Below are positions 1 through 64,000 of a stretch of DNA of 64,000 nucleotides, piece after piece. The notes below the pieces were generated by a model, which made no database searches, was not told the origin of the DNA, and saw only the letters and a list, made by a program, of their open reading frames with translations. The stretch's first letter is position 1. Each line of letters begins with the position of its first letter. The stretch is from NCBI GenBank assembly GCA_016124935.1, contig WGMS01000004.1, positions 62,001 to 126,000 on the forward strand, given 5' to 3'. The translations under genes and the position numbers were made by a program. This DNA comes from a bacterium (GTDB lineage Bacteria; Cyanobacteriota; Vampirovibrionia; Obscuribacterales; Obscuribacteraceae).

Positions 1-59
1 GACAGCAGGAAGCACAGAGAAATCAGTGCTAGTGCCAGGTTTTGCAATCGTCTTTTCAT
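1..59 (-). CDS. N-terminus of a secreted protein, cut by the window edge
   Basis: Reading leftwards from an ATG at 59-57 gives MKRRLQNLALALISLCFLLS with no stop before base 1. The two arginines and one lysine followed by a hydrophobic run are a typical signal peptide start. GAGG lies 5 bases before the ATG. Only 19 complete codons are visible, so the function cannot be told. Translation from the sequence is direct; that this is a real gene is inferred from the signal peptide and ribosome binding site. Confidence 0.55.
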   Translation of the reverse strand, partial: MKRRLQNLALALISLCFLL

Positions 60-930
60 AGAAACCTCAAGGTTGGAGAAGGCAGCAACTTCAGTGATAC
101 GGCGACTTTACGATTTTACCGCAGATACCCGGGAGCGACAGGAAGCCTTTGCTATAGTGCAATCGGGGCAAATTTATCCGTCTATATTGCTGATCGAAAA
201 GCCCGAACTCAATGGTAATTGCACGCATACAGCCCCGTTGACCTATCAATAAATCCGGCTAATAGTGAACTTTCCAGCCTTGTGTCAAGGTCACCACAGC
301 ATAAGTCTCTACCTACCTACCTACCTACCTACCTACCTACCTACCTACCTACGGGCCGACAAACAGAACTAACCGACGATGGGAAACAAAGGCAGTTCCA
401 ATGCTGGAAGAATGACTCAGCCCCAGTAAGAAGTGGCGGAAACCTGGTGAAACGTTGAAAACAGTGGGTAAATGCGGACAAAAAGCAGGGAACGACTTGA
501 TGCTTCTGCCGAAATCATATTTTTAGACCGTCTCAGATTCTGCCGATGGACACCTGTCTCGAGAAGAATTTCGCTCAAAAATAGCCAGCCAGGTAAAGCG
601 GTTTATTAACTCTGCTTGACCCCGAAAACGCTTGCTATAAGCTCGTCTGCAAAACGGAAAATCCCGGAAAACCCACTTTTACATTTCTTTGTAAATTAAG
701 TTTTTTCGGAGGCATTTTTTCAAAAAGACATAGGTGCCTAGCGGATTCGCAAGGACTAATCAGTACCCCAAAATAGGACGCCGCACCACTAGTGCCAGAG
801 CGAATCACCTTCTCCATGCCAGCCCGAGCGCTTCTGCCTCGCTCAGCCAGCCCGAGCGAATCACCTTCTCCATGCCAGCCCGAGCGCTTCTGCCGCGTTC
901 TGCCAACCCGAGCGAATCACCTTCTCCCGA
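60..930. other. long intergenic region with repeats, no convincing gene
   Basis: Apart from the (CTAC)11 tract at 309-352 and the 56-bp tandem repeat from 798, I see no gene here. Short open frames exist, but one is simply the CTAC repeat translated as L-P-T-Y and the others are out-of-frame readings of the repeat. No intrinsic terminator with a clear T tract was found downstream of recG. Confidence 0.6.
309..352. repeat. (CTAC)11 tetranucleotide microsatellite
   Basis: Eleven perfect, uninterrupted copies of CTAC (44 bases). Tetranucleotide tracts of this length are prone to slipped-strand length change. It is not inside a convincing gene; it lies about 250 bases upstream of the divergent secreted-protein start at 59. 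Confidence 0.95.
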
Positions 931-953
931 TTAGCCCGAGCGCATCACTTCTG
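798..953. repeat. 56-bp tandem repeat running into the recG 3' end
   Basis: A 56-base unit begins at 798 and 854, with a third, diverged copy from 910 that crosses the recG stop codon (931-933) into its last codons. Each unit is itself two related 28-base halves starting AGCCCGAGCG. The end of recG carries the same AGCCCGAGCGC core, so the repeat probably arose by duplication of the recG tail. Confidence 0.85.
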
Positions 954-3864
954 CTTCGGTCATAGACACCTTCTGGGCGATCAACTTCTTCAAGCCAGGA
1001 TAGTTCTCCAGTTCCGGGTCCTCTTTCACGATAGCAATCGCGGTATTGCGCGCGTCCTCAAGAATTTTGGCATCTTGCACCAGATCAGCCAGCACCAGAT
1101 CCGGTAGCCCGCTCTGCTTGAAGCCCATGAACTCACCCGGTCCCCGAATTTCCAGATCCTTCTCCGCGACAACGAAACCATCGTTGGTCAGGGTCAGAAT
1201 CTCCAGCCGCTCTCTGGTCGACTGGGACTTCGAATCAGAGACAAGGAAACAGTAGGACTGATCGCTACCCCGGCCGACCCGTCCCCTCAACTGGTGAAGC
1301 TGGGCAAGCCCAAAACGGTCCGCGTTCTCGATGATCATGATAGTCGAGTTCGGCACATCGACACCGACCTCGATAACCGTCGTCGATACCAGAACATGAT
1401 ACTCTCCATCGCGAAACTGCTCCATGACCTCGTCTTTCTCTTTCGGCTTGAGCTTACCGTGCATCAAACCGAACTTGAGCTTAGGAAACTTCTTCACCAG
1501 CTTCTCGAACTCAGCAGTGGCAGCTTTGGCAGAAAGGCTCTCCGATTCATCGATGAGCGGAAATACGATATAAACCTGCCGCCCGGTCTCCACTTCTTTG
1601 AGGACAAAGTCCCACATCTCTCTCTTTTGAGAGGGACGCAGCAAGGAAGTTTTGATAGGTTTGCGCCCCGGCGGCAGCTCATCTATCTCAGAGACATCGA
1701 GGTCACCATGCATGGTCATCGCCAACGTCCGTGGAATCGGGGTTGCGGTCATGGTTAGAAGTTCGGGACTCTGACTCTTCGCCTTCAGACGCGCCCTTTG
1801 CTTGACACCGAAACGATGCTGTTCGTCGATGATAATCAACCCGAGATTATTGAACTCGACCTTGTCCTCGATCAGGGCGTGAGTCCCAACCGCGATATGC
1901 ACCTGCCCCGACAGAATCTCTTGATGAATCTCTCTACGCTGCTTGACGCCCTGCTTTCCGAGCACAAGCGCGCACCGCAGACCGAGCGGCGTCAGCAGAC
2001 GCTGAAACTGCCGGTAGTGCTGCTCTGCAAGAATCTCCGTCGGCGCCATCATCGCACCCTGAAAACCATTTTCGATCGCCACTAAAAATGCCATCAGCGC
2101 AACCACGGTTTTACCGGAGCCCACATCCCCTTGAACCAGCCGGTGCATAGGCTTGGCAGAGGAGAGATCTCGCGAGATTTCGCGAAAGACTCGCTCTTGC
2201 GCACCAGTCAAAGTAAACGGCAGCGACTCTTTGAGCTTTGCCACCAGACCATCACTCTTGCATTCCATTTCGAGCGCTGTTTCAGTCTGATCGAACTTAT
2301 AGCGACGATGAGCCAACTGCAGTTGTATTCCGAACAACTCATCAAAAACGAGCCTGCGCCTCGCTTCGTCCTTGGTGACAATATCGTCGGGAAAATGGAT
2401 AGTCCTGAGCGCATCTTTGAAGCGCATCAAATTGAGCTGGGAAAGAACGAAATCCGGAAGTGGATCTTTTAGACCTCGATCATACTTTTCGAGAGCGTTG
2501 TGAATGACTGTGCGCAAATGCCTGAGGGAAAGCCCCTCGGTAAGCGGATATACGGGGACCAATCTGCCGGCGTGCAAGCTGGTGCGACTGTCCTCAGCCT
2601 GGTCAGAAAGCAATCCCAACACCTCGACCTCAGCGTTCTTCAATTGAAAGCGCTTGGAAAAACGATCTCTTTCGACCACACCAGAAGCCATTACCTGGGC
2701 GCCTTTAGGAAATTGTTGCTTATATCTCTCCAAAAGATACTTATTGGATTTGCCGCCCACAAAACGCGTGATACCGACACTGCCAGTGCCATCAGCAATG
2801 AGAACAGTCATAACCGAGACAGATCTCTTCTTAGACTGAAACGCACTCACAGACTGAATTGTGCCAAAGATACTTACTTCTTGATCTTCTTCGAGGTCAC
2901 AGATTTTCAAGCGATTCTGAAAATCCAGATGCCTCCGCGGATAGTGCTTGAGCAGATCCATAACAGTATGAATACCGACCTTGGCCAGTGTGCCGGACAT
3001 CTTCGGCCCAACCCCTTTGACGTATTGAACATCGACGGCGGCAGGATCATCTATGGAATCACGACCACCGCCTGGAGCGGCAGATGCGGTGGATGGACCC
3101 TGGACAGCTGGCCTGGTGGAAGAAGATGAGGAAGACCGAGAGGAAGAAGATGATGATGGTGCAGCTGGCGAAGAAGAAGAAGAAGAAGAAGAAGAAGAAG
3201 AAGAAGAAGAAGAAGAAGCCGATGAAGATGATGACGACGAGGTTGTTGTTGATGCAACAGAGGATGTGGCTGAAGCGTCTGTAGAAGCTATTGAAACAGC
3301 GGTTGAAGCAGCCGAGCCCGCCGAGCCCACCGAGCCCGCGGAGGCAGCTGCGCCCGCGAAGGCATTTGAGGCATCCGAGGTCGCAGGAGCTTGACCGGAC
3401 GCCGTTGAAGACGAAGACTTAGCAGCGGCAAAATACTGATCACTGCCACCTTCCATGACCCCATTGACGTATTGAACCGAGTCTTGCGCCACAGACGAAG
3501 CAGCCACCGCCGGCGAAGTTACATCCTCCTCCAGCCGCCCCAGCGTCCATCCCATGCCTCGATTGTATGCCGCAAGCAGTTCATCGGCTCTTCTGACGAT
3601 GGAAATGCGCGTCGCTACATCTGTATTAGGATACTGCCGAAACAAGCCTCTCAGGGTCATCCAGATGGATTCCATGGGATATTTTCGACAGAGACGCGCC
3701 GAACTCTGCCTCATAAATTGTGAAAAGGTGGAGCGCTTACCATGAAAGTCGGAATAGCGAGAGCGACGCTCGATATCGAGCGCCTTAACCATGGCTTTCA
3801 CGGCGTCTTCTTTGGTCTTCTGGCTATTGCCGTCCCGGGTCACCGATGACACAGGTATCACCAC
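931..3864 (-). CDS. recG: ATP-dependent DNA helicase RecG with long N-terminal extension
   Basis: RecG remodels stalled replication forks and Holliday junctions in the cytoplasm. This 977-residue protein has a wedge/OB region after a helix-hairpin-helix-like stretch (VKGVGPKMSGTLAKVGIHTV, about residue 283), Walker A GDVGSGKT near 580, DEQH near 680, TATPIPRTL, and the C-terminal helicase motifs ending in QLRGRVGRG. The usual family length is near 690. The extra roughly 280 N-terminal residues include an Ala/Ser-rich region with a long serine run encoded by a (GAA)16 tract on the + strand. Cyanobacterial RecG proteins also carry N-terminal extensions, but this low-complexity linker is unusual. 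Upstream lies an MglA-like GTPase on the same strand, 182 bases away. Confidence 0.95.
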   Translation of the reverse strand: MVIPVSSVTRDGNSQKTKEDAVKAMVKALDIERRSRYSDFHGKRSTFSQFMRQSSARLCRKYPMESIWMTLRGLFRQYPNTDVATRISIVRRADELLAAYNRGMGWTLGRLEEDVTSPAVAASSVAQDSVQYVNGVMEGGSDQYFAAAKSSSSTASGQAPATSDASNAFAGAAASAGSVGSAGSAASTAVSIASTDASATSSVASTTTSSSSSSSASSSSSSSSSSSSSSSSPAAPSSSSSSRSSSSSSTRPAVQGPSTASAAPGGGRDSIDDPAAVDVQYVKGVGPKMSGTLAKVGIHTVMDLLKHYPRRHLDFQNRLKICDLEEDQEVSIFGTIQSVSAFQSKKRSVSVMTVLIADGTGSVGITRFVGGKSNKYLLERYKQQFPKGAQVMASGVVERDRFSKRFQLKNAEVEVLGLLSDQAEDSRTSLHAGRLVPVYPLTEGLSLRHLRTVIHNALEKYDRGLKDPLPDFVLSQLNLMRFKDALRTIHFPDDIVTKDEARRRLVFDELFGIQLQLAHRRYKFDQTETALEMECKSDGLVAKLKESLPFTLTGAQERVFREISRDLSSAKPMHRLVQGDVGSGKTVVALMAFLVAIENGFQGAMMAPTEILAEQHYRQFQRLLTPLGLRCALVLGKQGVKQRREIHQEILSGQVHIAVGTHALIEDKVEFNNLGLIIIDEQHRFGVKQRARLKAKSQSPELLTMTATPIPRTLAMTMHGDLDVSEIDELPPGRKPIKTSLLRPSQKREMWDFVLKEVETGRQVYIVFPLIDESESLSAKAATAEFEKLVKKFPKLKFGLMHGKLKPKEKDEVMEQFRDGEYHVLVSTTVIEVGVDVPNSTIMIIENADRFGLAQLHQLRGRVGRGSDQSYCFLVSDSKSQSTRERLEILTLTNDGFVVAEKDLEIRGPGEFMGFKQSGLPDLVLADLVQDAKILEDARNTAIAIVKEDPELENYPGLKKLIAQKVSMTEAEVMRSG
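3170..3217. repeat. (GAA)16 trinucleotide tract inside recG (poly-Ser)
   Basis: Sixteen perfect GAA units on the + strand, read as TCT serine codons in recG. The flanks are also serine-rich. Slippage by whole units would change linker length without breaking the frame. Confidence 0.95.
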
Positions 3865-4046
3865 CTATAACTGCTGAAAATAGACTAGAAGAAATGCCCA
3901 AAGAAAGCCATTAGATCGCACACAGGTTGGCACACCACAACATAAGAATGCTTGCAGACAGAGCATATCGACTGGATAGCTTCCAGGATACTCTTCTCGG
4001 AGACCTGAACGCGACCTGGTTTGCTAGATTCTAAAAGTTAGTAAGG

Positions 4047-4625
4047 TTACTGAAGACGGTTGAGGATCAACTTACTGATTGCCTTAAGCGTAGCAAATAC
4101 TCCAAGCCCTTCCGAAGCGACCGCTTCGAAACTCGGGATCTGGCGCTGGTTCAACTCGCGCTCCATCCGCTCGATTGGCATGGCGTTTGCAAGGTCGCGC
4201 TTGTTGTACTGCAGAACCCACGGAATGTTATCCAGGGTAAGACTGTACTCGGCAAGGTTTTCGATCATGTTCTGAAGAGAATCGATGTTGTCTTTCGATC
4301 TCATTACATCAGAGTCAGCGACAAAGATGATGCCATCTACGCCGTTCAGGATAAGCTTACGGCTGGCGTTGTACTCGACCTGACCGGGAACCGTATATAG
4401 GGAAAAGCGGGTTTTGAAGCCTTGAACACTACCAAGGTCGAGAGGCAGAAAGTCGAAGAAAAGGGTTCTTTCGGTCTCTGTCGCCAAACTGATCAGCTCG
4501 CCTCTGGTGGTTGGCGCAAGCTGACTGTGGATATATTTCAAATTAGTAGTTTTGCCACCAAGACCGGTGCCGTAGTAAACGATTTTGCAGTTAATCTCTC
4601 GTGCCGCGTAGTTTACGAGTGCCAT
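4047..4625 (-). CDS. MglA-like small Ras-type GTPase
   Basis: 192 residues. It has P-loop GTGLGGKT at 19-26, a TVPGQ switch II motif and NKRD for guanine recognition near 140. The GLGGKTTNL loop and [13 protein letters not shown] segment are typical of the bacterial MglA family, which sets cell polarity and controls type IV pili or gliding in Myxococcus and Thermus. It stands alone upstream of recG with no adjacent MglB/roadblock gene. A close paralogue lies at 50411-50998. The family call is firm; the role in motility is inference. Confidence 0.85.
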
Positions 4626-5165
4626 GCTGGTTTCCTAACTCGCCTCTGTACCGATTAGCTTTCGACCTTAAGTCTAGTTCGCTTACTTGCCGCCAATGCC
4701 ACTTGCGGCTCCGATGAAAAACATCGAAATTGATACCAAGATTTTAAACCGAATGGAATGGTATTTCCATACGTTGCAGCAATCGATTTACTAAACTCTG
4801 CTTTTAACAGAACATGCGCCAGGATTCACTTATCGGATTTCATTGACAAGAGAGCCTGACAACACTCATCTCTCGATCCCCACCAGAATTAGCCTACCAC
4901 GTATCGCGAATTCTTGTGGATTTATTGTTTGTATTTATTCATCTCAGACATTACATTTGACAACATTTCCTTTTGAAGTATTCATCGTACATGCTAAAAT
5001 GCACCCTTTGTCAGCCTGGTTGGCACCTGATGCCATGGAACGAGGCAAGGCAAGGGGCGAATTCCGCAACCGATTCTTATCGGACGGATAACCCAATATT
5101 CGAGTGATTTACCTCACCCGAATGTCCAAGATATCCCTAAGCGAACCTAATGGAAGGCTTCAATC
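4626..5165. other. 540-bp divergent intergenic region
   Basis: This lies between the divergent MglA-like gene and rpmB. It is AT-rich near 4900-5000. Beyond a possible rpmB promoter (4973-5000) I see no gene or clear RNA. Confidence 0.5.
4973..5000 (+). promoter_or_regulatory. possible rpmB promoter
   Basis: TTGAAG at 4973-4978, a 16-base spacer and TAAAAT at 4995-5000 preceded by TGC, which makes an extended -10. It would give a leader of about 160 bases before rpmB. A TTGACA at 4957 has no well-spaced -10. Confidence 0.35.
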
Positions 5166-5369
5166 ATGGCTAAACGTTGTGAAGTCTGTGGCAAAGGTCC
5201 AAGAACCGGTTTGAACTACACCTTCTTGCGATCCCACTGGAACCCACATAACAAGCGGAGATGGCTCCCGAACCTACAATCGGTGAAAGCCAGAATCAAC
5301 AATACCGTCAAGCGGATGAAGGTCTGCACTTCTTGTCTCAAGAAGGGCAAAATATCCAGAGCCCTATAG
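5166..5369 (+). CDS. rpmB: 50S ribosomal protein L28
   Basis: 67 residues beginning MAKRCEVCGKGPRTGLN, the standard L28 N-terminus, and ending with KVCTSCLKKGKI. It has two CxxC pairs, so it is of the zinc-binding kind. L28 binds 23S rRNA in the large subunit. The gene is monocistronic, with an intrinsic terminator about 50 bases downstream. Confidence 0.96.
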   Translation: MAKRCEVCGKGPRTGLNYTFLRSHWNPHNKRRWLPNLQSVKARINNTVKRMKVCTSCLKKGKISRAL

Positions 5370-5420
5370 CTCTCAGCGACCCCTGACTTACCAGCTTGCG
5401 CTTTCAAAAGACTTCGATAG

Positions 5421-5450
5421 ACCACGTCCTTCGGCGTGGTTTATTTTGTT
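5421..5450 (+). terminator. intrinsic terminator of rpmB
   Basis: ACCACG (5421-5426) pairs with CGTGGT (5435-5440) over an 8-base loop and is followed by TTATTTTGTT. Confidence 0.85.
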
Positions 5451-5479
5451 CTCGTAAACAAATTGAAAGTTAATCACTA

Positions 5480-6352
5480 TTAAGATCTAGCCAGATCGAG
5501 CAGGCTTTCGCGCCCTACATAGTAGAACTCGTTGCAGAAATGACACCGCCCTTCAGCCTGACCATCCTCCTCGGCCATTGAGAGGATCTCGGTCTTGGGC
5601 AGTATTTTCAAAGCTTCTACAAAACGCTCTTTAGAACACTTGCAATAGAACTGCACCGGCTCGACATCGGTAAGGATGTGCACATCGAATCCGCTGAGAA
5701 TGCGCTTGAGAATGTCCTCCAGACCCATGCCGCGTCGCATCAAAAAGGTGAAGGTACCGAAGGTGGTTATGTTGTTCTCGATCTGACAGATGGTCTCTTC
5801 GGTGTGATCCGGCAGAAGCTGGATAATAAGTCCACCAGCCGCTTCAACTCCGGTCTTGGAGACATGCACACCGACGACAACAATGGAACCGGTCTGATCA
5901 GAGCTGACCAGAAAACGATTGACGTCCTCGCCCACTTCACCGGTGGCAAGCTCGACCATAGAAGAGTAAGGTCTGCCGTAACCATGATCGACCATCACGT
6001 GCATGAAGCCCGAATTGCCTATGGCTGCCCCAACATCAAAATTCCCCAGGGAGTTCAGAGGTAACTCGACCTGGGGATTATCCACATATCCTCTTACTTT
6101 GCCGTTGGGCTGGGCATCGACCAGAATACGGCCGAGGGGACCATTACCCTGAAACTTCAAGGCTACCTGTCCTTGCCTGGTCATCAAGGAAGCCAGTAAA
6201 AGCCCCGAGGTCATCACGCGACCCAGAGCCGCCGTGGCTGTGTAAGAGAGCTCATGCCGCTCTCTAGCGCATGCAACAGCCTTGGTGGTAGTAGCGATGA
6301 CAGCCCTGATGCTTCCGTCGGCGGTCATTGCCTTCAAAATTCCGTCTTCCAT
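5480..6352 (-). CDS. hslO: redox-regulated chaperone Hsp33
   Basis: 290 residues, the normal length. Hsp33 is a cytoplasmic holdase switched on by oxidation. The N-terminal substrate domain is intact, and the zinc-binding redox switch is visible as CKC near residue 236 and CHFC near 269, so all four cysteines are kept. The start at 6352 is preceded by GAGGGG. The next gene on this strand, prmC, begins 5' of it with a 58-base gap, so the two may be cotranscribed. Confidence 0.95.
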   Translation of the reverse strand: MEDGILKAMTADGSIRAVIATTTKAVACARERHELSYTATAALGRVMTSGLLLASLMTRQGQVALKFQGNGPLGRILVDAQPNGKVRGYVDNPQVELPLNSLGNFDVGAAIGNSGFMHVMVDHGYGRPYSSMVELATGEVGEDVNRFLVSSDQTGSIVVVGVHVSKTGVEAAGGLIIQLLPDHTEETICQIENNITTFGTFTFLMRRGMGLEDILKRILSGFDVHILTDVEPVQFYCKCSKERFVEALKILPKTEILSMAEEDGQAEGRCHFCNEFYYVGRESLLDLARS

Positions 6353-6410
6353 CGACCCCTCTAAACTGTCTCTCTATCAACAATTTTAACAGTTGAAAAG
6401 GTTTTGACAA

Positions 6411-7307
6411 CTATTTTTTCTTCCAAAATCCGCTGACGACGCGAGAAATTCCGTTGACATCCCTCTGGCAATTCAACGATCCCCAGCCCGCCTCCTTGAA
6501 AATCTCCTGCACTTTATCCGCCTGTCTGTCACCGACCTCGACAGCCATGTAACCACCGGCGAGATCAATCATTTTAGGGACGGTGGTACTGAGCTTCCTG
6601 TAGAACCGCAATCCATCAGGATCTCGGCCGAATAGCGCTTCATGGGGTTCATACTCCACCACCTCCGGTTCGAGACTTTCTTTTTCAGATAATGGAATGT
6701 AAGGAGGGTTGCAAATCACCAGATCGAAGCGTTCATCAAGAAGCCACCATAGCCCCTCATGCTTTAAATTGATCCTCTTCAGAACCTTGTGCTGCCTGGC
6801 ATTTTCCAGGGTAATTGATAAAGCATCCTCCGAGATATCGGTGCCGGTCAATCTGGTGCGCGGCACTTTCTTCAAAAGACTGACCGAAAGCGCCCCGGAG
6901 CCGACACCAATTTCCAGCACCTTGATGACGGGACGATCCCCCAGCTTACCGCAAAGCCTCAAGGCTTCCTCCAACAGCGTTTCCGTGTCCGTTCTCGGGA
7001 TGAAAACGCCCTGCTTGACCTTGAATTTGAAGCCAGCAAAATCAGCCACTTCTAGACAATATTGAATCGGCATGCGCGCCTGGCGCTGCAAAAGATATCG
7101 CTCCATCTTGGTGGTCTGCTGATCTGTTACCGGTATGTCGGCGCAAACTAGCTGCTGAGAACGATTCATGCCGCTGACATGCTCCACGATCATCTCGGCT
7201 TCCACCGAAGCTTCCCCCTTTTCGATACCAAAGGAGGTGAGAATAAACACCATCTGCTTTTTTAGATCCCGAAGCTTCACTCCCCGGGTCAAACGCATAT
7301 CGCTCAT
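6411..7307 (-). CDS. prmC: release factor glutamine methyltransferase PrmC
   Basis: 298 residues. PrmC N5-methylates the glutamine of the GGQ motif of release factors using S-adenosylmethionine. Motif EIGVGSGALSVSL (near 132) binds SAM, and NPPY (near 197) is the signature for glutamine amide methylation. Its substrate gene prfA lies directly upstream on the same strand (112-base gap), the usual bacterial pairing. Confidence 0.95.
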   Translation of the reverse strand: MSDMRLTRGVKLRDLKKQMVFILTSFGIEKGEASVEAEMIVEHVSGMNRSQQLVCADIPVTDQQTTKMERYLLQRQARMPIQYCLEVADFAGFKFKVKQGVFIPRTDTETLLEEALRLCGKLGDRPVIKVLEIGVGSGALSVSLLKKVPRTRLTGTDISEDALSITLENARQHKVLKRINLKHEGLWWLLDERFDLVICNPPYIPLSEKESLEPEVVEYEPHEALFGRDPDGLRFYRKLSTTVPKMIDLAGGYMAVEVGDRQADKVQEIFKEAGWGSLNCQRDVNGISRVVSGFWKKK

Positions 7308-7419
7308 GTATACGATTCTATCAACTCTTCAGAACCAGGACCAAACCGGCGTTTACACGCTTCTGCGTTCATTCGTAAAAGCGGAGCAATGGGGCCGAAC
7401 TGACCTGACCTGACCTAAA

Positions 7420-8499
7420 CTAGACGGCTAGCCCCTCTTTCAACTTCTGCTCCTGTTCCATCAGTGTCAGAGAGTCGATCAACTTGGTCAGATCCCCTTC
7501 CATCACCTGCTGCAACGAAAAGTTCTGTCCGAGCCTGTGGTCGGTGACCCGGTTGTCTTTATAGTTGTAAGTACGAATCTTTTCCGACCTGTCCCCGGAG
7601 CCGACCTGGGACTTGCGTTGTTCATAAATCGCCTGCTGTTGCTCTTCCAGCTTGATTTTATAAAGCTTGGTCCGAAGAATATTCTTGGCGCGCTCTTTGT
7701 TTTGAAGCTGGCTGCGCTCTTCGGTACAATGCACCTGGATGCCCGTCGGCTTGTGCAGAATACGCACGGCGGTCTCTACTTTGTTGACATTCTGACCGCC
7801 CGCGCCACCGGAGCGCATGGTCGATATCTCCAGATCCTTCTCGTCCAGCTCGACGTCTATTTCATCGGCCTCCGGCATGACCGCAACGGTGGCTGTGGAA
7901 GTGTGGACCCTGCCCGAAGATTCGGTCTGGGGCACCCGCTGGACCCGGTGAACCCCGGATTCGAATTTGAATTTGCTATAGGCTCCGTCAGCCTTGACAC
8001 TGACTATTACCTCTTTATAGCCTCCGATACCTATCTCGCTTGCACTTTCAATGGTCCACTTCCATCCGAGGGTGTCCGCGTATTTCGAATACATGCGCAG
8101 CAGATCACCTGCGAATATCGAAGCTTCATCGCCCCCGGCGCCGGCCCGGATCTCGATCATGATGTCTTTATCATCACTGGGATCCCTGGGAAGCAAAAGA
8201 ATCTTCAACTCTTCCCTCAGTTTCTCGTCTTTTTTTCGAGCCTGGGCAAGTTCGCTCTCAAAATTAATGCGCTCTTCTTGATCCTGGGTCTCGCGAATTT
8301 GCTCCAACCAGAAATCTATATCCTCTTGAACCTGCTTCCAACTGTTGTAAGCGTCTACAGTAGGCTTCAACTGCTTGAGAATACGGGACAGGCTCTTGAC
8401 CCTATCTATGTCGGTTGCCACAGCCGGATCGGCAAGCTGCTTCTCGACGTCGATAAACGTCTTCTCGATCTCTTCCAGCTTTTCTGCAAGATGCTCCAT
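7420..8499 (-). CDS. prfA: peptide chain release factor 1
   Basis: 359 residues, the standard RF1 length. RF1 reads UAA and UAG. The GGQ motif lies in [20 protein letters not shown] near residue 235, and the PxT recognition motif appears as PQT in [18 protein letters not shown]. It shows RF1 rather than RF2 features (no SPF motif). prmC follows on the same strand. Confidence 0.96.
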
Positions 8500-8547
8500 G
8501 CCTATAGACTAGACTCCGGGAAATATGGACATGCCTTATAAAAGATT

Positions 8548-8634
8548 CGGAGAGGGTGGGATTCGAACCCACGCTGCGTTTTTGCGCAGACAGTCTTTCC
8601 AGGACTGCACGATCGACCACTCTGACACCTCTCC
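8548..8634 (-). tRNA. tRNA-Ser(GGA)
   Basis: 87 bases. The acceptor GGAGAGG pairs with CCTCTCC, and discriminator G is at 8548. The anticodon loop is CTGGAAA between CAGTC and GACTG, giving anticodon GGA (reads UCC/UCU). It has a long class II variable arm with stem TGCG/CGCA, and a T arm GTGGGTTCGAATCCCAC. No CCA is encoded. Confidence 0.97.
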
Positions 8635-8718
8635 AGGGTGGAGCAGCCATTATAAACGAATAGGCTTAAGCTCACCACCGGATCGGTAGAGGATGTTTCT
8701 AACAGTTTAGATTTCCGC

Positions 8719-9534
8719 TCAGGACGCCGAGGGAGTCAACTTTACACGGCGAGACCCGCCCTCAATTATCGGAAGAAAATCCGGAGCGCTCAGGCTGGCT
8801 CCGCCGACCAGGCTGCCGTCGATATGGGGCAGTTCAAGCTGCTCGTCCACATTAGAGGCTTTGACGCTACCGCCGTAAAGGATTGGAATAGTCTCACCGA
8901 TTTTGGATTTGCTGCCGGCTTCGGTAGCGAAGAAATCGTTAACAGTAGAACGGATCGATTCGGCGACCCGATTTGCCTCGGTGGCTTCGCAGGTCTTACC
9001 GGTGCCTATTGCCCAGACGGGCTCATAGGCGATGACCAAGGTCTCGATATCCGCTTCGGTCAGGTCTTCGAGGGCGGCTGCCACTTGTCTTCTAACCACC
9101 GAATCGGTCAAGCCGCTCTCTCTTTCATCAAGAGATTCTCCGACACAGACGATAGGCACCAGTCCGTGCTCCAGGGCTGCTTTCAATTTGAGGTTGACAG
9201 TAGAGTTGGTCTCTCCGAAAAATTGCCGTCTCTCCGAATGGCCCAGGATGACATGGGTAACTCCCATCTTAGAGAGCATGACCGGAGAGATTTCGCCGGT
9301 GAAGGCGCCTTCATTGCGATAGTCCATGTTCTGGGCGCCGACCTTGACGCTGCTGCCCCGGGTGGCGTCCACAACGGCTGCCAGCGCCGTGAATGGCGGA
9401 CAGAGAACCACTTCAGGAAGATCGCTCTTCCCTTCCACACCTTTGACCACCGCAGAAGCCAGCTCGGCTGCTTCTTCGTGGGTCTTATGCATTTTCCAGT
9501 TACCGGCAATAATGGTCTTTCTATCGGTGCTCAC
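8719..9534 (-). CDS. tpiA: triosephosphate isomerase
   Basis: 271 residues, slightly longer than the usual 250 because of a C-terminal tail. It interconverts dihydroxyacetone phosphate and glyceraldehyde 3-phosphate in glycolysis. NWKM carries the catalytic lysine near residue 13, GHSERR the catalytic histidine near 100, and YEPVWAIGTG the glutamate near 173. The start is GTG, preceded by GGGGGA. Confidence 0.97.
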   Translation of the reverse strand: MSTDRKTIIAGNWKMHKTHEEAAELASAVVKGVEGKSDLPEVVLCPPFTALAAVVDATRGSSVKVGAQNMDYRNEGAFTGEISPVMLSKMGVTHVILGHSERRQFFGETNSTVNLKLKAALEHGLVPIVCVGESLDERESGLTDSVVRRQVAAALEDLTEADIETLVIAYEPVWAIGTGKTCEATEANRVAESIRSTVNDFFATEAGSKSKIGETIPILYGGSVKASNVDEQLELPHIDGSLVGGASLSAPDFLPIIEGGSRRVKLTPSAS

Positions 9535-9742
9535 GTCAAATCCCCCTCATTAGGCGAATGGCAAAAGGCGGTCAGGGCGCCTCGAAACATCTGCAAATTC
9601 TAACCGATAATCTCAGAGAATCTGCCGATCTGTGCCATCGTGCCCTAAAATCTTATCGGTCTTCCTTAAAGGTAGTATCGTTCTTTACAATAGAAGGCCG
9701 GATTACAGATAGCTATATAAAGAACAAAAGAAGTAGGCATCA

Positions 9743-11062
9743 TTGAACCCTAGAGAAGAAGAACTCAAAATAGCGACCACCCTCCTGGAAGAGGGCAGGC
9801 ATGAAAAGTGCCTGGAAGTATTGAGACAGTGCTGGCTCAAAAACCCGGAAGACGCGAAGACAGTCGAGCTCCTCTCTCGGCTGATGAAAGACGCCGATCA
9901 AGAAGAGCTATCCAACTCTTTGAAAGCCCTCTATGGCAACAAAGCCACCAGTGGCCAGGATGAACATCTGGATCTGGAAAAGGAGCCGGAGAAGGTTTTC
10001 GAAGCCGGCTACAAGCTGATAGACATTAGAGAATTCGAACTGGCCGAGATGCTTCTGAAAAAAGCCAGCGACATGGCCCCGGACGACCCGACTGTGCACT
10101 ATGAACTCGGTTTCGCGATGATGTCCCAGGCGAAGTATGCCCAGGCAGCGCGACACTTCGAGCTGGTCCGAAAGATAGAAGAAGACTTCGACACCGTCCT
10201 CAATCTCTCTGCCTGCTATTCCCTGGCCAGGGATTTCAAAAAATCGAAAGAGCTTATCAATCGCCTGGAGAAACTGGCGGTCACCGACGAAGAGAAGTAT
10301 GAGTATCAGCATCGAGAGTTTGTCCTCAAGCGTCAGGAGCAGCTCAAGAAGAAGACAGTTTTGACCAGAAGAGACTGGCTCTATATTTTGTACGGCAGTA
10401 TTCTCTTATTCGACCCGGAAGAGGATGATGATGACGGTCAGCCGAAAGCGGAGCGAAAGTCGACCGAATCTTATAAGAAGATAGCCAGTACGATGATGGT
10501 TCTCAAAGGACTGCTCGAAGGTCTGAGGCTGGCACCGGAAGCGGTGGAGTTCTACAGTCCTACTTCTCGCCCGCTCTCTGCCGTATTGGCCAGGTTGTTC
10601 GATTTGCCCCTCGGCCACTATCAGGGTCCGGACAGACCGGATCACGCCCTTTTGCTCATGGACTGGGCTCCAGAGATTATCGGTCCGCACAAGACCTTTG
10701 TGCCCAACGACACAAATCGCAGCCTTTTTTGCTATGGACTGCCGGCCAGCATGCCACTGCCATTAACACCAGATATAGTCGGACATTTCGACGACCATAT
10801 AGTTCTACCATGGAAAGGCGAAAGCCGCGCCACCCTCGATGATAGTGACACAGAGAAGGATCCCGAAGAGGTGATACCAGAAATTCTGGAAAGAGCATTC
10901 AATCTCGAATCGGATCCGGACATCCTCAAGATCGTGCACGAGGCCATATCCTACTATGTAGATAAAAGAGAGTACCTTGTCCTCCACAACAGCGAAAACT
11001 TCCCGCATCGCCCCGAATACAGTGCGGAGGTTCCGGGGCATATAAGGCGGAAAGCCGAATGA
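9743..11062 (+). CDS. tetratricopeptide-repeat protein of unknown function
   Basis: 439 residues from a TTG start; no better ATG is available. The first 200 residues are helical repeats of TPR type (for example ALYGNKA, MAPDDPTVHYELGFAMMSQA, FELVRKIEEDFDTVLNLSAC). The C-terminal half has no domain I recognise and contains the line LLMDWAPEIIGPHKTFVPND. There is no signal peptide, so it is probably cytoplasmic. cobS starts 20 bases downstream, so the two are likely cotranscribed, but nothing else links them. Confidence 0.75.
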   Translation: MNPREEELKIATTLLEEGRHEKCLEVLRQCWLKNPEDAKTVELLSRLMKDADQEELSNSLKALYGNKATSGQDEHLDLEKEPEKVFEAGYKLIDIREFELAEMLLKKASDMAPDDPTVHYELGFAMMSQAKYAQAARHFELVRKIEEDFDTVLNLSACYSLARDFKKSKELINRLEKLAVTDEEKYEYQHREFVLKRQEQLKKKTVLTRRDWLYILYGSILLFDPEEDDDDGQPKAERKSTESYKKIASTMMVLKGLLEGLRLAPEAVEFYSPTSRPLSAVLARLFDLPLGHYQGPDRPDHALLLMDWAPEIIGPHKTFVPNDTNRSLFCYGLPASMPLPLTPDIVGHFDDHIVLPWKGESRATLDDSDTEKDPEEVIPEILERAFNLESDPDILKIVHEAISYYVDKREYLVLHNSENFPHRPEYSAEVPGHIRRKAE

Positions 11063-11082
11063 ATCGAAAGAAGAGTTAGTCG

Positions 11083-11856
11083 ATGATTTTGAAGCGTCTG
11101 GCTATCGCCATAGCCTATGTCACAGCGATTCCGATAGGCAGATTGATAAATCTCGAAGGAGACTGGCAATTGCGAGGTCTGGGCAAATATCTGCCCTGGG
11201 TCGGTTTGTTGGTCGGATTGATTCTGGTGGCGGTCAACGCCATTATTATTCAGCTCTCCGCGGCAGAAACCTTGCATGGTGCCCTTATCGCTGTGTGCTG
11301 GCTGGCGCTCACCGGCAGCATCCACATGGATGGACTGATGGATACGGCAGATGGCATATTCTCGCATCAGAGCAGGGAGCGCATGCTGGAGATAATGCAG
11401 GACAGCCGAGTAGGCAACTTCGGTGTACTGAGCGGAGTCTGCCTGCTGCTACTGAAAGTGGTATCATTAGTCACCATAGCTCCTCATCTGAATCTTATGA
11501 TACCAGCACTGGTTATTACACCGATTGCGGCACGATGGGCGGAACTCTACACTATAGCCCGCTTTCCTTACGCCCGGTTAGAGGGCAAAGGACGAATCTG
11601 GCACGACTCTACCAACACCCCTCTGGATCTCATCCTGGGGGGATTGCCCCTGGCTGCTGCCGCTATCGCGATGATGGCTTTCTATCCATATAACGCAATA
11701 ATCGTCCCCACCGGCGGTGCGCTCTTAGCCGGCACCCTGGCCGCCCACAGCCTGGCGCGAAAACTGGGCGGTCATACCGGCGACAGCTATGGCGCGGTGG
11801 TGGAGCTGGCTGAATGCGGCGCCCTTTTGGCTACAGCCCTGATTCTTGCAGGATAA
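11083..11856 (+). CDS. cobS: adenosylcobinamide-GDP ribazoletransferase CobS
   Basis: 257 residues with about six membrane segments. CobS joins adenosylcobinamide-GDP and alpha-ribazole to make cobalamin at the membrane. The signature HMDGLMDTADGIFSH lies near residue 84. No other cobalamin genes are in the window, so the rest of the pathway, or only salvage, must be elsewhere. Close spacing to the TPR gene suggests one transcript. Confidence 0.93.
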   Translation: MILKRLAIAIAYVTAIPIGRLINLEGDWQLRGLGKYLPWVGLLVGLILVAVNAIIIQLSAAETLHGALIAVCWLALTGSIHMDGLMDTADGIFSHQSRERMLEIMQDSRVGNFGVLSGVCLLLLKVVSLVTIAPHLNLMIPALVITPIAARWAELYTIARFPYARLEGKGRIWHDSTNTPLDLILGGLPLAAAAIAMMAFYPYNAIIVPTGGALLAGTLAAHSLARKLGGHTGDSYGAVVELAECGALLATALILAG

Positions 11857-11877
11857 GCGGTCTGAGAAAGAAAAGAA

Positions 11878-11899
11878 CAGCTCTCTAATCTAAGAGCTG
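11878..11899 (-). terminator. intrinsic terminator downstream of rpsU (possibly shared with cobS)
   Basis: CAGCTCT (11878-11884) pairs with AGAGCTG (11893-11899) over 8 bases. On the minus strand it is followed by a T-rich run (complement of AAAGAAAAGAA), so it best ends rpsU. On the plus strand the T tract is poor. Confidence 0.7.
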
Positions 11900-11938
11900 C
11901 TCTCGATACTATTTGTTTAAATGGAACGAAGTTTTTAC

Positions 11939-12133
11939 TTAGTCTTCGCGGTGAACCATTCTTTTGACCTGGCGTCTGCGAGCGGCCGCTGCTTTTCTCT
12001 TGCGACGCTCACCTGCCGATTCGAAGAACTTCTTGCGTCTGTAGTCGGACAGAATACCTGCCTTCTGGACTTGTTTCTTGAATCTTTTGAGCGCTCGTTC
12101 GATGCTCTCTTGCTCGCTTACTCTAACGTACAA
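11939..12133 (-). CDS. rpsU: 30S ribosomal protein S21, copy 1
   Basis: 64 residues reading MYVRVSEQESIERALKRFKK onwards with a basic C-terminal tail, as in S21. An upstream in-frame GTG at 12142 would touch GGAGG directly, so I chose TTG at 12133, where GGAGG sits 8 bases away. A second S21 gene at 39328 also starts with TTG. A structured leader (12206-12242) lies upstream, and a terminator follows. Confidence 0.93.
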   Translation of the reverse strand: MYVRVSEQESIERALKRFKKQVQKAGILSDYRRKKFFESAGERRKRKAAAARRRQVKRMVHRED

Positions 12134-12142
12134 TCCTGACAC

Positions 12143-12530
12143 CTCCAGGGATTTACAGAAAACCCACTTCGCATCGTTAGAGCACGACCATGCCCCGACA
12201 TTAAGATGGGTTCAGAAACAGTGGCACTTTCCACTGACCCATAGAACATACCATGGTCACTTCTTGCAAAGAAGGGAAAGCAACATTATGTTCACGATTC
12301 AGATACAAACTCTGCAATACAGGCTTCCCCGGCAGCAGAGCAAACTGAGACCGGCTCGATAGCAGACCCGGATCGCAGTCGAATATTTAATCTAGATAAT
12401 GGAAGTCTGCCGCGCGAGAATTGAACTTTTGGAAGACAGGCAGCGTAATAGAGAAAGAAGGATCTGATGATGTCGATCACGGGGAGACCGGCATCGTCAT
12501 TTCCGTCTCTAAAACCCACCCGAGAACGGC
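12143..12530. other. rpsU upstream region, no gene seen
   Basis: 388 bases between rpsU and the next gene. It contains the hairpin at 12206-12242 and otherwise nothing I can support. A 75-codon frame on the minus strand has no homology I recognise and no ribosome binding site. Confidence 0.5.
12206..12242 (-). promoter_or_regulatory. stable stem-loop in the rpsU leader
   Basis: ATGGGT (12206-12211) pairs with ACCCAT (12237-12242), and directly inside it CAGTGG (12219-12224) pairs with CCACTG (12231-12236), leaving a one-sided 7-base bulge. It ends about 73 bases before the rpsU start, so it may be a leader regulating S21 translation. The pairing is direct; the function is inference. Confidence 0.45.
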
Positions 12531-13493
12531 CTAAAAGCCACCAATAGGCTGGGTCTGAGGCTGGTATATACCTTCGGTTCCGGTCTGACCGTTGCGATAC
12601 TGCTCGAGCTTATCCTCATAGCTCTGCTCTTGCTGCACCTGTATCTGCTTGATCAGGTTCTTCTTCTTGCCGCGGAATGCGGCCACATCCATGATGTCCT
12701 GATAGCCATGACGACGTGCCGCTTTCCAGATGCTGTAGAGCGTATTCACATCCTTAGACTCGTCTAAAGCTTTCTTCAGGAGATAGCGATTCAAGTCCTT
12801 AACCTTGAACACCTCTATACTGGAGAGAAGCTCCACCAGCCTATCGGGATGGTTTTCATCGTCTATGAGGTCCTTGAGCACCTGACGCAGCAGGTCGTCC
12901 ATACCAAGAAGATTCACCTGCCGGGCATATTCCAGTGCTTCCGGTACTGTTTTAACGGTAGAGTAGTACTTTTCCATGGCCAGGTGAGATACGTCATTCA
13001 TCGACACTTCCTGGGATTTGCGAGCCAGATCGACCAGCTGCTCTTTAGAGTTGGAAGAGCCGATCAAGTGCTGGATAGCATTGCGGGTAACCCCGTAGCA
13101 TTCATACTGCCTGGCTTTTATAGCCACCTGAATGAAATCATTATTGGTTCTGCAAAGCTCCACCGCTTTCTCCATAGCCTTTCGCTTCACATCCAAAAGG
13201 GGATGCCCGTAACCGTCGGTGTAAGAGGCTAGAGCAAGACACTTTGGCAGGTCGGTACATTCCGCCAGGGCGGATTCGAATATGGGAGCGGCTCTATCCC
13301 CTTTGCCATGCTTGGCGTAGGAGGCAGCCCTGGTGAGCTGCTTCTGCATATCTATGGTAAGCGGAGAGTCCGGATCATACTTGCTGCGCGCCTGCACCGA
13401 TGGCGATATCACACCAAATAAGACAAGACCGCTAGAAAGCAGAGAGCAAATTGCCACAGCCTTGAATCTATTGTTGAAAGAATGAAAAAGCAT
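12531..13493 (-). CDS. secreted helical protein of unknown function
   Basis: 320 residues with a clear signal peptide (hydrophobic to about residue 36, ending SVQA). The mature part is alpha-helical and repeat-like, resembling TPR or HEAT arrays (AASYAKHGKGDRAAPIFESA, LARKSQEVSMNDVSHLAMEK), and ends in a Gln-rich tail. I do not recognise a family. It stands alone between rpsU and the mannosidase operon. Confidence 0.75.
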   Translation of the reverse strand: MLFHSFNNRFKAVAICSLLSSGLVLFGVISPSVQARSKYDPDSPLTIDMQKQLTRAASYAKHGKGDRAAPIFESALAECTDLPKCLALASYTDGYGHPLLDVKRKAMEKAVELCRTNNDFIQVAIKARQYECYGVTRNAIQHLIGSSNSKEQLVDLARKSQEVSMNDVSHLAMEKYYSTVKTVPEALEYARQVNLLGMDDLLRQVLKDLIDDENHPDRLVELLSSIEVFKVKDLNRYLLKKALDESKDVNTLYSIWKAARRHGYQDIMDVAAFRGKKKNLIKQIQVQQEQSYEDKLEQYRNGQTGTEGIYQPQTQPIGGF

Positions 13494-13587
13494 GGATAAA
13501 TCCCTGGCAAAACTAAGAGCTTTTCACTTATGTATAAAGTATATTCACAAAATTCGCCCAGCACAAACCGGAGGCTGAACCGGCTGC

Positions 13588-16572
13588 CTAGAGCCCTATT
13601 TTCAAGGCGACCAGCTCGTTAGCCTTGAAAGAGACCCTGAACGCCCCGGATCTGGTCTTAAGGCGCTCTTTTATCTCTCCGGAAAGGTCGGTCAGGCTGG
13701 CACTCTTAAAAGGGAAGCCCAGCTCGATCTCGGTCTCGAGGGCATCCATGGATACGTTCAGAAGCCTCAGACAAAGAGCCTCTTTGGCTTCGATTTTGTA
13801 CATGGCTGATAACCTGACCGCCTCGTTCTCTATTTTTAAATCCGAAAGGCAAATTCTAGTCTTATCCTCGCCGGTATAAGCCCGGACAAAGTCGCTTGAA
13901 ACCGGAGAGAAAAAGAGAGGATTCTCGAAACGCTCGGCCAACTCCCAGGCCGCCGCCCTGCATTTCGTCCCGAAGCCCTCTCCGCCATCGATAAGCTCCA
14001 GGCTGGACCAACCATAGTTGACTCTATTATGACCCAAACAATTGCCTTCCGGGGTGGGCATATATGGACCAGCGCCACCACCTCTGGTTAACAGACGCTT
14101 GCGAGAGAGCAGGGAAAAGGCCCTCAAAACAGTTATAGAGACCCGATCTCCTTCAGCCGCGTATTCTGGAAGCCCCAGATTCAAGAACACCTGACCATTG
14201 GCCACAAAAAACCTCTGGCAGGGGAAACGATCTAGCGGGGCTTCTTTGCCCCGGGGCACCGGCAAGCGCAGAGTAGCTTTGCGAACCGGTCGCTCTACGA
14301 AGCTGAAATGATTCTCGGACCAGGTCTTCTTAACCGGTTTACCCGTGTCGAAACTGACCTCCAATCGATGATCCCGGCTGCGATTCTCGAACTCTGTCTC
14401 AAAATAAACAATCGGGTCAGAGGAGCGGAGTTCGACTCTGGTTTTTATGCTGTGGCTTATGACCTCACGAGAGCGCTTGAAAGAGACCACATCATCCACA
14501 TCTTTAAGCCCCTTCAAAAAGGAGCGATCATCGCTCTCTTCCACCGAGACCGGCAGGTCAATGCGATGAAACAGCTCGATAGCCGCCAGCAATGGTCCGT
14601 TTTCTATCAGGCGAGCCCCTTCGAAAACCGCCTCGATTTCATCGTCACCGAAAACCGGGTCGAAATTGTAAGAGTCCCCGGCATCGGCCACATCCCTGAA
14701 GACCGGATCAAGCCTATAGTGCTTAGACCGGTTCTTGCCCGCCTCGAGCTTGACCTCCAGTGTTCCGTCCTCATCGACCCGGAGCAGATAAAACTGATTG
14801 ACGAGGGTAATGCTTCCACCCTTGCTGGAAGATTCCGCCTTCACCGGAATATACTCACAGGCGCTTCCAGCCTGATCCGCTTCTTCCGAAAGAGAGAATG
14901 AGACTCCAAAAGCCGGCACTGAATCAGCCAGGGTCAAGCCCTCGACCACGCAGATATCTTTATAGACAGGCACCCCACCGGCAGAGCCGAAAACTTCCGT
15001 AGCCGTGTAGGTCCTTCTGAGCTGTCGCGGAGCCGCTCTGGTAAGCATGCGATCAAGTTCTTTCTCGATAAGCGCTTTCTGCTTATCATCGAACTTCACA
15101 TCCTTTTCATGACCCGGGCTGGTCAAATTCAAAAGGGTCGCCGGGACAGAATATTTAAAAGGCACCGGTGCCGTTATTTCACTGCCGGAAAAATTAAAGA
15201 CGGCGTTTCCATCGGCACCACGATCGGGGTCATTCAAGTCCATGGCCCAGCGACCATACCCGGCACAGACAGAGGCAGAGGCAGCCCTACCATTTTTTCC
15301 TGTTTTATCCAGGGACCATTCATGCACCCCGGGTGATATCATCTCCTCTCTAACCTCTCGTTCGATAAAATCTAACAAGTGATTAGCGGACCGACTTCTG
15401 GTCGACATCTGACGATGGACATCGTCGACACTGCAACCACATATGCTGTCGTGGGGATGATTGAGCAAAAGCAGCTTTAGTGCTTGATCCAGCTCGGCGC
15501 CTGGATAATTGACCAGGCCCCGCGCATAGAGCCCGCTCATCAGAGGCTCCACCCTATGCAATAGCCTGTGTTCGAGATCTCTATTCTCTCGCTTCAAATA
15601 GAGCCTGGCCGAAAGCACTCCCCCCAGCATGAAAGCTCGACAGTGACCATCAGAAAAACTGTTGTCTCTAAGCTCGCCCGGTATCAAGCGCACAAGTTCG
15701 AGTTCCCCGGGCAAAAAGCGCTTCACACGTTTGAGATAGGTCTCGAGATCCACGACCTCCACATCGACTTTCTTGTCATCGGCCAAACCAGCCATAGCTT
15801 CTCTGGCCCGCTTTACCAGAGTTCGCAGCTTGACCGGCGGATAGAGATGATCGCCTCCCACCGGCACCAGGGCGGATTTACCAGGCTCAAAATAAGACCG
15901 GCCTCTTCCATGGCGCTCTAACTCGTCTATTTCCGAACCTTCATTGTCCAGACCGAGAAAAGAGAGCAGATACTCTCCCAGCATAGCCCTGCTCTCGACG
16001 GGCTCTTTGCCCTCCGCTTCATGAAAGGCAGTCTGGTAATAGCCGTCGGGTAGAAGATAAGCCAGCACCTCGCTGCCATCCGGGCTGCGCCAGAGAAAAG
16101 CCGGTCCCTGATCGAGTTCGGGCACACCACGCCAGACCACAGCGTTATCGATGCCGAAACCTTTCAAAATACGAGGCATATCCTGGGTATGACCGAAAGT
16201 ATCCGGCAGATATCCTACCGACAGGGGGTCACCGTATCTGGAGGCAATTTTAATACCCCGTCCCAGATTTCTAACCAGGCTCTCTCCGGAGACCAGCATC
16301 TGGTCGGCAAGTACATACCATGGCCCGACCCGCAGTTTGCCCCGGGAAATCAACTTGCCGAGCCGCTTCTCCATATCGGGCTGGATGGCGATGATGTCTT
16401 CAAGGGCGCAGGACTGTCCATCCAGATGAAAAACCGGCATGGCACCATCTTCGAGTTCGGCGGCAAGTTGACGCGCCACCGATCCCAGTTGACAGCGATA
16501 CTTCTCGAACTCCCAGTACCACTCACGATCCCAGTGCGTCTGGGTGTAAAGACAGATCCGCCTTTTCTCCAT
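13588..16572 (-). CDS. glycoside hydrolase family 38 alpha-mannosidase
   Basis: 994 residues. The N-terminal catalytic domain shows THWDREWYWEF (zinc-binding His/Asp) and LPDTFGHTQDMPRIL (nucleophile Asp region), with NHPHDSICGCSVDDVH, all typical of GH38. GH38 enzymes trim alpha-mannosides of glycans. I chose ATG at 16572 because AAGGA lies 9 bases upstream; a GTG 18 bases earlier is in frame but has no ribosome binding site. There is no signal peptide, so it acts on imported or internal substrate. The upstream gene, an isomerase-like TIM barrel ending 42 bases before this start, is likely cotranscribed. Confidence 0.92.
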   Translation of the reverse strand: MEKRRICLYTQTHWDREWYWEFEKYRCQLGSVARQLAAELEDGAMPVFHLDGQSCALEDIIAIQPDMEKRLGKLISRGKLRVGPWYVLADQMLVSGESLVRNLGRGIKIASRYGDPLSVGYLPDTFGHTQDMPRILKGFGIDNAVVWRGVPELDQGPAFLWRSPDGSEVLAYLLPDGYYQTAFHEAEGKEPVESRAMLGEYLLSFLGLDNEGSEIDELERHGRGRSYFEPGKSALVPVGGDHLYPPVKLRTLVKRAREAMAGLADDKKVDVEVVDLETYLKRVKRFLPGELELVRLIPGELRDNSFSDGHCRAFMLGGVLSARLYLKRENRDLEHRLLHRVEPLMSGLYARGLVNYPGAELDQALKLLLLNHPHDSICGCSVDDVHRQMSTRSRSANHLLDFIEREVREEMISPGVHEWSLDKTGKNGRAASASVCAGYGRWAMDLNDPDRGADGNAVFNFSGSEITAPVPFKYSVPATLLNLTSPGHEKDVKFDDKQKALIEKELDRMLTRAAPRQLRRTYTATEVFGSAGGVPVYKDICVVEGLTLADSVPAFGVSFSLSEEADQAGSACEYIPVKAESSSKGGSITLVNQFYLLRVDEDGTLEVKLEAGKNRSKHYRLDPVFRDVADAGDSYNFDPVFGDDEIEAVFEGARLIENGPLLAAIELFHRIDLPVSVEESDDRSFLKGLKDVDDVVSFKRSREVISHSIKTRVELRSSDPIVYFETEFENRSRDHRLEVSFDTGKPVKKTWSENHFSFVERPVRKATLRLPVPRGKEAPLDRFPCQRFFVANGQVFLNLGLPEYAAEGDRVSITVLRAFSLLSRKRLLTRGGGAGPYMPTPEGNCLGHNRVNYGWSSLELIDGGEGFGTKCRAAAWELAERFENPLFFSPVSSDFVRAYTGEDKTRICLSDLKIENEAVRLSAMYKIEAKEALCLRLLNVSMDALETEIELGFPFKSASLTDLSGEIKERLKTRSGAFRVSFKANELVALKIGL

Positions 16573-16614
16573 CCTTTCACATCCTTTCACATTATTTGTA
16601 GCCTTAAAGAAGCC

Positions 16615-17490
16615 TCAGCCTTTGAATAGTGGTGCCAGTTTCTTCACACCATCATCGAGGGCACCCTCCAGGGAGGTCATGTCTCCTGCAACGAACTCAT
16701 CATCGAGCTGTATGGAGAATGTCCCTTTATATTCGTAGAGCTTGAGCAACTCTATGAGCTGGCTCCAGTCTACAACGCCTTTGCCGGGGATGCGGTATCG
16801 CCACCAGAGCGGACCGAACATGCCGGAGTCCTTGAGCATCTGGCGATTGATTTCGACATCGTTGGCTTCGACATGCTCGATGGCTGCGTTGAAACCGCTG
16901 AGAATCTGAAGATAGTCTATGCCGAGCCAGACACAATCGGCAGGAGAGAAGCTCAAACTGAGACCACTGCAACCAGACAGAAGATCTCGCCAGTCTTGAG
17001 GCTCCATCGCCCGCCACTTCTTGAGAGAAAGCCTGCGGGTAGTTGAAGGGGTAGAGAGCTTCAGCATAGGCACAACATCCAGTTCCTGCATAATTGGCAA
17101 AAGCTCGGCAAAGTCTTCTTCGAAGGCGGTCTTCCAGCCCTCATCAGCACCGGGCTCCAGATAAAAGGAGACGAATTTGCACTTCAGCACCGCCGCCACC
17201 TTGGAGAGCTTCTCCATCATGCCGAGAAACTTCTTCTTAGAGTTCTTGTCACCGGGGCAGTGGCTGTAAAGCAGGTTCAAACAGGCAATCTCTATGCCCT
17301 TCTCCTGGCTTAGGGCAGCCACGGACTCCAGGTACGTGCGCTCTTTGGTTTTCAAATCCCGACCGGTCTTGCCCCCCGCCGGAAAAGGCTCAAAAGAATA
17401 CTCTACGCACGGGATACCCTTCTGGGACGCGATATCAATCGCTCCTTCCAGACCAGCACCAAATCTAGTGGCATCAAAGCAAAGTTTCAT
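16615..17490 (-). CDS. sugar phosphate isomerase/epimerase-like TIM-barrel protein
   Basis: 291 residues. The start MKLCFDATRFGAGLEGAID and the pattern of strand-ending acidic and His residues (YLEPGADEG, HVEANDVEIN, IQLDDEF) suit the xylose-isomerase-like/AP endonuclease 2 superfamily. Members isomerise or epimerise sugars and need a divalent metal. It precedes the GH38 mannosidase on the same strand, so it may process the released sugar. Its substrate cannot be named. Confidence 0.75.
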   Translation of the reverse strand: MKLCFDATRFGAGLEGAIDIASQKGIPCVEYSFEPFPAGGKTGRDLKTKERTYLESVAALSQEKGIEIACLNLLYSHCPGDKNSKKKFLGMMEKLSKVAAVLKCKFVSFYLEPGADEGWKTAFEEDFAELLPIMQELDVVPMLKLSTPSTTRRLSLKKWRAMEPQDWRDLLSGCSGLSLSFSPADCVWLGIDYLQILSGFNAAIEHVEANDVEINRQMLKDSGMFGPLWWRYRIPGKGVVDWSQLIELLKLYEYKGTFSIQLDDEFVAGDMTSLEGALDDGVKKLAPLFKG

Positions 17491-17539
17491 GTTCGAAAGT
17501 TTAGCAGATGTTCCAGCTTATCTCCAGAAAAGCCGGTTG

Positions 17540-18214
17540 TCATAAATTGACGCCATAGGCTCTGCGAACGGCAGGGTCTGTGAGTTCGGTAAAATCCATT
17601 CTCATCATTGTATGCACCGAGAAGTTGGATCCCCTTCGAATCGACAGAGTAACCGGCGTATTGGGAGAGCCGACAATCAGGTCATAGCACTCTTCCCTGG
17701 TCAAGCCATAGGTCGGCACCCCGTCCACCGCCACTATGGCGTCATTGGGGCGCAGCCCCTGCTCCGCTGCCGGAGTGCCTCGAAAGACTTGATTAATAAC
17801 CGGCGGCAAACCGCCCTCGGCGATAAACTTGACTCCGATTATGCCGATTCCACGCAGGGCGGCAGAATTGAGCATGGTCGAATCAGCCGACGCGTCCAGA
17901 CGGCTATTGTCAAGCGAAGCCGACTGATCCTTACCTTTATAGTTATCGGCTCGACTGCTGGCTCTGAGCTTCTTCTTCTGGACCTTCTTCTTTTTAGGCT
18001 TTAGAACCTGGTTATGCTGGACTCCGGCTTTGTAGGGTTCCACCTTGTGAAACTTAGGCTTGAGCGGCTTCAGTTCGGGCACTGCCTCTTCGGCACCCTC
18101 GCCACCACCGGATTCCAGAGCGAGGGCGTTTCCAAGACAGGGACCAGACAAGATGCCCGCCAGAAGGGCGAGGACAATCAGCCATCCAGTAATCTTACCT
18201 GCAACCATAACCAA
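17540..18214 (-). CDS. secreted or membrane-anchored PDZ-domain protein
   Basis: 224 residues. It has a signal peptide or anchor (GWLIVLALLAGILSGPCLG), a Lys-rich linker with KPKKKKVQKKKLR near the middle, and one PDZ domain in the last 110 residues (GIIGVKFIAEG, GTPAAEQGLRPNDAIVAVDG, PVTLSIRRG). There is no protease domain, so it is an adaptor or scaffold rather than a peptidase. No partner is evident next to it. Confidence 0.8.
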   Translation of the reverse strand: MVMVAGKITGWLIVLALLAGILSGPCLGNALALESGGGEGAEEAVPELKPLKPKFHKVEPYKAGVQHNQVLKPKKKKVQKKKLRASSRADNYKGKDQSASLDNSRLDASADSTMLNSAALRGIGIIGVKFIAEGGLPPVINQVFRGTPAAEQGLRPNDAIVAVDGVPTYGLTREECYDLIVGSPNTPVTLSIRRGSNFSVHTMMRMDFTELTDPAVRRAYGVNL

Positions 18215-18415
18215 ACCTTGAAACCGTTTCCTACATCTATATATAACCCAGAATAAACCAAATTATCGACATTGGCTCGACTTTTAGTGGTTCACAAGTA
18301 GATTCCTTTGATAAGAGCAAGAGCAAACTAATACTTAAATTGAGAAGGGATCCCGGATTTAAGTGCTAACCTGGATTTCGCTCAAACCCAGTAGAACGCC
18401 AGGAGGTTCGAAACC

Positions 18416-19354
18416 GTGGATAAGGTCACAGTTGTAGGAGCCGGTCACGTAGGCGCAACGGCCGCTCAATATATTGCAGAAAAAAATCTTGCCGACGTAG
18501 TTCTCATCGACATCGTCGACGGTCTTCCCCAGGGCAAAGCCCTTGACCTGATGCAAGCAGCCCCGGTCAACATGCATGATCGCAAGCTCGTGGGCACCAA
18601 CGATTATGCCGACACCAAAGGTTCCGACATCATCGTAATCACTGCCGGTATCGCTAGAAAGCCCGGTATGTCCAGAGACGATCTGCTCAAAACCAATGCC
18701 AACATCGTCCGCACCGTCGCCCAGGAGACTTTCAAACAATCTCCTGACGCAATCTATATAGTGGTCACCAACCCCTTAGACGTAATGACCCATCTGGTTC
18801 AACAGACCACCAAACTCGATTCCCAAAAGGTTATCGGAATGGCCGGCGTGCTCGACAGCGCCAGATTCCAGACCTTCATCGGCATGGAAACCGGCTTCTC
18901 TGTTGAAGACATCAGAGCGATGGTTCTCGGCGGTCACGGCGACCTGATGGTTCCCCTGACCAGACTGGCCACCGTCAACGGAATTCCAATAAGCGAACTG
19001 CTTCCCCAGGATAAAATCGACGAAATGGTCGAAAGAACCAGAAACGGCGGAGCAGAGATAGTCAAGCTTCTCAAGAGCGGTAGCGCCTATTATGCCCCCG
19101 GAGCTTCCGTGGCCCATATGGTGGAAGCGATTCTCAGAGACAAGAATCGTCTGCTGCCCTGCGCTGTTCTGCCCCATGGCGAATATGGTCTTAAAGACGT
19201 TTACATCGGACTGCCTGCCGTACTCGGTCGGGAAGGTCTGAAGAAGATTGTCGAGATCAAACTCACCGAAGAAGAGAAAGAAGCTCTCCATGGCTCTGCC
19301 AAGTCGATCAAAGAGAATATCGACCTCATGAACGAGCTTCTGGTAGCCGTCTAA
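18416..19354 (+). CDS. mdh: malate dehydrogenase (LDH-like type)
   Basis: 312 residues from GTG, with AGGAGG 9 bases upstream. It oxidises malate to oxaloacetate with NAD. It has the Rossmann motif VVGAGHVGATAA at the N-terminus, the substrate loop RKPGMSRDDLL near residue 80 with the two arginines that favour malate over lactate, and catalytic His in LGGHGDLMVPL near 175. It is monocistronic with its own terminator. Confidence 0.96.
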   Translation: MDKVTVVGAGHVGATAAQYIAEKNLADVVLIDIVDGLPQGKALDLMQAAPVNMHDRKLVGTNDYADTKGSDIIVITAGIARKPGMSRDDLLKTNANIVRTVAQETFKQSPDAIYIVVTNPLDVMTHLVQQTTKLDSQKVIGMAGVLDSARFQTFIGMETGFSVEDIRAMVLGGHGDLMVPLTRLATVNGIPISELLPQDKIDEMVERTRNGGAEIVKLLKSGSAYYAPGASVAHMVEAILRDKNRLLPCAVLPHGEYGLKDVYIGLPAVLGREGLKKIVEIKLTEEEKEALHGSAKSIKENIDLMNELLVAV

Positions 19355-19382
19355 TCCAGGCTTCTGAGCGATTGAAGTAAAG

Positions 19383-19427
19383 AACGGTCCACTCAGGCAT
19401 CGAGCCGAGCCTTAAGTGGATCGTTTT
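19383..19427 (+). terminator. intrinsic terminator of mdh
   Basis: About 10 base pairs (19384-19393 with 19415-19424, one G-T pair) plus a short inner GGC/GCC helix, followed by TTTTCTTT. Confidence 0.85.
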
Positions 19428-19547
19428 CTTTATGCTTTTCTCAACCGAATATGACCTGGGGTTATAATAAAGCCTGATCTTTAAAGTAAGATCGAATTTG
19501 ATTGATTCGGGCCTGCCCCGACGTCAAATATCCAGTTGGAGATTGCT

Positions 19548-20534
19548 ATGCGCGTGAAAGAGAGTTTAACGAAGAAAAGCCTGGGCATCCTGGCTTCTCT
19601 TGCAGTGGTTCTGGCAGCCAATTCGAAGCCGGCTCTCGCCCTCGAGACTTCCACCGTCCTCACCCCCAAGGTGAGCGATACGGACTTTGCCCTCGATTCG
19701 ACAAATTATGGCAATTCGAGCGACATAAAAGAGCTGGAGTCGGTGATCAAAGACATCGAGCAAAAGTGGAACGACCACAAGCTCGACGAAGTCATGGACT
19801 ATTATGCCGATGATTACGTCAATAACGACGGCCTCACCAAAAAAGCCGTCAAAGAGCTGACCAGCGATTTCTGGAAGACCTATCCCGACGCAAAATCCTC
19901 TTCTAAGGTCAAGACTATTCGGGTAGAAGGCAAATTCGCCACAGTAGAGTCCCGGGACAAGGCCGTGGGCAGCACAGCCAAAGAGATGCCCAGCATAGGC
20001 TCAAAAGGAGTGCTTACTTCCATCTCGGAAGGACAGCTCTATCTGAGAAAAATCCGCGGCAACTGGAAAATCGTTGGAGACCGGGTCGATTTCGAGAAGG
20101 TCAAGGTCGCCTTCGGCATCGCCCAGGACCTGAACACCAAGTTTATCGCCCCCGAGCTGGTCAAATCGGGTCAGGAATACACCGCCAAGCTGAGTGTCGC
20201 CCTGCCCAATGATTTTGTCGCGGTAGGCTCCATCGCCAGCGAACCGCTCAAATATCCCCAACCTAAACACCAGGATATCTGGCGACCAGTAGAGAACAAA
20301 GTGCTGGAGCGGATTATCCACGCCAATAAATCCAATCACAACGAACTGCTCATGGCCACAATAGGAATAACCGATAAATCGAGAACAACCTTGAAGGGTC
20401 TCACCTACCTCACCCGGCGCATGAATGTGGTGCCCCAGCAACTGGAAGTGGAAGAGACACCCCACCCCAGTGCCGATGAGGACGCCGCCGTGGAAGACAT
20501 CGATGATACCGGCGCCGAGTCAGAAGAAGAGTAA
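19548..20534 (+). CDS. secreted NTF2/SnoaL-like domain protein
   Basis: 328 residues from ATG 19548, with GGAG 7 bases upstream; an in-frame TTG lies 12 bases earlier. It has a signal peptide (KKSLGILASLAVVLAANSKPALA). Residues about 55-165 resemble an NTF2-like fold (WNDHKLDEVMDYYADDYVN, IRGNWKIVGDRVDF). The tail is acidic (DEDAAVEDIDDTGAESEEE). Its end overlaps the start of lspA by 32 bases, so translation may be coupled, and the gene heads a lspA-rluD-LapA run. Confidence 0.8.
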   Translation: MRVKESLTKKSLGILASLAVVLAANSKPALALETSTVLTPKVSDTDFALDSTNYGNSSDIKELESVIKDIEQKWNDHKLDEVMDYYADDYVNNDGLTKKAVKELTSDFWKTYPDAKSSSKVKTIRVEGKFATVESRDKAVGSTAKEMPSIGSKGVLTSISEGQLYLRKIRGNWKIVGDRVDFEKVKVAFGIAQDLNTKFIAPELVKSGQEYTAKLSVALPNDFVAVGSIASEPLKYPQPKHQDIWRPVENKVLERIIHANKSNHNELLMATIGITDKSRTTLKGLTYLTRRMNVVPQQLEVEETPHPSADEDAAVEDIDDTGAESEEE

Positions 20535-21030
20535 TAAAAAAGACTGGCTGACCACGCCCTTTGCTGCCTTTTTATGCCTGGCCGCCGACTTTCTGAGCAA
20601 GCGCTGGGCAGAAACCAATCTCAGCACTGCTGCGGTTCAGCCTTTTATTCCAAGATTGCTCAATTTCAATCTAACCAGCAATACCGGAGCAGCTTTCTCG
20701 ATAGGCAAGGATTCCAGCGTGGTCATGACCGTCCTGGCTTCAGTGGTGACCGTTTTCCTGCTTCTCTGGTACATCTCTAGAGAGAAAGAAGAGATCAAAC
20801 CCGATACCCTCGAACGCACCGGGATAGGCTTCATTTTCGGCGGCGCCCTGGGCAATCTTCTGGATCGCTTTATGAAAGGCAGCGTCACCGACTTTCTCGA
20901 TTTCGCCTTTATGACCTTCCCGGTTTTCAACGTAGCCGACGCCATGATCGATGTTGGCATAGGTCTGATTCTAATTAGCATGATCCGAGCCTGGCGCCAG
21001 GAAAAGCCGCCGGCGGAGCCTCAGCCATGA
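20503..21030 (+). CDS. lspA: lipoprotein signal peptidase II
   Basis: 175 residues with four membrane segments. LspA cleaves prolipoprotein signal peptides in the inner membrane. Catalytic aspartates lie in GNLLDRFMKGSVTDF and FNVADAMIDVG. A longer in-frame reading to 20425 is possible, but it would be inside the preceding gene and gives a non-typical N-terminus, so I use ATG 20503. Several lipobox proteins in this window (for example 25945, 33478) would be its clients. The stop overlaps the rluD start by 4 bases. Confidence 0.93.
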   Translation: MIPAPSQKKSNKKDWLTTPFAAFLCLAADFLSKRWAETNLSTAAVQPFIPRLLNFNLTSNTGAAFSIGKDSSVVMTVLASVVTVFLLLWYISREKEEIKPDTLERTGIGFIFGGALGNLLDRFMKGSVTDFLDFAFMTFPVFNVADAMIDVGIGLILISMIRAWRQEKPPAEPQP

Positions 21031-21986
21031 ACGCCGACAGCACCAATAACGACACCATCGAGTTGATTTTCCATGGCGCTGATTCTCAGCGATTGGACCA
21101 GTACCTGACCGATAACCTGCCGGAATTCAGCCGGGTTCGCATCAAGAAGCTGATAGATGGCGGCGTCGTTCTGGTAAACGGACAAAAAGAGAAAGCATCT
21201 CTGAAGTTACGGGGCGGTGAGCGGATTTCTATAGAGATACCACCGGTGGAGCCGTCGCCTGTCACACCCGAGAATCTCAATCTCGATGTAATATACGAAG
21301 ACGAAGACTTACTTGTGGTCAACAAACCAGCTGGAATGGTCACCCACCCGGGGGCCGGGGTTTTCTCCGGCACCCTGGTGAACGGTCTTTTGCATCATTG
21401 CAAAGGCAGCCTTTCTGGAATTTCAGGAGAAGAGAGACCGGGCATCGTGCATCGATTGGACAAGGACACCTCGGGACTGCTGGTGGTGGCAAAGAACGAT
21501 ATCGCCCACCGCAGCCTGGCCGGACAGATTCAAGAGAAATCGGCTCGCCGTCAGTATCTTGCCCTGGTAGACGGGGCATTGAAAGATGACAGCGGTGAAA
21601 TCGACCTGCCTGTAGGACGCCATCGAGTCAAACGCAAAGAGATGTGCGTCTGCGATGACGGCAGACCGGCCAGCACCATATATAAGGTACGGGCCCGGTA
21701 TCATAAAATAACCTATCTGGAGCTGGAATTGAAAACCGGTAGAACGCACCAGATACGGGTGCACATGGCACACTTAGGCAATCCTATATTAGGAGACCTC
21801 GTTTACAATAAGAAAGGAACGGGAACGGAAAAAGCCCGCAAGCGATTCGGGCTGAAAGGGCATGCCCTGCATGCTACAAGTCTCTCATTTATCCATCCGG
21901 TCTCAAGCAAGCTGTTAGAATTTACCTGCGAGCCATCTTCTGATTTCCGCTCGCTTCTGAACCGCCTCGAATCGGGCTGGAGGTAA
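21027..21986 (+). CDS. rluD: 23S rRNA pseudouridine synthase, RluD type
   Basis: 319 residues. An S4 RNA-binding domain comes first (RLDQYLTDNLPEFSRVRIKK), then the catalytic domain with HRLDKDTSGLLVVAKN carrying the nucleophile Asp near residue 144, and KTGRTHQIRVHMAHLGNPIL. RluD modifies helix 69 of 23S rRNA. It overlaps lspA through ATGA, a common pairing. RluA/RluC-type substrate specificity cannot be excluded by eye. Confidence 0.92.
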   Translation: MNADSTNNDTIELIFHGADSQRLDQYLTDNLPEFSRVRIKKLIDGGVVLVNGQKEKASLKLRGGERISIEIPPVEPSPVTPENLNLDVIYEDEDLLVVNKPAGMVTHPGAGVFSGTLVNGLLHHCKGSLSGISGEERPGIVHRLDKDTSGLLVVAKNDIAHRSLAGQIQEKSARRQYLALVDGALKDDSGEIDLPVGRHRVKRKEMCVCDDGRPASTIYKVRARYHKITYLELELKTGRTHQIRVHMAHLGNPILGDLVYNKKGTGTEKARKRFGLKGHALHATSLSFIHPVSSKLLEFTCEPSSDFRSLLNRLESGWR

Positions 21987-21991
21987 TCGCT

Positions 21992-22339
21992 TTGCAACAA
22001 TACGGACCGATAGCACTCTCCGCCATAGCCTTCTTGCTCTTTGGCATCATCGCTCTGCAGAATTCCGCTCCGGCGAGTTTCACCCTCTTTGGCGCCTCAT
22101 CCAGTGCGCCCCTGGCTTGTTTTCTTTCGGGGACCTTTATTCTAGGGCTGATTCCCGGTCTCTCTTTTATGCTCTTTCGCCAGAAGAAGAAAGCTATTTC
22201 TAAAGAGAAAGAGATTGAATGGGACAAACAAGATCAGAAGCTGGTCAAAGAGATAGAGTCTGACAAGGTCAAGCAACTGGAAGCCAAAATAGAGACCCTG
22301 GAAACCGCTCTGAAAACGGCTCTGGCCAAGAAAAAGTAA
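21992..22339 (+). CDS. LapA-domain (DUF1049) membrane protein
   Basis: 115 residues from TTG 5 bases after rluD. Two membrane helices (ALSAIAFLLFGIIALQN and LACFLSGTFILGLIPGLSFM) are followed by a Lys/Glu-rich coiled coil, the normal LapA (lipopolysaccharide assembly A) layout. It is the last gene of the lspA-rluD run. Its role in envelope assembly is known for proteobacteria and is inferred here. Confidence 0.8.
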   Translation: MQQYGPIALSAIAFLLFGIIALQNSAPASFTLFGASSSAPLACFLSGTFILGLIPGLSFMLFRQKKKAISKEKEIEWDKQDQKLVKEIESDKVKQLEAKIETLETALKTALAKKK

Positions 22340-22345
22340 AGGCTG

Positions 22346-22858
22346 CTACTCTGCCGGACCGCCACCGGAAGCTTTGAAATCCGAAGCCTTCAGACCGTCG
22401 ACAAACTTCTTGAACTCTTCGGCTTCCTCTTCGTCTTTTTCGGAATCCGCCGGAATGGTGCCATCGGAAACCACCTGGGCCGAGACGAAAATAGGCGCGC
22501 CTGCCCGCAAAGCAAGGGCGATGGCGTCGGAAGGCCTGGCATCGATGGCCTTGTCCGCTTCTACCCTTTTATCTTCCACCCGCAGCCTTATTGTCGCAAA
22601 ATAAGTATTGGCGGACAGTTCGTTGATCTCTACCCGATCCACGACATATCCCAACCCGGTGATCACATTCAAAAGCAGATCATGGGTCATGGGGCGCTCA
22701 GGCTTGGCACTGTTGTCGAGAGCCCGGCCTATCGCGGTGGCTTCATAGGCCCCTATCCAGATGGGCAGAGTGCGGCGCTTAGATCGATCGTTCAACATGA
22801 CGATTGGATGCCCGTTTCTTGCATCCAGCGCGATTGCTGCCACGTACATCTCGATCAT
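22346..22858 (-). CDS. bifunctional nuclease-domain (DUF151) protein
   Basis: 170 residues. The domain motifs are ARNGHPIVMLNDRSKRRTLP, WIGAYEATAIGRAL and DARPSDAIALALRAGAPIFV. The family is conserved in actinobacteria, cyanobacteria and plants and was described as having DNase and RNase activity. The C-terminus is acidic (EKDEEEAEEF). It is convergent with the LapA gene, 6 bases apart. Confidence 0.9.
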   Translation of the reverse strand: MIEMYVAAIALDARNGHPIVMLNDRSKRRTLPIWIGAYEATAIGRALDNSAKPERPMTHDLLLNVITGLGYVVDRVEINELSANTYFATIRLRVEDKRVEADKAIDARPSDAIALALRAGAPIFVSAQVVSDGTIPADSEKDEEEAEEFKKFVDGLKASDFKASGGGPAE

Positions 22859-23221
22859 TATTAAGAGCTACCACCCGATGCCTTGAACATGCTCCGAAAC
22901 TTACCCCTTGACTATCCGTGCGTTACAAATTTAAATCATTTCCTACCCTTCTCTTATTCCCCGAACCCCTGCAATTTATATGCATTGAAGATAAATTTTT
23001 AAAAACCGAAAGTCTTAAACCCTCTCGACATGCGGCATTCAGAAGAGTCCCCCGGGAATGTCGCCTTATCCAAGCCACCAAAACAGCTGCTTCCAGGCGT
23101 TCTAGTCCTGGTGACCTTTTACGAGCGGATAATATAAATCTACATTCCACTAGCCGGGCTTTGACCTGCGGCACCAGAGTTGACATAATATATCGATCTA
23201 AGCTCCCTGAATTGAGCGTCA
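22859..23221. other. intergenic region upstream of tRNA-Leu
   Basis: About 360 bases, AT-rich in the first half. Apart from the tRNA promoter at 23161-23189 I see no gene. A TAATAT at 23131 is not matched by a clear -35. Confidence 0.5.
23161..23189 (+). promoter_or_regulatory. sigma70-type promoter of tRNA-Leu
   Basis: TTGACC (23161-23166), a 17-base spacer and CATAAT (23184-23189). The predicted start near 23196 is 26 bases before the tRNA. Confidence 0.6.
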
Positions 23222-23302
23222 GTCCGGATGGCGGAATTGGTAGACGCGCACGCTTGAGGGGCGTGTGGCTTTGCTGTGTGGGTTCAAGTCCCACTCCGGA
23301 CA
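23222..23302 (+). tRNA. tRNA-Leu(GAG)
   Basis: 81 bases. The acceptor GTCCGGA pairs with TCCGGAC, and the discriminator is A (23302). The anticodon loop TTGAGGG between CACGC and GCGTG gives anticodon GAG. It has a class II variable arm, a D arm with TTGGTAGACGC, and a T arm GTGGGTTCAAGTCCCAC. No CCA is encoded. Confidence 0.96.
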
Positions 23303-23339
23303 GTTTTCATTTCTAGACCAAGAACACTTGTCCTTTACG

Positions 23340-23618
23340 ATGTTGATCCAGAGGGCTCAATGGCCCCACACTATCGACGACATTCGCAAAGCCCTGGACG
23401 GAGTCTGGGGCGTAGTCGGAGCGACAGGTACAGACGGCAATCTCTACCGTCTGGAGCGAAGCTTGAAAGAGCCCACGGTCTACACTTTTATCGGCTATGA
23501 AGGAGAGGACGAGAGCAAAGTCGTCTCCCGACAAACTTTCAACGGCGAAGAGAAGGAATCTGCGATAGACTCGTTTGCAAAGGCTATCGGTTTCGAGAAC
23601 GGTTCTTTTTCGGGTTGA
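23340..23618 (+). CDS. small protein of unknown function paired with HerA-like ATPase
   Basis: 92 residues from ATG 23340; a longer in-frame reading runs into the tRNA and is not credible. It has a mixed alpha/beta sequence (TIDDIRKALDGVWGVVGATG, TFIGYEGEDESKVVSRQTF) with no signal peptide and no family I recognise. The HerA-like gene begins 4 bases after its stop, so they are almost surely cotranscribed and may work together. Confidence 0.7.
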   Translation: MLIQRAQWPHTIDDIRKALDGVWGVVGATGTDGNLYRLERSLKEPTVYTFIGYEGEDESKVVSRQTFNGEEKESAIDSFAKAIGFENGSFSG

Positions 23619-23622
23619 GAAT

Positions 23623-25281
23623 TTGCCTAAAGCCACATATCTGGGAATTATCACACAGGGCTCCCTGTCTACAGGCCTGGAGATGCGTCTTGACCCTTCG
23701 GTTTCGGTAGAAGAGCTGCGGGTAGGTCGTTTCGTCGTGGTAGAAGGCAAAACCGCGCGCTTTTTCAGCATGCTCACCGATGTTTCGCTTTCCGCCAGCA
23801 ACCCCTCTATTTTGCTCAATCCGCCTGCCAACGACGAGTTTTTGCTTTCTGTGCTGGCCGGCGGTTCCACCTTCGGCACCGTCAAGATTCAACCGATGTT
23901 GATGCTGGAGCGCGGCGAAGACAGCACCCTGTCGGAACTTCGACCGGTAAAGACGATTCCGTCGCATTTTTCACCGGTATTCGAAGCGACCAGTCACGAC
24001 TTCGCCCTGGTCTTCGGCGAAGAAGACACAAAGGATCCTGAGAATAACTTTTTCAATGTCGGCAAGCCTCTAAATATGGAGACCCCGGTCTGTGTCAATC
24101 TGGATCGTTTCGTAGAGCGCTCCAACGGCATCTTCGGCAAATCCGGAACCGGAAAGTCTTTTCTAACCCGAATATTTCTCAGCGGTCTGATTCACAAAGA
24201 CATAGCCTCGGTGCTGGTCTTCGACATGCATAACGAATATGGCTGGCAGGCCCTGTCCGAAAGCAAGACCGCCCCCCGGGTAAAAGGCTTGAAGCAGCTT
24301 TTCGGGCACAAAGTGGTGGTCTTCAGCCTCGATTCCGAATCCTCCAAAGCCCGCGGCATACCCGATGCCCACGAGCTCTACATAGGCTATAACCAGATCG
24401 AGATAGAAGACCTGGATCTGCTCAAACATGAGCTGGCGCTATCGGAAGCCACACTGGAAAACGCCTATATCGCCAGGGAGAAACTGGGCACCGACTGGAT
24501 TTCAACCCTCATCGATATGTCCGGCGAAGAGATTGAAGAGTTCATCCAGATGTACAAAGGTCATCCGACCGCCCTCAAAGCCCTTCAAAGGCGCCTCAAT
24601 ACCGTGGTGCAAAAGACGCCTTACCTGCGCCCCAGGGTCAACCACAACTATATCGACGAGATTCTGCGCCATATACAGGACGGCAAACACATTGTGCTCG
24701 AATTCGGCAGACAGAACAACCTGCTCTCCTACATGCTTGCCACCAATATCATAACCAGACGCATCCATGCCGACTATGTAAAACGCTCAGAACTCCATAC
24801 CGCTGACCCGGAAGGGGTAGCAGCGCCCAGGAAGCTTATGATCGTCATAGAAGAAGCGCATAAATTTCTCTCTCCTCAAGTAGCGCGCCAAACCATATTC
24901 GGTATCATCGCCCGGGAGATGAGGAAGTATTTCGTTACTCTATTGATAGTCGATCAAAGACCGTCGGGCATCGATCCCGAAGTGCTCAGCCAGATAGGCA
25001 CCAGGGTGACGGCGCTGCTCAATGACGACAAAGATATCGATGCGGTCTTTACAGGGGTCTCGGGCTCCCAGACTCTCCGGACGGTTCTTGCCCAAATGGA
25101 CCCGAAACAACAAGCCCTGGTTCTGGGTTACGCTGTGCCGATGCCGGTGGTCGTCCGCACCCGTCCTTTCGATACTGAGTTTTATCAGGCTGTGGGAGGA
25201 AGAACCGACAGCGCTTCAGAAGATCCAGGCTATGTAAAAGAAAAAGCCCGAGAGGCCAGGGAAGAGCTTTTCGGTCCCTAG
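23623..25281 (+). CDS. HerA-like DUF87 P-loop ATPase with HAS barrel
   Basis: About 552 residues. An N-terminal HAS-barrel-like part (TYLGIITQGSLSTGLEMRLD) is followed by a FtsK/HerA ATPase core: Walker A GKSGTGKSF near residue 173, Walker B VIEEAHKF, and the conserved VDQRPSGIDPEVLSQIGTRV arginine region. HerA helicases usually pump DNA together with the nuclease NurA; no NurA is adjacent. The start is uncertain: TTG 23623 follows the upstream stop, and an in-frame TTG 23575 would overlap the upstream gene by 44 bases. Confidence 0.88.
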   Translation: MPKATYLGIITQGSLSTGLEMRLDPSVSVEELRVGRFVVVEGKTARFFSMLTDVSLSASNPSILLNPPANDEFLLSVLAGGSTFGTVKIQPMLMLERGEDSTLSELRPVKTIPSHFSPVFEATSHDFALVFGEEDTKDPENNFFNVGKPLNMETPVCVNLDRFVERSNGIFGKSGTGKSFLTRIFLSGLIHKDIASVLVFDMHNEYGWQALSESKTAPRVKGLKQLFGHKVVVFSLDSESSKARGIPDAHELYIGYNQIEIEDLDLLKHELALSEATLENAYIAREKLGTDWISTLIDMSGEEIEEFIQMYKGHPTALKALQRRLNTVVQKTPYLRPRVNHNYIDEILRHIQDGKHIVLEFGRQNNLLSYMLATNIITRRIHADYVKRSELHTADPEGVAAPRKLMIVIEEAHKFLSPQVARQTIFGIIAREMRKYFVTLLIVDQRPSGIDPEVLSQIGTRVTALLNDDKDIDAVFTGVSGSQTLRTVLAQMDPKQQALVLGYAVPMPVVVRTRPFDTEFYQAVGGRTDSASEDPGYVKEKAREAREELFGP

Positions 25282-25369
25282 GGCAAATTACGTATTGAAA
25301 GACAAGGTCCGATTGGCTACCCTACAATTAGAGTAAGGTCGACAATTACTAAGTTCATATTTCAGCCCA

Positions 25370-25948
25370 ATGCAGAACCAGAAGTCCAATCAAACCGAAG
25401 AGAGCGAAGTACAGGACAACTTCGTGGAGGCCAAAGAGCCAAGCGAGCTCATATTTTGCCTGCTTCTCGCCTCGGCCTATTTAGGCCTGGCCAAGTTCTG
25501 CTGGGGTCCTCTCTATATGATGCAGAACTGGAAGCTGCTCCTCAATGTCGAGGGCTTTTTCATCACCGTCGCCCTGGTGGCGGTTCTAATCGGGCTCAGA
25601 CCCTATACCGCTCCTTCATCTTTGCAGATAAGCAGCAAAGGCTTCAAATACCGGGGGCCTTACTGGATTCAGCGAAAAACCGTGAACTGGGATCAAGTCG
25701 CCAAAGCCTATTTGTCTCCGGAGCTGATTCTGATTCTTTATCAACCGAAGCCTGAAAACAAGAAAGTCTGGCCTCTGGGTATTCTCTCCATCTATCTCGC
25801 CGACCGGGAACAGGTGGTGAAGTCATTCTTGAAATATTGCCCTAACACACCGGTACTGATGAAAAGCCCGACTCTGATCACCTGGATCACTTTCGGACTC
25901 ATACTTTTCTTCGTTGTGGTCTGGATCTTCTACCTGCTCACACCCTAA
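25370..25948 (+). CDS. membrane protein with PH-like soluble segment, unknown function
   Basis: 192 residues with two membrane segments near the N-terminus (LIFCLLLASAYLGLAKFCW, GFFITVALVAVLIGL) and one at the C-terminus (TWITFGLILFFVVVWIFYLL). The loop between (SLQISSKGFKYRGPYWIQRK, VNWDQVAKAYLS) resembles bacterial PH-like beta domains. It converges with the cytochrome gene, overlapping by 4 bases. Confidence 0.75.
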   Translation: MQNQKSNQTEESEVQDNFVEAKEPSELIFCLLLASAYLGLAKFCWGPLYMMQNWKLLLNVEGFFITVALVAVLIGLRPYTAPSSLQISSKGFKYRGPYWIQRKTVNWDQVAKAYLSPELILILYQPKPENKKVWPLGILSIYLADREQVVKSFLKYCPNTPVLMKSPTLITWITFGLILFFVVVWIFYLLTP

Positions 25949-26328
25949 TTGCGCTCGACTTCCATATGACGCAAGTAGTCGACTAAATTGTCCATCTCTT
26001 TATCGTTGAGGACTTCCACCGGCTGCGGAGGCATCGCTCCGGCGCCCTGACGAATGAAAGCCTTGAGCTTGTCATCGGTGGGGAAATGATCTTTGAGCTG
26101 ATCCAGACTGGGACCCATGCCGGCAGCTCCGCCCGGATGACAGGTGTTACAGGAACGCACAAAAATCTGCTTGCCGGAAAGGTTGCTGGTCATCTCTTCG
26201 CTCTTTCTCAGCTTATCCAGCTTGACCTGCTCAATTCGCTTCATCTCTTCGGACATGACACAACCACCAGTGGTTGCAGACACCAGAGCCAGACCAGCCA
26301 GGCAAAAGGCTATTCGCAGCATAGGCAA
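25945..26328 (-). CDS. c-type cytochrome lipoprotein
   Basis: About 127 residues. There is a lipobox ending TTGGC after a short hydrophobic segment, then one heme site CNTCH and a Met ligand in GAGAMPPQP, with a class I cytochrome c fold. It would be anchored on the outer face of the inner membrane and pass electrons. TTG at 26328 is 11 bases from GGAGG; ATG 26322 is the alternative. The redox partner is unknown. Confidence 0.87.
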   Translation of the reverse strand: MPMLRIAFCLAGLALVSATTGGCVMSEEMKRIEQVKLDKLRKSEEMTSNLSGKQIFVRSCNTCHPGGAAGMGPSLDQLKDHFPTDDKLKAFIRQGAGAMPPQPVEVLNDKEMDNLVDYLRHMEVERN

Positions 26329-26655
26329 TGTATATAGCACCTCCTTGACAGCCAAGATTTACCACAGTTTAACATGTCCGAGAATAGACTGGATCGGAGT
26401 CCCATAATATCCGCATAGTAAGAAATTCGGGAATTTGTTAGAACTAAAATCCAACCTCCGCATATTATCTACTTAACATCAGATTTACTTGAAAAGAGTA
26501 AGGTAAGAAAGGTGGCGCAATGTCTCTCTTGCGCTGTAAAGCGGACCCAATCCCGAGGTTTTTACAAACCATCAAGGCAAGAATCTCGGCAGGCTGGTCC
26601 GACAGGACCAGGCGAAAAACCTGATCCTTCTTAGTATTATCCGGGCGGTAACGAA
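26329..26655. other. intergenic region and murA leader
   Basis: About 330 bases. CTGGTCC (26594-26600) pairs with GGACCAG (26605-26611) over GACA and sits 45 bases before murA, without a T tract, so it is a leader hairpin rather than a terminator. Nothing else is supported. Confidence 0.45.
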
Positions 26656-27972
26656 ATGACATCGAAAACAGAGAATATGGATCCTACAATCACAGATGGT
26701 GCTTCCGAAGAAGAGCAACGCATAATCATTCGCGGTGGCAAACCGCTCAACGGTCAGGTCAGATTGCACGGCGCCAAAAACGCTGTGCTCAAGATGATGG
26801 CCGCCGCTCTGCTGGCTAAAGGCACCACCGTCTTGAAGAACGTTCCCAATCTCTCGGACGTGCATATGATGGCCAATGTGCTCAGACATCTGGGCGCAAA
26901 AGTCACCATCAGTGGTTCCGAAGTCGAAATCGACGCCACCGATGTTCACGAGTGGGAAGCGCCCTACGAGCTGGTCAGCAAGCTAAGAGCATCCTTCGTG
27001 GTGCTCGGTCCTCTCATGGCTCGGTTCAGAGAAGCGAAGGTTTCCCTGCCCGGCGGCTGCGCCATCGGCGAGAGAAAGATCGATCTTCATGAAAGAGGCT
27101 TGAAGCTTCTAGGCGCTGAAGTGAGAATCGATCACGGCTATGTCATCGCCTCAGCCAAGAAGCTTACCGGCACCACTATCTACCTGGACAGACCTTCCAA
27201 CGGGGCCACCGAGAACATCATGCTCGCTGCCGTCGGCGCAGAAGGCACCACCATCATCGAAAACGCCGCCCAAGATCCGGAAATCGTCAACCTGGCAGAC
27301 TGTATCAACGCCATGGGCGGCAAAGTCGAAGGAGCCGGCACATACCAGATAACCATCGAAGGCGTCCCCCTGGAAGAACTCCATGGCGGCGTCATTGATA
27401 CCATCCCGGACCGTGTCGAAGGCGGGACCTTTATGTTCGCCACCATGGTCACCGGCGGTGATGTCTTAATCGAGGGTATCGATCCTCATCACCTCTACTC
27501 TGTTATTAGCAAATGCAGCGAAATGGGTGCGGAGATCTCCATGTACGCACCGGATATGCTGCGCATCAAATCAGAGCGCGGTAAATTGAAAGCCACCGAT
27601 GTGACCACCCATCCTTATCCCGGTTTCCCGACCGATCTTCAGGCACTGATCATGCCGGTGCTCTGCTTCACCTCAGGCACTTCGATAATCACAGAAACCA
27701 TATACGAAAACCGCTTCATGCACGCGGCAGAATTGCGGCGCATGGGAGCCGACATCACCATCAAAGGCAACTCCGCTGTTATCAAGGGAGTCGAGAAATT
27801 GATGGGCGCCGAGGTCAAATCGAGTGATTTAAGAGCGGCTGCCGCCCTTATAATTGCCGGTCTCGGGGCCGAAGGCGTTACCGAAGTCACCGAACTGAAA
27901 CACTTAGACCGCGGTTATGAAAATTTAGAAGAAAAATTCCGTGGCCTGGGTGCTGATATCTGGAGACGGTAG
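26656..27972 (+). CDS. murA: UDP-N-acetylglucosamine 1-carboxyvinyltransferase
   Basis: 438 residues, slightly longer than usual because of a 20-residue acidic N-terminal extension. MurA adds enolpyruvate from phosphoenolpyruvate to UDP-GlcNAc, the first committed step of peptidoglycan synthesis. It has LHGAKNAVLKMMAAALL near the start, the catalytic Cys (the fosfomycin target) in LPGGCAIGERKIDLH at about residue 135, and a canonical C-terminus (LKHLDRGYENLEEKFRGLGA). Confidence 0.96.
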   Translation: MTSKTENMDPTITDGASEEEQRIIIRGGKPLNGQVRLHGAKNAVLKMMAAALLAKGTTVLKNVPNLSDVHMMANVLRHLGAKVTISGSEVEIDATDVHEWEAPYELVSKLRASFVVLGPLMARFREAKVSLPGGCAIGERKIDLHERGLKLLGAEVRIDHGYVIASAKKLTGTTIYLDRPSNGATENIMLAAVGAEGTTIIENAAQDPEIVNLADCINAMGGKVEGAGTYQITIEGVPLEELHGGVIDTIPDRVEGGTFMFATMVTGGDVLIEGIDPHHLYSVISKCSEMGAEISMYAPDMLRIKSERGKLKATDVTTHPYPGFPTDLQALIMPVLCFTSGTSIITETIYENRFMHAAELRRMGADITIKGNSAVIKGVEKLMGAEVKSSDLRAAAALIIAGLGAEGVTEVTELKHLDRGYENLEEKFRGLGADIWRR

Positions 27973-28065
27973 TATAAACTTACAACAATCACCATGCTCC
28001 AGGTTGCCCTGATTGATGTCAACCTGAAGCTCACGCCGGGGCGAAATATCGCCGGGAGATGAGAG

Positions 28066-29433
28066 ATGATTGTTATGAAGTTTGGCGGTACCTCTGTGGC
28101 AGACGCAGACCGCCTGAAAAACGTCGCCGATATAGTCATCCGGGAAAAAGAAAAGAACGGCTCCCCGGTGGTCGTGCTCTCGGCTATGTCCGGAGTCACA
28201 AATATGTTGATCGAAGGCGGGCAGAAAGCAAAAGAGAGAGCCCTGGATGAGGCTCTCGCCATAGTCAAAGAGATTCGCCAGAAGCATATTGACGCCATCA
28301 ATGAACTATTCGAATCGGAAGAGACCAAGGGCGCGCTTCTAGATCATATGAATAAGAGCCTCTCCGAGCTGGAGGTGCTATACAAAGGAGTGAGCTACCT
28401 GGGCGAGCTCACCAGGCGATCCCTTGATATGATATCCGGCACCGGCGAATTGCTCTCCTCTAAGATTCTCTCCGCCTATTTAAACGCCAACAAAGTAAAA
28501 GCGAAATGGCTCGACGCCAGGACTTTCATCAAGACAGACGGATCTTTCGGCAATGCCCGTCCTCTCTGGGAGATGACAAAGTCAAAAACCCTCGGCTCGA
28601 TCATGACCGAAATTGCCGCCGGCAATGTGGTAGTCACCCAGGGCTTTATCGGCTCCACCAGCGAAGGGATAACCACCACCCTGGGTCGAGGCGGTTCGGA
28701 CTATAGCGCTTCGATCATAGGCGTCTCCTGCGACGCGGCGGAAATCCAGATCTGGACCGACGTGGACGGCATGCTCTCCGCCGATCCAAGAGTGGTGGAA
28801 GACGCCCGCATCATCCCTTCGGTCTCCTTCAAAGAAGCCTCCGAACTTGCCTATTTCGGGGCCAAGGTGCTGCACCCGCTCACAATCAAACCGGCGGTAG
28901 AGCGCTCTATTCCAGTCAAGATTCTGAACTCTATGAATCCCGAAGCGAAAGGTACTTTGATAACCGCCGAGTCTAAAAACGACCAACCAATTTGCGCCAT
29001 CGCTTCGAAAAAGAAGATCACTGCATTGTTCATAAACTCGCTGGACATGCTCATGGCCCACGGTTATCTGGCTAGAATCTTCGCTGTCTTCGACCGCTTC
29101 AAAACTCCTATCGATCTAATCACAACCTCGGAAGTCTCGGTATCTATAACCATCGATAATACAGAGAATCTAGAAGCGATTGTCGAAGCCCTCTCTGAGC
29201 TGGCCAGTGTTTCGGTGATGCAGAACGTGGCTATCGTATCGGTGGTCGGCAAGCATTTCCGTGATCAAAGCGGTATCGCTGGCAGTGTTTTCGACGCCCT
29301 CAACGACATCAACATTTTGATGATCTCCGGCGGCGCATCGGACATCAACCTGAGCATGGTGGTCTCGAGCGAAGACGCCGACAAGGCAGTGCGCAATCTG
29401 CACGCCAAGTATTTCAGCAAAGTGGCGAAGTAA
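28066..29433 (+). CDS. lysC: aspartate kinase
   Basis: 455 residues. It phosphorylates aspartate, opening lysine, threonine and methionine synthesis. It shows the KFGGTSVADADRL start, TTTLGRGGSDYSAS for ATP and aspartate binding, IWTDVDGMLSADPRVV, and two C-terminal ACT domains (VSVSITIDNTENL, ILMISGGASDINLSMVV) for feedback control. GGGAG lies 7 bases before ATG. The 93-base gap after murA is too short for a lysine riboswitch. Confidence 0.95.
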   Translation: MIVMKFGGTSVADADRLKNVADIVIREKEKNGSPVVVLSAMSGVTNMLIEGGQKAKERALDEALAIVKEIRQKHIDAINELFESEETKGALLDHMNKSLSELEVLYKGVSYLGELTRRSLDMISGTGELLSSKILSAYLNANKVKAKWLDARTFIKTDGSFGNARPLWEMTKSKTLGSIMTEIAAGNVVVTQGFIGSTSEGITTTLGRGGSDYSASIIGVSCDAAEIQIWTDVDGMLSADPRVVEDARIIPSVSFKEASELAYFGAKVLHPLTIKPAVERSIPVKILNSMNPEAKGTLITAESKNDQPICAIASKKKITALFINSLDMLMAHGYLARIFAVFDRFKTPIDLITTSEVSVSITIDNTENLEAIVEALSELASVSVMQNVAIVSVVGKHFRDQSGIAGSVFDALNDINILMISGGASDINLSMVVSSEDADKAVRNLHAKYFSKVAK

Positions 29434-29443
29434 TAATTAGAAT

Positions 29444-30652
29444 CTAGACCCAGGACCACTGGATATGGGAAGGCAGGAAAAGTCCTGCGATCCTGGCATT
29501 GTTCTCCAGACTGTCTCGATTGAGAGCGGACTTCTCGAGCAGATAAGTAGCCTGATCCCTGGATAGATAACCGTGCTTGAAGGCAGATTGAATACGCAGG
29601 GACTTGACCAGAACATCATCATTGATAAGGCCTGCCGATAGAAGCATCTTTCCGATCTTGATGCTGCTGGATGTCCTGTCCTGAACCACTCGGGCCAGGT
29701 CATCGGCAGAGACGCATCCTGCTCCGACCAGAAGTTCACCCAGAAGCATATCTGGACCGGAATGCTCGCGGTCGGCGGTGGCCCTGTCCAGACTCATATT
29801 CTGCTTACAGATTTTGTGGAGAGCCCGGGCGGCCTCGAAGGGTTTGAGCTTGTTCGATGCCACCATTTTCTGAAGAGGCACCACAAAGTTGAGCACGGCC
29901 GGATCCACCAGACCTTGCTCCAGAACAATTTGCTTGAAGGACTTGTTCTTGGCAATAGAGAGCTCTCGGCACTCTAATAGGTCCGATTCGTTTATAAGTC
30001 CGGCCATCGAAAGTATATCGCTCAGGCGCATGTTGTAATTCGATGGTTGCTTGAAGGTACCTAGCTCGAACATAGCCTGTTCCAGACAACAGTCTTTTTT
30101 GTGGGAGCGCTTCAAGGCTTCTAAGAGAGCATCCTTATCGATAACTTTCTGACGCAGCATCAAGCAGGCGCTGATGCTGGCTTCCAGACCCCTGGAGCTG
30201 ACCGCTTTATTCAAAAGCAGAACCCTACCGGGCAGCATCCCTGTGGACTCTCCATTGATTATCGCAAAACCCATCTGCTGCCTGTTTATGATCTCGGCGT
30301 CGAGCATCATCTGCATCAACTCATTAGAAATGCTCGAAACGGTCACCGTGGCTTTGTGGCGTCCTTTTAGCTTGCCGACCGCCTCATCCAGGCTGCAACT
30401 CTCGTGGTTGCACAACCGCACCGCCCTGATAGCAAGATCCAGGGTCATTTTGCCGGCACGCACCGCGGCAGCCGCGTCGGCATAAAGATTAAGCGTAGAC
30501 CGAGCCAACTCTCCTTTGATGGCAAGGGTGCTCTCCAGAGTCATGCCGACTGTGGAAGACTCCTTGACCGCTTCCTGAAGCTTAGATTCATCCAGAGCTT
30601 TGACGCTCCGCAAAATTACCACTAATGGGTCTTCACCCTTCGTCTCTCTCAT
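29444..30652 (-). CDS. MshEN/GspE-N-like repeat protein without ATPase
   Basis: 402 residues with no signal peptide. The sequence is built of repeats like RLSDILSMAGLINESDLLEC and LGELLVGAGCVSADDLARVV, the pattern found at the N-terminus of type II secretion/type IV pilus ATPases (GspE-N/MshEN), where one class binds c-di-GMP. No Walker motif follows, so it is a free-standing binding or adaptor protein. A paralogue lies at 60198-61688. The repeat identification is by eye. It is convergent with lysC. Confidence 0.7.
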   Translation of the reverse strand: MRETKGEDPLVVILRSVKALDESKLQEAVKESSTVGMTLESTLAIKGELARSTLNLYADAAAAVRAGKMTLDLAIRAVRLCNHESCSLDEAVGKLKGRHKATVTVSSISNELMQMMLDAEIINRQQMGFAIINGESTGMLPGRVLLLNKAVSSRGLEASISACLMLRQKVIDKDALLEALKRSHKKDCCLEQAMFELGTFKQPSNYNMRLSDILSMAGLINESDLLECRELSIAKNKSFKQIVLEQGLVDPAVLNFVVPLQKMVASNKLKPFEAARALHKICKQNMSLDRATADREHSGPDMLLGELLVGAGCVSADDLARVVQDRTSSSIKIGKMLLSAGLINDDVLVKSLRIQSAFKHGYLSRDQATYLLEKSALNRDSLENNARIAGLFLPSHIQWSWV

Positions 30653-30680
30653 TCAAACTCCGTGGACTACCGACTTCCTT

Positions 30681-32249
30681 CTAACAGGCCCTGGCCAGCG
30701 TTCTATATTTTATCGATTCCGCAATGTCAGAAGCGCTAATCTCAATATGCCCTTCCAGGTCAGCAATCGTTCTTGCCAGTCTAATAATCCTGTCATATGC
30801 CCGGGCCGATAGGCCAAGCTGGCTGACGGCTCTTGCCAGGAGCTCCCGGGACGCGGAAGAAAGTTTACAGATTTTTTGGAGCTGTTTATGACTGAGCCGG
30901 CCGTTGTACACAAAACCATTATCTCGACCATCGGCATCGAATCGATTACGCTCTTGTTGAATGAGATAAGCACGCATCACCCGCAATCGCATCTCTTCGG
31001 AGGAGGAATCTCCGGAAGGAGCGGATAGTTCGTGTTCTCTAAGCCTGGGTACCTCGACCTGCATATCTATCCTGTCTAATATGGGCCCAGAGAGCCTGGA
31101 CCAGTAACGATCCGCCTGATAGGGCGAACAGATGCAATACTTGACCGGGTCGCCCCGATGACCGCATGGGCAAGGATTGCAGGCGCCAACAAAAAGAAAT
31201 GAAGCTGGAAAGGTGAGTGTTTGCGCCGAGCGAGATATCGTAACATTGCCTGTCTCCAGGGGCTGCCTTAAGTTATCCAGATGGCTTCTCGAGAATTCTG
31301 TCAGTTCGTCCAAAAAAAGTATGCCGTAATGACTCAGAGATATCTCTCCCGGGCGGGGTACGAGACCACCACCAACCAGCCCGGCGACCGAAGAGGAGTG
31401 GTGAGGACTGCGGAAGGGTCTGGCTGTTATCAGTCCTCTGGTTTTATCCAGCAATCCGGCCACAGAATAGAGCTTGGTCAATTCCAGGGCTTCGCTGTAA
31501 GAGAGAGGCGGCATGATTCCAGGCAGGCGCTCCGCCAGCATCGATTTACCAGAGCCTGGCGGACCGACCAGCAAAAGGTTGTGCCTGCCCGCTGCAGCAA
31601 TCTCCATGGAACGCTTCGCCGACAATTGCCCCTTAACTTCTCGAAAGTCAAGCTCCAGACAGCCTGCTGCACCACCAGAGGCAGCCAACTTGTCGAATCG
31701 AAACTTCTCCCCGCTCTGGTAAGGCTGGCCATTGTCAAAGCTATCCAGAAGCATGAGCGCTTCTTTCAAATGACCTACCGGATACACTTCCAGACCCTCG
31801 ACCAGGCTGGCTTCCATGGCATTGGCTTCCGGAACGATCATCGCCCTTGCCCCAGATTGTTTGCACTTCAGGGCAAGGGGAAGCACTCCGGATACCGGTC
31901 GAACCGCCCCGTTCAAGCCGAGTTCTCCCACCATCCAGAGACGGCTGAAATTCTCCATCGAGGCTAGACCGCTGGAGGCGAGAATGCCGGCAGCAATAGG
32001 CAAATCATACAAAGGACCGGCTTTGCGAGTATCAGCCGGCGCGAGATTGATAATCCACTTCCTGGCAGATGGAAGAATCAAAGAGCAGGATCGAATCGCC
32101 GCCCGTACTCTATCCTGGGATTCCCTAACAGCCAGATCCGGCAGACCGACGATATTCATCTGCCCAATTCCACCGCAGCAATCGACCTCCACATCTATGC
32201 CATAGGCATCGACCCCGAGTACTCCGCCCGACAAAACCCGTGCAAACAT
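30681..32249 (-). CDS. yifB: YifB/ComM family Mg-chelatase-like AAA+ ATPase
   Basis: 522 residues from ATG 32249 (MFARVLSGGVLGVDAYGIDV). It has an N-terminal Lon-like fold with GLPDLAVRESQDRVRAAIRS, Walker A GPPGSGKSML near 230, Walker B LFLDELTEF, the cysteine cluster NPCPCGHRGDPVKYC, and a C-terminal Mg-chelatase domain. ComM is a helicase aiding integration of transformed DNA in Gram-negatives. The start of the MshEN-like gene lies 28 bases downstream on the same strand. Confidence 0.93.
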   Translation of the reverse strand: MFARVLSGGVLGVDAYGIDVEVDCCGGIGQMNIVGLPDLAVRESQDRVRAAIRSCSLILPSARKWIINLAPADTRKAGPLYDLPIAAGILASSGLASMENFSRLWMVGELGLNGAVRPVSGVLPLALKCKQSGARAMIVPEANAMEASLVEGLEVYPVGHLKEALMLLDSFDNGQPYQSGEKFRFDKLAASGGAAGCLELDFREVKGQLSAKRSMEIAAAGRHNLLLVGPPGSGKSMLAERLPGIMPPLSYSEALELTKLYSVAGLLDKTRGLITARPFRSPHHSSSVAGLVGGGLVPRPGEISLSHYGILFLDELTEFSRSHLDNLRQPLETGNVTISRSAQTLTFPASFLFVGACNPCPCGHRGDPVKYCICSPYQADRYWSRLSGPILDRIDMQVEVPRLREHELSAPSGDSSSEEMRLRVMRAYLIQQERNRFDADGRDNGFVYNGRLSHKQLQKICKLSSASRELLARAVSQLGLSARAYDRIIRLARTIADLEGHIEISASDIAESIKYRTLARAC

Positions 32250-32336
32250 AGCGCAACTTCCTCCCGCCAATCTTCCTTAAAAGAGAACGACGGAGCAAGA
32301 AAAAAGTTCAATCACCACAGACACGGCCTATGCAGA

Positions 32337-33365
32337 CTAAAGCACCTTTCCGCAAGCCAGGCAAAAAGAGAAGCTAGGATTCAGTTCAGAACCGCAATCG
32401 CCACAGGTGATTATCGATTTCTTCGACTCTGTATCTATAGAAGTCTGAAAAGCGCTTTCGAAAGCGGTAGGCAACTCCAATTTGAACTGTTCGTATCCCG
32501 GTGAAAATTGATAGTTCTCGAAAGGGGCGACATTGAAGGCATCGGCTATGCCGGCATTCACTTCCGGCTGGAATTCACCGGTGGCTTCACCGAGCTTTTT
32601 CAATACCGTGTCCACTTCCACTCTCTCGTCATCAGACAGAGCCGCAGTCACAGCCGGAACCTCGACCGACTCAGGTAGAAGCACATCAGCGCTCACCATC
32701 GCCACTTCCATATCCGGCTCCGAAAAAGCCGGCCGCATCTGGACTGCAGCCTCAAGCGTGGGTTCGACCACGGCAGCGATCTTCGAAATATCAGAAAGCG
32801 CATTTTTTTCCGGCATTGCTTCCAGTACAGGAGCCAAATCGACTTCATCAGCCACCGACTTCAGACCATCTTCCGAAAACAACTTGACCAGTGCCTCCTG
32901 CTCTTCGCGATCCGAAACGGCAATTTGGTCTTCTCCAACAATGATACCGGATTCGAAACCAGGTTTCTCGACTTCCATTTCGAGCACTTCTTTACGGTCA
33001 TTTTTGAGCATAAGTTCCGCCATCGCAAGCTTACGCTCGAAACTGTCCAGGGCGAAGCTCTTCTCCGCCCCGGACTGCTCGGTATCGGCATCACCAGTAG
33101 TATCGACGGAAAGGTCCGTAGCCAGTTTCAAATTGTGATAAACCGCCCCCAGTGTCCCCAACACAGAGAGCAACACATAAGAAGTGATAAGGGATTCGAT
33201 ACTCATGTGATTGTGGATAATATAAGCCAGTCCCGGCAAGACCAGAAGAGTAGCCAGCGGTCCGCAAGCATAAATGGTGCCAAACCCGAGACCGGGAGGC
33301 AACGCGTTCAGCACCCAGACGGTCTGGATACTTTTGAACTCACTTTTAAATCCCTGAAAAGCCAC
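32337..33365 (-). CDS. membrane protein with C-terminal zinc ribbon
   Basis: 342 residues from GTG with GGAG 9 bases upstream. Two membrane segments lie in the first 80 residues (LATLLVLPGLAYIIH, LITSYVLLSVLGTLGAVYH), then a long acidic, disordered-looking stretch, and last a zinc ribbon CGDCGSELNPSFSFCLACG. No enzyme domain is visible. It may be an envelope sensor or scaffold; the function is unknown. Confidence 0.75.
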   Translation of the reverse strand: MAFQGFKSEFKSIQTVWVLNALPPGLGFGTIYACGPLATLLVLPGLAYIIHNHMSIESLITSYVLLSVLGTLGAVYHNLKLATDLSVDTTGDADTEQSGAEKSFALDSFERKLAMAELMLKNDRKEVLEMEVEKPGFESGIIVGEDQIAVSDREEQEALVKLFSEDGLKSVADEVDLAPVLEAMPEKNALSDISKIAAVVEPTLEAAVQMRPAFSEPDMEVAMVSADVLLPESVEVPAVTAALSDDERVEVDTVLKKLGEATGEFQPEVNAGIADAFNVAPFENYQFSPGYEQFKLELPTAFESAFQTSIDTESKKSIITCGDCGSELNPSFSFCLACGKVL

Positions 33366-33477
33366 TTGCTTTATCTCCGACAGGCAGCCTGCATAAAAGG
33401 AAGAAAAAAAATGCCTTATTACTATTCTTACCAGAGGACGATCGGGTCGAGCGCTCCCTTAATATTTCCCTTGCAAT

Positions 33478-34386
33478 TCAGGGATTTGTGGACTCAGTCG
33501 ATTTGCCATTGCCTTGCTTCTGCAAAAGCCGCTTGAGCAGTTCTTTGGCTTCTTGGTGCTTAGGATCTTTTTCAAGCACGATATTTGCTTGGTCGATCCC
33601 CTCTGCCGTGCGACCGTCACTATCAAGGGCGACAGCCAGGCTCAATCTCGTCTCTAGATTGTTCTCGTTCAACTCCAGAGCTTTGCGCAGATGATCTATC
33701 TCGGCTTCTATGTCACCCTTCATCAAAAAAGCGTGAGCGAGATTGACATGGGTGGGAGCATGGGTATCATCGATTAAGACAGCCGACTCCAGGGCACCAA
33801 TGGCGGTGTCTACTTCCCCCCGGCAGAGGGCGGCCTCTCCCAGGGTTCGAAAACCTATAACGTCGGTACTGTCCAGCTCCGTAGCCAGACGGGCCTCTTC
33901 GTAGGCTTCTTCGCACTGATTTTTGGCAATCAGGGCCCGCGCCAGTACATAGTGGGCGATGGCGTTCTTCGAATCGGCTTCTATAGCCCGACGGGATATT
34001 TCGATAGCTTGATCGTATTTGCCCAGCTCATTCAAAATAACGCCCAGGTTATTCATGGCAGTGGCATTCTTCGGATCTTTCTCCAATGCGGCGCGATAGC
34101 TGACCTCGGCCTTGGCATACTCGCTCTTCATGAAGTATTGATTGCCTTCGATAATATCTTCGGTGGAAGTCTGGGGCATCTCACAAGAGCACAGGAACAG
34201 GGCGAGAACCAGGCCCAAAATAGCGAAGGCCGATTTTTTGCTTTCGACCCTCCAGGCATAAGGGCTTGTGGCTCTAGTACTCAAAAAAGACTCCGACTTC
34301 GGCTCCGAACATTCACTGGTTAGAAATGAACTCGCTAATAGCGCTTCCGTTAGGCATTTTAACATGGGGGAGCGATTCGATTTCAC
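33478..34386 (-). CDS. TPR lipoprotein
   Basis: Up to 302 residues. The open frame runs back to an ATG at 34386, but the real start is likely a downstream TTG near 34285, giving a short n-region before LGLVLALFLCSC, which looks like a lipobox. At least five TPR units follow (NATAMNNLGVILNELGKYDQ, NAIAHYVLARALIAKNQCEE). It is probably a periplasmic or outer-membrane scaffold. The function is unknown. Confidence 0.75.
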   Translation of the reverse strand: MKSNRSPMLKCLTEALLASSFLTSECSEPKSESFLSTRATSPYAWRVESKKSAFAILGLVLALFLCSCEMPQTSTEDIIEGNQYFMKSEYAKAEVSYRAALEKDPKNATAMNNLGVILNELGKYDQAIEISRRAIEADSKNAIAHYVLARALIAKNQCEEAYEEARLATELDSTDVIGFRTLGEAALCRGEVDTAIGALESAVLIDDTHAPTHVNLAHAFLMKGDIEAEIDHLRKALELNENNLETRLSLAVALDSDGRTAEGIDQANIVLEKDPKHQEAKELLKRLLQKQGNGKSTESTNP

Positions 34387-34435
34387 CGTAAAAAGCCGGT
34401 ACTTCGAATCTACTTACTACCCGGTTGACAGAGAC

Positions 34436-36238
34436 TCAGGCTTTATCGGCAGTGATCTTACTCACTTCCCGGTCATGAACGGATATATGTAACTCTTTTA
34501 ACTGTTCTTCTGGTGCCGCTGATGGTGCATTCGTCATCGGACAGGTGCCGGACTGGGTCTTGGGGAAAGCAATTACTTCGCGAATCGATTTGGCGCCAGC
34601 CAGGAGCATCACCAGCCTGTCCAGCCCCAGCGCGATTCCGCCATGGGGCGGAGCCCCGGAGGCCAGCGCCTCTAGAAGAAATCCGAATTTATCAGAGGCG
34701 GTCTTTTCGTCTATGCCGATCGCGCTAAAGACTTTGTCCTGCATCTCTTTAGAGTGAATTCGGATAGAACCGCCACCAATCTCCACCCCGTTATAGATAA
34801 CATCATAAGCCCTGGCATGGGCGGATTCGGGCGCGGAGGACAGCTTGTCGATGTCTTCGGCCCGGGGGCTGGTGAACGGATGGTGCACCGCTTCCAGGCG
34901 CTTCTCGTCTTCGTTGTATTCGAATAGGGGGAAGTCGACAATCCATGCCATTTCATGTCGACTTTTGTCTATCAGATCGAAATCCTCTCCGAGCTTCAAC
35001 CTCAATCTACCGAGAACATTGGCGACCACCTTTTTAGAGTCGGCCACCAGAAGAATCAGGTCGCCATCCTCTGCGCCGGATAAATCTTTCATCGACGCAA
35101 TCTCTTCGGGTTTCAAGAATTTCTCGATGCCTGATGTTCGAAGCTTGCCGTCGGGCTGAAACTCGATCCAGGCAAGCCCCTTGGCACCACAGTCCTTAGC
35201 GTAATCTTGATAAAGGTCGAACTGTTTTCTGGTGAGCTTGCCCTGCATGCCCTTCAGGCAGATAGATTTTAGTTGTCCGCCACTCTCTACAGCCCCTTTG
35301 AAAACTTTGAAATCGCAGGCGGCAGCCACCGAAGAGAGATCCTTGAAAGAGAGATCGAAGCGCAGATCTGGCTTATCCGACCCATATAACTCCATGGCGT
35401 CGTTATAAGCTATGCGTTTAAATGGAACGGATATCTGCACACCGGCCTCGGCAAATGCCGCTTGCAAAAGCCCTTCGGTCACCGACTGCACATCGGACTC
35501 GTCGACGAAAGCCATCTCGATATCCACCTGGGTGAACTCGGGTTGCCGGTCGGCGCGCAAGTCTTCGTCCCGGAAACATCTGGCTATCTGATAGTATCGT
35601 TCGATGCCGCTTACCATCAAAGTCTGCTTGAAGAGCTGAGGCGACTGGGGCAGTGCGTACCAGTCACCGACATTCAATCTGCTGGGCACAAGAAAATCCC
35701 GAGCCCCTTCCGGAGTGGCCCGGGTGAGGATGGGTGTTTCCACCTCGATAAAATTCTTAGCGACCAGATAGTTGCGAATGGCAGTGGTGACTCGATGCCG
35801 GAGCAGGAGGTTATTCTGCATGTCCTTGCGACGCAAATCCAAATAACGATACTTCAGACGCAATGCCTCGTCCACCTGACGACCGAGATCGATTTGAAAG
35901 GGTATGGGCCCTGCCATGTTCAAGATCTCTGCCTGATCAGGATAAAGCTCCAGCAATCCATTAGGCTGTTCAGGCTTCTCTGTTCCTTCCGGACGTCGAC
36001 TGAGCTTTCCCTTTACAATCAGAACACATTCGCTGCGAAGCTTTACGAAAGTATCGTGTACTTCCTTGTTGCGGTTGGGGTCGGAGACCAGCTGCAGCTT
36101 GCCTGAATTATCACGCAATTCCACGAAGACCATGCCGCCGAGATCGCGCCGGGCGTTCACCCATCCAGCCACACAAACTTCTTTATCGGCATAATTCGGA
36201 GTCAACTGACCCAAGTAGGTGTCACGTTTAATGGACAC
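34436..36238 (-). CDS. aspS: aspartyl-tRNA synthetase
   Basis: 600 residues from GTG 36238, which has GGGGGGA 6 bases upstream; an ATG 15 bases earlier lacks that spacing. It charges tRNA-Asp (possibly also tRNA-Asn; not decidable here). It shows the OB-fold anticodon domain ([15 protein letters not shown]), class II motifs ([18 protein letters not shown] and [13 protein letters not shown]), the bacterial GAD insertion, and HPFTSP. Confidence 0.96.
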
Positions 36239-36420
36239 TTTCAATCCCCCCATCAACTGGTAAAACCCGGATATTCTTGCGTTTTCTGACTTCAACCGGG
36301 CGGACTGATTATTGTAATCTAGTAGCGTGGTATTTGATAAGTAGCACAACTAATACTGAGACAATGTAAACTAGATACAGTACTAATACTCCGACCTTTT
36401 GCGGGGAGACGAAACTTACC

Positions 36421-36942
36421 ATGGGGATTCTGAATACACTGCCACCCTGGGCCCTTACGTTTATAGGAGTTTTACTCCTGGTCCTCGGCTTATCTTTTGT
36501 CTACAAGGGCTGGTCCGCTGCGGTACTGGGCCGATGCTACTACTGGTCCGGATTTCTTCCGATAACGTTGATCTCGCCCTGGCTGATTCATCTACCGCCC
36601 GGAGAGAACTCTTTGATCAAGAAAAAAGAGGGGCTGCTCTGCCACATGATCATTGGCCCGCTCTTTTTTCTCACCGCCATCTTTTGCCTTTTGTTCGGAG
36701 CTGATTTCGTAGGACTTCCCGGTTCGGATACGGTCAATCTAATTCTGGCTGCCGGAGACAGATCCAAGCCCCAGGCTATTATCTACAGTCCTCCGGCAAA
36801 CTATCGCTGGCCGATAGTGGCCAGAGCCGGCCAGCAGATCGACAAGATTTTCCAGACCAAACTCTACGAAGATCCTTCGAAAAGCATGTTGCCTGGAGAA
36901 CACGGCACCCAGCAGAACGCCCAGGATCAATACGCACACTGA
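36421..36942 (+). CDS. small membrane protein of unknown function
   Basis: 173 residues with about three membrane helices (TFIGVLLLVLGLSFVYKGW, FLPITLISPWLIHLPP, IIGPLFFLTAIFCLLFGADF) and a soluble tail ending in a Gln-rich stretch. GGGGAG precedes the ATG. There is no family I recognise. It is divergent from aspS. Confidence 0.7.
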   Translation: MGILNTLPPWALTFIGVLLLVLGLSFVYKGWSAAVLGRCYYWSGFLPITLISPWLIHLPPGENSLIKKKEGLLCHMIIGPLFFLTAIFCLLFGADFVGLPGSDTVNLILAAGDRSKPQAIIYSPPANYRWPIVARAGQQIDKIFQTKLYEDPSKSMLPGEHGTQQNAQDQYAH

Positions 36943-37079
36943 GCCTGTGTTCCCGGTTCTTGCAAGATTAATCAGGCCATAAGGCGCTTCTTGTTAATTA
37001 GCGCATATATCGGATATGCTTACGGGCATATCTATATCAGCAACGTTGAGCTCCCTCTTGCCAACAAAGGAGAAGAGTA

Positions 37080-39161
37080 GTGTCCACTGATGCAACCAAA
37101 ATTCGAAATGTAGCATTCATAGGTATCAACAAGAGCGGGAAAACCAGCCTGGTAGAGGCGCTTCTTCACCTTACCGGCAGCATATCGAGACTGGGCAAGA
37201 TCCAGGACGGCACCACCACCACAGACTATGAACCCGAGTCTACCGACAGACAGATTTCAACCCAGGTATCAGCGGCCCACTTCGACTATAAAGGCGTTCG
37301 ATTCAACGTCCTCGATTGCCCGGGATTCATCGACTTCACCGAAGAGGTAAAACTTGCCCTCATGGGTGTAGACACAGCCATCTTCGTTGTCGAGCCCGAT
37401 CCGGGCAGATTGATTCAGATGGACACTCTTCTGAGCTTCACCGAAGAAATAGGTGTGGCCCGCATGGTCTTAATCAACAAAATGGACAAGACCGATATTC
37501 CTCTTTCAGAAACCATGCGCGTCCTCAAAGAGATGCCGGGTAACAAGACCCCGAGACCGCTGGCACCACTGCATTATCCCATCGGAACCGGCGAAGACTA
37601 CAAAGGCTATGTCAGTGTTCTGAAACAAGAAGCCTTTACCTATGGTGACAAGGGTGAGCCGGTTCATACGGATATCCCGGAAGAGCTCAAACCTCAACTG
37701 GAAGAAGCCCGAGAAAAGCTGATCGAAAGCCTTGCCGACACCGATGATGATCTGCTAGAGATGGTCCTCGAAGGAGAAGAACCACCGCTTGCGATGCTGG
37801 AGAAGGATCTGGGATTGGCGCTGAAAGCCGGTACTTTCGTACCCATTCTTATCGGCTCAGCCATGACCAATGGCGGACTGGTGCCGCTCCTCGATTTGAT
37901 CATATCGCTCTGTCCTTCACCGCTGGAAAGAGAGTACAAAGACAGGGACGGCAACAAAATAGAAGTGAAGGACAACGGCACCGTCATAGGTCAGGTGATC
38001 AAGACCTATGTCAATCCGCAGACAGGCAAAGCGTCTTTGGTTCGAGTCTTCACCGGAACAGTATCCCACGACACCCAGTTCTCCGCCACTAATAGCGGTG
38101 GCAACAAAGAGAGAATGGGAGGACTTTATACAGCCCAGGGCAAGAAACACGATACCATCGAAACAGCCGGTCCAGGCTCGATTGTATTGATTTCCAGGAT
38201 GGAGACCCCCCAGACCGGCGACACCATAGTAAGTGATTCTTCCTCGACGGTGATGCCTACTCCACCGGAGCCCCCGCCCCTCTATTCTCTTGCGATAGCA
38301 CCCAAGAACCGTGCCGATGAGACCAAACTTTCCAGCCTCCTCCACAAAATCGTAGAGGAGGATCCGATTCTGAAAGTGGACAGAGATCCCGACACCCACG
38401 AATTCTGTCTCTACGGTCAGGGCGAAGTGCACCTCACTTTGAACCGCCAGCGACTGGAGCGCAAGTATCACCTCTCTCTAGAGAGCAGCCGACCTAAAAT
38501 CGCTTACAAAGAGACGATCTCTAAAGCGGTGGAGGGTCACGGCCGACACAAGAAACAGTCCGGCGGCAAGGGCCAGTTCGGCGAAGTCTTCCTAAAGATA
38601 GAGCCGCAAGAAAGAGGGGCCGGAATTAAATTCAGCGAATCTATAGTCGGTGGATCGGTTCCCAGGCAGTACATCCCCGGCGTGGAGAAAGGTGTCATGG
38701 AGGCACTTCACAAAGGACCTCTGGCCGGCAATCCCTGCATAGATATCTCGGTCAATCTCTACGATGGCAAGTTCCATGACGTAGACAGCGACGAGATGTC
38801 CTTTAAGATGGCCGCAATTTTAGGGATGAAGGACGGCATGGCCAAAGCCAATCCGTATATTCTCGAGCCGGTCGCTGAAGTCAAAATCTTCGTACCGAAC
38901 GAATACACCTCGGGAGTGCTCGGCCAGGTAACCGGACGGCGAGGGCAGATCCTCGGTTTTGCCGCAGATCCGGATCGACAGAGGTGGGATATCGTCAGCT
39001 GCCACATGCCCCAGGCCGAGCTCTGGGATTACATCATCGAGCTTAGAACCCACTCCCAGGGCCTGGGCTATTACACCTGGCAATTCGATCACTTCGCCCA
39101 GGTACCTGCCAATATTTCCCAGCAACTGATTCAAGAGGCCACTGCCTCGGCCGAGTCCTGA
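37080..39161 (+). CDS. EF-G-like translation GTPase (EF-G2 type)
   Basis: 693 residues from GTG after AAGGAGAAG. The domain order matches EF-G: GTPase domain with P-loop GINKSGKT at 15-22 and NKMD near 132, then domains II-V (FGEVFLKIEP, TGRRGQILGF). The switch II motif reads DCPGFIDF, so the catalytic His is Phe at residue 83, and the switch I sequence is TTTTDYEPES. These traits are those of EF-G2-like proteins rather than canonical FusA, so it may aid a special ribosome state. No fusA or tuf is adjacent. Confidence 0.9.
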   Translation: MSTDATKIRNVAFIGINKSGKTSLVEALLHLTGSISRLGKIQDGTTTTDYEPESTDRQISTQVSAAHFDYKGVRFNVLDCPGFIDFTEEVKLALMGVDTAIFVVEPDPGRLIQMDTLLSFTEEIGVARMVLINKMDKTDIPLSETMRVLKEMPGNKTPRPLAPLHYPIGTGEDYKGYVSVLKQEAFTYGDKGEPVHTDIPEELKPQLEEAREKLIESLADTDDDLLEMVLEGEEPPLAMLEKDLGLALKAGTFVPILIGSAMTNGGLVPLLDLIISLCPSPLEREYKDRDGNKIEVKDNGTVIGQVIKTYVNPQTGKASLVRVFTGTVSHDTQFSATNSGGNKERMGGLYTAQGKKHDTIETAGPGSIVLISRMETPQTGDTIVSDSSSTVMPTPPEPPPLYSLAIAPKNRADETKLSSLLHKIVEEDPILKVDRDPDTHEFCLYGQGEVHLTLNRQRLERKYHLSLESSRPKIAYKETISKAVEGHGRHKKQSGGKGQFGEVFLKIEPQERGAGIKFSESIVGGSVPRQYIPGVEKGVMEALHKGPLAGNPCIDISVNLYDGKFHDVDSDEMSFKMAAILGMKDGMAKANPYILEPVAEVKIFVPNEYTSGVLGQVTGRRGQILGFAADPDRQRWDIVSCHMPQAELWDYIIELRTHSQGLGYYTWQFDHFAQVPANISQQLIQEATASAES

Positions 39162-39247
39162 TCCGACCCGGTCATACTCAATATGTCCGATATTGAACTC
39201 CGATACAGAACGAATCCAAAGCAGGGCCAAAAGAGATTCAAAAACAG

Positions 39248-39276
39248 TTGTTGCGGAGATAAATCGGTGATAATAT
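39248..39276 (+). promoter_or_regulatory. promoter of the second rpsU
   Basis: TTGTTG (39248-39253), a 17-base spacer and TAATAT (39271-39276) with TGA just before it, an extended -10. The start near 39283 gives a 45-base leader. Confidence 0.6.
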
Positions 39277-39327
39277 GGCCCAATCTAGAGTTAGTGTTTC
39301 TGGTAGTGAATCCAGGGGGGAGGACCC

Positions 39328-39501
39328 TTGTCTGAAGTCCGAGTATCTGAAGGCGAAAGCATAGAACAGGCCCTTAAGCGCTTTAAGAAGAAAATACAAA
39401 AGGCAGGCATTCTTTCAGAGATCAAGCGCCGCGAGCGCTATGAAAAACCGAGCGTCAAAAAGAAGAGAAAAGCAGAAGCCGCCCGCAAGCGTCGCTCCTG
39501 A
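39328..39501 (+). CDS. rpsU: 30S ribosomal protein S21, copy 2
   Basis: 57 residues from TTG, with GGGGGGAGG 4-5 bases upstream. The sequence carries [20 protein letters not shown], matching copy 1 at 11939 (QESIERALKRFKKQVQKAG), with a basic tail. It has its own promoter and terminator. It is shorter than the usual 65-71 residues but complete in the conserved part. Confidence 0.9.
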
Positions 39502-39530
39502 GCAATCAACTATCCTGTGACAGCTTTTCG

Positions 39531-39560
39531 GACAGGCCCCTGCGGGGGCCGTCTTTATCT
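39531..39560 (+). terminator. intrinsic terminator of rpsU copy 2
   Basis: GGCCCC (39535-39540) pairs with GGGGCC (39545-39550), extended by GAC/GTC around one bulged base, and is followed by TTTATCTTTT. Confidence 0.85.
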
Positions 39561-39772
39561 TTTAACTGTCCATGCTTTGTATGAATTAAATCAGTTAACA
39601 AGTCGCCGATTACCAATTAGCCATTCAGTGATTTTATCTGCGAAAACCACTGCCGGGCGGCAGCCTGATAATTTTAATCACTTGACATCTTTCCTGCCCG
39701 GAGAATTGAGTATTCGCCCGGGCATATTGCAAGGACGAGAAAGACGCCTTTGATTTGCACGGGAGTTGAAAA

Positions 39773-40036
39773 ATGGGAAGACCGTCCAAGAAAGAAAAGA
39801 ATGAGTTGGTAAAAGTTCAGGTAGACCTTCTGAAAAGAAGCCTCAATCATGTCTATGACACCAGAAGAGACAACCGCACCATTCTCGCCCATGACGGCTT
39901 ATTCGAATACCTGTGGGATCTCAAGGAAAGAGCGCTCATGGAAGGTCGGGAATCGGTAGAGGTTCCCACCGCCTGGGTAGAGGAGCTGGATTCGAATCTA
40001 CTGGTCATCCACCCCCATGCGGAAAAGGGTCACTAA
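39773..40036 (+). CDS. small basic-start protein of unknown function
   Basis: 87 residues beginning MGRPSKKEKNELVKVQVDLL. The GRPSKK stretch resembles an AT-hook core, so DNA contact is possible; the rest is helical (KRSLNHVYDTRRDN, LFEYLWDLKERALMEG). GGGAG precedes the ATG. No family is recognised. A lipoprotein-like gene starts about 30 bases downstream. Confidence 0.65.
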   Translation: MGRPSKKEKNELVKVQVDLLKRSLNHVYDTRRDNRTILAHDGLFEYLWDLKERALMEGRESVEVPTAWVEELDSNLLVIHPHAEKGH

Positions 40037-40065
40037 AAGCTATCCCGAATAGAAGCAACAAATTT

Positions 40066-40617
40066 TTGCTCAGCTTCATCGCAGGCCTGGTCCTGATCAT
40101 ATTCGCCTGTTGCGATATGACCGCGGCCAGGCCTTCCAGGGCACAGGTTAGGCAAGTCTACGAACAGATGAGAATCGCAAGGCAAGACGTAGCCCGGTGC
40201 GACCTGGAGCTTTCGCACCAGATGAAAACGGTGCTTGCCAGAATGCGTATCTATTTCAAAAAGAGAAAACAAATCGACTTACTAGATCCTCTCGTCCTGG
40301 AAAGAGAAGAGCAAGCGCTCAAATTAGCCCGCTCCCTGCCGGATAACCCCTACAAGATCCTGACAAATCAATCTACAGAAGAAGAGACCGCCCGATCCGT
40401 GGCGAGGGTAAAATTCGTTCTGGAGCCGTCCCTTTGCGAATCGAATCTGACCGACTGGAGAAAGGAACCGCCGGCACAATGGAAAGAGATACCAGGAACC
40501 ATATCGATAGTACACAATGGCTATGACTATCTGATTGTCTGGGGCGCCAGCTTCGACGGAAAACCTGTCTGCTTCGATGGCAAGACAAAAATTCTATCGA
40601 TGCGGTTGAAATACTAA
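40066..40617 (+). CDS. probable lipoprotein of unknown function, start uncertain
   Basis: About 183 residues. The hydrophobic LLSFIAGLVLIIFACC resembles a lipobox signal, but the only start codons close by are TTG 40066 or positions further upstream inside the previous gene, so the exact N-terminus is unclear. The mature part is Arg/Lys- and Glu-rich, helical at first (ARQDVARCDLELSHQMKTVL), then a beta part (ISIVHNGYDYLIVWGASFDG). The function is unknown. Confidence 0.6.
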   Translation: MLSFIAGLVLIIFACCDMTAARPSRAQVRQVYEQMRIARQDVARCDLELSHQMKTVLARMRIYFKKRKQIDLLDPLVLEREEQALKLARSLPDNPYKILTNQSTEEETARSVARVKFVLEPSLCESNLTDWRKEPPAQWKEIPGTISIVHNGYDYLIVWGASFDGKPVCFDGKTKILSMRLKY

Positions 40618-40742
40618 AAGCAAAACCGGCTCTAAACCCAAATCCGAAACCAGGAAATTCCCGGTTTAGAAAATGCCGGGCATTGGCTAGGCTCTAATTA
40701 ACAGGCGTCATGGCGAAAGCGCGATTGGAGAAAGCCTTATTT

Positions 40743-43247
40743 ATGAAAAACAAAATCAAAACTCTTCTTTTGACCAGCTCTCTGTTATCCATGCAGATAC
40801 CACTACCGGATCCGGCAGTACATGCGGCCCAGGCCACAGCCAAATCAAAACCGGCGGGCGGTCAGAGCAGAACCAGACAATCAAAGCAAAGCGAAGAGAA
40901 AACCAGATTCGGTAGAGTAGAAGGCTCCGGTGTGCTCACCGCCATGCTGCCGGGAGGACGCAGCCTGGGCGAATGCCCCCTGCAAAACACCGAGGTCAAA
41001 GCCCGCATATCCGGCTATGTCAGCCGGGTTAGCGTCAAGCAGACTTTCAAGAATACTTTCAATGACAAAATAGAGGCAGTATACACCTTTCCGCTTTCTC
41101 AATCGGCGGCGGTGGACTCAATGACGATGAAAGTGGGCGACAGAATAATCAAAGGCAATATCAAAAAGAGAGAAGAGGCAAAACGCATTTACGAAGCGGC
41201 TCGCCACAGCGGTCAGGTGGCATCTTTGCTCGAGCAGGAGAGGCCCAACATCTTCACCCAATCGGTGGCAAATATAGAGCCGGGTAAATCGGTGGAGGTG
41301 ATTATCGAATACATCGATCTGCTGCCTTTCGAAGACGGCAAGTACAGCTTCTCCTTTCCCACGGTGGTCGGTCCCCGCTTCATCCCGAACTCAGAAACAG
41401 TACCGGACAACACCAGATTGAAACCACTGATAACACCCAAAAGAACAAGGACCGGTCACGATTTATCTATAGATGTCAGCCTCGATGCCTCCATGCCGGT
41501 GAGCGAACTGAAATCGATGCTTCACGAAGTGACGGTGAAAGGAGATCTAAATAACAAAGGTCTGGCCGAGATCAGCCTGGTCGGACAAAAGACTATTCCA
41601 AATAAAGACTTCGTCCTGAGTTGGCAGGTTGCCGGTGATGCCATCAAAAGCGGTGCCCTCACCTATCGCGATCCGCAAAAGAACCTCAATCAAGATGGTT
41701 CCGGATATTTCACCCTGATGCTGGTTCCACCCAAGAAAGTAAGTTCTACCGAAGCGGCTCCCAAAGAGATGGTCTTTCTAATAGATTGCTCGGGCTCCCA
41801 GAACGGCAAGCCCCTGGATAAAGCCAAAGAGACGATGAACTATGCCATAGATCATATGAATCCTAAAGACACCTTCCAAATCATCACGTTCAACAACACA
41901 TCCCAGGCTCTCTTCGATAAGCCGCGAACATCGAGCCCAGAGATGAAAGCGAAAGCGAAGCGCTTTATCAAGGGGCTGACAGCCCGTGGCGGCACCTGGA
42001 TGGCACCGGCAGTCGAAAGAGTATGCCAGATGAAAGCGCCGGAGAATCGACTGAGAATCGTCAGCTTCATGACCGATGGTTATGTCGGCAATGACATGGA
42101 GATCCTTGGTCTGGTCCGCAAGTTGCGCGGCAAATCACGCTGGTTTCCTTTTGGCACCGGCAACAGTGTCAACCGCTTTCTAATCGACGGCATCGCCCGA
42201 GAAGGCGGCGGCGAGCCCGAGTATGTTCTGCTCAATTCGAAAGCCGATCAAGTCGGTAAACGGTTCTACTCTCGCATCGCCACACCGGTTCACACCGACG
42301 TAAAAGTCGACATCGCCGGAGTGGAGGTCAAAGATGTCTACCCAAGAGATCTGGCCGATCTCTGGGCACGCAAACCGCTCTATATCAAAGGACGTTATCT
42401 CAAGCCCGGTGCAGGCACTGTCACCCTGACAGGCTTTCAGCAGGGCAAGCCATATAAGCAGACCCTGAAAGTGAACTTCCCCGAAAGCGCCACCGCCAAT
42501 GAAGGCATCGCCTCGGTCTGGGCCAGGGCAAAAGTAGACCGCCTGATGGCAGAAGGCTGGACAGACGCCCAGCGAGGTCGCTTGAACAAAGAACTTCAAG
42601 AAGAGATTGAAGACGTCGCACTCAAGCACCACATCATGACTCAATACACCGCCTTCGTCGCCGTGGAAGAGAAAACTGTCACCACTGGCGGTCAGCCGAG
42701 AACGATAACAGTTCCAGTAGAGATGCCGGACGGAGTCAGCCGGGAAGGTGTTATTGGAACATTGACCGGAGAAGAGAGAAGCAGTCGACGAGCCATGCCG
42801 ATGGCCGGTCCTGCCCCAATGGCGAAAGGCAAAGCTTCTTCCCTCGGTGGTGCTCGTTTTCAATACTCACCCAACCTGAGAAGCGACTCCCTGAGCGTCA
42901 AGATGAAAGGCCGCCTCATCAAAAAAGAAGGGGCAGACAAAGCCTACAACGTTCCGACAAGACCAGAACCGGTTAGCAAATTCGACAAGACCTTAGAGAG
43001 CCTGATCAAACAGGGCAAAGCAGGGCGCTCCGAGTCCTTAATAATGGATGGAGACAGGGTCAAGGTTGAAGTCAGCCTCAGTGATAATGGAAACACTAAG
43101 ACTCTGGAGAGACTGCTTCAGGGCGCCGGATTAGTGAAAATAGAGCGACGAACGGGAGCCCTGGTGATCGGCTATATAGAGATAACCGACCTCAAAAAGC
43201 TGGCTGCTCTCAAATTCGTCAAGAGCATCCGGGCAGCCACGAAATAA
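40743..43247 (+). CDS. secreted VIT and von Willebrand A domain protein
   Basis: 834 residues from ATG 40743; an in-frame ATG 33 bases upstream is less likely. A signal peptide leads (KNKIKTLLLTSSLLSM). The VIT domain spans about residues 75-190 (VSVKQTFKNTFNDKIEAVYT, RPNIFTQSVANIEPGKSVEV). The VWA domain follows with MIDAS motif DCSGS near 347 and MTDGYVGND. A long C-terminal region (about residues 520-834) has no family I know. VIT/VWA proteins bind metal through MIDAS and often act in cell-surface contacts. Confidence 0.88.
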   Translation: MKNKIKTLLLTSSLLSMQIPLPDPAVHAAQATAKSKPAGGQSRTRQSKQSEEKTRFGRVEGSGVLTAMLPGGRSLGECPLQNTEVKARISGYVSRVSVKQTFKNTFNDKIEAVYTFPLSQSAAVDSMTMKVGDRIIKGNIKKREEAKRIYEAARHSGQVASLLEQERPNIFTQSVANIEPGKSVEVIIEYIDLLPFEDGKYSFSFPTVVGPRFIPNSETVPDNTRLKPLITPKRTRTGHDLSIDVSLDASMPVSELKSMLHEVTVKGDLNNKGLAEISLVGQKTIPNKDFVLSWQVAGDAIKSGALTYRDPQKNLNQDGSGYFTLMLVPPKKVSSTEAAPKEMVFLIDCSGSQNGKPLDKAKETMNYAIDHMNPKDTFQIITFNNTSQALFDKPRTSSPEMKAKAKRFIKGLTARGGTWMAPAVERVCQMKAPENRLRIVSFMTDGYVGNDMEILGLVRKLRGKSRWFPFGTGNSVNRFLIDGIAREGGGEPEYVLLNSKADQVGKRFYSRIATPVHTDVKVDIAGVEVKDVYPRDLADLWARKPLYIKGRYLKPGAGTVTLTGFQQGKPYKQTLKVNFPESATANEGIASVWARAKVDRLMAEGWTDAQRGRLNKELQEEIEDVALKHHIMTQYTAFVAVEEKTVTTGGQPRTITVPVEMPDGVSREGVIGTLTGEERSSRRAMPMAGPAPMAKGKASSLGGARFQYSPNLRSDSLSVKMKGRLIKKEGADKAYNVPTRPEPVSKFDKTLESLIKQGKAGRSESLIMDGDRVKVEVSLSDNGNTKTLERLLQGAGLVKIERRTGALVIGYIEITDLKKLAALKFVKSIRAATK

Positions 43248-43271
43248 AGACACCGGAGCCTTTCTCGGGAT

Positions 43272-43306
43272 AAGAGAAGCGACTTGCAATCGCTTCTCTT
43301 TTTATC
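43272..43306 (+). terminator. strong hairpin terminator, VIT/VWA gene
   Basis: AAGAGAAGCGA (43272-43282) pairs with TCGCTTCTCTT (43290-43300) over 7 bases, followed by TTTTATC. It may also end the convergent gene at 43313. Confidence 0.9.
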
Positions 43307-43312
43307 TGCGCT

Positions 43313-43789
43313 CTATTTCTTTTTGGGAGCCGGCTTTTTAGCCGCGGTTTTCGAAGTGGTTCTGGTTGTGCTCGATCTCTTGCGTTTCACCGGTCGCTTC
43401 TTCTTGGCAGGTTTTGTCGAGCCCGCTCCTGCAAGAGGAAAGTACTCGGTGGTCTCTGAGGTGTCGTAAGTTTCGATGGTGCCGTCGGCGTTTCGTCGAA
43501 CCACCACTCCGTCGCCATGTTTTTTCGTGTAGGGCTTTCCCTCACCATGCACCCCATAGCGAATCTCGCCGCCTCCGCCCTGACTCTGAGGCGTCGCACC
43601 GGAGCCTGAGGCGGCAGGGTCTGTGGCATCGAAGGTGTCGACGGAGCCGTCGGCGTTCTTGCGGACCACTACGCCACCGTCATTCGAGGTCGATGAATCC
43701 TGGCAGCAGGCATCGGGCGGCAAGACACCAAGCAGAGCAAAAGCCGCAACGAAAGAGACAGAGACGAGGATAATATTGGATTTGCGCAT
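43313..43789 (-). CDS. secreted protein with two VVVRxNADG repeats and a basic tail
   Basis: 158 residues with a signal peptide (IILVSVSFVAAFALLGVLPP). Two copies of a short beta motif occur: GGVVVRKNADGSVDTFD and DGVVVRRNADGTIETYD. The last 30 residues are Lys/Arg-rich (KPAKKKRPVKRKRSSTTR), like a nucleic-acid or polyanion binding tail. No family is recognised. Confidence 0.7.
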   Translation of the reverse strand: MRKSNIILVSVSFVAAFALLGVLPPDACCQDSSTSNDGGVVVRKNADGSVDTFDATDPAASGSGATPQSQGGGGEIRYGVHGEGKPYTKKHGDGVVVRRNADGTIETYDTSETTEYFPLAGAGSTKPAKKKRPVKRKRSSTTRTTSKTAAKKPAPKKK

Positions 43790-43895
43790 AAAGAAACGGA
43801 TCTCTCTGGGTTAGTAATATGGAGGATTCCTGCGATCCATAATAACCATTTTTAGAACCACTTGACAAGAAACGCGAATCTAAATTGCCCTGACC

Positions 43896-44567
43896 CTACT
43901 TCAAAATTTTATCCAGCAGTTTCATCACCCGCACGTCCTCGGGGTCCAGTTCAATGGCCTGGCTCAAGACGGCTCCGGCTTCGGCGGATTTGCCCTGTTC
44001 ATGAAGGGTCCTGCCCAGATGATAAAGAGCATTTTCATAGTTCGGCTGCAATTCCACGGCGGCTTTATACTGCTCTACCGCTTTGTCCAGTTGCTTGTCC
44101 GCGACCAGAGCATTACCGTAGACCACCCTGAAAACAGCTCGCTTACTGTCGATACCGACCGCTCTTTCCGCCTCGGTCACCGCCTCTTTAATTCGACCGG
44201 TATCAAGAAGAACCACCGACAAATTCGAGTGCCCATAGGGAATGGTATCATCCAGCTCGATAGCTCTGCGCAGCTCCTGCTCCGCTTCCTTGAGCTGATC
44301 GTTCTGCCTGTAAGCCCAACCCAGGTCATTGTGTGCATCTGCACTATCTGGATTCTGCTCGACTTTGCGTTTGCATGCCGCTATATTCGGTGACCCTTGC
44401 AAAGCTTTTTTCCAGTTATCTTTGCGTCCTTCTCCTTTGCCGCGCTCACCGGTGCCTTTAGCCTTGGCTGTCGCATCATCGACACAGAGGGTCGAGCCCA
44501 GCAAAAATGACAGAGCCAGACTGAAACTAAAACAAAAAGCCAGAGCACCTCGCGATTTCCCGAACAT
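43896..44567 (-). CDS. secreted TPR protein
   Basis: 223 residues from ATG 44567, with GGAGG 8 bases upstream; the frame continues 33 bases further. It has a signal peptide (ALAFCFSFSLALSFLLGSTL), then four TPR units (PDSADAHNDLGWAYRQNDQL, KRAVFRVVYGNALVADKQLD). It is a probable periplasmic scaffold with no enzymatic part. Confidence 0.8.
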   Translation of the reverse strand: MFGKSRGALAFCFSFSLALSFLLGSTLCVDDATAKAKGTGERGKGEGRKDNWKKALQGSPNIAACKRKVEQNPDSADAHNDLGWAYRQNDQLKEAEQELRRAIELDDTIPYGHSNLSVVLLDTGRIKEAVTEAERAVGIDSKRAVFRVVYGNALVADKQLDKAVEQYKAAVELQPNYENALYHLGRTLHEQGKSAEAGAVLSQAIELDPEDVRVMKLLDKILK

Positions 44568-44674
44568 AGATCTATCCTCCAGACCGACAGATTCAACCAC
44601 AGACGAACAAAGGCAAGATTATGCCAGGGATCTTCGGCATAAGTCCTTTGCGGGGATTCATTCTTAAGTTATCT

Positions 44675-44857
44675 TCAACCGGGAGGACCGGTGAACGCCC
44701 AGATACAAAGAGCCAGCCCGAGACCGACGATACAGAGCCCAAAAACGGTAGACTCGAGAACGTTCTTCGCATCTTCAAAGGCATTGCGACAAATGACCGA
44801 ACCGCCGAATACAAAGATTGAGCCGACAATGAACATAATGATGCTTTCTACGATCAT
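44675..44857 (-). CDS. small two-helix membrane protein
   Basis: 60 residues with two membrane segments (VESIIMFIVGSIFVFGGSVI, VFGLCIVGLGLALCIWAF). The gene is preceded, 19 bases upstream, by another membrane-protein gene on the same strand, so the two form a likely unit. No family is recognised; the short length keeps confidence moderate. Confidence 0.5.
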   Translation of the reverse strand: MIVESIIMFIVGSIFVFGGSVICRNAFEDAKNVLESTVFGLCIVGLGLALCIWAFTGPPG

Positions 44858-44876
44858 GAACGGCTACTCGGGATAG

Positions 44877-45299
44877 TCAATTGCGGCCCGACTCGGGAGA
44901 ACTGGGCGGCAGGCTGTTGAAGAGAAGAAAGGCAATCAGCAAGAAAAGAACAGCTATGCCAAGCAAAAACTTATTGACCAGATTTTTCTCATGGGCGAGC
45001 TGGCCCTGTTTAAGGGCATCCGAGATAGAGATGATCTCAGTCTCTTCGACGACCTCCACCGGCGCTTCAGTAGCTTTAGCAGATTCGGCGGATTCGGCGG
45101 CTTTAGAGGAACTTTCCTCTGCCTTTTTATTATCAGCCTGCGTTTTAGAGGCCTCTTCCGGCGTGGTCTGGGCCGATGCCTGATACGCGATCCTGCCCGG
45201 CATAGATTCGAAGTGAGCGGCAGGAAGCAAAGGCATGAGGGAAGCAGCCACTACCACCAAAAGCGTTATCTCGACTTTTCCTGAATTCATGGCGACCAC
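44877..45299 (-). CDS. membrane protein with acidic periplasmic loop, unknown
   Basis: 140 residues, start GTG 45299 or ATG 45290. An N-terminal hydrophobic segment (TLLVVVAASLMPLLPAA) and a C-terminal one (KFLLGIAVLFLLIAFLLFNSL) flank an Ala/Glu/Lys-rich, coiled-coil-like loop. It lies upstream of the 60-residue membrane protein and probably shares its transcript. Confidence 0.6.
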   Translation of the reverse strand: MVAMNSGKVEITLLVVVAASLMPLLPAAHFESMPGRIAYQASAQTTPEEASKTQADNKKAEESSSKAAESAESAKATEAPVEVVEETEIISISDALKQGQLAHEKNLVNKFLLGIAVLFLLIAFLLFNSLPPSSPESGRN

Positions 45300-45390
45300 T
45301 TGTCTCCCATACCCTGTTCTAAATCTACCAGATAATCCGACGTCTTCCCGAATATATCACCAGATTAGCACCAAAGCTAACTCCTGAGCT

Positions 45391-46506
45391 TTATCCGCCA
45401 AAGCTGACCGGCAGTCGTCGTGCCCCCCAGTCCCCTTTCCGGTCTTCGAAAAATCCGGGAATATCCGTGGCGCACTCCATACATTTGCCGCCTCTGATGC
45501 GATAGCGACCCAGCTCGTACCAGTCCCTCTCGATAATCAAGGCTTTGCAGTTATGACAGTAGGTGCTCTGGGAATCCCTGTCATAGACATTGCCCACGTA
45601 GACATACTTCATGCCGGCGGAAATAGCCGTATCTCTTGCCCGGACCAGAGTACCGGCCGGGGTTGCCGGTCGGTTCATAAGCTTGAAATCAGGATGGAAG
45701 GCGGTAAAGTGAACCGGCACGAGCTCTCCTAGATTCTGCACTATCCAGTCACACATCCGCTTGAGTTCATCTTGATCGTCATTCTCTCCGGGGATGATCA
45801 AATTGGTTATCTCGAACCAGGTATTCGACTCTTTTTTGAGCCATACGAGAGTGTCGAGCACCGGCTCTAAATGAGAAAGGGTCAATTTGCTGTAGAAACG
45901 CTCGGTAAATGCCTTGAGGTCTACATTGGCGGCATCCATGAAAGAAAAGAACTCTGCCCTCGCCTCGGGATTGATATAACCTGCGGTGACGGCGACATTT
46001 TTGATTCCTTTTTCCCGACAGACCCTGGCGGTGTCAACCGCATACTCCAGCCATATGACCGGGTCGTTATAAGTGTAAGCTACGCTTTTAGCGCCCAGTC
46101 GAGATGCGGCATCGGCTATCTGTTCGGGAGATGCTTCTTCCGAAAGACGCTCTATTTCCCGGGATTTGCTGATATCCCAGTTCTGGCAAAATCGACAACC
46201 GAGATTGCAACCGGCGGTTCCGAAGGAGAGCACGGAAGAGCCCGGGTAGAAGTGATTGAGCGGCTTTTTCTCTATCGGGTCGATACAAAAGCCGGTACTC
46301 TTGCCATAAGTGGTCAAATACATCTGCCCTTCGAGATTCTGGCGAACGAAACAAAAACCCCGATCCCCTTCTTTCAAAACACAAGCCCGGGGACAGAGAT
46401 CGCAAAAAATCTTCTCCTGACCGTCTTCCTCAATCTTGTGCCAGTAACGACCGGGAACAACAGATGCTCTCGGCTTACTCTCTTTGACCTTTCTGCGCTC
46501 TGGCAC
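45391..46506 (-). CDS. amrS: AmmeMemoRadiSam-type radical SAM enzyme
   Basis: 371 residues from GTG. N-terminal cysteines FCDLCPRACVLKEGDRGFC precede the radical SAM motif CNLGCRFC near residue 99. A C-terminal zinc-like cluster CHNCKALI and KCMECATDIPGF follows. This layout matches AmrS proteins (AmmeMemoRadiSam system radical SAM enzyme), which usually lie with MEMO1-like and AMMECR1 genes; neither is seen within the window. The substrate of the family is unknown. Confidence 0.85.
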   Translation of the reverse strand: MPERRKVKESKPRASVVPGRYWHKIEEDGQEKIFCDLCPRACVLKEGDRGFCFVRQNLEGQMYLTTYGKSTGFCIDPIEKKPLNHFYPGSSVLSFGTAGCNLGCRFCQNWDISKSREIERLSEEASPEQIADAASRLGAKSVAYTYNDPVIWLEYAVDTARVCREKGIKNVAVTAGYINPEARAEFFSFMDAANVDLKAFTERFYSKLTLSHLEPVLDTLVWLKKESNTWFEITNLIIPGENDDQDELKRMCDWIVQNLGELVPVHFTAFHPDFKLMNRPATPAGTLVRARDTAISAGMKYVYVGNVYDRDSQSTYCHNCKALIIERDWYELGRYRIRGGKCMECATDIPGFFEDRKGDWGARRLPVSFGG

Positions 46507-46656
46507 TTTGTCGACCCTCTCTTCAAATCATGGCTCTGATCTCAGTATAAATAATCAAAGCACGGTTGAGGTGTCCAGAAATTCGCCGCCTCGCATATAG
46601 AAATCCAGAGAGCTTCGATAAAAGAGCTCGCGGCAATTGGCATAGGAGACCACAGA

Positions 46657-48672
46657 GTGGTAAGTAAGCTAGGCGAAGCAGCCGAGACTACGACAAAAAA
46701 AGAGAGTGCGCCTTCAGAAGAGAGCAGGCGCAGCCTGCTCAAAGATACAGCTCCGGAGAGACTGCTGGACGGAATAGAAAAGAGCAAGAGCCAGAACGGT
46801 CTCAGCCAGAAAGATCTGGAAGATATTTCGGAGAGCATCAACAGCAAAATGGACGACGTGGCCAAACTGGGAAGAATGGCCCGTTCAATGAAACAGCATG
46901 ACTTCAAATTCAACAAAGAAGAAATTCAAGACGAAAAGAAAGCCTGGGGTATAGCTTCGGAAGATTTGAGCTGGGCCCTCAGCGATATCGGCAACGCCAT
47001 ACTCGGACCCACCGTCAAGAAAGACAAGACAAAGACCTGCCTATCCGAAGGCGAAGCGGAATTCCTCGGCAAAATCGTCTCCGGAAGCAGAATCAATAGC
47101 GACGGCATCGTAAGAGAGAACCAGGAGGATAAAGTTCTCTACGAAAGCGACCAGTTCACGGCAGACGACTGGAGCAGAATCAGAGAGGCCATGGATCAGA
47201 CTCGCACAGGAGACTCTCACCTTCCCACAATCACTCTCGTAGGAAAAGAATCAGAATCAGAATGGGACAAAGACGACGCTTCTATCAAAGTGGAGAGAGA
47301 CGGATTAGAGACCAGAACCTACGACCCTGAAACCGGCATCAGAACCATTACCCGGGATGGTAGAACCGTCGCCGAGGTGGCACCGGACACCAGAGTATCG
47401 AGAGAAGGCGATACCACCACCTACGAATCTCACGGAAGAAGAATATTCGAACAACACGGCAACCAGAAGATTTTCAGATTGAAAGATGGCACCGAGGTTC
47501 ATGTCGAAAACGGTGAAGCACGCATGATCGTTGACGGCAAGCCCCGCCTGATTCATAACTTGAATGGCATGGTGAAAGAGATGCGGCACGGAATCATGGT
47601 CGGCACCCGGGAGGCGAAAACCCCGGAAGAAGCCCTGGAAGCAGCCAGAAAACAGCTCAATCTGGAAGCGCAAGAAAAACCGGTTATGATCGTTCGCGCC
47701 GGCGGCTTGAGCCTGGTACGCAACGGAAAGCTGGTAGCGGACTTCGCCAATGGAGCCGAAGCAGGCACCCCCCCGGAAGCGACTTTCTATCTCTCCGAAA
47801 CCAGAAAGCTTGTCAGGACCTCGGATGGGAAACTGCTGATCAAAGAAGATGGCAAAGGCGACATCGAACTGTCTCGGGAACAGATTGAGTTTCTGGTCAG
47901 CAAACTGGGAGAGAACGCCCGGTTCATATCCAGAACGCTTCGCTCTCTGGATATGGGTCAATCGGTGATTTACGACGAGAATCTCACCCTCGATGTGACA
48001 AGAACCATCCAGGGTACCGTCCGGAACGGACCGGATAAAAGAGACGAAACCCACTTCGCCGTAGATAGAACCGGTCTCACCATGACCGAAGCGGGAGCTA
48101 CGACTTCCTACGATACGACAACCGGTGTTGTGAATCACAAAACCGCCGACGGAGAGACCATCAGCCTCAGCCCCACCGACAAGAACATCGATGTCAAAAC
48201 CGCCGACCTGGAGATGAAGGACGGCGTGGTCCGCTTCCAGGGAAGCGACACGGTTATCAATAACGACGGCTCCATCGACCTGGGCAACGGAACCACCATC
48301 GATACCAGAGGCAATCTGCGCCTCGGCGACGGTCGAATCATCCAGGCATCGGGGCAAGGCCAGGGAGAAAGAGCCCTCAATCAGCCCACCGAAAAAAGCC
48401 TGGAAATCTATATGGGCTTTGCTAAATCCCTGGCAGCATCAGTGGCCGGACGGGCCGCGTCGGGCTCGGTCACGTTATCGGACATTGCCATGCTCAAAGC
48501 AAACCTCTCCATCATCGGAAACTACATGGGATTCTTCTCTCAGCTTGGCAATCTGGAGATAGTCAATTCCCTGAGCACCTCCTGGGCACTGGTCAAAGAT
48601 TCCCTTGACAAAGCCGAGCCAAAAATGCGCGAAAAGCAGGAGAAAGTCCGGGGCATTCAAAAAAACATATAA
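46657..48672 (+). CDS. large repetitive beta-rich protein of unknown function
   Basis: 671 residues from GTG, with GGAG about 8 bases upstream. No signal peptide. A helical N-terminal third (DISESINSKMDDVAKLGRMA) is followed by a long repetitive beta region with short degenerate units such as TYDPETGIRTITRDGRTVAE, FRLKDGTEVHVENGEARMIV and DGSIDLGNGTTIDTRGNLRL, resembling a beta-solenoid or RHS-like repeat. The end is helical. Location and function cannot be told. It is followed, 68 bases on, by the DUF4388 gene. Confidence 0.7.
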   Translation: MVSKLGEAAETTTKKESAPSEESRRSLLKDTAPERLLDGIEKSKSQNGLSQKDLEDISESINSKMDDVAKLGRMARSMKQHDFKFNKEEIQDEKKAWGIASEDLSWALSDIGNAILGPTVKKDKTKTCLSEGEAEFLGKIVSGSRINSDGIVRENQEDKVLYESDQFTADDWSRIREAMDQTRTGDSHLPTITLVGKESESEWDKDDASIKVERDGLETRTYDPETGIRTITRDGRTVAEVAPDTRVSREGDTTTYESHGRRIFEQHGNQKIFRLKDGTEVHVENGEARMIVDGKPRLIHNLNGMVKEMRHGIMVGTREAKTPEEALEAARKQLNLEAQEKPVMIVRAGGLSLVRNGKLVADFANGAEAGTPPEATFYLSETRKLVRTSDGKLLIKEDGKGDIELSREQIEFLVSKLGENARFISRTLRSLDMGQSVIYDENLTLDVTRTIQGTVRNGPDKRDETHFAVDRTGLTMTEAGATTSYDTTTGVVNHKTADGETISLSPTDKNIDVKTADLEMKDGVVRFQGSDTVINNDGSIDLGNGTTIDTRGNLRLGDGRIIQASGQGQGERALNQPTEKSLEIYMGFAKSLAASVAGRAASGSVTLSDIAMLKANLSIIGNYMGFFSQLGNLEIVNSLSTSWALVKDSLDKAEPKMREKQEKVRGIQKNI

Positions 48673-48740
48673 TTGTGCCGGTGTTTTAGTTAAGGTCTTC
48701 AAAAGTGGTACATACTACCTGAGTAGTTTTTGGATCACTG

Positions 48741-50351
48741 ATGTTTAATCGTAATCGTCCTCAACCTTCAGCCAAGCCCAAAGCCGGCGGTACTGTAAAG
48801 TTGCCGCAGCTGTGGAACATTCCCGAGCCTGACCAGATCAGCGCCATGATGCAACAGGCCCAGAAGAACCACAACGTCTCGATCGAGCAGATGTGGTCCG
48901 TGGAAGGTCTGGACAAAATGTTCGTGCTCAACTGCCTGGTGGACGAAGAGGGAGATCCGCTCTGGATTCTAAAAGAGACGATCATTATGAACACCAAGCT
49001 TCTCTGGGAGCACCGCTCCAGAGATATCGAACTAATTCATAGCCTGGTGGAAGGTGAATGCCAGGGAGAAGTGGCGGCGACTAATCCAGGGTCAGGCGGT
49101 CTTGGCCAGGGCAGTCTCAATATGAACATCGCGCATGAGGGTGGCGCGTCTGCCGGAGCTTCGTCCCAGGCCGCATCGGGCAGCGAGAACTCCATAAAAT
49201 CCAGTGCCGTACTGCCGATGCTGCACAACGAAGATGCCATTCTCCAGGGCGACCTGACCAAAATCCAGATTACCATGGTGCTTCAATCTGTACAGATGGG
49301 AAAGATGACCGGCCGCCTGGCGATTCGCACCGAATCGAAAGGGGTGGATGTCTATTTCGATGAAGGAGAGCCCACCCATGCCACCGACGGAGTGGATAAA
49401 GGCAACGAGGTGATTTTCGATCTGGTCTGCCTGCAGTCAGGAAAGTTCCAGTTTATTCCCGATGAGCGCACCGTGGAAAGAAGCGTCAACAGTCGCCTGG
49501 ACGGTCTTTTGATGGAATCCATCTCTCTGGTGGATCAAAGCAACTACCTGGTCAAAGAAGGGCTGAAAGACTCCAGCTATCTGATTTCGCGAGCTCTGGC
49601 CATGACGGAGCAAGAACTGACCGCCACCCTGAGCCAGGGTCTGCCTCTGGAAAAGAATCTACAGTTCGAACTTTTGCGTTATCTGGGAAACTACAAACAG
49701 TTCTCCGAAATGCAGACGGCAAAACCCCTGAAGCGCTCCGAATGGGTGCCGATGCTCTTCAATTTCATCACCATGGGGATTGTCAGTATCGCCGAGACGC
49801 CCCCCCAAGATTCCACCCATGCCGCCGTGGTGGAAGAACAGATAGACTACAGCGCTCTGGCCGCCAGCCTGAAACCGATAACCAGGGCAGAGACAGGCAT
49901 CCTTATCTATCCGGCCTTTCAGTACTTTCTCGCCCAGGAAATCTATCGCTATCAGCTCTGCGGCATTCCTGTCACCCTTGCCGTATTCAGCATCAAAATG
50001 CACGAGGTAGGCAAAGAGCTGACCAACCTCGATGTCTTCGACATCATGGCTCAAATTACCGAGATGAAAAGACCCATAGATATTCTCGGACACTTCCAGA
50101 CCTTCGAGTATGGCTTGATCCTGCCCAACATGGGCTCCAGAGCCGCTGCCAATGTGGTCCAGAAGATCCAGTCCGCCATTCCATCGGTCGCCTTCAAGTC
50201 GGGAATAAACGGAGCGAGCATCACTATCGATTTCGGAATAGCCGGTATTCCCGAGCATTGTACGAGTATGGGACAATTAATCCCCGCGGCGGCCGAAGCT
50301 CGCAAACGAGCCGAATCCACATCGTCGAATGTCATGGTCTACCAATCCTGA
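48741..50351 (+). CDS. DUF4388 (PATAN) protein with degenerate GGDEF-like domain
   Basis: 536 residues. After a short helical N-terminus, residues about 168-270 form a DUF4388/PATAN domain (DLTKIQITMVLQSVQMGKMT, GRLAIRTESKGVDVYFDEGE). The last 150 residues have the fold pattern of GGDEF domains (TLAVFSIKMHEVGKELTNLD, RPIDILGHFQTFEYGLILP), but the GGDEF active site is replaced by FQTFEY, so it should not make c-di-GMP. PATAN proteins act in response-regulator control of type IV pili in cyanobacteria. The second MglA gene starts 60 bases downstream. Confidence 0.8.
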   Translation: MFNRNRPQPSAKPKAGGTVKLPQLWNIPEPDQISAMMQQAQKNHNVSIEQMWSVEGLDKMFVLNCLVDEEGDPLWILKETIIMNTKLLWEHRSRDIELIHSLVEGECQGEVAATNPGSGGLGQGSLNMNIAHEGGASAGASSQAASGSENSIKSSAVLPMLHNEDAILQGDLTKIQITMVLQSVQMGKMTGRLAIRTESKGVDVYFDEGEPTHATDGVDKGNEVIFDLVCLQSGKFQFIPDERTVERSVNSRLDGLLMESISLVDQSNYLVKEGLKDSSYLISRALAMTEQELTATLSQGLPLEKNLQFELLRYLGNYKQFSEMQTAKPLKRSEWVPMLFNFITMGIVSIAETPPQDSTHAAVVEEQIDYSALAASLKPITRAETGILIYPAFQYFLAQEIYRYQLCGIPVTLAVFSIKMHEVGKELTNLDVFDIMAQITEMKRPIDILGHFQTFEYGLILPNMGSRAAANVVQKIQSAIPSVAFKSGINGASITIDFGIAGIPEHCTSMGQLIPAAAEARKRAESTSSNVMVYQS

Positions 50352-50410
50352 AGAACTTTCTCTAAAATTGAGTTTGCAGAATAGATGATCTATCACCAGA
50401 AAGAAAAACG

Positions 50411-50998
50411 ATGCCACTTATAAATTTTGCCAAGCGAGAAATCACTTACAAACTTGTATACTATGGCACCGGACTTGGTGGCAAAACCACAAACCTGAAA
50501 TATATTCATGGTCAGGTAAATCAAGCCTGCCGTGGCGAGATGATTTCGCTGGCGACCGAAACAGAAAGAACTCTTTTCTTCGACTTCATGCCCCTGGAGC
50601 TCGATCTGGTCAACGGCTTTCGGGCAAGAATCGCCATCTACACCGTCCCCGGTCAAGAAGAGTATGACCTGAGCCGCAAACAGATACTACGTGGTTGCGA
50701 CGGCATTATCTTCGTGGCGGATTCCAGTTCGATTCGCCAGGACGCCAATATAGAATCGCTTAAAAACATGCGAGAGAACTTGATTTTCAACAAACTCAAG
50801 GTAGAAGAGATCCCCTGGATTCTTCAATATAACAAACGCGATCTGGCCGATGCCGTTCCCCTGGAGACATTGCAACAAAACCTCAACCAGGCAGGAGTAC
50901 CCTATTTCGAAGCCTGCGCCCTCGAGGGGCTGGGTGTCTTCGCCACATTGAAAGCGATAATCAAAGAGATGGTAAACCGAACCAGAGCGCCTAAATAA
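50411..50998 (+). CDS. MglA-like small Ras-type GTPase, second copy
   Basis: 195 residues, very similar to the protein at 4047-4625: P-loop [40 protein letters not shown] and [12 protein letters not shown]. It lies downstream of the DUF4388 gene on the same strand, an arrangement that suggests the two act together in polarity or pilus control. No MglB or roadblock protein is next to it. The end overlaps the convergent kdsC by 8 bases. Confidence 0.88.
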   Translation: MPLINFAKREITYKLVYYGTGLGGKTTNLKYIHGQVNQACRGEMISLATETERTLFFDFMPLELDLVNGFRARIAIYTVPGQEEYDLSRKQILRGCDGIIFVADSSSIRQDANIESLKNMRENLIFNKLKVEEIPWILQYNKRDLADAVPLETLQQNLNQAGVPYFEACALEGLGVFATLKAIIKEMVNRTRAPK

Positions 50999-51557
50999 AC
51001 TTATACTTGCGAAGTAATCCCTCCCACTGCTCCTGACTTTTAAGAATCAATTCGGCAATTTCGCGAATCGCCCCTTCCCCGCCCGAGGCTGTGGTTATAT
51101 AGTCCGCTATCCCTTTCAACTCCGGTCGAGCGTTGCCGACACAGCAACCAAAACCGCTAGCTTTAATAAGTGGCGCGTCGGTAAAATCGTCTCCGACAAA
51201 ACAAGCCTGATCGGCTGTGAGAGACTCTTCTTTGAGAATGTTTTCGAATATCTCCTCTTTCTCGAGAAAGCCCTGGTAGACATGGGACATCTTCAAAATG
51301 CGAGCTCTTTCGGTGGTGGCGATGGAATCGCGCCCGCTTATCACACCGGTCTTGATTCCGACCGAATGAAGCATATGAATACCAAGCCCATCCTGAGAGT
51401 TGAAGGCTTTGAACTCGGCGGGCAGACCATCGGGTCCCGGCACATAAAACAATTGTCCGGAAGTCAGCACTCCATCGACATCCATAAGAAGAAGCTTCAC
51501 TTTAGAAGCCTTCTCCAAAATCTCTTTGCTCAAATCAACCGACTTGCAAACTTCCAT
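50991..51557 (-). CDS. kdsC: 3-deoxy-D-manno-octulosonate 8-phosphate phosphatase
   Basis: 188 residues of the HAD superfamily with DVDGVLTSG at 26-34 (nucleophile Asp26, acid Asp28), SVGIKTGVISGRDS, and CFVGDDFTDAPLIKASGFG. KdsC removes phosphate from KDO 8-phosphate for lipopolysaccharide synthesis, so the organism is probably diderm. Other small HAD phosphatases look similar, so the exact substrate is not certain. Confidence 0.85.
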   Translation of the reverse strand: MEVCKSVDLSKEILEKASKVKLLLMDVDGVLTSGQLFYVPGPDGLPAEFKAFNSQDGLGIHMLHSVGIKTGVISGRDSIATTERARILKMSHVYQGFLEKEEIFENILKEESLTADQACFVGDDFTDAPLIKASGFGCCVGNARPELKGIADYITTASGGEGAIREIAELILKSQEQWEGLLRKYKFI

Positions 51558-51644
51558 CCAGTTCCCTCTCCTGTCACCTTACAGTTCTCGCGACAAATCC
51601 TTTTCGGCTTATGCCGAAAGAGCGTGGTCAATAGGATATTCTTT

Positions 51645-53942
51645 TTGAGGCAATTTTTAAAGAAGCTATCCTATCTACTACCCACATTCCTCCTACTCGG
51701 CTCGATAATTGCCCCTGAAACCCTGGCCTCTCATCTAGATGGAATCCCCACCAAACCAATGACATCCAAGAAGCTAGATCCCAAAGAACCGGAGCATTAT
51801 ACGGTTATCGACATCCAGGCCCTGGACGAAAAAAATCCCCAGCAGTCGTCCATAAAAACCATCTCCTGTCTGGTGCCTGATCGAACAATAAAGTGCGATG
51901 TAGTGGTGGCTGGTGGCGGTATGGGGGGCGTCGCCGCAGCCCACGCCCTGACCAGAACCCTCAATGGCGAAACCGGTAGACGTCGCCGCCCCCGGGTCTG
52001 CCTTCTGGAAGAGACCAACTGGCTCGGTGGACAGATGACCAGCCAGGCTGTCTCCGCCTTCGACGAGAATGCTCTGGTGGAGACGAGCGGCGCCTCCAGG
52101 CACTATTTGAAGCTGAGAGAACTTATCCGCAATTATTACCAGGATAGATACGCTGTTAAAGAAGAGTGCAAAGGACCACGTTTTAATCCAGGCAACTGCT
52201 GGGTTTCCAGACTGGCATTCGAGCCCAAAATAGGTCTTCATGCGCTGGACTCTATGCTTGAGCAAGCGATAAGAGAAGACAAACTCGATATATTTCATCG
52301 CACAAAGGTAGTAAAAATTGAAAGCCAGCTCCTGAAAAACGGGAAACGCAAGATAAAATCATTGTTGGCCGCCAATCTCGAAAGCGGCGAGACCATAGAG
52401 TTTCGTCCCCGGATAGTAATCGATGCCACCGAATTAGGTGACCTTCTTCCCCTTGCGCAAATCTCGTATCGCTTCGGCGAAGAAGGGAAGGATGCCACCG
52501 GTGAGCCCCACGCCGCATCGGAACCGCAGAGCGAATGGGTCCAGGACTTCATCTTTCCTTTTGTTGTCGAGTTCTGTCCGGACCAGAACCATACTATAGA
52601 AAAACCGACCGATTATGAAGCATATCGAGATCAGGGTCAGTTTACTTTGCTGGGTTACAAGATGTTCGAGACTGCCAGGAAAGGCGATCGAGAGCTGCTT
52701 CCTTTCTGGACTTACAGAAGACTGATAGACAGTGCCAGTTTTCAGGATCTCGCTTACCAGAACGATATCGCCATGATCAACTGGGAAGCCAACGATGTCT
52801 CCGATCGCAATTTCATAGACAAAGATCCTCAGACTATGGTTCGCTATCTGGCGGAAGCGAAGCAGATAAGTCTTGGCTTTCTCTACTGGCTGCAAACCGA
52901 AACAGCAAGAGATGACGGCGGCAAGGGCTATCCGGAACTCAAATTGCGCGATGACATTTTGCAGAGCGCCGACGGTTTATCTAAATATCCGTACATTCGG
53001 GAATCACGAAGGATTATACCGGAGAGACTGGTGGTGGAGAACGACATCGGGGTCTCGTTCAACTCTGGCGCCAGGGCGCGATTCTACAAAGACAGTGTCG
53101 GTATCGGTCATTATCCGATAGACATCCACGGTCCCCAGGAAAAGGGCGCCGCCCAGGAGACAAGACCGTTTCAAATTCCCATGGGAGCCCTTCTTCCAAA
53201 AGACGCAGAAAACTTATTGCCCGCCTGCAAAAATCTCGGGGTCTCGCATTTAGCAAATGGCGCTTACAGGCTTCATCCTGTGGAATGGGCAATTGGCACC
53301 GCCAGCGGCATCATTGCAAGGGAAGCCGTCATGGAAGGCGCTCAACCCCATAAGTATTACCAGGACAAAGACCGGCTTCTCAGCCTGCAGAAGATGCTGG
53401 TTCAAGAAGGAGAGCCCATTTACTGGTTCGACGACGTACCGGTGGATCATTTCGCTTTCGCTCAGATTCAGCTTCTGGCTGCCACCGGTATTATGATTGG
53501 TGACACCGACAGCCTCCACTTCAATCCGGACAAACCCATATCAAGGCAGATGGCTGCCAAAATCGCCGCCCGGGTGATAGACCGCAGTCGATCTTCCGGC
53601 ATATCAATTAAGGATGTAGAAGAAGAGCACCCCTTCGCTGTCTATATCAACTCTATGGTCGGCTTCAACATCATGGATCTCGATAGGGACTTCAGCTTCC
53701 GCCCGGCGGCAGCCCTGACCATAGAAGAGCTCTCGACCATGGCCCAGAGCAGCCAGCTTCGCCTGCCCGCCAGGTCCCTGGTGCATATAGAAGCGCTCTC
53801 GAAAAGCGAACTGGAGTCCAATCCCCAGGCGCTGGTGACAAGAGCCCAGTTCGCCGAATGGATAGCGGCGGTTATTACCTACAAGAAGAAGTGGGAAAAA
53901 CTGGCACGAGAACTTCGAGAAGTCCCTTTAGCAGCCAACTAA
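51645..53942 (+). CDS. secreted FAD-dependent oxidoreductase with C-terminal SLH repeats
   Basis: 765 residues from TTG 51645, which has AGGA 8 bases upstream; GTG 51624 is in frame. A signal peptide (LSYLLPTFLLLGSIIAPETL) leads. The FAD-binding Rossmann motif VVVAGGGMGGVAAAHAL is near residue 88, and the core resembles the FAD_oxidored family (ETNWLGGQMTSQAVSAFDE). The last 180 residues have SLH-type repeats (DVPVDHFAFAQIQLLAATGI, FNPDKPISRQMAAKIAARV, and a weaker second unit), which in cyanobacteria anchor proteins to peptidoglycan. The upstream frame back to 51282 overlaps kdsC and is not credible. Confidence 0.83.
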   Translation: MRQFLKKLSYLLPTFLLLGSIIAPETLASHLDGIPTKPMTSKKLDPKEPEHYTVIDIQALDEKNPQQSSIKTISCLVPDRTIKCDVVVAGGGMGGVAAAHALTRTLNGETGRRRRPRVCLLEETNWLGGQMTSQAVSAFDENALVETSGASRHYLKLRELIRNYYQDRYAVKEECKGPRFNPGNCWVSRLAFEPKIGLHALDSMLEQAIREDKLDIFHRTKVVKIESQLLKNGKRKIKSLLAANLESGETIEFRPRIVIDATELGDLLPLAQISYRFGEEGKDATGEPHAASEPQSEWVQDFIFPFVVEFCPDQNHTIEKPTDYEAYRDQGQFTLLGYKMFETARKGDRELLPFWTYRRLIDSASFQDLAYQNDIAMINWEANDVSDRNFIDKDPQTMVRYLAEAKQISLGFLYWLQTETARDDGGKGYPELKLRDDILQSADGLSKYPYIRESRRIIPERLVVENDIGVSFNSGARARFYKDSVGIGHYPIDIHGPQEKGAAQETRPFQIPMGALLPKDAENLLPACKNLGVSHLANGAYRLHPVEWAIGTASGIIAREAVMEGAQPHKYYQDKDRLLSLQKMLVQEGEPIYWFDDVPVDHFAFAQIQLLAATGIMIGDTDSLHFNPDKPISRQMAAKIAARVIDRSRSSGISIKDVEEEHPFAVYINSMVGFNIMDLDRDFSFRPAAALTIEELSTMAQSSQLRLPARSLVHIEALSKSELESNPQALVTRAQFAEWIAAVITYKKKWEKLARELREVPLAAN

Positions 53943-53960
53943 ACCCATTTGTCTCTGCCT

Positions 53961-54007
53961 GTCAAGATTGCTTGACTTGCATCCCTGCAGTACCATAATA
54001 TGGTACT
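53961..54007 (+). promoter_or_regulatory. promoter with two inverted repeats upstream of the HicB-like gene
   Basis: The -35 TTGACT (53972-53977) and -10 CATAAT (53994-53999) are 16 bases apart. A perfect inverted repeat AGTACCATA-A-TATGGTACT (53989-54007) covers the -10. A second one, GTCAAG-ATTG-CTTGAC (53961-53976), covers the -35. This is the layout expected for an autorepressor operator. Confidence 0.65.
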
Positions 54008-54050
54008 ACTCCCCCGGCAGGAAATGGCTGAGTAGCCATGGAGTAAAGCC

Positions 54051-54404
54051 ATGAAGAATATACTGGAAATTCAGAAGCACAAAGCGGTTGTCTCTTATGA
54101 TCCCGAAATAGGTATGTTCCGAGGCGAATTCCTCGGTTTGTCCGGTGGAGCAGACTTTTATGGCGCAAGCTTGAGGGAGCTAAATAAAGAAGGTCTAAAG
54201 TCCCTGAAAATCTATCTAGAGCTTTGCAAAGAAAAAGGAATCGAGCCTTATAAAAGCTTCTCCGGACGATTCAATGTCAGGCTCTCTCCTGAGATGCACG
54301 AAGCAGCTGCACTATCAGCAGCCGCACAAAACAAGAGCTTGAACGACTGGGTATCAGATGCCCTTAGAGACGCTCTTGTGGAAGAAGATTTACTTGAAGC
54401 TTAG
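54051..54404 (+). CDS. HicB-like protein with ribbon-helix-helix end (orphan antitoxin-like)
   Basis: 117 residues. The N-terminal part has the HicB fold pattern (AVVSYDPEIGMFRGEFLGLS, FYGASLRELNKEGLKSLKIY), and the C-terminal part reads as ribbon-helix-helix (GRFNVRLSPEMHEAAALSAA, SLNDWVSDALRDAL). HicB proteins normally neutralise the HicA RNase and bind their own promoter. No HicA fits in the 109 bases upstream or in the convergent gene downstream, so this is an orphan. It may be a plain transcription factor. Confidence 0.8.
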   Translation: MKNILEIQKHKAVVSYDPEIGMFRGEFLGLSGGADFYGASLRELNKEGLKSLKIYLELCKEKGIEPYKSFSGRFNVRLSPEMHEAAALSAAAQNKSLNDWVSDALRDALVEEDLLEA

Positions 54405-54997
54405 CCTCTGGAAGATTTCAACTCCGAAAGTGCCTCTGCACCATAACGTTTGCGGACCTGGTCCTCTATGGAACGCAATTTAGTTTTAAAACTTTCTTGG
54501 GCAGCAGAGTCGCTCGGGTCGTCCTCGGACTTTTCATCCAAAGTTCGTGAATAGCCATAAAAAAGCTCCAGAACCCGGTCACGATCTCGTCTAATAGCTC
54601 GAATCAAAAACTGTTTGCGCGTCTTATCGCAATCTGCGATCTTGCCAATTTCTGAATAATAGTAGTCCAGAGATCTTTCATTTGAATCGGATCCAGCACT
54701 GTTCACCCTAGCGTAATCGGCATCAATCCCGGCATCGGTCATGGAGACAAGCCCGCGTTGAGAGGCGTTTATGCTATCGATAATCAGCCTGGAGACTTTC
54801 TCTCTTTTCTCTGCCGAAGGCACCACAAACTGAATGGTGCTCTGGAGCATCTCAGAGTTCTCCACCGCAGCCTTCCAGAACCGCTTCAGGTTGCCACTCT
54901 TCTCCAGTTCTACAGCATCACTCTTCTGACCAGAGGCTGAGGGGGTCCCGAGAACGACAATGAGAATTGCGATAACTATAGTTCTAAGAATCAGCAT
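54401..54997 (-). CDS. secreted helical protein of unknown function
   Basis: 198 residues with a signal peptide (TIVIAILIVVLGTPSASG). The mature part is highly charged and helical (QFLIRAIRRDRDRVLELFYG, FKTKLRSIEDQVRKRYGAEA). It starts 7 bases after the SNF2 helicase stop on the same strand, so it is likely cotranscribed, though a functional link is not evident. Its stop overlaps the convergent HicB-like gene. Confidence 0.7.
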   Translation of the reverse strand: MLILRTIVIAILIVVLGTPSASGQKSDAVELEKSGNLKRFWKAAVENSEMLQSTIQFVVPSAEKREKVSRLIIDSINASQRGLVSMTDAGIDADYARVNSAGSDSNERSLDYYYSEIGKIADCDKTRKQFLIRAIRRDRDRVLELFYGYSRTLDEKSEDDPSDSAAQESFKTKLRSIEDQVRKRYGAEALSELKSSRG

Positions 54998-55004
54998 ATT
55001 AATA

Positions 55005-58000
55005 CTAGAAAGAGAAGAGAAACTCCAGATCTTCCTGGGTCAGCTCTTTGGCCATCTTCTCATCGCCACCGATAACCAGCTCGGCCAGCTCTTTTTTCTT
55101 CTGCTGTAGAGCGAGAATTTTTTCTTCGACAGTACCGCGAGTGATCAGTTTGTAATTGAAGACATGGCGTGTCTGACCGATACGGTGCGCTCGGTCGGTG
55201 GCTTGATTCTCCACCGCCGGGTTCCACCAGGGGTCATAGTGAATGACATAATCTGCCCCGGTTAAATTGAGACCGGTACCGCCGGCTTTCAAACTGATCA
55301 AAAATACCGGGATGTCGGGGTCTTCGTTGAATTTCTGTACTTTATCCAGTCTATCTTTAGCTGGCGTCTGACCATCGATATACTCATAGACGATGCCGTC
55401 CCGCTCGAACTCTTTGCGAACTAAAGAGAGCATTTTCACAAAAGAGCTGAAGACAAGTATCTTGTGACCGCCATCGATGATATCGTGAATCAGATGAACG
55501 AGAGTCTCCAGTTTTGCAGAAGAGATAATCTTCTCCGGAGGGAGATCCTTGAGCAATCTTGGATCGCAACAAACCTGCCTCAAGCGCAAGAGGGCATGGA
55601 GCACAGACATATGCGCTCGGCCGAAGCCTTTGCTTGCGATCTCACTGAAGACTGTCTGACGACATTCATCCAACACATCCAGATAGATAGAGCGTTGATC
55701 TTCGTCGAACTCGCACAGATGCACAATATCTGTGCGCTCGGGAAGATCTTTCTCCACCTGGGACTTCAGTCTTCTCAAAATAAACGGATGAACTATCTTG
55801 CGAAGCTTTTTGCCCGCACCATCAAGACCGGCTTCTATAGGGCGTTCGAAAGTGTCGTTGAAGTCTTTGTAAGATCCGAGGAACTCGGGCATCAAGAAAT
55901 CGAAGAGTGACCAGAGCTCTCTCAGGCGGTTCTCCACCGGGGTTCCGGAGAGAGCGATTCTATGAAACGCCTTAAGACTCTTGGCGGCCACGGCTCCGAC
56001 GGACTCGGGATTTTTGATGTTCTGGGCCTCGTCGAGAATGAGATACTCGAACTGGACCTTCTTCAACTCTTCATAATCACGCCGGATGATACCGTAAGTG
56101 GTGAAGATCACATCGGGCTTCTTGCCCTTGCCTCTCAACAGCTTCGCCAGAAGCTCATTACGGTCCCGCCCCAGATAAAGCTCGGTGGAGAGCTCCGGAG
56201 TAAACTTGCGCGCTTCGCTAAGCCAGTTGTAGACCACCGATGTTGGCGCTACCACCAGTGACGGCTTACGATCCTCCACCCCTTTGCTATCTGCGTTCTT
56301 GTAATGATGCAGAAGCAGAGCCAGAGCCTGAATAGTCTTACCAAGACCCATATCGTCGGCAAGGATTCCTGCCAGGCCATACTCCCGCAAGAAGCCAAGC
56401 CAGTTACAGCCCTGTTCTTGATAAGAGCGCAGCTCTCCGCGGAATGTATCAGGCACCGAAAGGGCTTCGAGTTCCTGGAAGTGATGAATCTTATTGATGA
56501 AGTTGTCGAAGCCTTCATCACAGTTCACTTCTATCTCATGGGTATCGAGGGCATGCAGCACGCTGAGCGCTTGATAGAGCGGTCGCTCCCCGGCTTCACC
56601 CTGGCCGACGGTTTTAAGCAACCCAAGAAGTGTTGCCGAAGGAATGCGGACAAACTGCCCATCGGCCAGCTTCAAGAAATTCTTGTTGGTAAATAGACAG
56701 GGCAGGACCCGCTCCAGCTCCACCCGCTCGCCTTCGGTCTCTAAAATGAGATCGCAATCGAACTTGAAAGAGTCCTGCTTCAAAGACAAATCGGCTCGAA
56801 CAGAGAGCTCTTTGGGCCGAACTCGATAATTCTTGAGCTTCTCGAAACCGCTTATCTCCCAGTCGCTGCACTGCTCGGAAGACAGGTAATAGAGAGTCTC
56901 CAGGGCGGGCTCCCCTTCGAAGAAGAAACGATCTACCACTGTGCGTTCCGGCTGCAGGTTGGTGAGGAAAAGACGAACCTGACTCTCTTCTTCCCACAAT
57001 CTCTCAACCCAGACACTCTGACCACTATCGGAAATAGTCCTGGTGAATTTCTCCGATTCGACCGCGCTGGTCTCGTCGCGAGAAGGCAAAACCAGATCAC
57101 CGTATTTAAAACCGAGACAAAGCTCCAGCGCCGATTCGTTCTCCTCGTTCATAACCGCAGCGCCTTTTTTCTCGCTCAGGCTTATTACAACCCTGGGAGG
57201 CTCGGTGATGGCGATGGGAAAAGGAGCTGTGGTCTCGTCGAGCTTAATAGACATGCGCTTGCGAAAGACAGGAAGATCGGCAAGCAAGCGAGGCACCACA
57301 TCGAGCTTGATGGTCATCTCGCCATAACTGTCGAAATACTGGAACATTTTATGCAGGGCGCTTACATCTATCGGATAAAAAGTAGACTCGGTTTTCGAGA
57401 GCACCCAGCTCGACTGACCAAGGAAAAAGACTGGCTCTTCTATAGCTGTGCCGTCAGGCTTCAGCCCCTCCAGCTTAAATAAAATCTCTCCGTTTTCTGT
57501 TTCGGAGAGAATGGCGCCAGGCTTGAGAGGAACAGTGGAGAATTTGATCTCTTCGTTGGTGGTCGTGTTAATCACCCGGGCGCAGAGCCCGAGGTGGCCT
57601 ATCACAAGCCCTTCATCACCCCGGGGGATTCTATGTCCGCCGGCCTGACCCTTGGTGGTCTGGGGAAGATCGGTCAGATAGCGGGTCAGCTTCCAGATTT
57701 TGGAATCTTTCTCCAGGGTATCGAGGATCTGGGGAGGGACCTTGAGGATATTCACTTTACCCTCGACCTCTCCTGGCACCACGCCCACGATCAGAGCCAG
57801 AGGCTTTTCCAGAATCAAGACTCCGAGCTCGAAAGAATCGGAATCAGGCTCAACCCCTTCTTCTAGAGGATCATCCAGGTACTCTTTGGCTTTGGGAGCT
57901 TTAGAGCTGGACTGCCCGTTGCGGCGGTCCGAATCCGGCAGATCGAAACGAATACCGGGATGACTGCGAGCTATATGGGTCAGCACCACCGCCACAGAAT

Positions 58001-58262
58001 GTTTGCAGATCGGCTCGAAATAAGGACAGGAACACTCAGCCTTGAATTCATCCTGACTTTGAATCGTTACGTCAACCTGATAAGGCTGGGGCTCCGAGCC
58101 GATAACCAGAGCATGTACCATGCTGCCGGTATCGTTCTCTTCGTATTTGAGCACCTTCTTACGCCGGTAATACTGTACTCCCCGGCGATAAACGGGTTCA
58201 CTGCTTGCTTGTTGAAGGCTCTTGAGGCCTAGTACTTGTCTGTGATTCTGGCCGGAAGTCAT
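55005..58262 (-). CDS. SWI/SNF family helicase with SWIM zinc finger
   Basis: About 1085 residues (ATG 58262; a TTG 24 bases upstream is in frame). The N-terminal SWIM motif CSCPYFEPICKHSVAVVL is near residue 80. A bacterial SNF2-associated region follows, then Walker A DDMGLGKTIQALALL near 640, DEAQNIKNPES, and the helicase C-terminal part (LISLKAGGTGLNLTGADYVI, DRAHRIGQTRHV). Such RapA-like or HepA-like ATPases remodel protein-DNA or transcription complexes. It heads a two-gene unit with the secreted protein downstream. Confidence 0.92.
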   Translation of the reverse strand: MTSGQNHRQVLGLKSLQQASSEPVYRRGVQYYRRKKVLKYEENDTGSMVHALVIGSEPQPYQVDVTIQSQDEFKAECSCPYFEPICKHSVAVVLTHIARSHPGIRFDLPDSDRRNGQSSSKAPKAKEYLDDPLEEGVEPDSDSFELGVLILEKPLALIVGVVPGEVEGKVNILKVPPQILDTLEKDSKIWKLTRYLTDLPQTTKGQAGGHRIPRGDEGLVIGHLGLCARVINTTTNEEIKFSTVPLKPGAILSETENGEILFKLEGLKPDGTAIEEPVFFLGQSSWVLSKTESTFYPIDVSALHKMFQYFDSYGEMTIKLDVVPRLLADLPVFRKRMSIKLDETTAPFPIAITEPPRVVISLSEKKGAAVMNEENESALELCLGFKYGDLVLPSRDETSAVESEKFTRTISDSGQSVWVERLWEEESQVRLFLTNLQPERTVVDRFFFEGEPALETLYYLSSEQCSDWEISGFEKLKNYRVRPKELSVRADLSLKQDSFKFDCDLILETEGERVELERVLPCLFTNKNFLKLADGQFVRIPSATLLGLLKTVGQGEAGERPLYQALSVLHALDTHEIEVNCDEGFDNFINKIHHFQELEALSVPDTFRGELRSYQEQGCNWLGFLREYGLAGILADDMGLGKTIQALALLLHHYKNADSKGVEDRKPSLVVAPTSVVYNWLSEARKFTPELSTELYLGRDRNELLAKLLRGKGKKPDVIFTTYGIIRRDYEELKKVQFEYLILDEAQNIKNPESVGAVAAKSLKAFHRIALSGTPVENRLRELWSLFDFLMPEFLGSYKDFNDTFERPIEAGLDGAGKKLRKIVHPFILRRLKSQVEKDLPERTDIVHLCEFDEDQRSIYLDVLDECRQTVFSEIASKGFGRAHMSVLHALLRLRQVCCDPRLLKDLPPEKIISSAKLETLVHLIHDIIDGGHKILVFSSFVKMLSLVRKEFERDGIVYEYIDGQTPAKDRLDKVQKFNEDPDIPVFLISLKAGGTGLNLTGADYVIHYDPWWNPAVENQATDRAHRIGQTRHVFNYKLITRGTVEEKILALQQKKKELAELVIGGDEKMAKELTQEDLEFLFSF

Positions 58263-58450
58263 TCTGGTATTTTTATCGGGTACCAACTAGAACTGACGAA
58301 CTGAAAGTAGATATGTCAGGATTTCCATCTAAAAGAGATACGCACCTCGTCCAAGGTTGCGAATCAAGACAGATGGTCCTCTCAACTTATTAGCTTAGCA
58401 CGGCTCGCCTATTTCAGTCTTGATAATGGCTTATTTAAGATCAGCCTTAA

Positions 58451-59638
58451 TTATTTGGGGCTCATATCGATGTAGCCGGAACCTTTATCCAGACCGGTTG
58501 CAGAGCCTGCGCCCGAACTGGAGCCTGTCGCCGCCGCACCGCCGAAGCCAGCAGCCTGACGGAAAGCATTGTCCACGATTCTTTGCATCTCCATCTGTCG
58601 ATTTTCCAGGGTGGCGCAATATTCGTGAAGCATCCCTGCTTGATCTTTCAAGACCTGGGCGTTCTCGCTCAAACTGGGAAGCAATTCTTCTATCTCTTCC
58701 AATATCGAGCTCTGGGGATGGGCTGGGGGGCGCACTCTCAACTCGGTCGAGCCATTCTGATTGCCTTGCTGAACAGCTCCTCCCGGCAGAGCATCGCGCA
58801 ATTTCTCCAGGGCTACTTTGAGACCCACCGCCCGGCGATAAGCCTGATCCGCCTCTTTCTCCAGGGCCTGCTTACGGGACTTCTGGGCTTCCAATTCCTG
58901 GGTGAGGTGTTCCAGGGCTTTTTTGCGAATCTCCAGCTCCCGCTTGAAGTGCTCCACCTCTTTCTGCTTCAACTCGAGACCCCGCCTGCGCAGCCAGACC
59001 ACCAGGAGCACAACCATGGCGAAGGCCATAGTGCTGAGGGTAATAAATAAATAGCCCCGCTTGGCACCGGACAACACCCAGAACCCCTTGGTCAGGAAGT
59101 TGCCCAGATCCTCTAAAAATGGCGGCGGAATTGAACGGACATAATATAGACGCCCTATTATCTGCCCATCCATAGAGTCGACAGAGCCGACTCTTGTGGC
59201 TTTATCAGATCGGGGCGATTCATGTTCGTAGAGCGGCTCAAGAGTGGCCGGCGCGGTCAGAACATCGAAGGGCTCTTTGAGGTTCTTTAGATATTCCGGA
59301 TTTATTTTTTTATGCCAGGACTCGCGGTGATAAACTTTGTTAGTCTGCCAGAGCACCGTCTGCCCTTCAGGATCGGTGATCACCAGCCCGAAAAGACCGT
59401 AGGTAGAATCAAGGGTTTTCTGCACCAAGTCGCTTTTACCCTCAAGAATCATTCTCGAAAGAGTCGGCGGTAGACTGTGGTGCAAAATGTTGAAGTCGGT
59501 GGTCTGAACCCGATAGATGGTGCCGTACCAGTAGCTTTTGTAGTTCGCGTGGCAGAGAATCAACCAGGCAAACAAGCTGCCCACAATTACGATGGGTACA
59601 AGAAATCTCTTCTGAAGTGATAGAAAAAGCTGGTCCAT
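58451..59638 (-). CDS. membrane sensor-like protein with coiled coil, no output domain
   Basis: 395 residues. It has membrane segment one at about 13-30, an extracytoplasmic part to about 195 (FGLVITDPEGQTVLWQTNKV looks like a PAS/Cache-type strand), membrane segment two (FITLSTMAFAMVVLLVVWL), a coiled coil (residues about 215-280) and a Gly/Ser-rich tail. There is no kinase, HAMP or methyl-accepting motif. GGAG lies 9 bases before ATG. The role is unknown; it resembles the front half of a chemoreceptor. Confidence 0.75.
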   Translation of the reverse strand: MDQLFLSLQKRFLVPIVIVGSLFAWLILCHANYKSYWYGTIYRVQTTDFNILHHSLPPTLSRMILEGKSDLVQKTLDSTYGLFGLVITDPEGQTVLWQTNKVYHRESWHKKINPEYLKNLKEPFDVLTAPATLEPLYEHESPRSDKATRVGSVDSMDGQIIGRLYYVRSIPPPFLEDLGNFLTKGFWVLSGAKRGYLFITLSTMAFAMVVLLVVWLRRRGLELKQKEVEHFKRELEIRKKALEHLTQELEAQKSRKQALEKEADQAYRRAVGLKVALEKLRDALPGGAVQQGNQNGSTELRVRPPAHPQSSILEEIEELLPSLSENAQVLKDQAGMLHEYCATLENRQMEMQRIVDNAFRQAAGFGGAAATGSSSGAGSATGLDKGSGYIDMSPK

Positions 59639-59661
59639 ATATATCGTCTCCGGCTGCTAAA

Positions 59662-59670
59662 TGATATAAC
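59662..59670 (+). promoter_or_regulatory. possible extended -10 promoter of the structured RNA
   Basis: TGATATAAC, an extended -10 (TGn plus TATAAC). There is no matching -35. A start near 59677 would give the RNA below. Confidence 0.35.
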
Positions 59671-59676
59671 AGCCGG

Positions 59677-59975
59677 CGGGGTTGATGTACATACGTACTA
59701 ATACCATGAGGAATTCAGCGCTTCAACGGAAGCAAATGTTGTGGAGACTACAAATTCCGAAAAAGTGTTATGGAGCTAACACTATCAGACGTTACACCTC
59801 GGGATGTCAGGGTATTATAAAAGTGTTGGATCCGAACCGGAGGGCTCTGATAAGCCAACCTCATTACAATCTGAAAAATGGGTTCAAACCCAATAATTAA
59901 TATGGGTCAGTCCGCCAAAGGCGGATAAACAAAAAAAATGAGAGCGACCGGGTCTTAGCCCGGTCGTTCTGTTTT
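59677..59975 (+). ncRNA. candidate structured non-coding RNA, about 300 nt
   Basis: Many helices can be drawn: GGAATT (59710-59715) with AATTCC (59753-59758) enclosing GCTTC/GAAGC (59720-59733) and a GGAG-loop hairpin (59740-59752); GTGTTA/TAACAC (59765-59782) also with a GGAG loop; TCCG/CGGA (59831-59841); GGCT/AGCC (59843-59856); GGG/CCC near 59880-59891; TCCGCC/GGCGGA just before the terminator. It ends in an intrinsic terminator. A 72-codon frame covers part of it but has no ribosome binding site and no protein-like pattern. Six GGA triplets, two in hairpin loops, recall CsrA-sponge RNAs. It does not match tRNA, tmRNA, 4.5S or RNase P patterns that I know. Confidence 0.55.
59945..59975 (+). 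terminator. strong intrinsic terminator of the candidate RNA
   Basis: CGACCGGG (59945-59952) pairs with CCCGGTCG (59959-59966) over 6 bases, followed by TTCTGTTTT. Confidence 0.9.
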
Positions 59976-60197
59976 GTGCAGGATTTTGCCGGAAAGGTGG
60001 CACCATATTCACTACCATAAACGCGATTTTCCCTGGGATCGAAGTCTGCTCGAAACATTAATAAGCAAATGCGCCGCTTGACACCAAAGCACTTTAAAAT
60101 AAGGTAGTATAGGGCCGTTGAACCTTAGGATTTTAGTAGCTTGCTCACCAGGGCAAAATTTCAACTGGCGGCAAAACAACATTAAGAAGGACCAAAA

Positions 60198-61688
60198 GTG
60201 AGACTGGGTGACCTCCTTACTCAAGCCGGACTCTTAGAAGCCAAATCGCTGAGAGAAGCGATGATGATAGCCAAGCAGCAAGGACTGCCGGTGGGCAGAG
60301 TGCTGATCATGGCTCAATTCATCAGTGAACCCAATCTTCAAGCCGCTGTTCAGGCCCAATCTTTGATTAAAGACGGACTTACCGAAGCGGATCTGGCCAT
60401 CGAAGCCCTGAAGCGCTGCGCTTCCGACAGTGTCACCCTCGATCAAGCCCTTGCAGACCTGGGCTGGACCGACACCTCCACAACTCTTTCCAACAAGCTC
60501 GGCGAGCTGCTTATAGAAGCCGGAATCCTCCCCGAGGATACCCTCAAACAAGGTCTGGCGCAGGCTGATCAAAGCGGTTTTCCCCTTGGTAGAGTGCTGG
60601 TATCCATGGGCTTCATGTCAGAACAATTACTGGCGTCGGCTTTAAATGCCCAGATTCTTGTCCGAGATGGCAAAATCAGCAGAGAGCAGGCGATCCAGGG
60701 ACTGAAATCCTGCCGTGATCGGCAGATCAGCATCGAAGAATCCCTTTCCGAGCACGGTCTTACCATGCCCTCGAAAGAGTCCATTCGCCTGGGAGAGCTT
60801 CTGGTAAATGCTCAGATCATAGACACGGATCGACTGATGCAGGCGGTGGAGCTAGGTCTTGTCGAAGAGAAACCGATTGGTCAGGTTCTGGTCAATCTTG
60901 GCTGCTTGAACAACGAAGAGCTCGATACGACCCTGATGATTCAGAGGAGCGTTGCCGAGGGCAAGGTCTCTAAAGGAGCATCCGGAGAGCTTCTCAAGCT
61001 GATGCTCACCGAAGGTCTGGACTATGACGAAGCGATGAAAGCGATACAGGCAGTGCAACCACGCCAGACAAGAGCGTTGCCTCTTTATCAATTTCTCCAG
61101 CTCTCGGGCATAATCACTGCCAAAGACATAGAAGAGGCTCTTAAATTAGGCTCTAAAGACACAGAGCTGATGGGTCGGATGCTGCTTCTCACCAATGCCA
61201 TAGACCAGCATGTCCTGAGCTGCGCCATCGAACTGAACGCGCTCATGACCGCAGGCACGCTCAAAGCAGAACAGGCCATGCTTGCCATGGGACTCTGCCA
61301 GAACAGACAGTGCACCGTTGCCCAGGCCTTCAAGAGCCTTGGCTGGAACACCGAATTTCCCGGCGCGATGTCAGCGGCCGCAAACAATAATCAAGAGCCT
61401 TCTCCCGCCCTGGATATAGATGATCTGCCGCCGGCTCGGCCTGACCATGTGTCGGAAGCCCAGAAAATCCTCACCTCTGATTTCGAAGCTCCGGCTGGCA
61501 GCGGAGCAGCCACCGGAGAACATCCGGCCTATCAAAGTCATTCGAACAGCGGCGCTGACTACACCGCGACCACCGATGTACCGCCCCTGACCGTGGAGCT
61601 GACCCGCGGCGGTCCCGAAGAAGAAAAGCCACAGGAGTCCGATGCCGATTCGGCCGCCCGTAAGCGTCTCTCTGATTTGATGCCCTGA
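60198..61688 (+). CDS. MshEN/GspE-N-like repeat protein, second copy
   Basis: 496 residues from GTG with AAGGA 7 bases upstream. At least four repeats of the pattern RLGDLLTQAGLLEAKSLREA and KLGELLIEAGILPEDTLKQG, each followed by LPVGRVLIMAQFISEPNLQA-type segments, run from the N-terminus to about residue 390. A Pro/Ala/Gly-rich tail of about 100 residues follows. No Walker motif is present. It is a paralogue of 29444-30652. Repeats of this kind in pilus ATPases bind c-di-GMP or partner proteins. Confidence 0.75.
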   Translation: MRLGDLLTQAGLLEAKSLREAMMIAKQQGLPVGRVLIMAQFISEPNLQAAVQAQSLIKDGLTEADLAIEALKRCASDSVTLDQALADLGWTDTSTTLSNKLGELLIEAGILPEDTLKQGLAQADQSGFPLGRVLVSMGFMSEQLLASALNAQILVRDGKISREQAIQGLKSCRDRQISIEESLSEHGLTMPSKESIRLGELLVNAQIIDTDRLMQAVELGLVEEKPIGQVLVNLGCLNNEELDTTLMIQRSVAEGKVSKGASGELLKLMLTEGLDYDEAMKAIQAVQPRQTRALPLYQFLQLSGIITAKDIEEALKLGSKDTELMGRMLLLTNAIDQHVLSCAIELNALMTAGTLKAEQAMLAMGLCQNRQCTVAQAFKSLGWNTEFPGAMSAAANNNQEPSPALDIDDLPPARPDHVSEAQKILTSDFEAPAGSGAATGEHPAYQSHSNSGADYTATTDVPPLTVELTRGGPEEEKPQESDADSAARKRLSDLMP

Positions 61689-61843
61689 CTCCCCGGCGCG
61701 CGCATCAGATTCAGTACCACCGGAACTGCCGGTGCCTGGCTCCTGCCGGTAATTTAAATTGATGAATTAACCATCTTGAGAAGTGTTTTATGGTATGAAT
61801 TACCGTTAAGTTAAGCGACCCCTGCCATAATTAGGAGTAGAAC

Positions 61844-62455
61844 ATGCTTAAAGAAAAAGTTGCATACAAGCCATATCAGGCCAAAGACTATTCGCACCTG
61901 AAAGGCTTGAACGGCATTTCCGATGAGACCATGGAAATCCATTTCGGTCTCTACAACGGCTATGTCAACAACACCAATATCCTGAACGAAAAAGTCATCG
62001 ACCTGACCGAAGCCGGCAAGAGCGGCACCCCTGAATACGCAGAATTGAAGCGTCGTTATGGTTTCGAGTACAACGGCATGCGTCTGCACGAATACTATTT
62101 CGGCAACCTTACCGCCAGCTCCGGAGAGCTCAAAGAGAGTAGCGATCTGGGTAAAGCAATCATCGAAACCTATTCTTCCATCGATGTCTGGAAGAACGAT
62201 TTCTGCAAACTGGGCGCCCTCAGAGGCGTGGGCTGGGTGATTCTGTTCCAGGATCCTTGCACCAAGACCCTCTCCAACCACTGGGTCAACATGCACGAAG
62301 ACGGTGTTGTCGCCGGATTCAAGCCGATTCTGGTAATGGATGTATGGGAGCACGCCTACTTCCGGGACTACAAACCGGCAGACAGACCCAAGTACATCGA
62401 AGCTTTTCTATCCAACGTTTGCTGGAAAGAAGCCGAAAGCCGCCTGATCAAATAA
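61844..62455 (+). CDS. iron/manganese-type superoxide dismutase
   Basis: 203 residues. It converts superoxide to hydrogen peroxide and oxygen. Metal ligands are His33 (EIHFGLYNGY), His82 (NGMRLHEYYFGNL), Asp166 and His170 (MDVWEHAYFRDY). The second-sphere position that is Gln in E. coli enzymes appears to be His146 (SNHWVNMHED), as in Sulfolobus-type SODs, so the metal cannot be assigned by the usual rule. No signal peptide, so it is cytoplasmic. It has its own terminator. Confidence 0.92.
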   Translation: MLKEKVAYKPYQAKDYSHLKGLNGISDETMEIHFGLYNGYVNNTNILNEKVIDLTEAGKSGTPEYAELKRRYGFEYNGMRLHEYYFGNLTASSGELKESSDLGKAIIETYSSIDVWKNDFCKLGALRGVGWVILFQDPCTKTLSNHWVNMHEDGVVAGFKPILVMDVWEHAYFRDYKPADRPKYIEAFLSNVCWKEAESRLIK

Positions 62456-62501
62456 GCATCGGGCTGCCTTTCAGTTAAGACGAAAAGCAAAATCTCCTTG
62501 A

Positions 62502-62532
62502 AAAAGACCTTCCTTAGCCGGGAAGGTCTTTT
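62502..62532 (+). terminator. intrinsic terminator of the SOD gene
   Basis: AAAAGACCTTCC (62502-62513) pairs with GGAAGGTCTTTT (62521-62532) over 7 bases; 12 perfect pairs ending in T4. Confidence 0.92.
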
Positions 62533-62737
62533 GTCAGGACTAATATTCAACAATTCTATAAATGAGTAAATCAGCCAATTATCAAGGGTTTCAGGCGCCG
62601 CCCGGTCAGTCTGTCAAGCATATAATTTGTAAAATCTATGCTTTCGATAGACAATGAACATCCGTTTCTCATGCTAAGCAGCCTTTGAGCCGTTAGAACA
62701 GTTTGACCAGAATTTTAAAAGGCCAGGACAGATATTG

Positions 62738-63775
62738 ATGAATACGACCGAATCGGCAAGCACAGCCAGCCCCTCCGCCCCAGTTGACGAAGAAGCAATG
62801 GAAACCCTGGAAGTACTCGAAGAAGTCAAACCCGAGGTAAGCGATTTCTCTCCCGAGACCGAACTAAACCCGGATATTGAACCGGAAATTGAGCCGGAAA
62901 TCGAGCCGGAGATAGAGCTAGACTCGAAACTCGACCTTGATCAAGAAAAACGAGAAGACGAAAAAATCTACGAAGAAGAGGACGAAGGCGAGTTCCAGGA
63001 AAGACAATACCCCTACGATGTGCCCAGACCGGCACTCACCCTGGATGAAGCCTCCTATATTCTCGGCAAGTCTATTCGGTCCATAGAACGAAGCATCCAG
63101 GGCAAATGGGGTAACAGACTGCCAGAAGGATGGCAGGCCAGAAAAATGAAGATAGACGGAGAAAGCGAGTGGAGAATCATTCCACCGGCCGGTTTCCGCA
63201 TCAGACATACCGTATCGAAGTCCAGAATCGATTCGGACAGTAAAGAGCCGGAAAGCGGCGACACCGTAAATGGTACCAGTACCAGCCTGGCGGAAGTGGA
63301 AGACGCCATCGCGGTCGACGAGAGCCCGGAGACGACAAAACCGAATGAAGATTCAAAGGGCAACGGACTGAAACTGCCAGGCTTCAGTGTTGCCATCGAG
63401 AATTTCATCACCTCGGCCAGCCAGAAAGCCAAGAACGAACTCGCCAGAGCTACCAGCCTGAGCCAGGAGATGGACGCCGATATGGGTCATCCCACCATCG
63501 TCATCGACCGCTCCGACGATGTCGAGCGCTTGCTGCGAGAACTGGCCAATACTCGCAAAGAGCTCGCCGAAGAGCGCAGACTGCACATGGATGATCTCAG
63601 ATTACTCAACCAGATGCAGACCTCTATGCGCCTCCTCGAAGACCACGCCAGCCAGACAACCTGCTTGAAGGACGAACTGATTCAAGCCCGGGAAGCTTTG
63701 AAGATGCACAAAGAGCAGTATGAAACTTATCTGAAGCTGCCCTGGTGGAAAAAACTCTTCGTCAAGGCTCCCTAG
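62738..63775 (+). CDS. HTH-like and coiled-coil protein of unknown function
   Basis: 345 residues from ATG 62738 (TTG just before it is in frame). The acidic N-terminus has Glu-Pro-Glu-Ile repeats (PEIEPEIEPEIEL). Residues near 105-150 look like a MerR/excisionase-type helix-turn-helix (LTLDEASYILGKSIRSIERS). Then come an acidic linker, a coiled coil (LLRELANTRKELAEERRLHM) and a tail with PWWKKLFVKAP that could touch the membrane. The selenoprotein gene starts 30 bases downstream with no terminator between. Confidence 0.7.
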   Translation: MNTTESASTASPSAPVDEEAMETLEVLEEVKPEVSDFSPETELNPDIEPEIEPEIEPEIELDSKLDLDQEKREDEKIYEEEDEGEFQERQYPYDVPRPALTLDEASYILGKSIRSIERSIQGKWGNRLPEGWQARKMKIDGESEWRIIPPAGFRIRHTVSKSRIDSDSKEPESGDTVNGTSTSLAEVEDAIAVDESPETTKPNEDSKGNGLKLPGFSVAIENFITSASQKAKNELARATSLSQEMDADMGHPTIVIDRSDDVERLLRELANTRKELAEERRLHMDDLRLLNQMQTSMRLLEDHASQTTCLKDELIQAREALKMHKEQYETYLKLPWWKKLFVKAP

Positions 63776-63805
63776 CCGGAAAATTAGCCCTGAAGGAGAT
63801 TTTCA

Positions 63806-64000
63806 GTGCCCGACCACAAGAAGAGATTCAAAATAACCTACTGCGGCGCCTGAGGCTACCGCCAGAGGGCAGTCAGGTTGGCTGCCGAGTTCGAAGAGAG
63901 GCTTTCAGAAGAGACTGAGCTGGTCAAATCTTCCGGCGGCATATTCGAGGTCGAAGACAAAGGCGAGTTGATATTCTCCAAAAGAGAACTGAAACGTTTT
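63806..64000 (+). CDS. selW: SelW-type selenoprotein (Rdx family), partial at window edge
   Basis: Reading from GTG 63806, with AAGGAGAT upstream, gives MPDHKKRFKITYCGA, then TGA at 63851-63853, then GYRQRAVRLAAEFEERLSEE and on to the window end without another stop. With TGA read as selenocysteine, residues 13-16 form C-G-A-U followed by G-Y, the redox motif of mammalian selenoprotein W. The later GGIFEVEDKGELIFSKRE also fits the thioredoxin-like Rdx fold. A SECIS-like hairpin follows the TGA. The family is thought to be a thiol redox protein; the selenocysteine machinery must be elsewhere in the genome. Confidence 0.88.
63868..63886 (+). promoter_or_regulatory. bacterial SECIS-like hairpin of selW
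   Basis: GGCAGTC (63868-63874) pairs with GGCTGCC (63880-63886), with one G-U pair, over loop AGGTT (63875-63879). The loop starts 21 bases after the TGA. E. coli fdhF has an apical AGGUC-type loop at a similar distance, where SelB binds. Confidence 0.75.

What the first reader, a model, noticed from the sequence alone, without database searches (positions are those of the whole stretch)
63806..64000. SelW-type selenoprotein with in-frame TGA and SECIS hairpin
The open frame is interrupted by one TGA exactly where selenoprotein W has its Sec (C-G-A-U-G-Y), it continues as a good Rdx protein afterwards, and a 7-bp hairpin with loop AGGTT lies 14 bases past the TGA. Standard gene callers would miss or truncate it. 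Seen directly: frame, motif and hairpin. Known: Rdx/SelW family and bacterial SECIS position. Inferred: selenocysteine use in this lineage, which I am not aware has been described.
Basis: partly seen in the sequence, partly recalled or inferred. Interest (0 to 1): 0.9.

Follow-up and report, generated by a model that had tools for sequence, protein, structure and literature searches.

The report
Selenocysteine SelW in non-photosynthetic cyanobacterial relatives
A small redox protein in an uncultured, non-photosynthetic relative of cyanobacteria very probably reads one stop codon as the rare amino acid selenocysteine; the protein type is well known, but a review says cyanobacteria do not use selenocysteine.

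Summary
The observation and its interpretation both hold. Window 63806-64000 is the first 65 codons of a 115-codon Rdx/SelW gene that runs past the window edge. The motif is YCGAUGY, with in-frame TGA at 63851-63853. A 7-bp hairpin (one U·G, loop AGGTT) starts 14 bases after the TGA. The hairpin alone is not beyond chance (z = -0.48); comparison decides it. Of 56 Rdx hits in 289 genomes of the class, all in the window's own family, 39 have TGA at this codon (36 of 38 genomes), 15 Cys, 2 neither. TGA copies keep the hairpin: 94.6% of cells paired, 25 double-changed cells against 9.1 in shuffles. Its codons are frozen. Cys copies lack it. The genome has selA, selB, selC, selD. TGA-SelW occurs in 24 of 27 family genomes with selA, 0 of 9 without. 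The family includes Candidatus Obscuribacter. The kind, a bacterial SelW-like selenoprotein, is well known; the lineage is the new part, though a 2022 paper notes one selenocysteine protein in a melainabacterium. A second candidate (AhpD-like, CFYU) lies elsewhere in the genome.

The parts
63806..64000 (+). SelW/Rdx gene, first 65 of 115 codons (GTG start); the rest lies outside the window, to a TAG at what would be window 64151-64153
   Evidence: Pfam Rdx 65 bits, TIGR02174 56.8 bits
63793..63798 (+). AAGGAG, likely ribosome-binding site, 7 bases before the GTG
   Evidence: sequence; inference
63842..63853 (+). CGAU redox motif (TGC GGC GCC TGA)
63851..63853 (+). in-frame TGA, read as selenocysteine (Sec16)
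   Evidence: TGA at the same codon in 39 of 56 family Rdx hits, 36 of 38 genomes; selA, selB, selC, selD in the genome
63868..63886 (+). bacterial SECIS hairpin: stem 63868-63874 / 63880-63886, loop AGGTT 63875-63879
   Evidence: 37 distinct sequences, 94.6% of cells paired against 87.7% in shuffles; 51.4% in 15 Cys copies
62735..63775 (+). upstream neighbour, 346-aa protein of no clear family, ends 30 bases before SelW; possible same operon
   Evidence: no Pfam or NCBIfam match over cut-off

Best explanation
The feature is a gene for a selenoprotein W-like (Rdx) thiol oxidoreductase. UGA codon 16 is decoded as selenocysteine by SelB, GTP and Sec-tRNA-Sec, which a SECIS hairpin 14 bases downstream brings to the ribosome. 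The product is a thioredoxin-like protein with a CxxU (Cys13-Sec16) redox centre in the loop between strand 1 and helix 1. It probably reduces or shuttles electrons to thiol or peroxide partners through a selenenylsulfide. Shown here: frame, family, codon conservation, SECIS covariation, presence of the four sel genes, co-occurrence. Inferred: actual selenocysteine insertion, redox activity and partners.
For: (1) Rdx/SelW match over curated cut-offs; the best solved relatives by sequence and fold are SelW/MIEN1-type proteins; the model has mean pLDDT 89.8 and a strand, CxxU loop, helix arrangement (computed with Cys in place of Sec). (2) TGA at CxxU in 39 of 56 Rdx hits, in 36 of the 38 genomes with a hit, out of 289 searched. 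(3) SECIS: 25 cells with both sides changed against 9.1 in shuffles, 0 of 500 shuffles as high; sliding the partner by 1-3 columns drops pairing to 14.7-63.7%. (4) Frozen codons in the hairpin, over all 39 TGA genes: where the residue is Arg it is AGG in 21 of 21, against 12 of 122 elsewhere in the same genes; Ser is AGT in 17 of 17 against 19 of 313; Val is GTC in 33 of 33 against 49 of 201 (near-identical genes counted apart). (5) The 15 Cys copies show no stem. (6) selA, selB, selC, selD in the genome. (7) In the 36 family genomes G000-G035, TGA-SelW is in 24 of 27 with selA and 0 of 9 without. (8) Of 73 SelW loci found in named genomes 35 were read, 3 of them family genomes already counted: 35 of 35 have TGA at CxxU, mostly followed by a similar hairpin-like stretch (by eye). 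(9) TGA is an ordinary stop here: it ends 5 of 23 ATG frames of 300 or more codons in the window, and cmk, right after SelW, ends in TGA.
Against: The hairpin of this one sequence is not more stable than shuffles. The double changes lie in two of seven pairs; three never vary; 9 of 37 sequences break the outermost pair and 4 of 37 the fourth; the number of pairs with double changes (2) is no higher than in shuffles (414 of 500 as high). Co-occurrence counts ignore relatedness. Of the 24 TGA-SelW genomes, two lack SelB over cut-off (G023, G029), one selC (G031) and one selD (G014) (draft assemblies). No protein or expression data were seen.
Confidence: 0.96

Rival explanations
1. The TGA is a real stop: the gene is a pseudogene or a sequencing error in a Cys-type SelW.
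For: TGA is one base from TGC and TGT; Cys copies exist in relatives. Single-sequence hairpin stability is ordinary.
Against: TGA at the same codon in 39 genes of 36 genomes, with open frames after it; frozen hairpin codons and a covarying stem.
Confidence: 0.02
2. UGA is read through as a standard amino acid (Trp or Cys by near-cognate tRNA, or code reassignment) and not as selenocysteine.
For: The frame is open; read-through by itself does not name the residue.
Against: TGA ends 5 of 23 long frames of the window and the next gene cmk. tRNA-Sec, SelA, SelB and SelD are present. A conserved hairpin follows.
Confidence: 0.02
3. The hairpin is simply the DNA of a conserved helix (AVRLAA) and not an RNA signal.
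For: The protein stretch AV(R/S)LAA is well conserved, which limits the DNA.
Against: The pair at columns 21/33, both third codon positions, occurs as UA, CG, UG, GU, AU and GC. Codon choice is frozen in the hairpin and not elsewhere in the same genes. Cys copies do not keep it.
Confidence: 0.02

Closest known systems
SelW-like bacterial selenoprotein family (Rdx, PF10262; TIGR02174 CXXU_selWTH)
   Same: Rdx fold, CxxU motif, TGA at the same codon, hairpin right after it. SelW-like and SelD are reported as the most widespread marine selenoproteins (PMC2398784, passages).
   Different: Lineage. The long family copies in alignment A1 carry a C-terminal tail with a (S/P)FxxW motif.
NF041051 SelTWH_Campy (seleno)protein
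   Same: Best NCBIfam E-value, 79.2 bits over the Rdx core.
   Different: Below its curated cut-off of 88 bits.
Selenium use in Cyanobacteria
   Same: selD (Prochlorococcus, PMC5029168) and the selenouridine trait (PMC1794560) were known; passages seen.
   Different: PMC1794560 (2006) did not detect Sec decoding in Cyanobacteria and the review PMC9312934 (2022) says they appear to lack it (passages); PMC9529120 (2022) notes one Sec protein in a melainabacterium (passages).
MIEN1/C17orf37 (PDB 2ljk) and mouse SelW (2npb)
   Same: Eukaryotic Rdx relatives by sequence and fold.
   Different: MIEN1 has Cys at the position of Sec16.

Membership tests
SelW-like selenoprotein (Rdx) | match to the Rdx/SelW profile over the curated cut-off | tested here: met
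   PF10262 65 bits against 22.6; TIGR02174 56.8 against 34.2
SelW-like selenoprotein (Rdx) | CxxU motif with in-frame TGA | tested here: met
   CGAU, TGA at 63851-63853
SelW-like selenoprotein (Rdx) | thioredoxin-like Rdx fold | tested here: met
   model pLDDT 89.8, pTM 0.74; best PDB match 2fa8, SelW-related, TM 0.60 by query and 0.78 by target; Cys stood in for Sec
SelW-like selenoprotein (Rdx) | redox activity of the Cys-Sec pair | not testable with these tools
   needs the purified protein
NF041051 SelTWH_Campy | score over the curated cut-off | tested here: not met
   79.2 bits against 88; not filed there
bacterial SECIS element | hairpin close behind UGA with a G in the first two loop bases (rule recalled, not from a call) | tested here: met
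   stem starts 14 bases after the TGA; loop begins AG or GG in 35 of 35 distinct 42-mers
bacterial SECIS element | conserved pairing with compensatory changes | tested here: met
   absent in Cys copies
bacterial SECIS element | drives Sec insertion with SelB | not testable with these tools
   needs a reporter assay
Sec-decoding organism | selA, selB, selC, selD in the same genome | tested here: met

The most novel reading that the evidence does not exclude
Selenium supply tunes an essential gene. The SelW frame ends 8 bases before the ATG of cmk (cytidylate kinase), with no clear ribosome site of cmk's own by eye. If cmk is translated by ribosomes finishing SelW, failure to insert selenocysteine at codon 16 would lower cmk expression, making UGA16 plus SECIS a selenium-sensing switch. 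The Cys replacements at the same cmk-linked locus in other genomes of the family would then be escapes from that coupling.
Probability: 0.08. Interest if true: 0.75.

Novelty: new member of a known kind. Interest (0 to 1): 0.42.

Why it matters
It gives genomic evidence of selenocysteine decoding in a family of non-photosynthetic Cyanobacteriota, a phylum whose cyanobacteria are said to lack it (passages), and in at least one other class of the phylum. The cmk-linked locus shows Sec, Cys and neither at one chromosomal site, alongside presence or loss of the sel genes, which is a natural series for studying how selenoproteins are lost. Annotation that stops at TGA would miss or shorten these genes (inference; no gene caller was run).

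Tried and rejected
Single-sequence folding as evidence: rejected, z = -0.48. Formate dehydrogenase as another selenoprotein: the one Molybdop_Fe4S4 match in the genome (L207) has no TGA in the 628 codons held of its frame. SECIS model R1 on the whole genome (150 of 2504 first-look candidates scored): only the SelW site is significant (60.3 bits, E 7.6e-14); ten others have E 1.05 or more. Nine of the ten were looked at; one, L213, has TGA in a frame open on both sides, but its translation shows no Cys before the TGA and looks like no protein by eye (no family search made). This does not exclude selenoproteins with other hairpins: the AhpD-like candidate was not among the hits. Origin of the sel genes by transfer or descent: not tested, the single genome-contig scan being used on SelW; the SelW tree has too few columns (109) to place the deep branches. 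One search read 13 minus-strand loci on the wrong strand; corrected. A motif scan of L226-L230 found nothing because the motif was too narrow; repeated by position. Rows not used: of 73 loci, 35 were read, 32 entered the tree (three duplicates of family genomes left out), 38 were not read. The other-class genomes G289-G323 could not be named.

Full report
What is there. Window 63806-64000 holds the first 65 codons of a frame that starts at GTG (63806) behind AAGGAG and has TGA as codon 16. The window is G000:C12:62001-126000 of a genome of 4,395,705 bases, 89% complete; beyond the window the frame continues to a TAG, 115 codons in all. Read through, the protein is an Rdx/SelW family member: Pfam Rdx 65 bits against a cut-off of 22.6, TIGR02174 56.8 against 34.2; NF041051 reaches 79.2, below its cut-off of 88. 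The TGA sits at the fourth place of CxxU (CGAUGY). Eight bases after the TAG begins cmk (TIGR00017, 253.9 bits), whose own stop is TGA. TGA ends 5 of 23 ATG-started frames of at least 300 codons in the window, so it is an ordinary stop in this organism.

The hairpin. It is as described: 7 pairs with one U·G, loop AGGTT, 14 bases after the TGA. Folding that one sequence says little: 64 of 200 shuffles fold as well.

Comparison. Rdx was searched in 289 genomes of the class: 38 have a match, all in the window's own family. Of the 56 hits, 39 (in 36 genomes) have TGA at CxxU, 15 have Cys and 2 have neither. The 39 TGA genes (37 distinct over 51 bases) align without gaps and keep the stem in 94.6% of cells, against 87.7% (sd 1.0) in shuffles; 25 cells are changed on both sides, against 9.1. 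The pair at columns 21/33 occurs as UA, CG, UG, GU, AU and GC. Against this: two of seven pairs carry all double changes, a number that shuffles reach in 414 of 500; three pairs never vary; 9 of 37 sequences break the outermost pair, 4 of 37 the 21/33 pair and 1 the 22/32 pair. RNAalifold finds the same stem unprompted, with one more pair inside. The same columns in the 15 Cys genes pair in 51.4%, no better than shuffles, and RNAalifold predicts no structure there. Codon choice is frozen in the hairpin of the TGA genes: Arg AGG 21 of 21, Ser AGT 17 of 17, Val GTC 33 of 33, where elsewhere in the same genes AGG is 12 of 122, AGT 19 of 313 and GTC 49 of 201 (near-identical genes counted apart). 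I read this as selection on RNA over and above the protein.

The machinery. The same genome has tRNA-Sec (74.1 bits, gathering score 47, anticodon TCA), SelA (518.1 bits), SelB (694 aa with a SelB winged-helix match; 270.9 bits with its pieces joined, cut-off 242.25) and SelD (372.2 bits). Among the 36 family genomes G000-G035, TGA-SelW is in 24 of 27 with selA and 0 of 9 without; for selB 22 of 25 and 2 of 11; for selC 23 of 27 and 1 of 9; for selD 23 of 29 and 1 of 7 (tables made). Relatedness is not corrected for, and many assemblies are drafts. Two of the selA-less genomes have SelW without Sec: Cys in G013, neither in G008. G008 keeps selD.

Which organism. So the family belongs to Obscuribacterales, Cyanobacteriota (rank names partly recalled). 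selA (E at most 1e-30) occurs in 8 of 386 genomes drawn from the phylum: G000 and seven outside its class. Five of those seven also have a TGA-SelW followed by a similar stretch (by eye); two have no Rdx match. Photosystem I genes were found in none of the seven, nor in G000 or G027.

History. In the tree (93 rows, 109 columns, weakly resolved deep down) a group of 36 rows (support 94/95, not starred) holds all 21 SelW genes with a cmk motif downstream. Its Cys members lie in a group of 12 with two Sec genes and the two 'neither' genes (92/87, not starred), within otherwise Sec genes. The cmk P-loop motif lies within 700 bases downstream in 21 of 56 loci: 11 Sec, 8 Cys, 2 neither (a motif scan, some loci being short). 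The plainest reading is Sec to Cys replacement at one site, with loss of the second redox residue in two genomes; parsimony counts cannot tell gain from loss by themselves. A short SelW clade (9 rows, 98/92) keeps Sec: of its nine genomes, seven have a Cys cmk-linked copy, one a 'neither' copy (G128), and in one no second copy was found (G029). A third clade (7 rows, 100/100) is all Cys.

Other selenoproteins. The only other candidate found is an AhpD-like gene (G000:C22, L225:1396-1959) with CFYU: TIGR01926 115.3 bits (cut-off 81.8); NF041238, an alkylhydroperoxidase-related (seleno)protein family, 67.8, below its cut-off of 175. CGCAG-AGTTT-CTGCG follows its TGA (by eye). Most known selenoprotein families were not searched.

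Mechanism. SelB with Sec-tRNA-Sec, held by the hairpin, decodes UGA16. The product has a thioredoxin-like fold (pLDDT 89.8; the best 22 PDB matches are Rdx-family chains) with Cys13-Sec16 at the active loop. Insertion, activity and partners are inferred from the known family.

Literature, passages only. PMC1794560: Sec decoding not detected among Cyanobacteria. PMC9312934: Cyanobacteria appear to lack it. PMC5029168: its two mentions of cyanobacteria concern orphan SelD in Prochlorococcus. PMC2398784: SelW-like among the most widespread marine selenoproteins. PMC9529120: one Sec protein in a melainabacterium. PMC5330540: no mention of cyanobacteria or melainabacteria. PMC12013277: searched, no passage. 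Searches for selenoprotein with Melainabacteria or Obscuribacterales, and selenocysteine with Obscuribacter, Melainabacteria or Sericytochromatia, listed no paper that by title and abstract start is on this subject, beyond PMC9529120; the other listed papers were not opened. The library holds open-licence papers only.

Verdict. Very probably a genuine selenoprotein gene, correctly recognised from raw sequence. The kind is known; the lineage is new to the literature seen, apart from one passing mention.

Noticed in passing
L225:1396-1959 (G000:C22), TGA at L225:1624: AhpD-like gene with CFYU (TGA), a second selenoprotein candidate of the genome, with a possible 5-bp hairpin and loop AGTTT 11 bases after the TGA.
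   Followed up: partly
G289, G293, G299, G305, G307 (L226-L230): selA together with TGA-SelW in genomes of the phylum outside the class, with no photosystem I match; two further selA genomes (G317, G323) have no Rdx match.
   Followed up: partly
L095 (G128), L096 (G008): cmk-linked SelW orthologues that have lost the second redox residue (YCTSLIDC, YCANSN); G008 also lacks selA, selB and selC but keeps selD.
   Followed up: partly
L036:1210-3294 (own SelB): The SelB G-domain stretch from GHVDHGK to DVPGH varies from 54 to 93 residues among the 27 SelB loci read; the window genome has the longest, with an insert before DVPGH.
   Followed up: partly
G020: Two tRNA-Sec matches over the gathering score (70.2 and 54.9 bits) and two TGA-SelW genes, one with CGVU-N, in one genome.
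   Followed up: no
   Followed up: no
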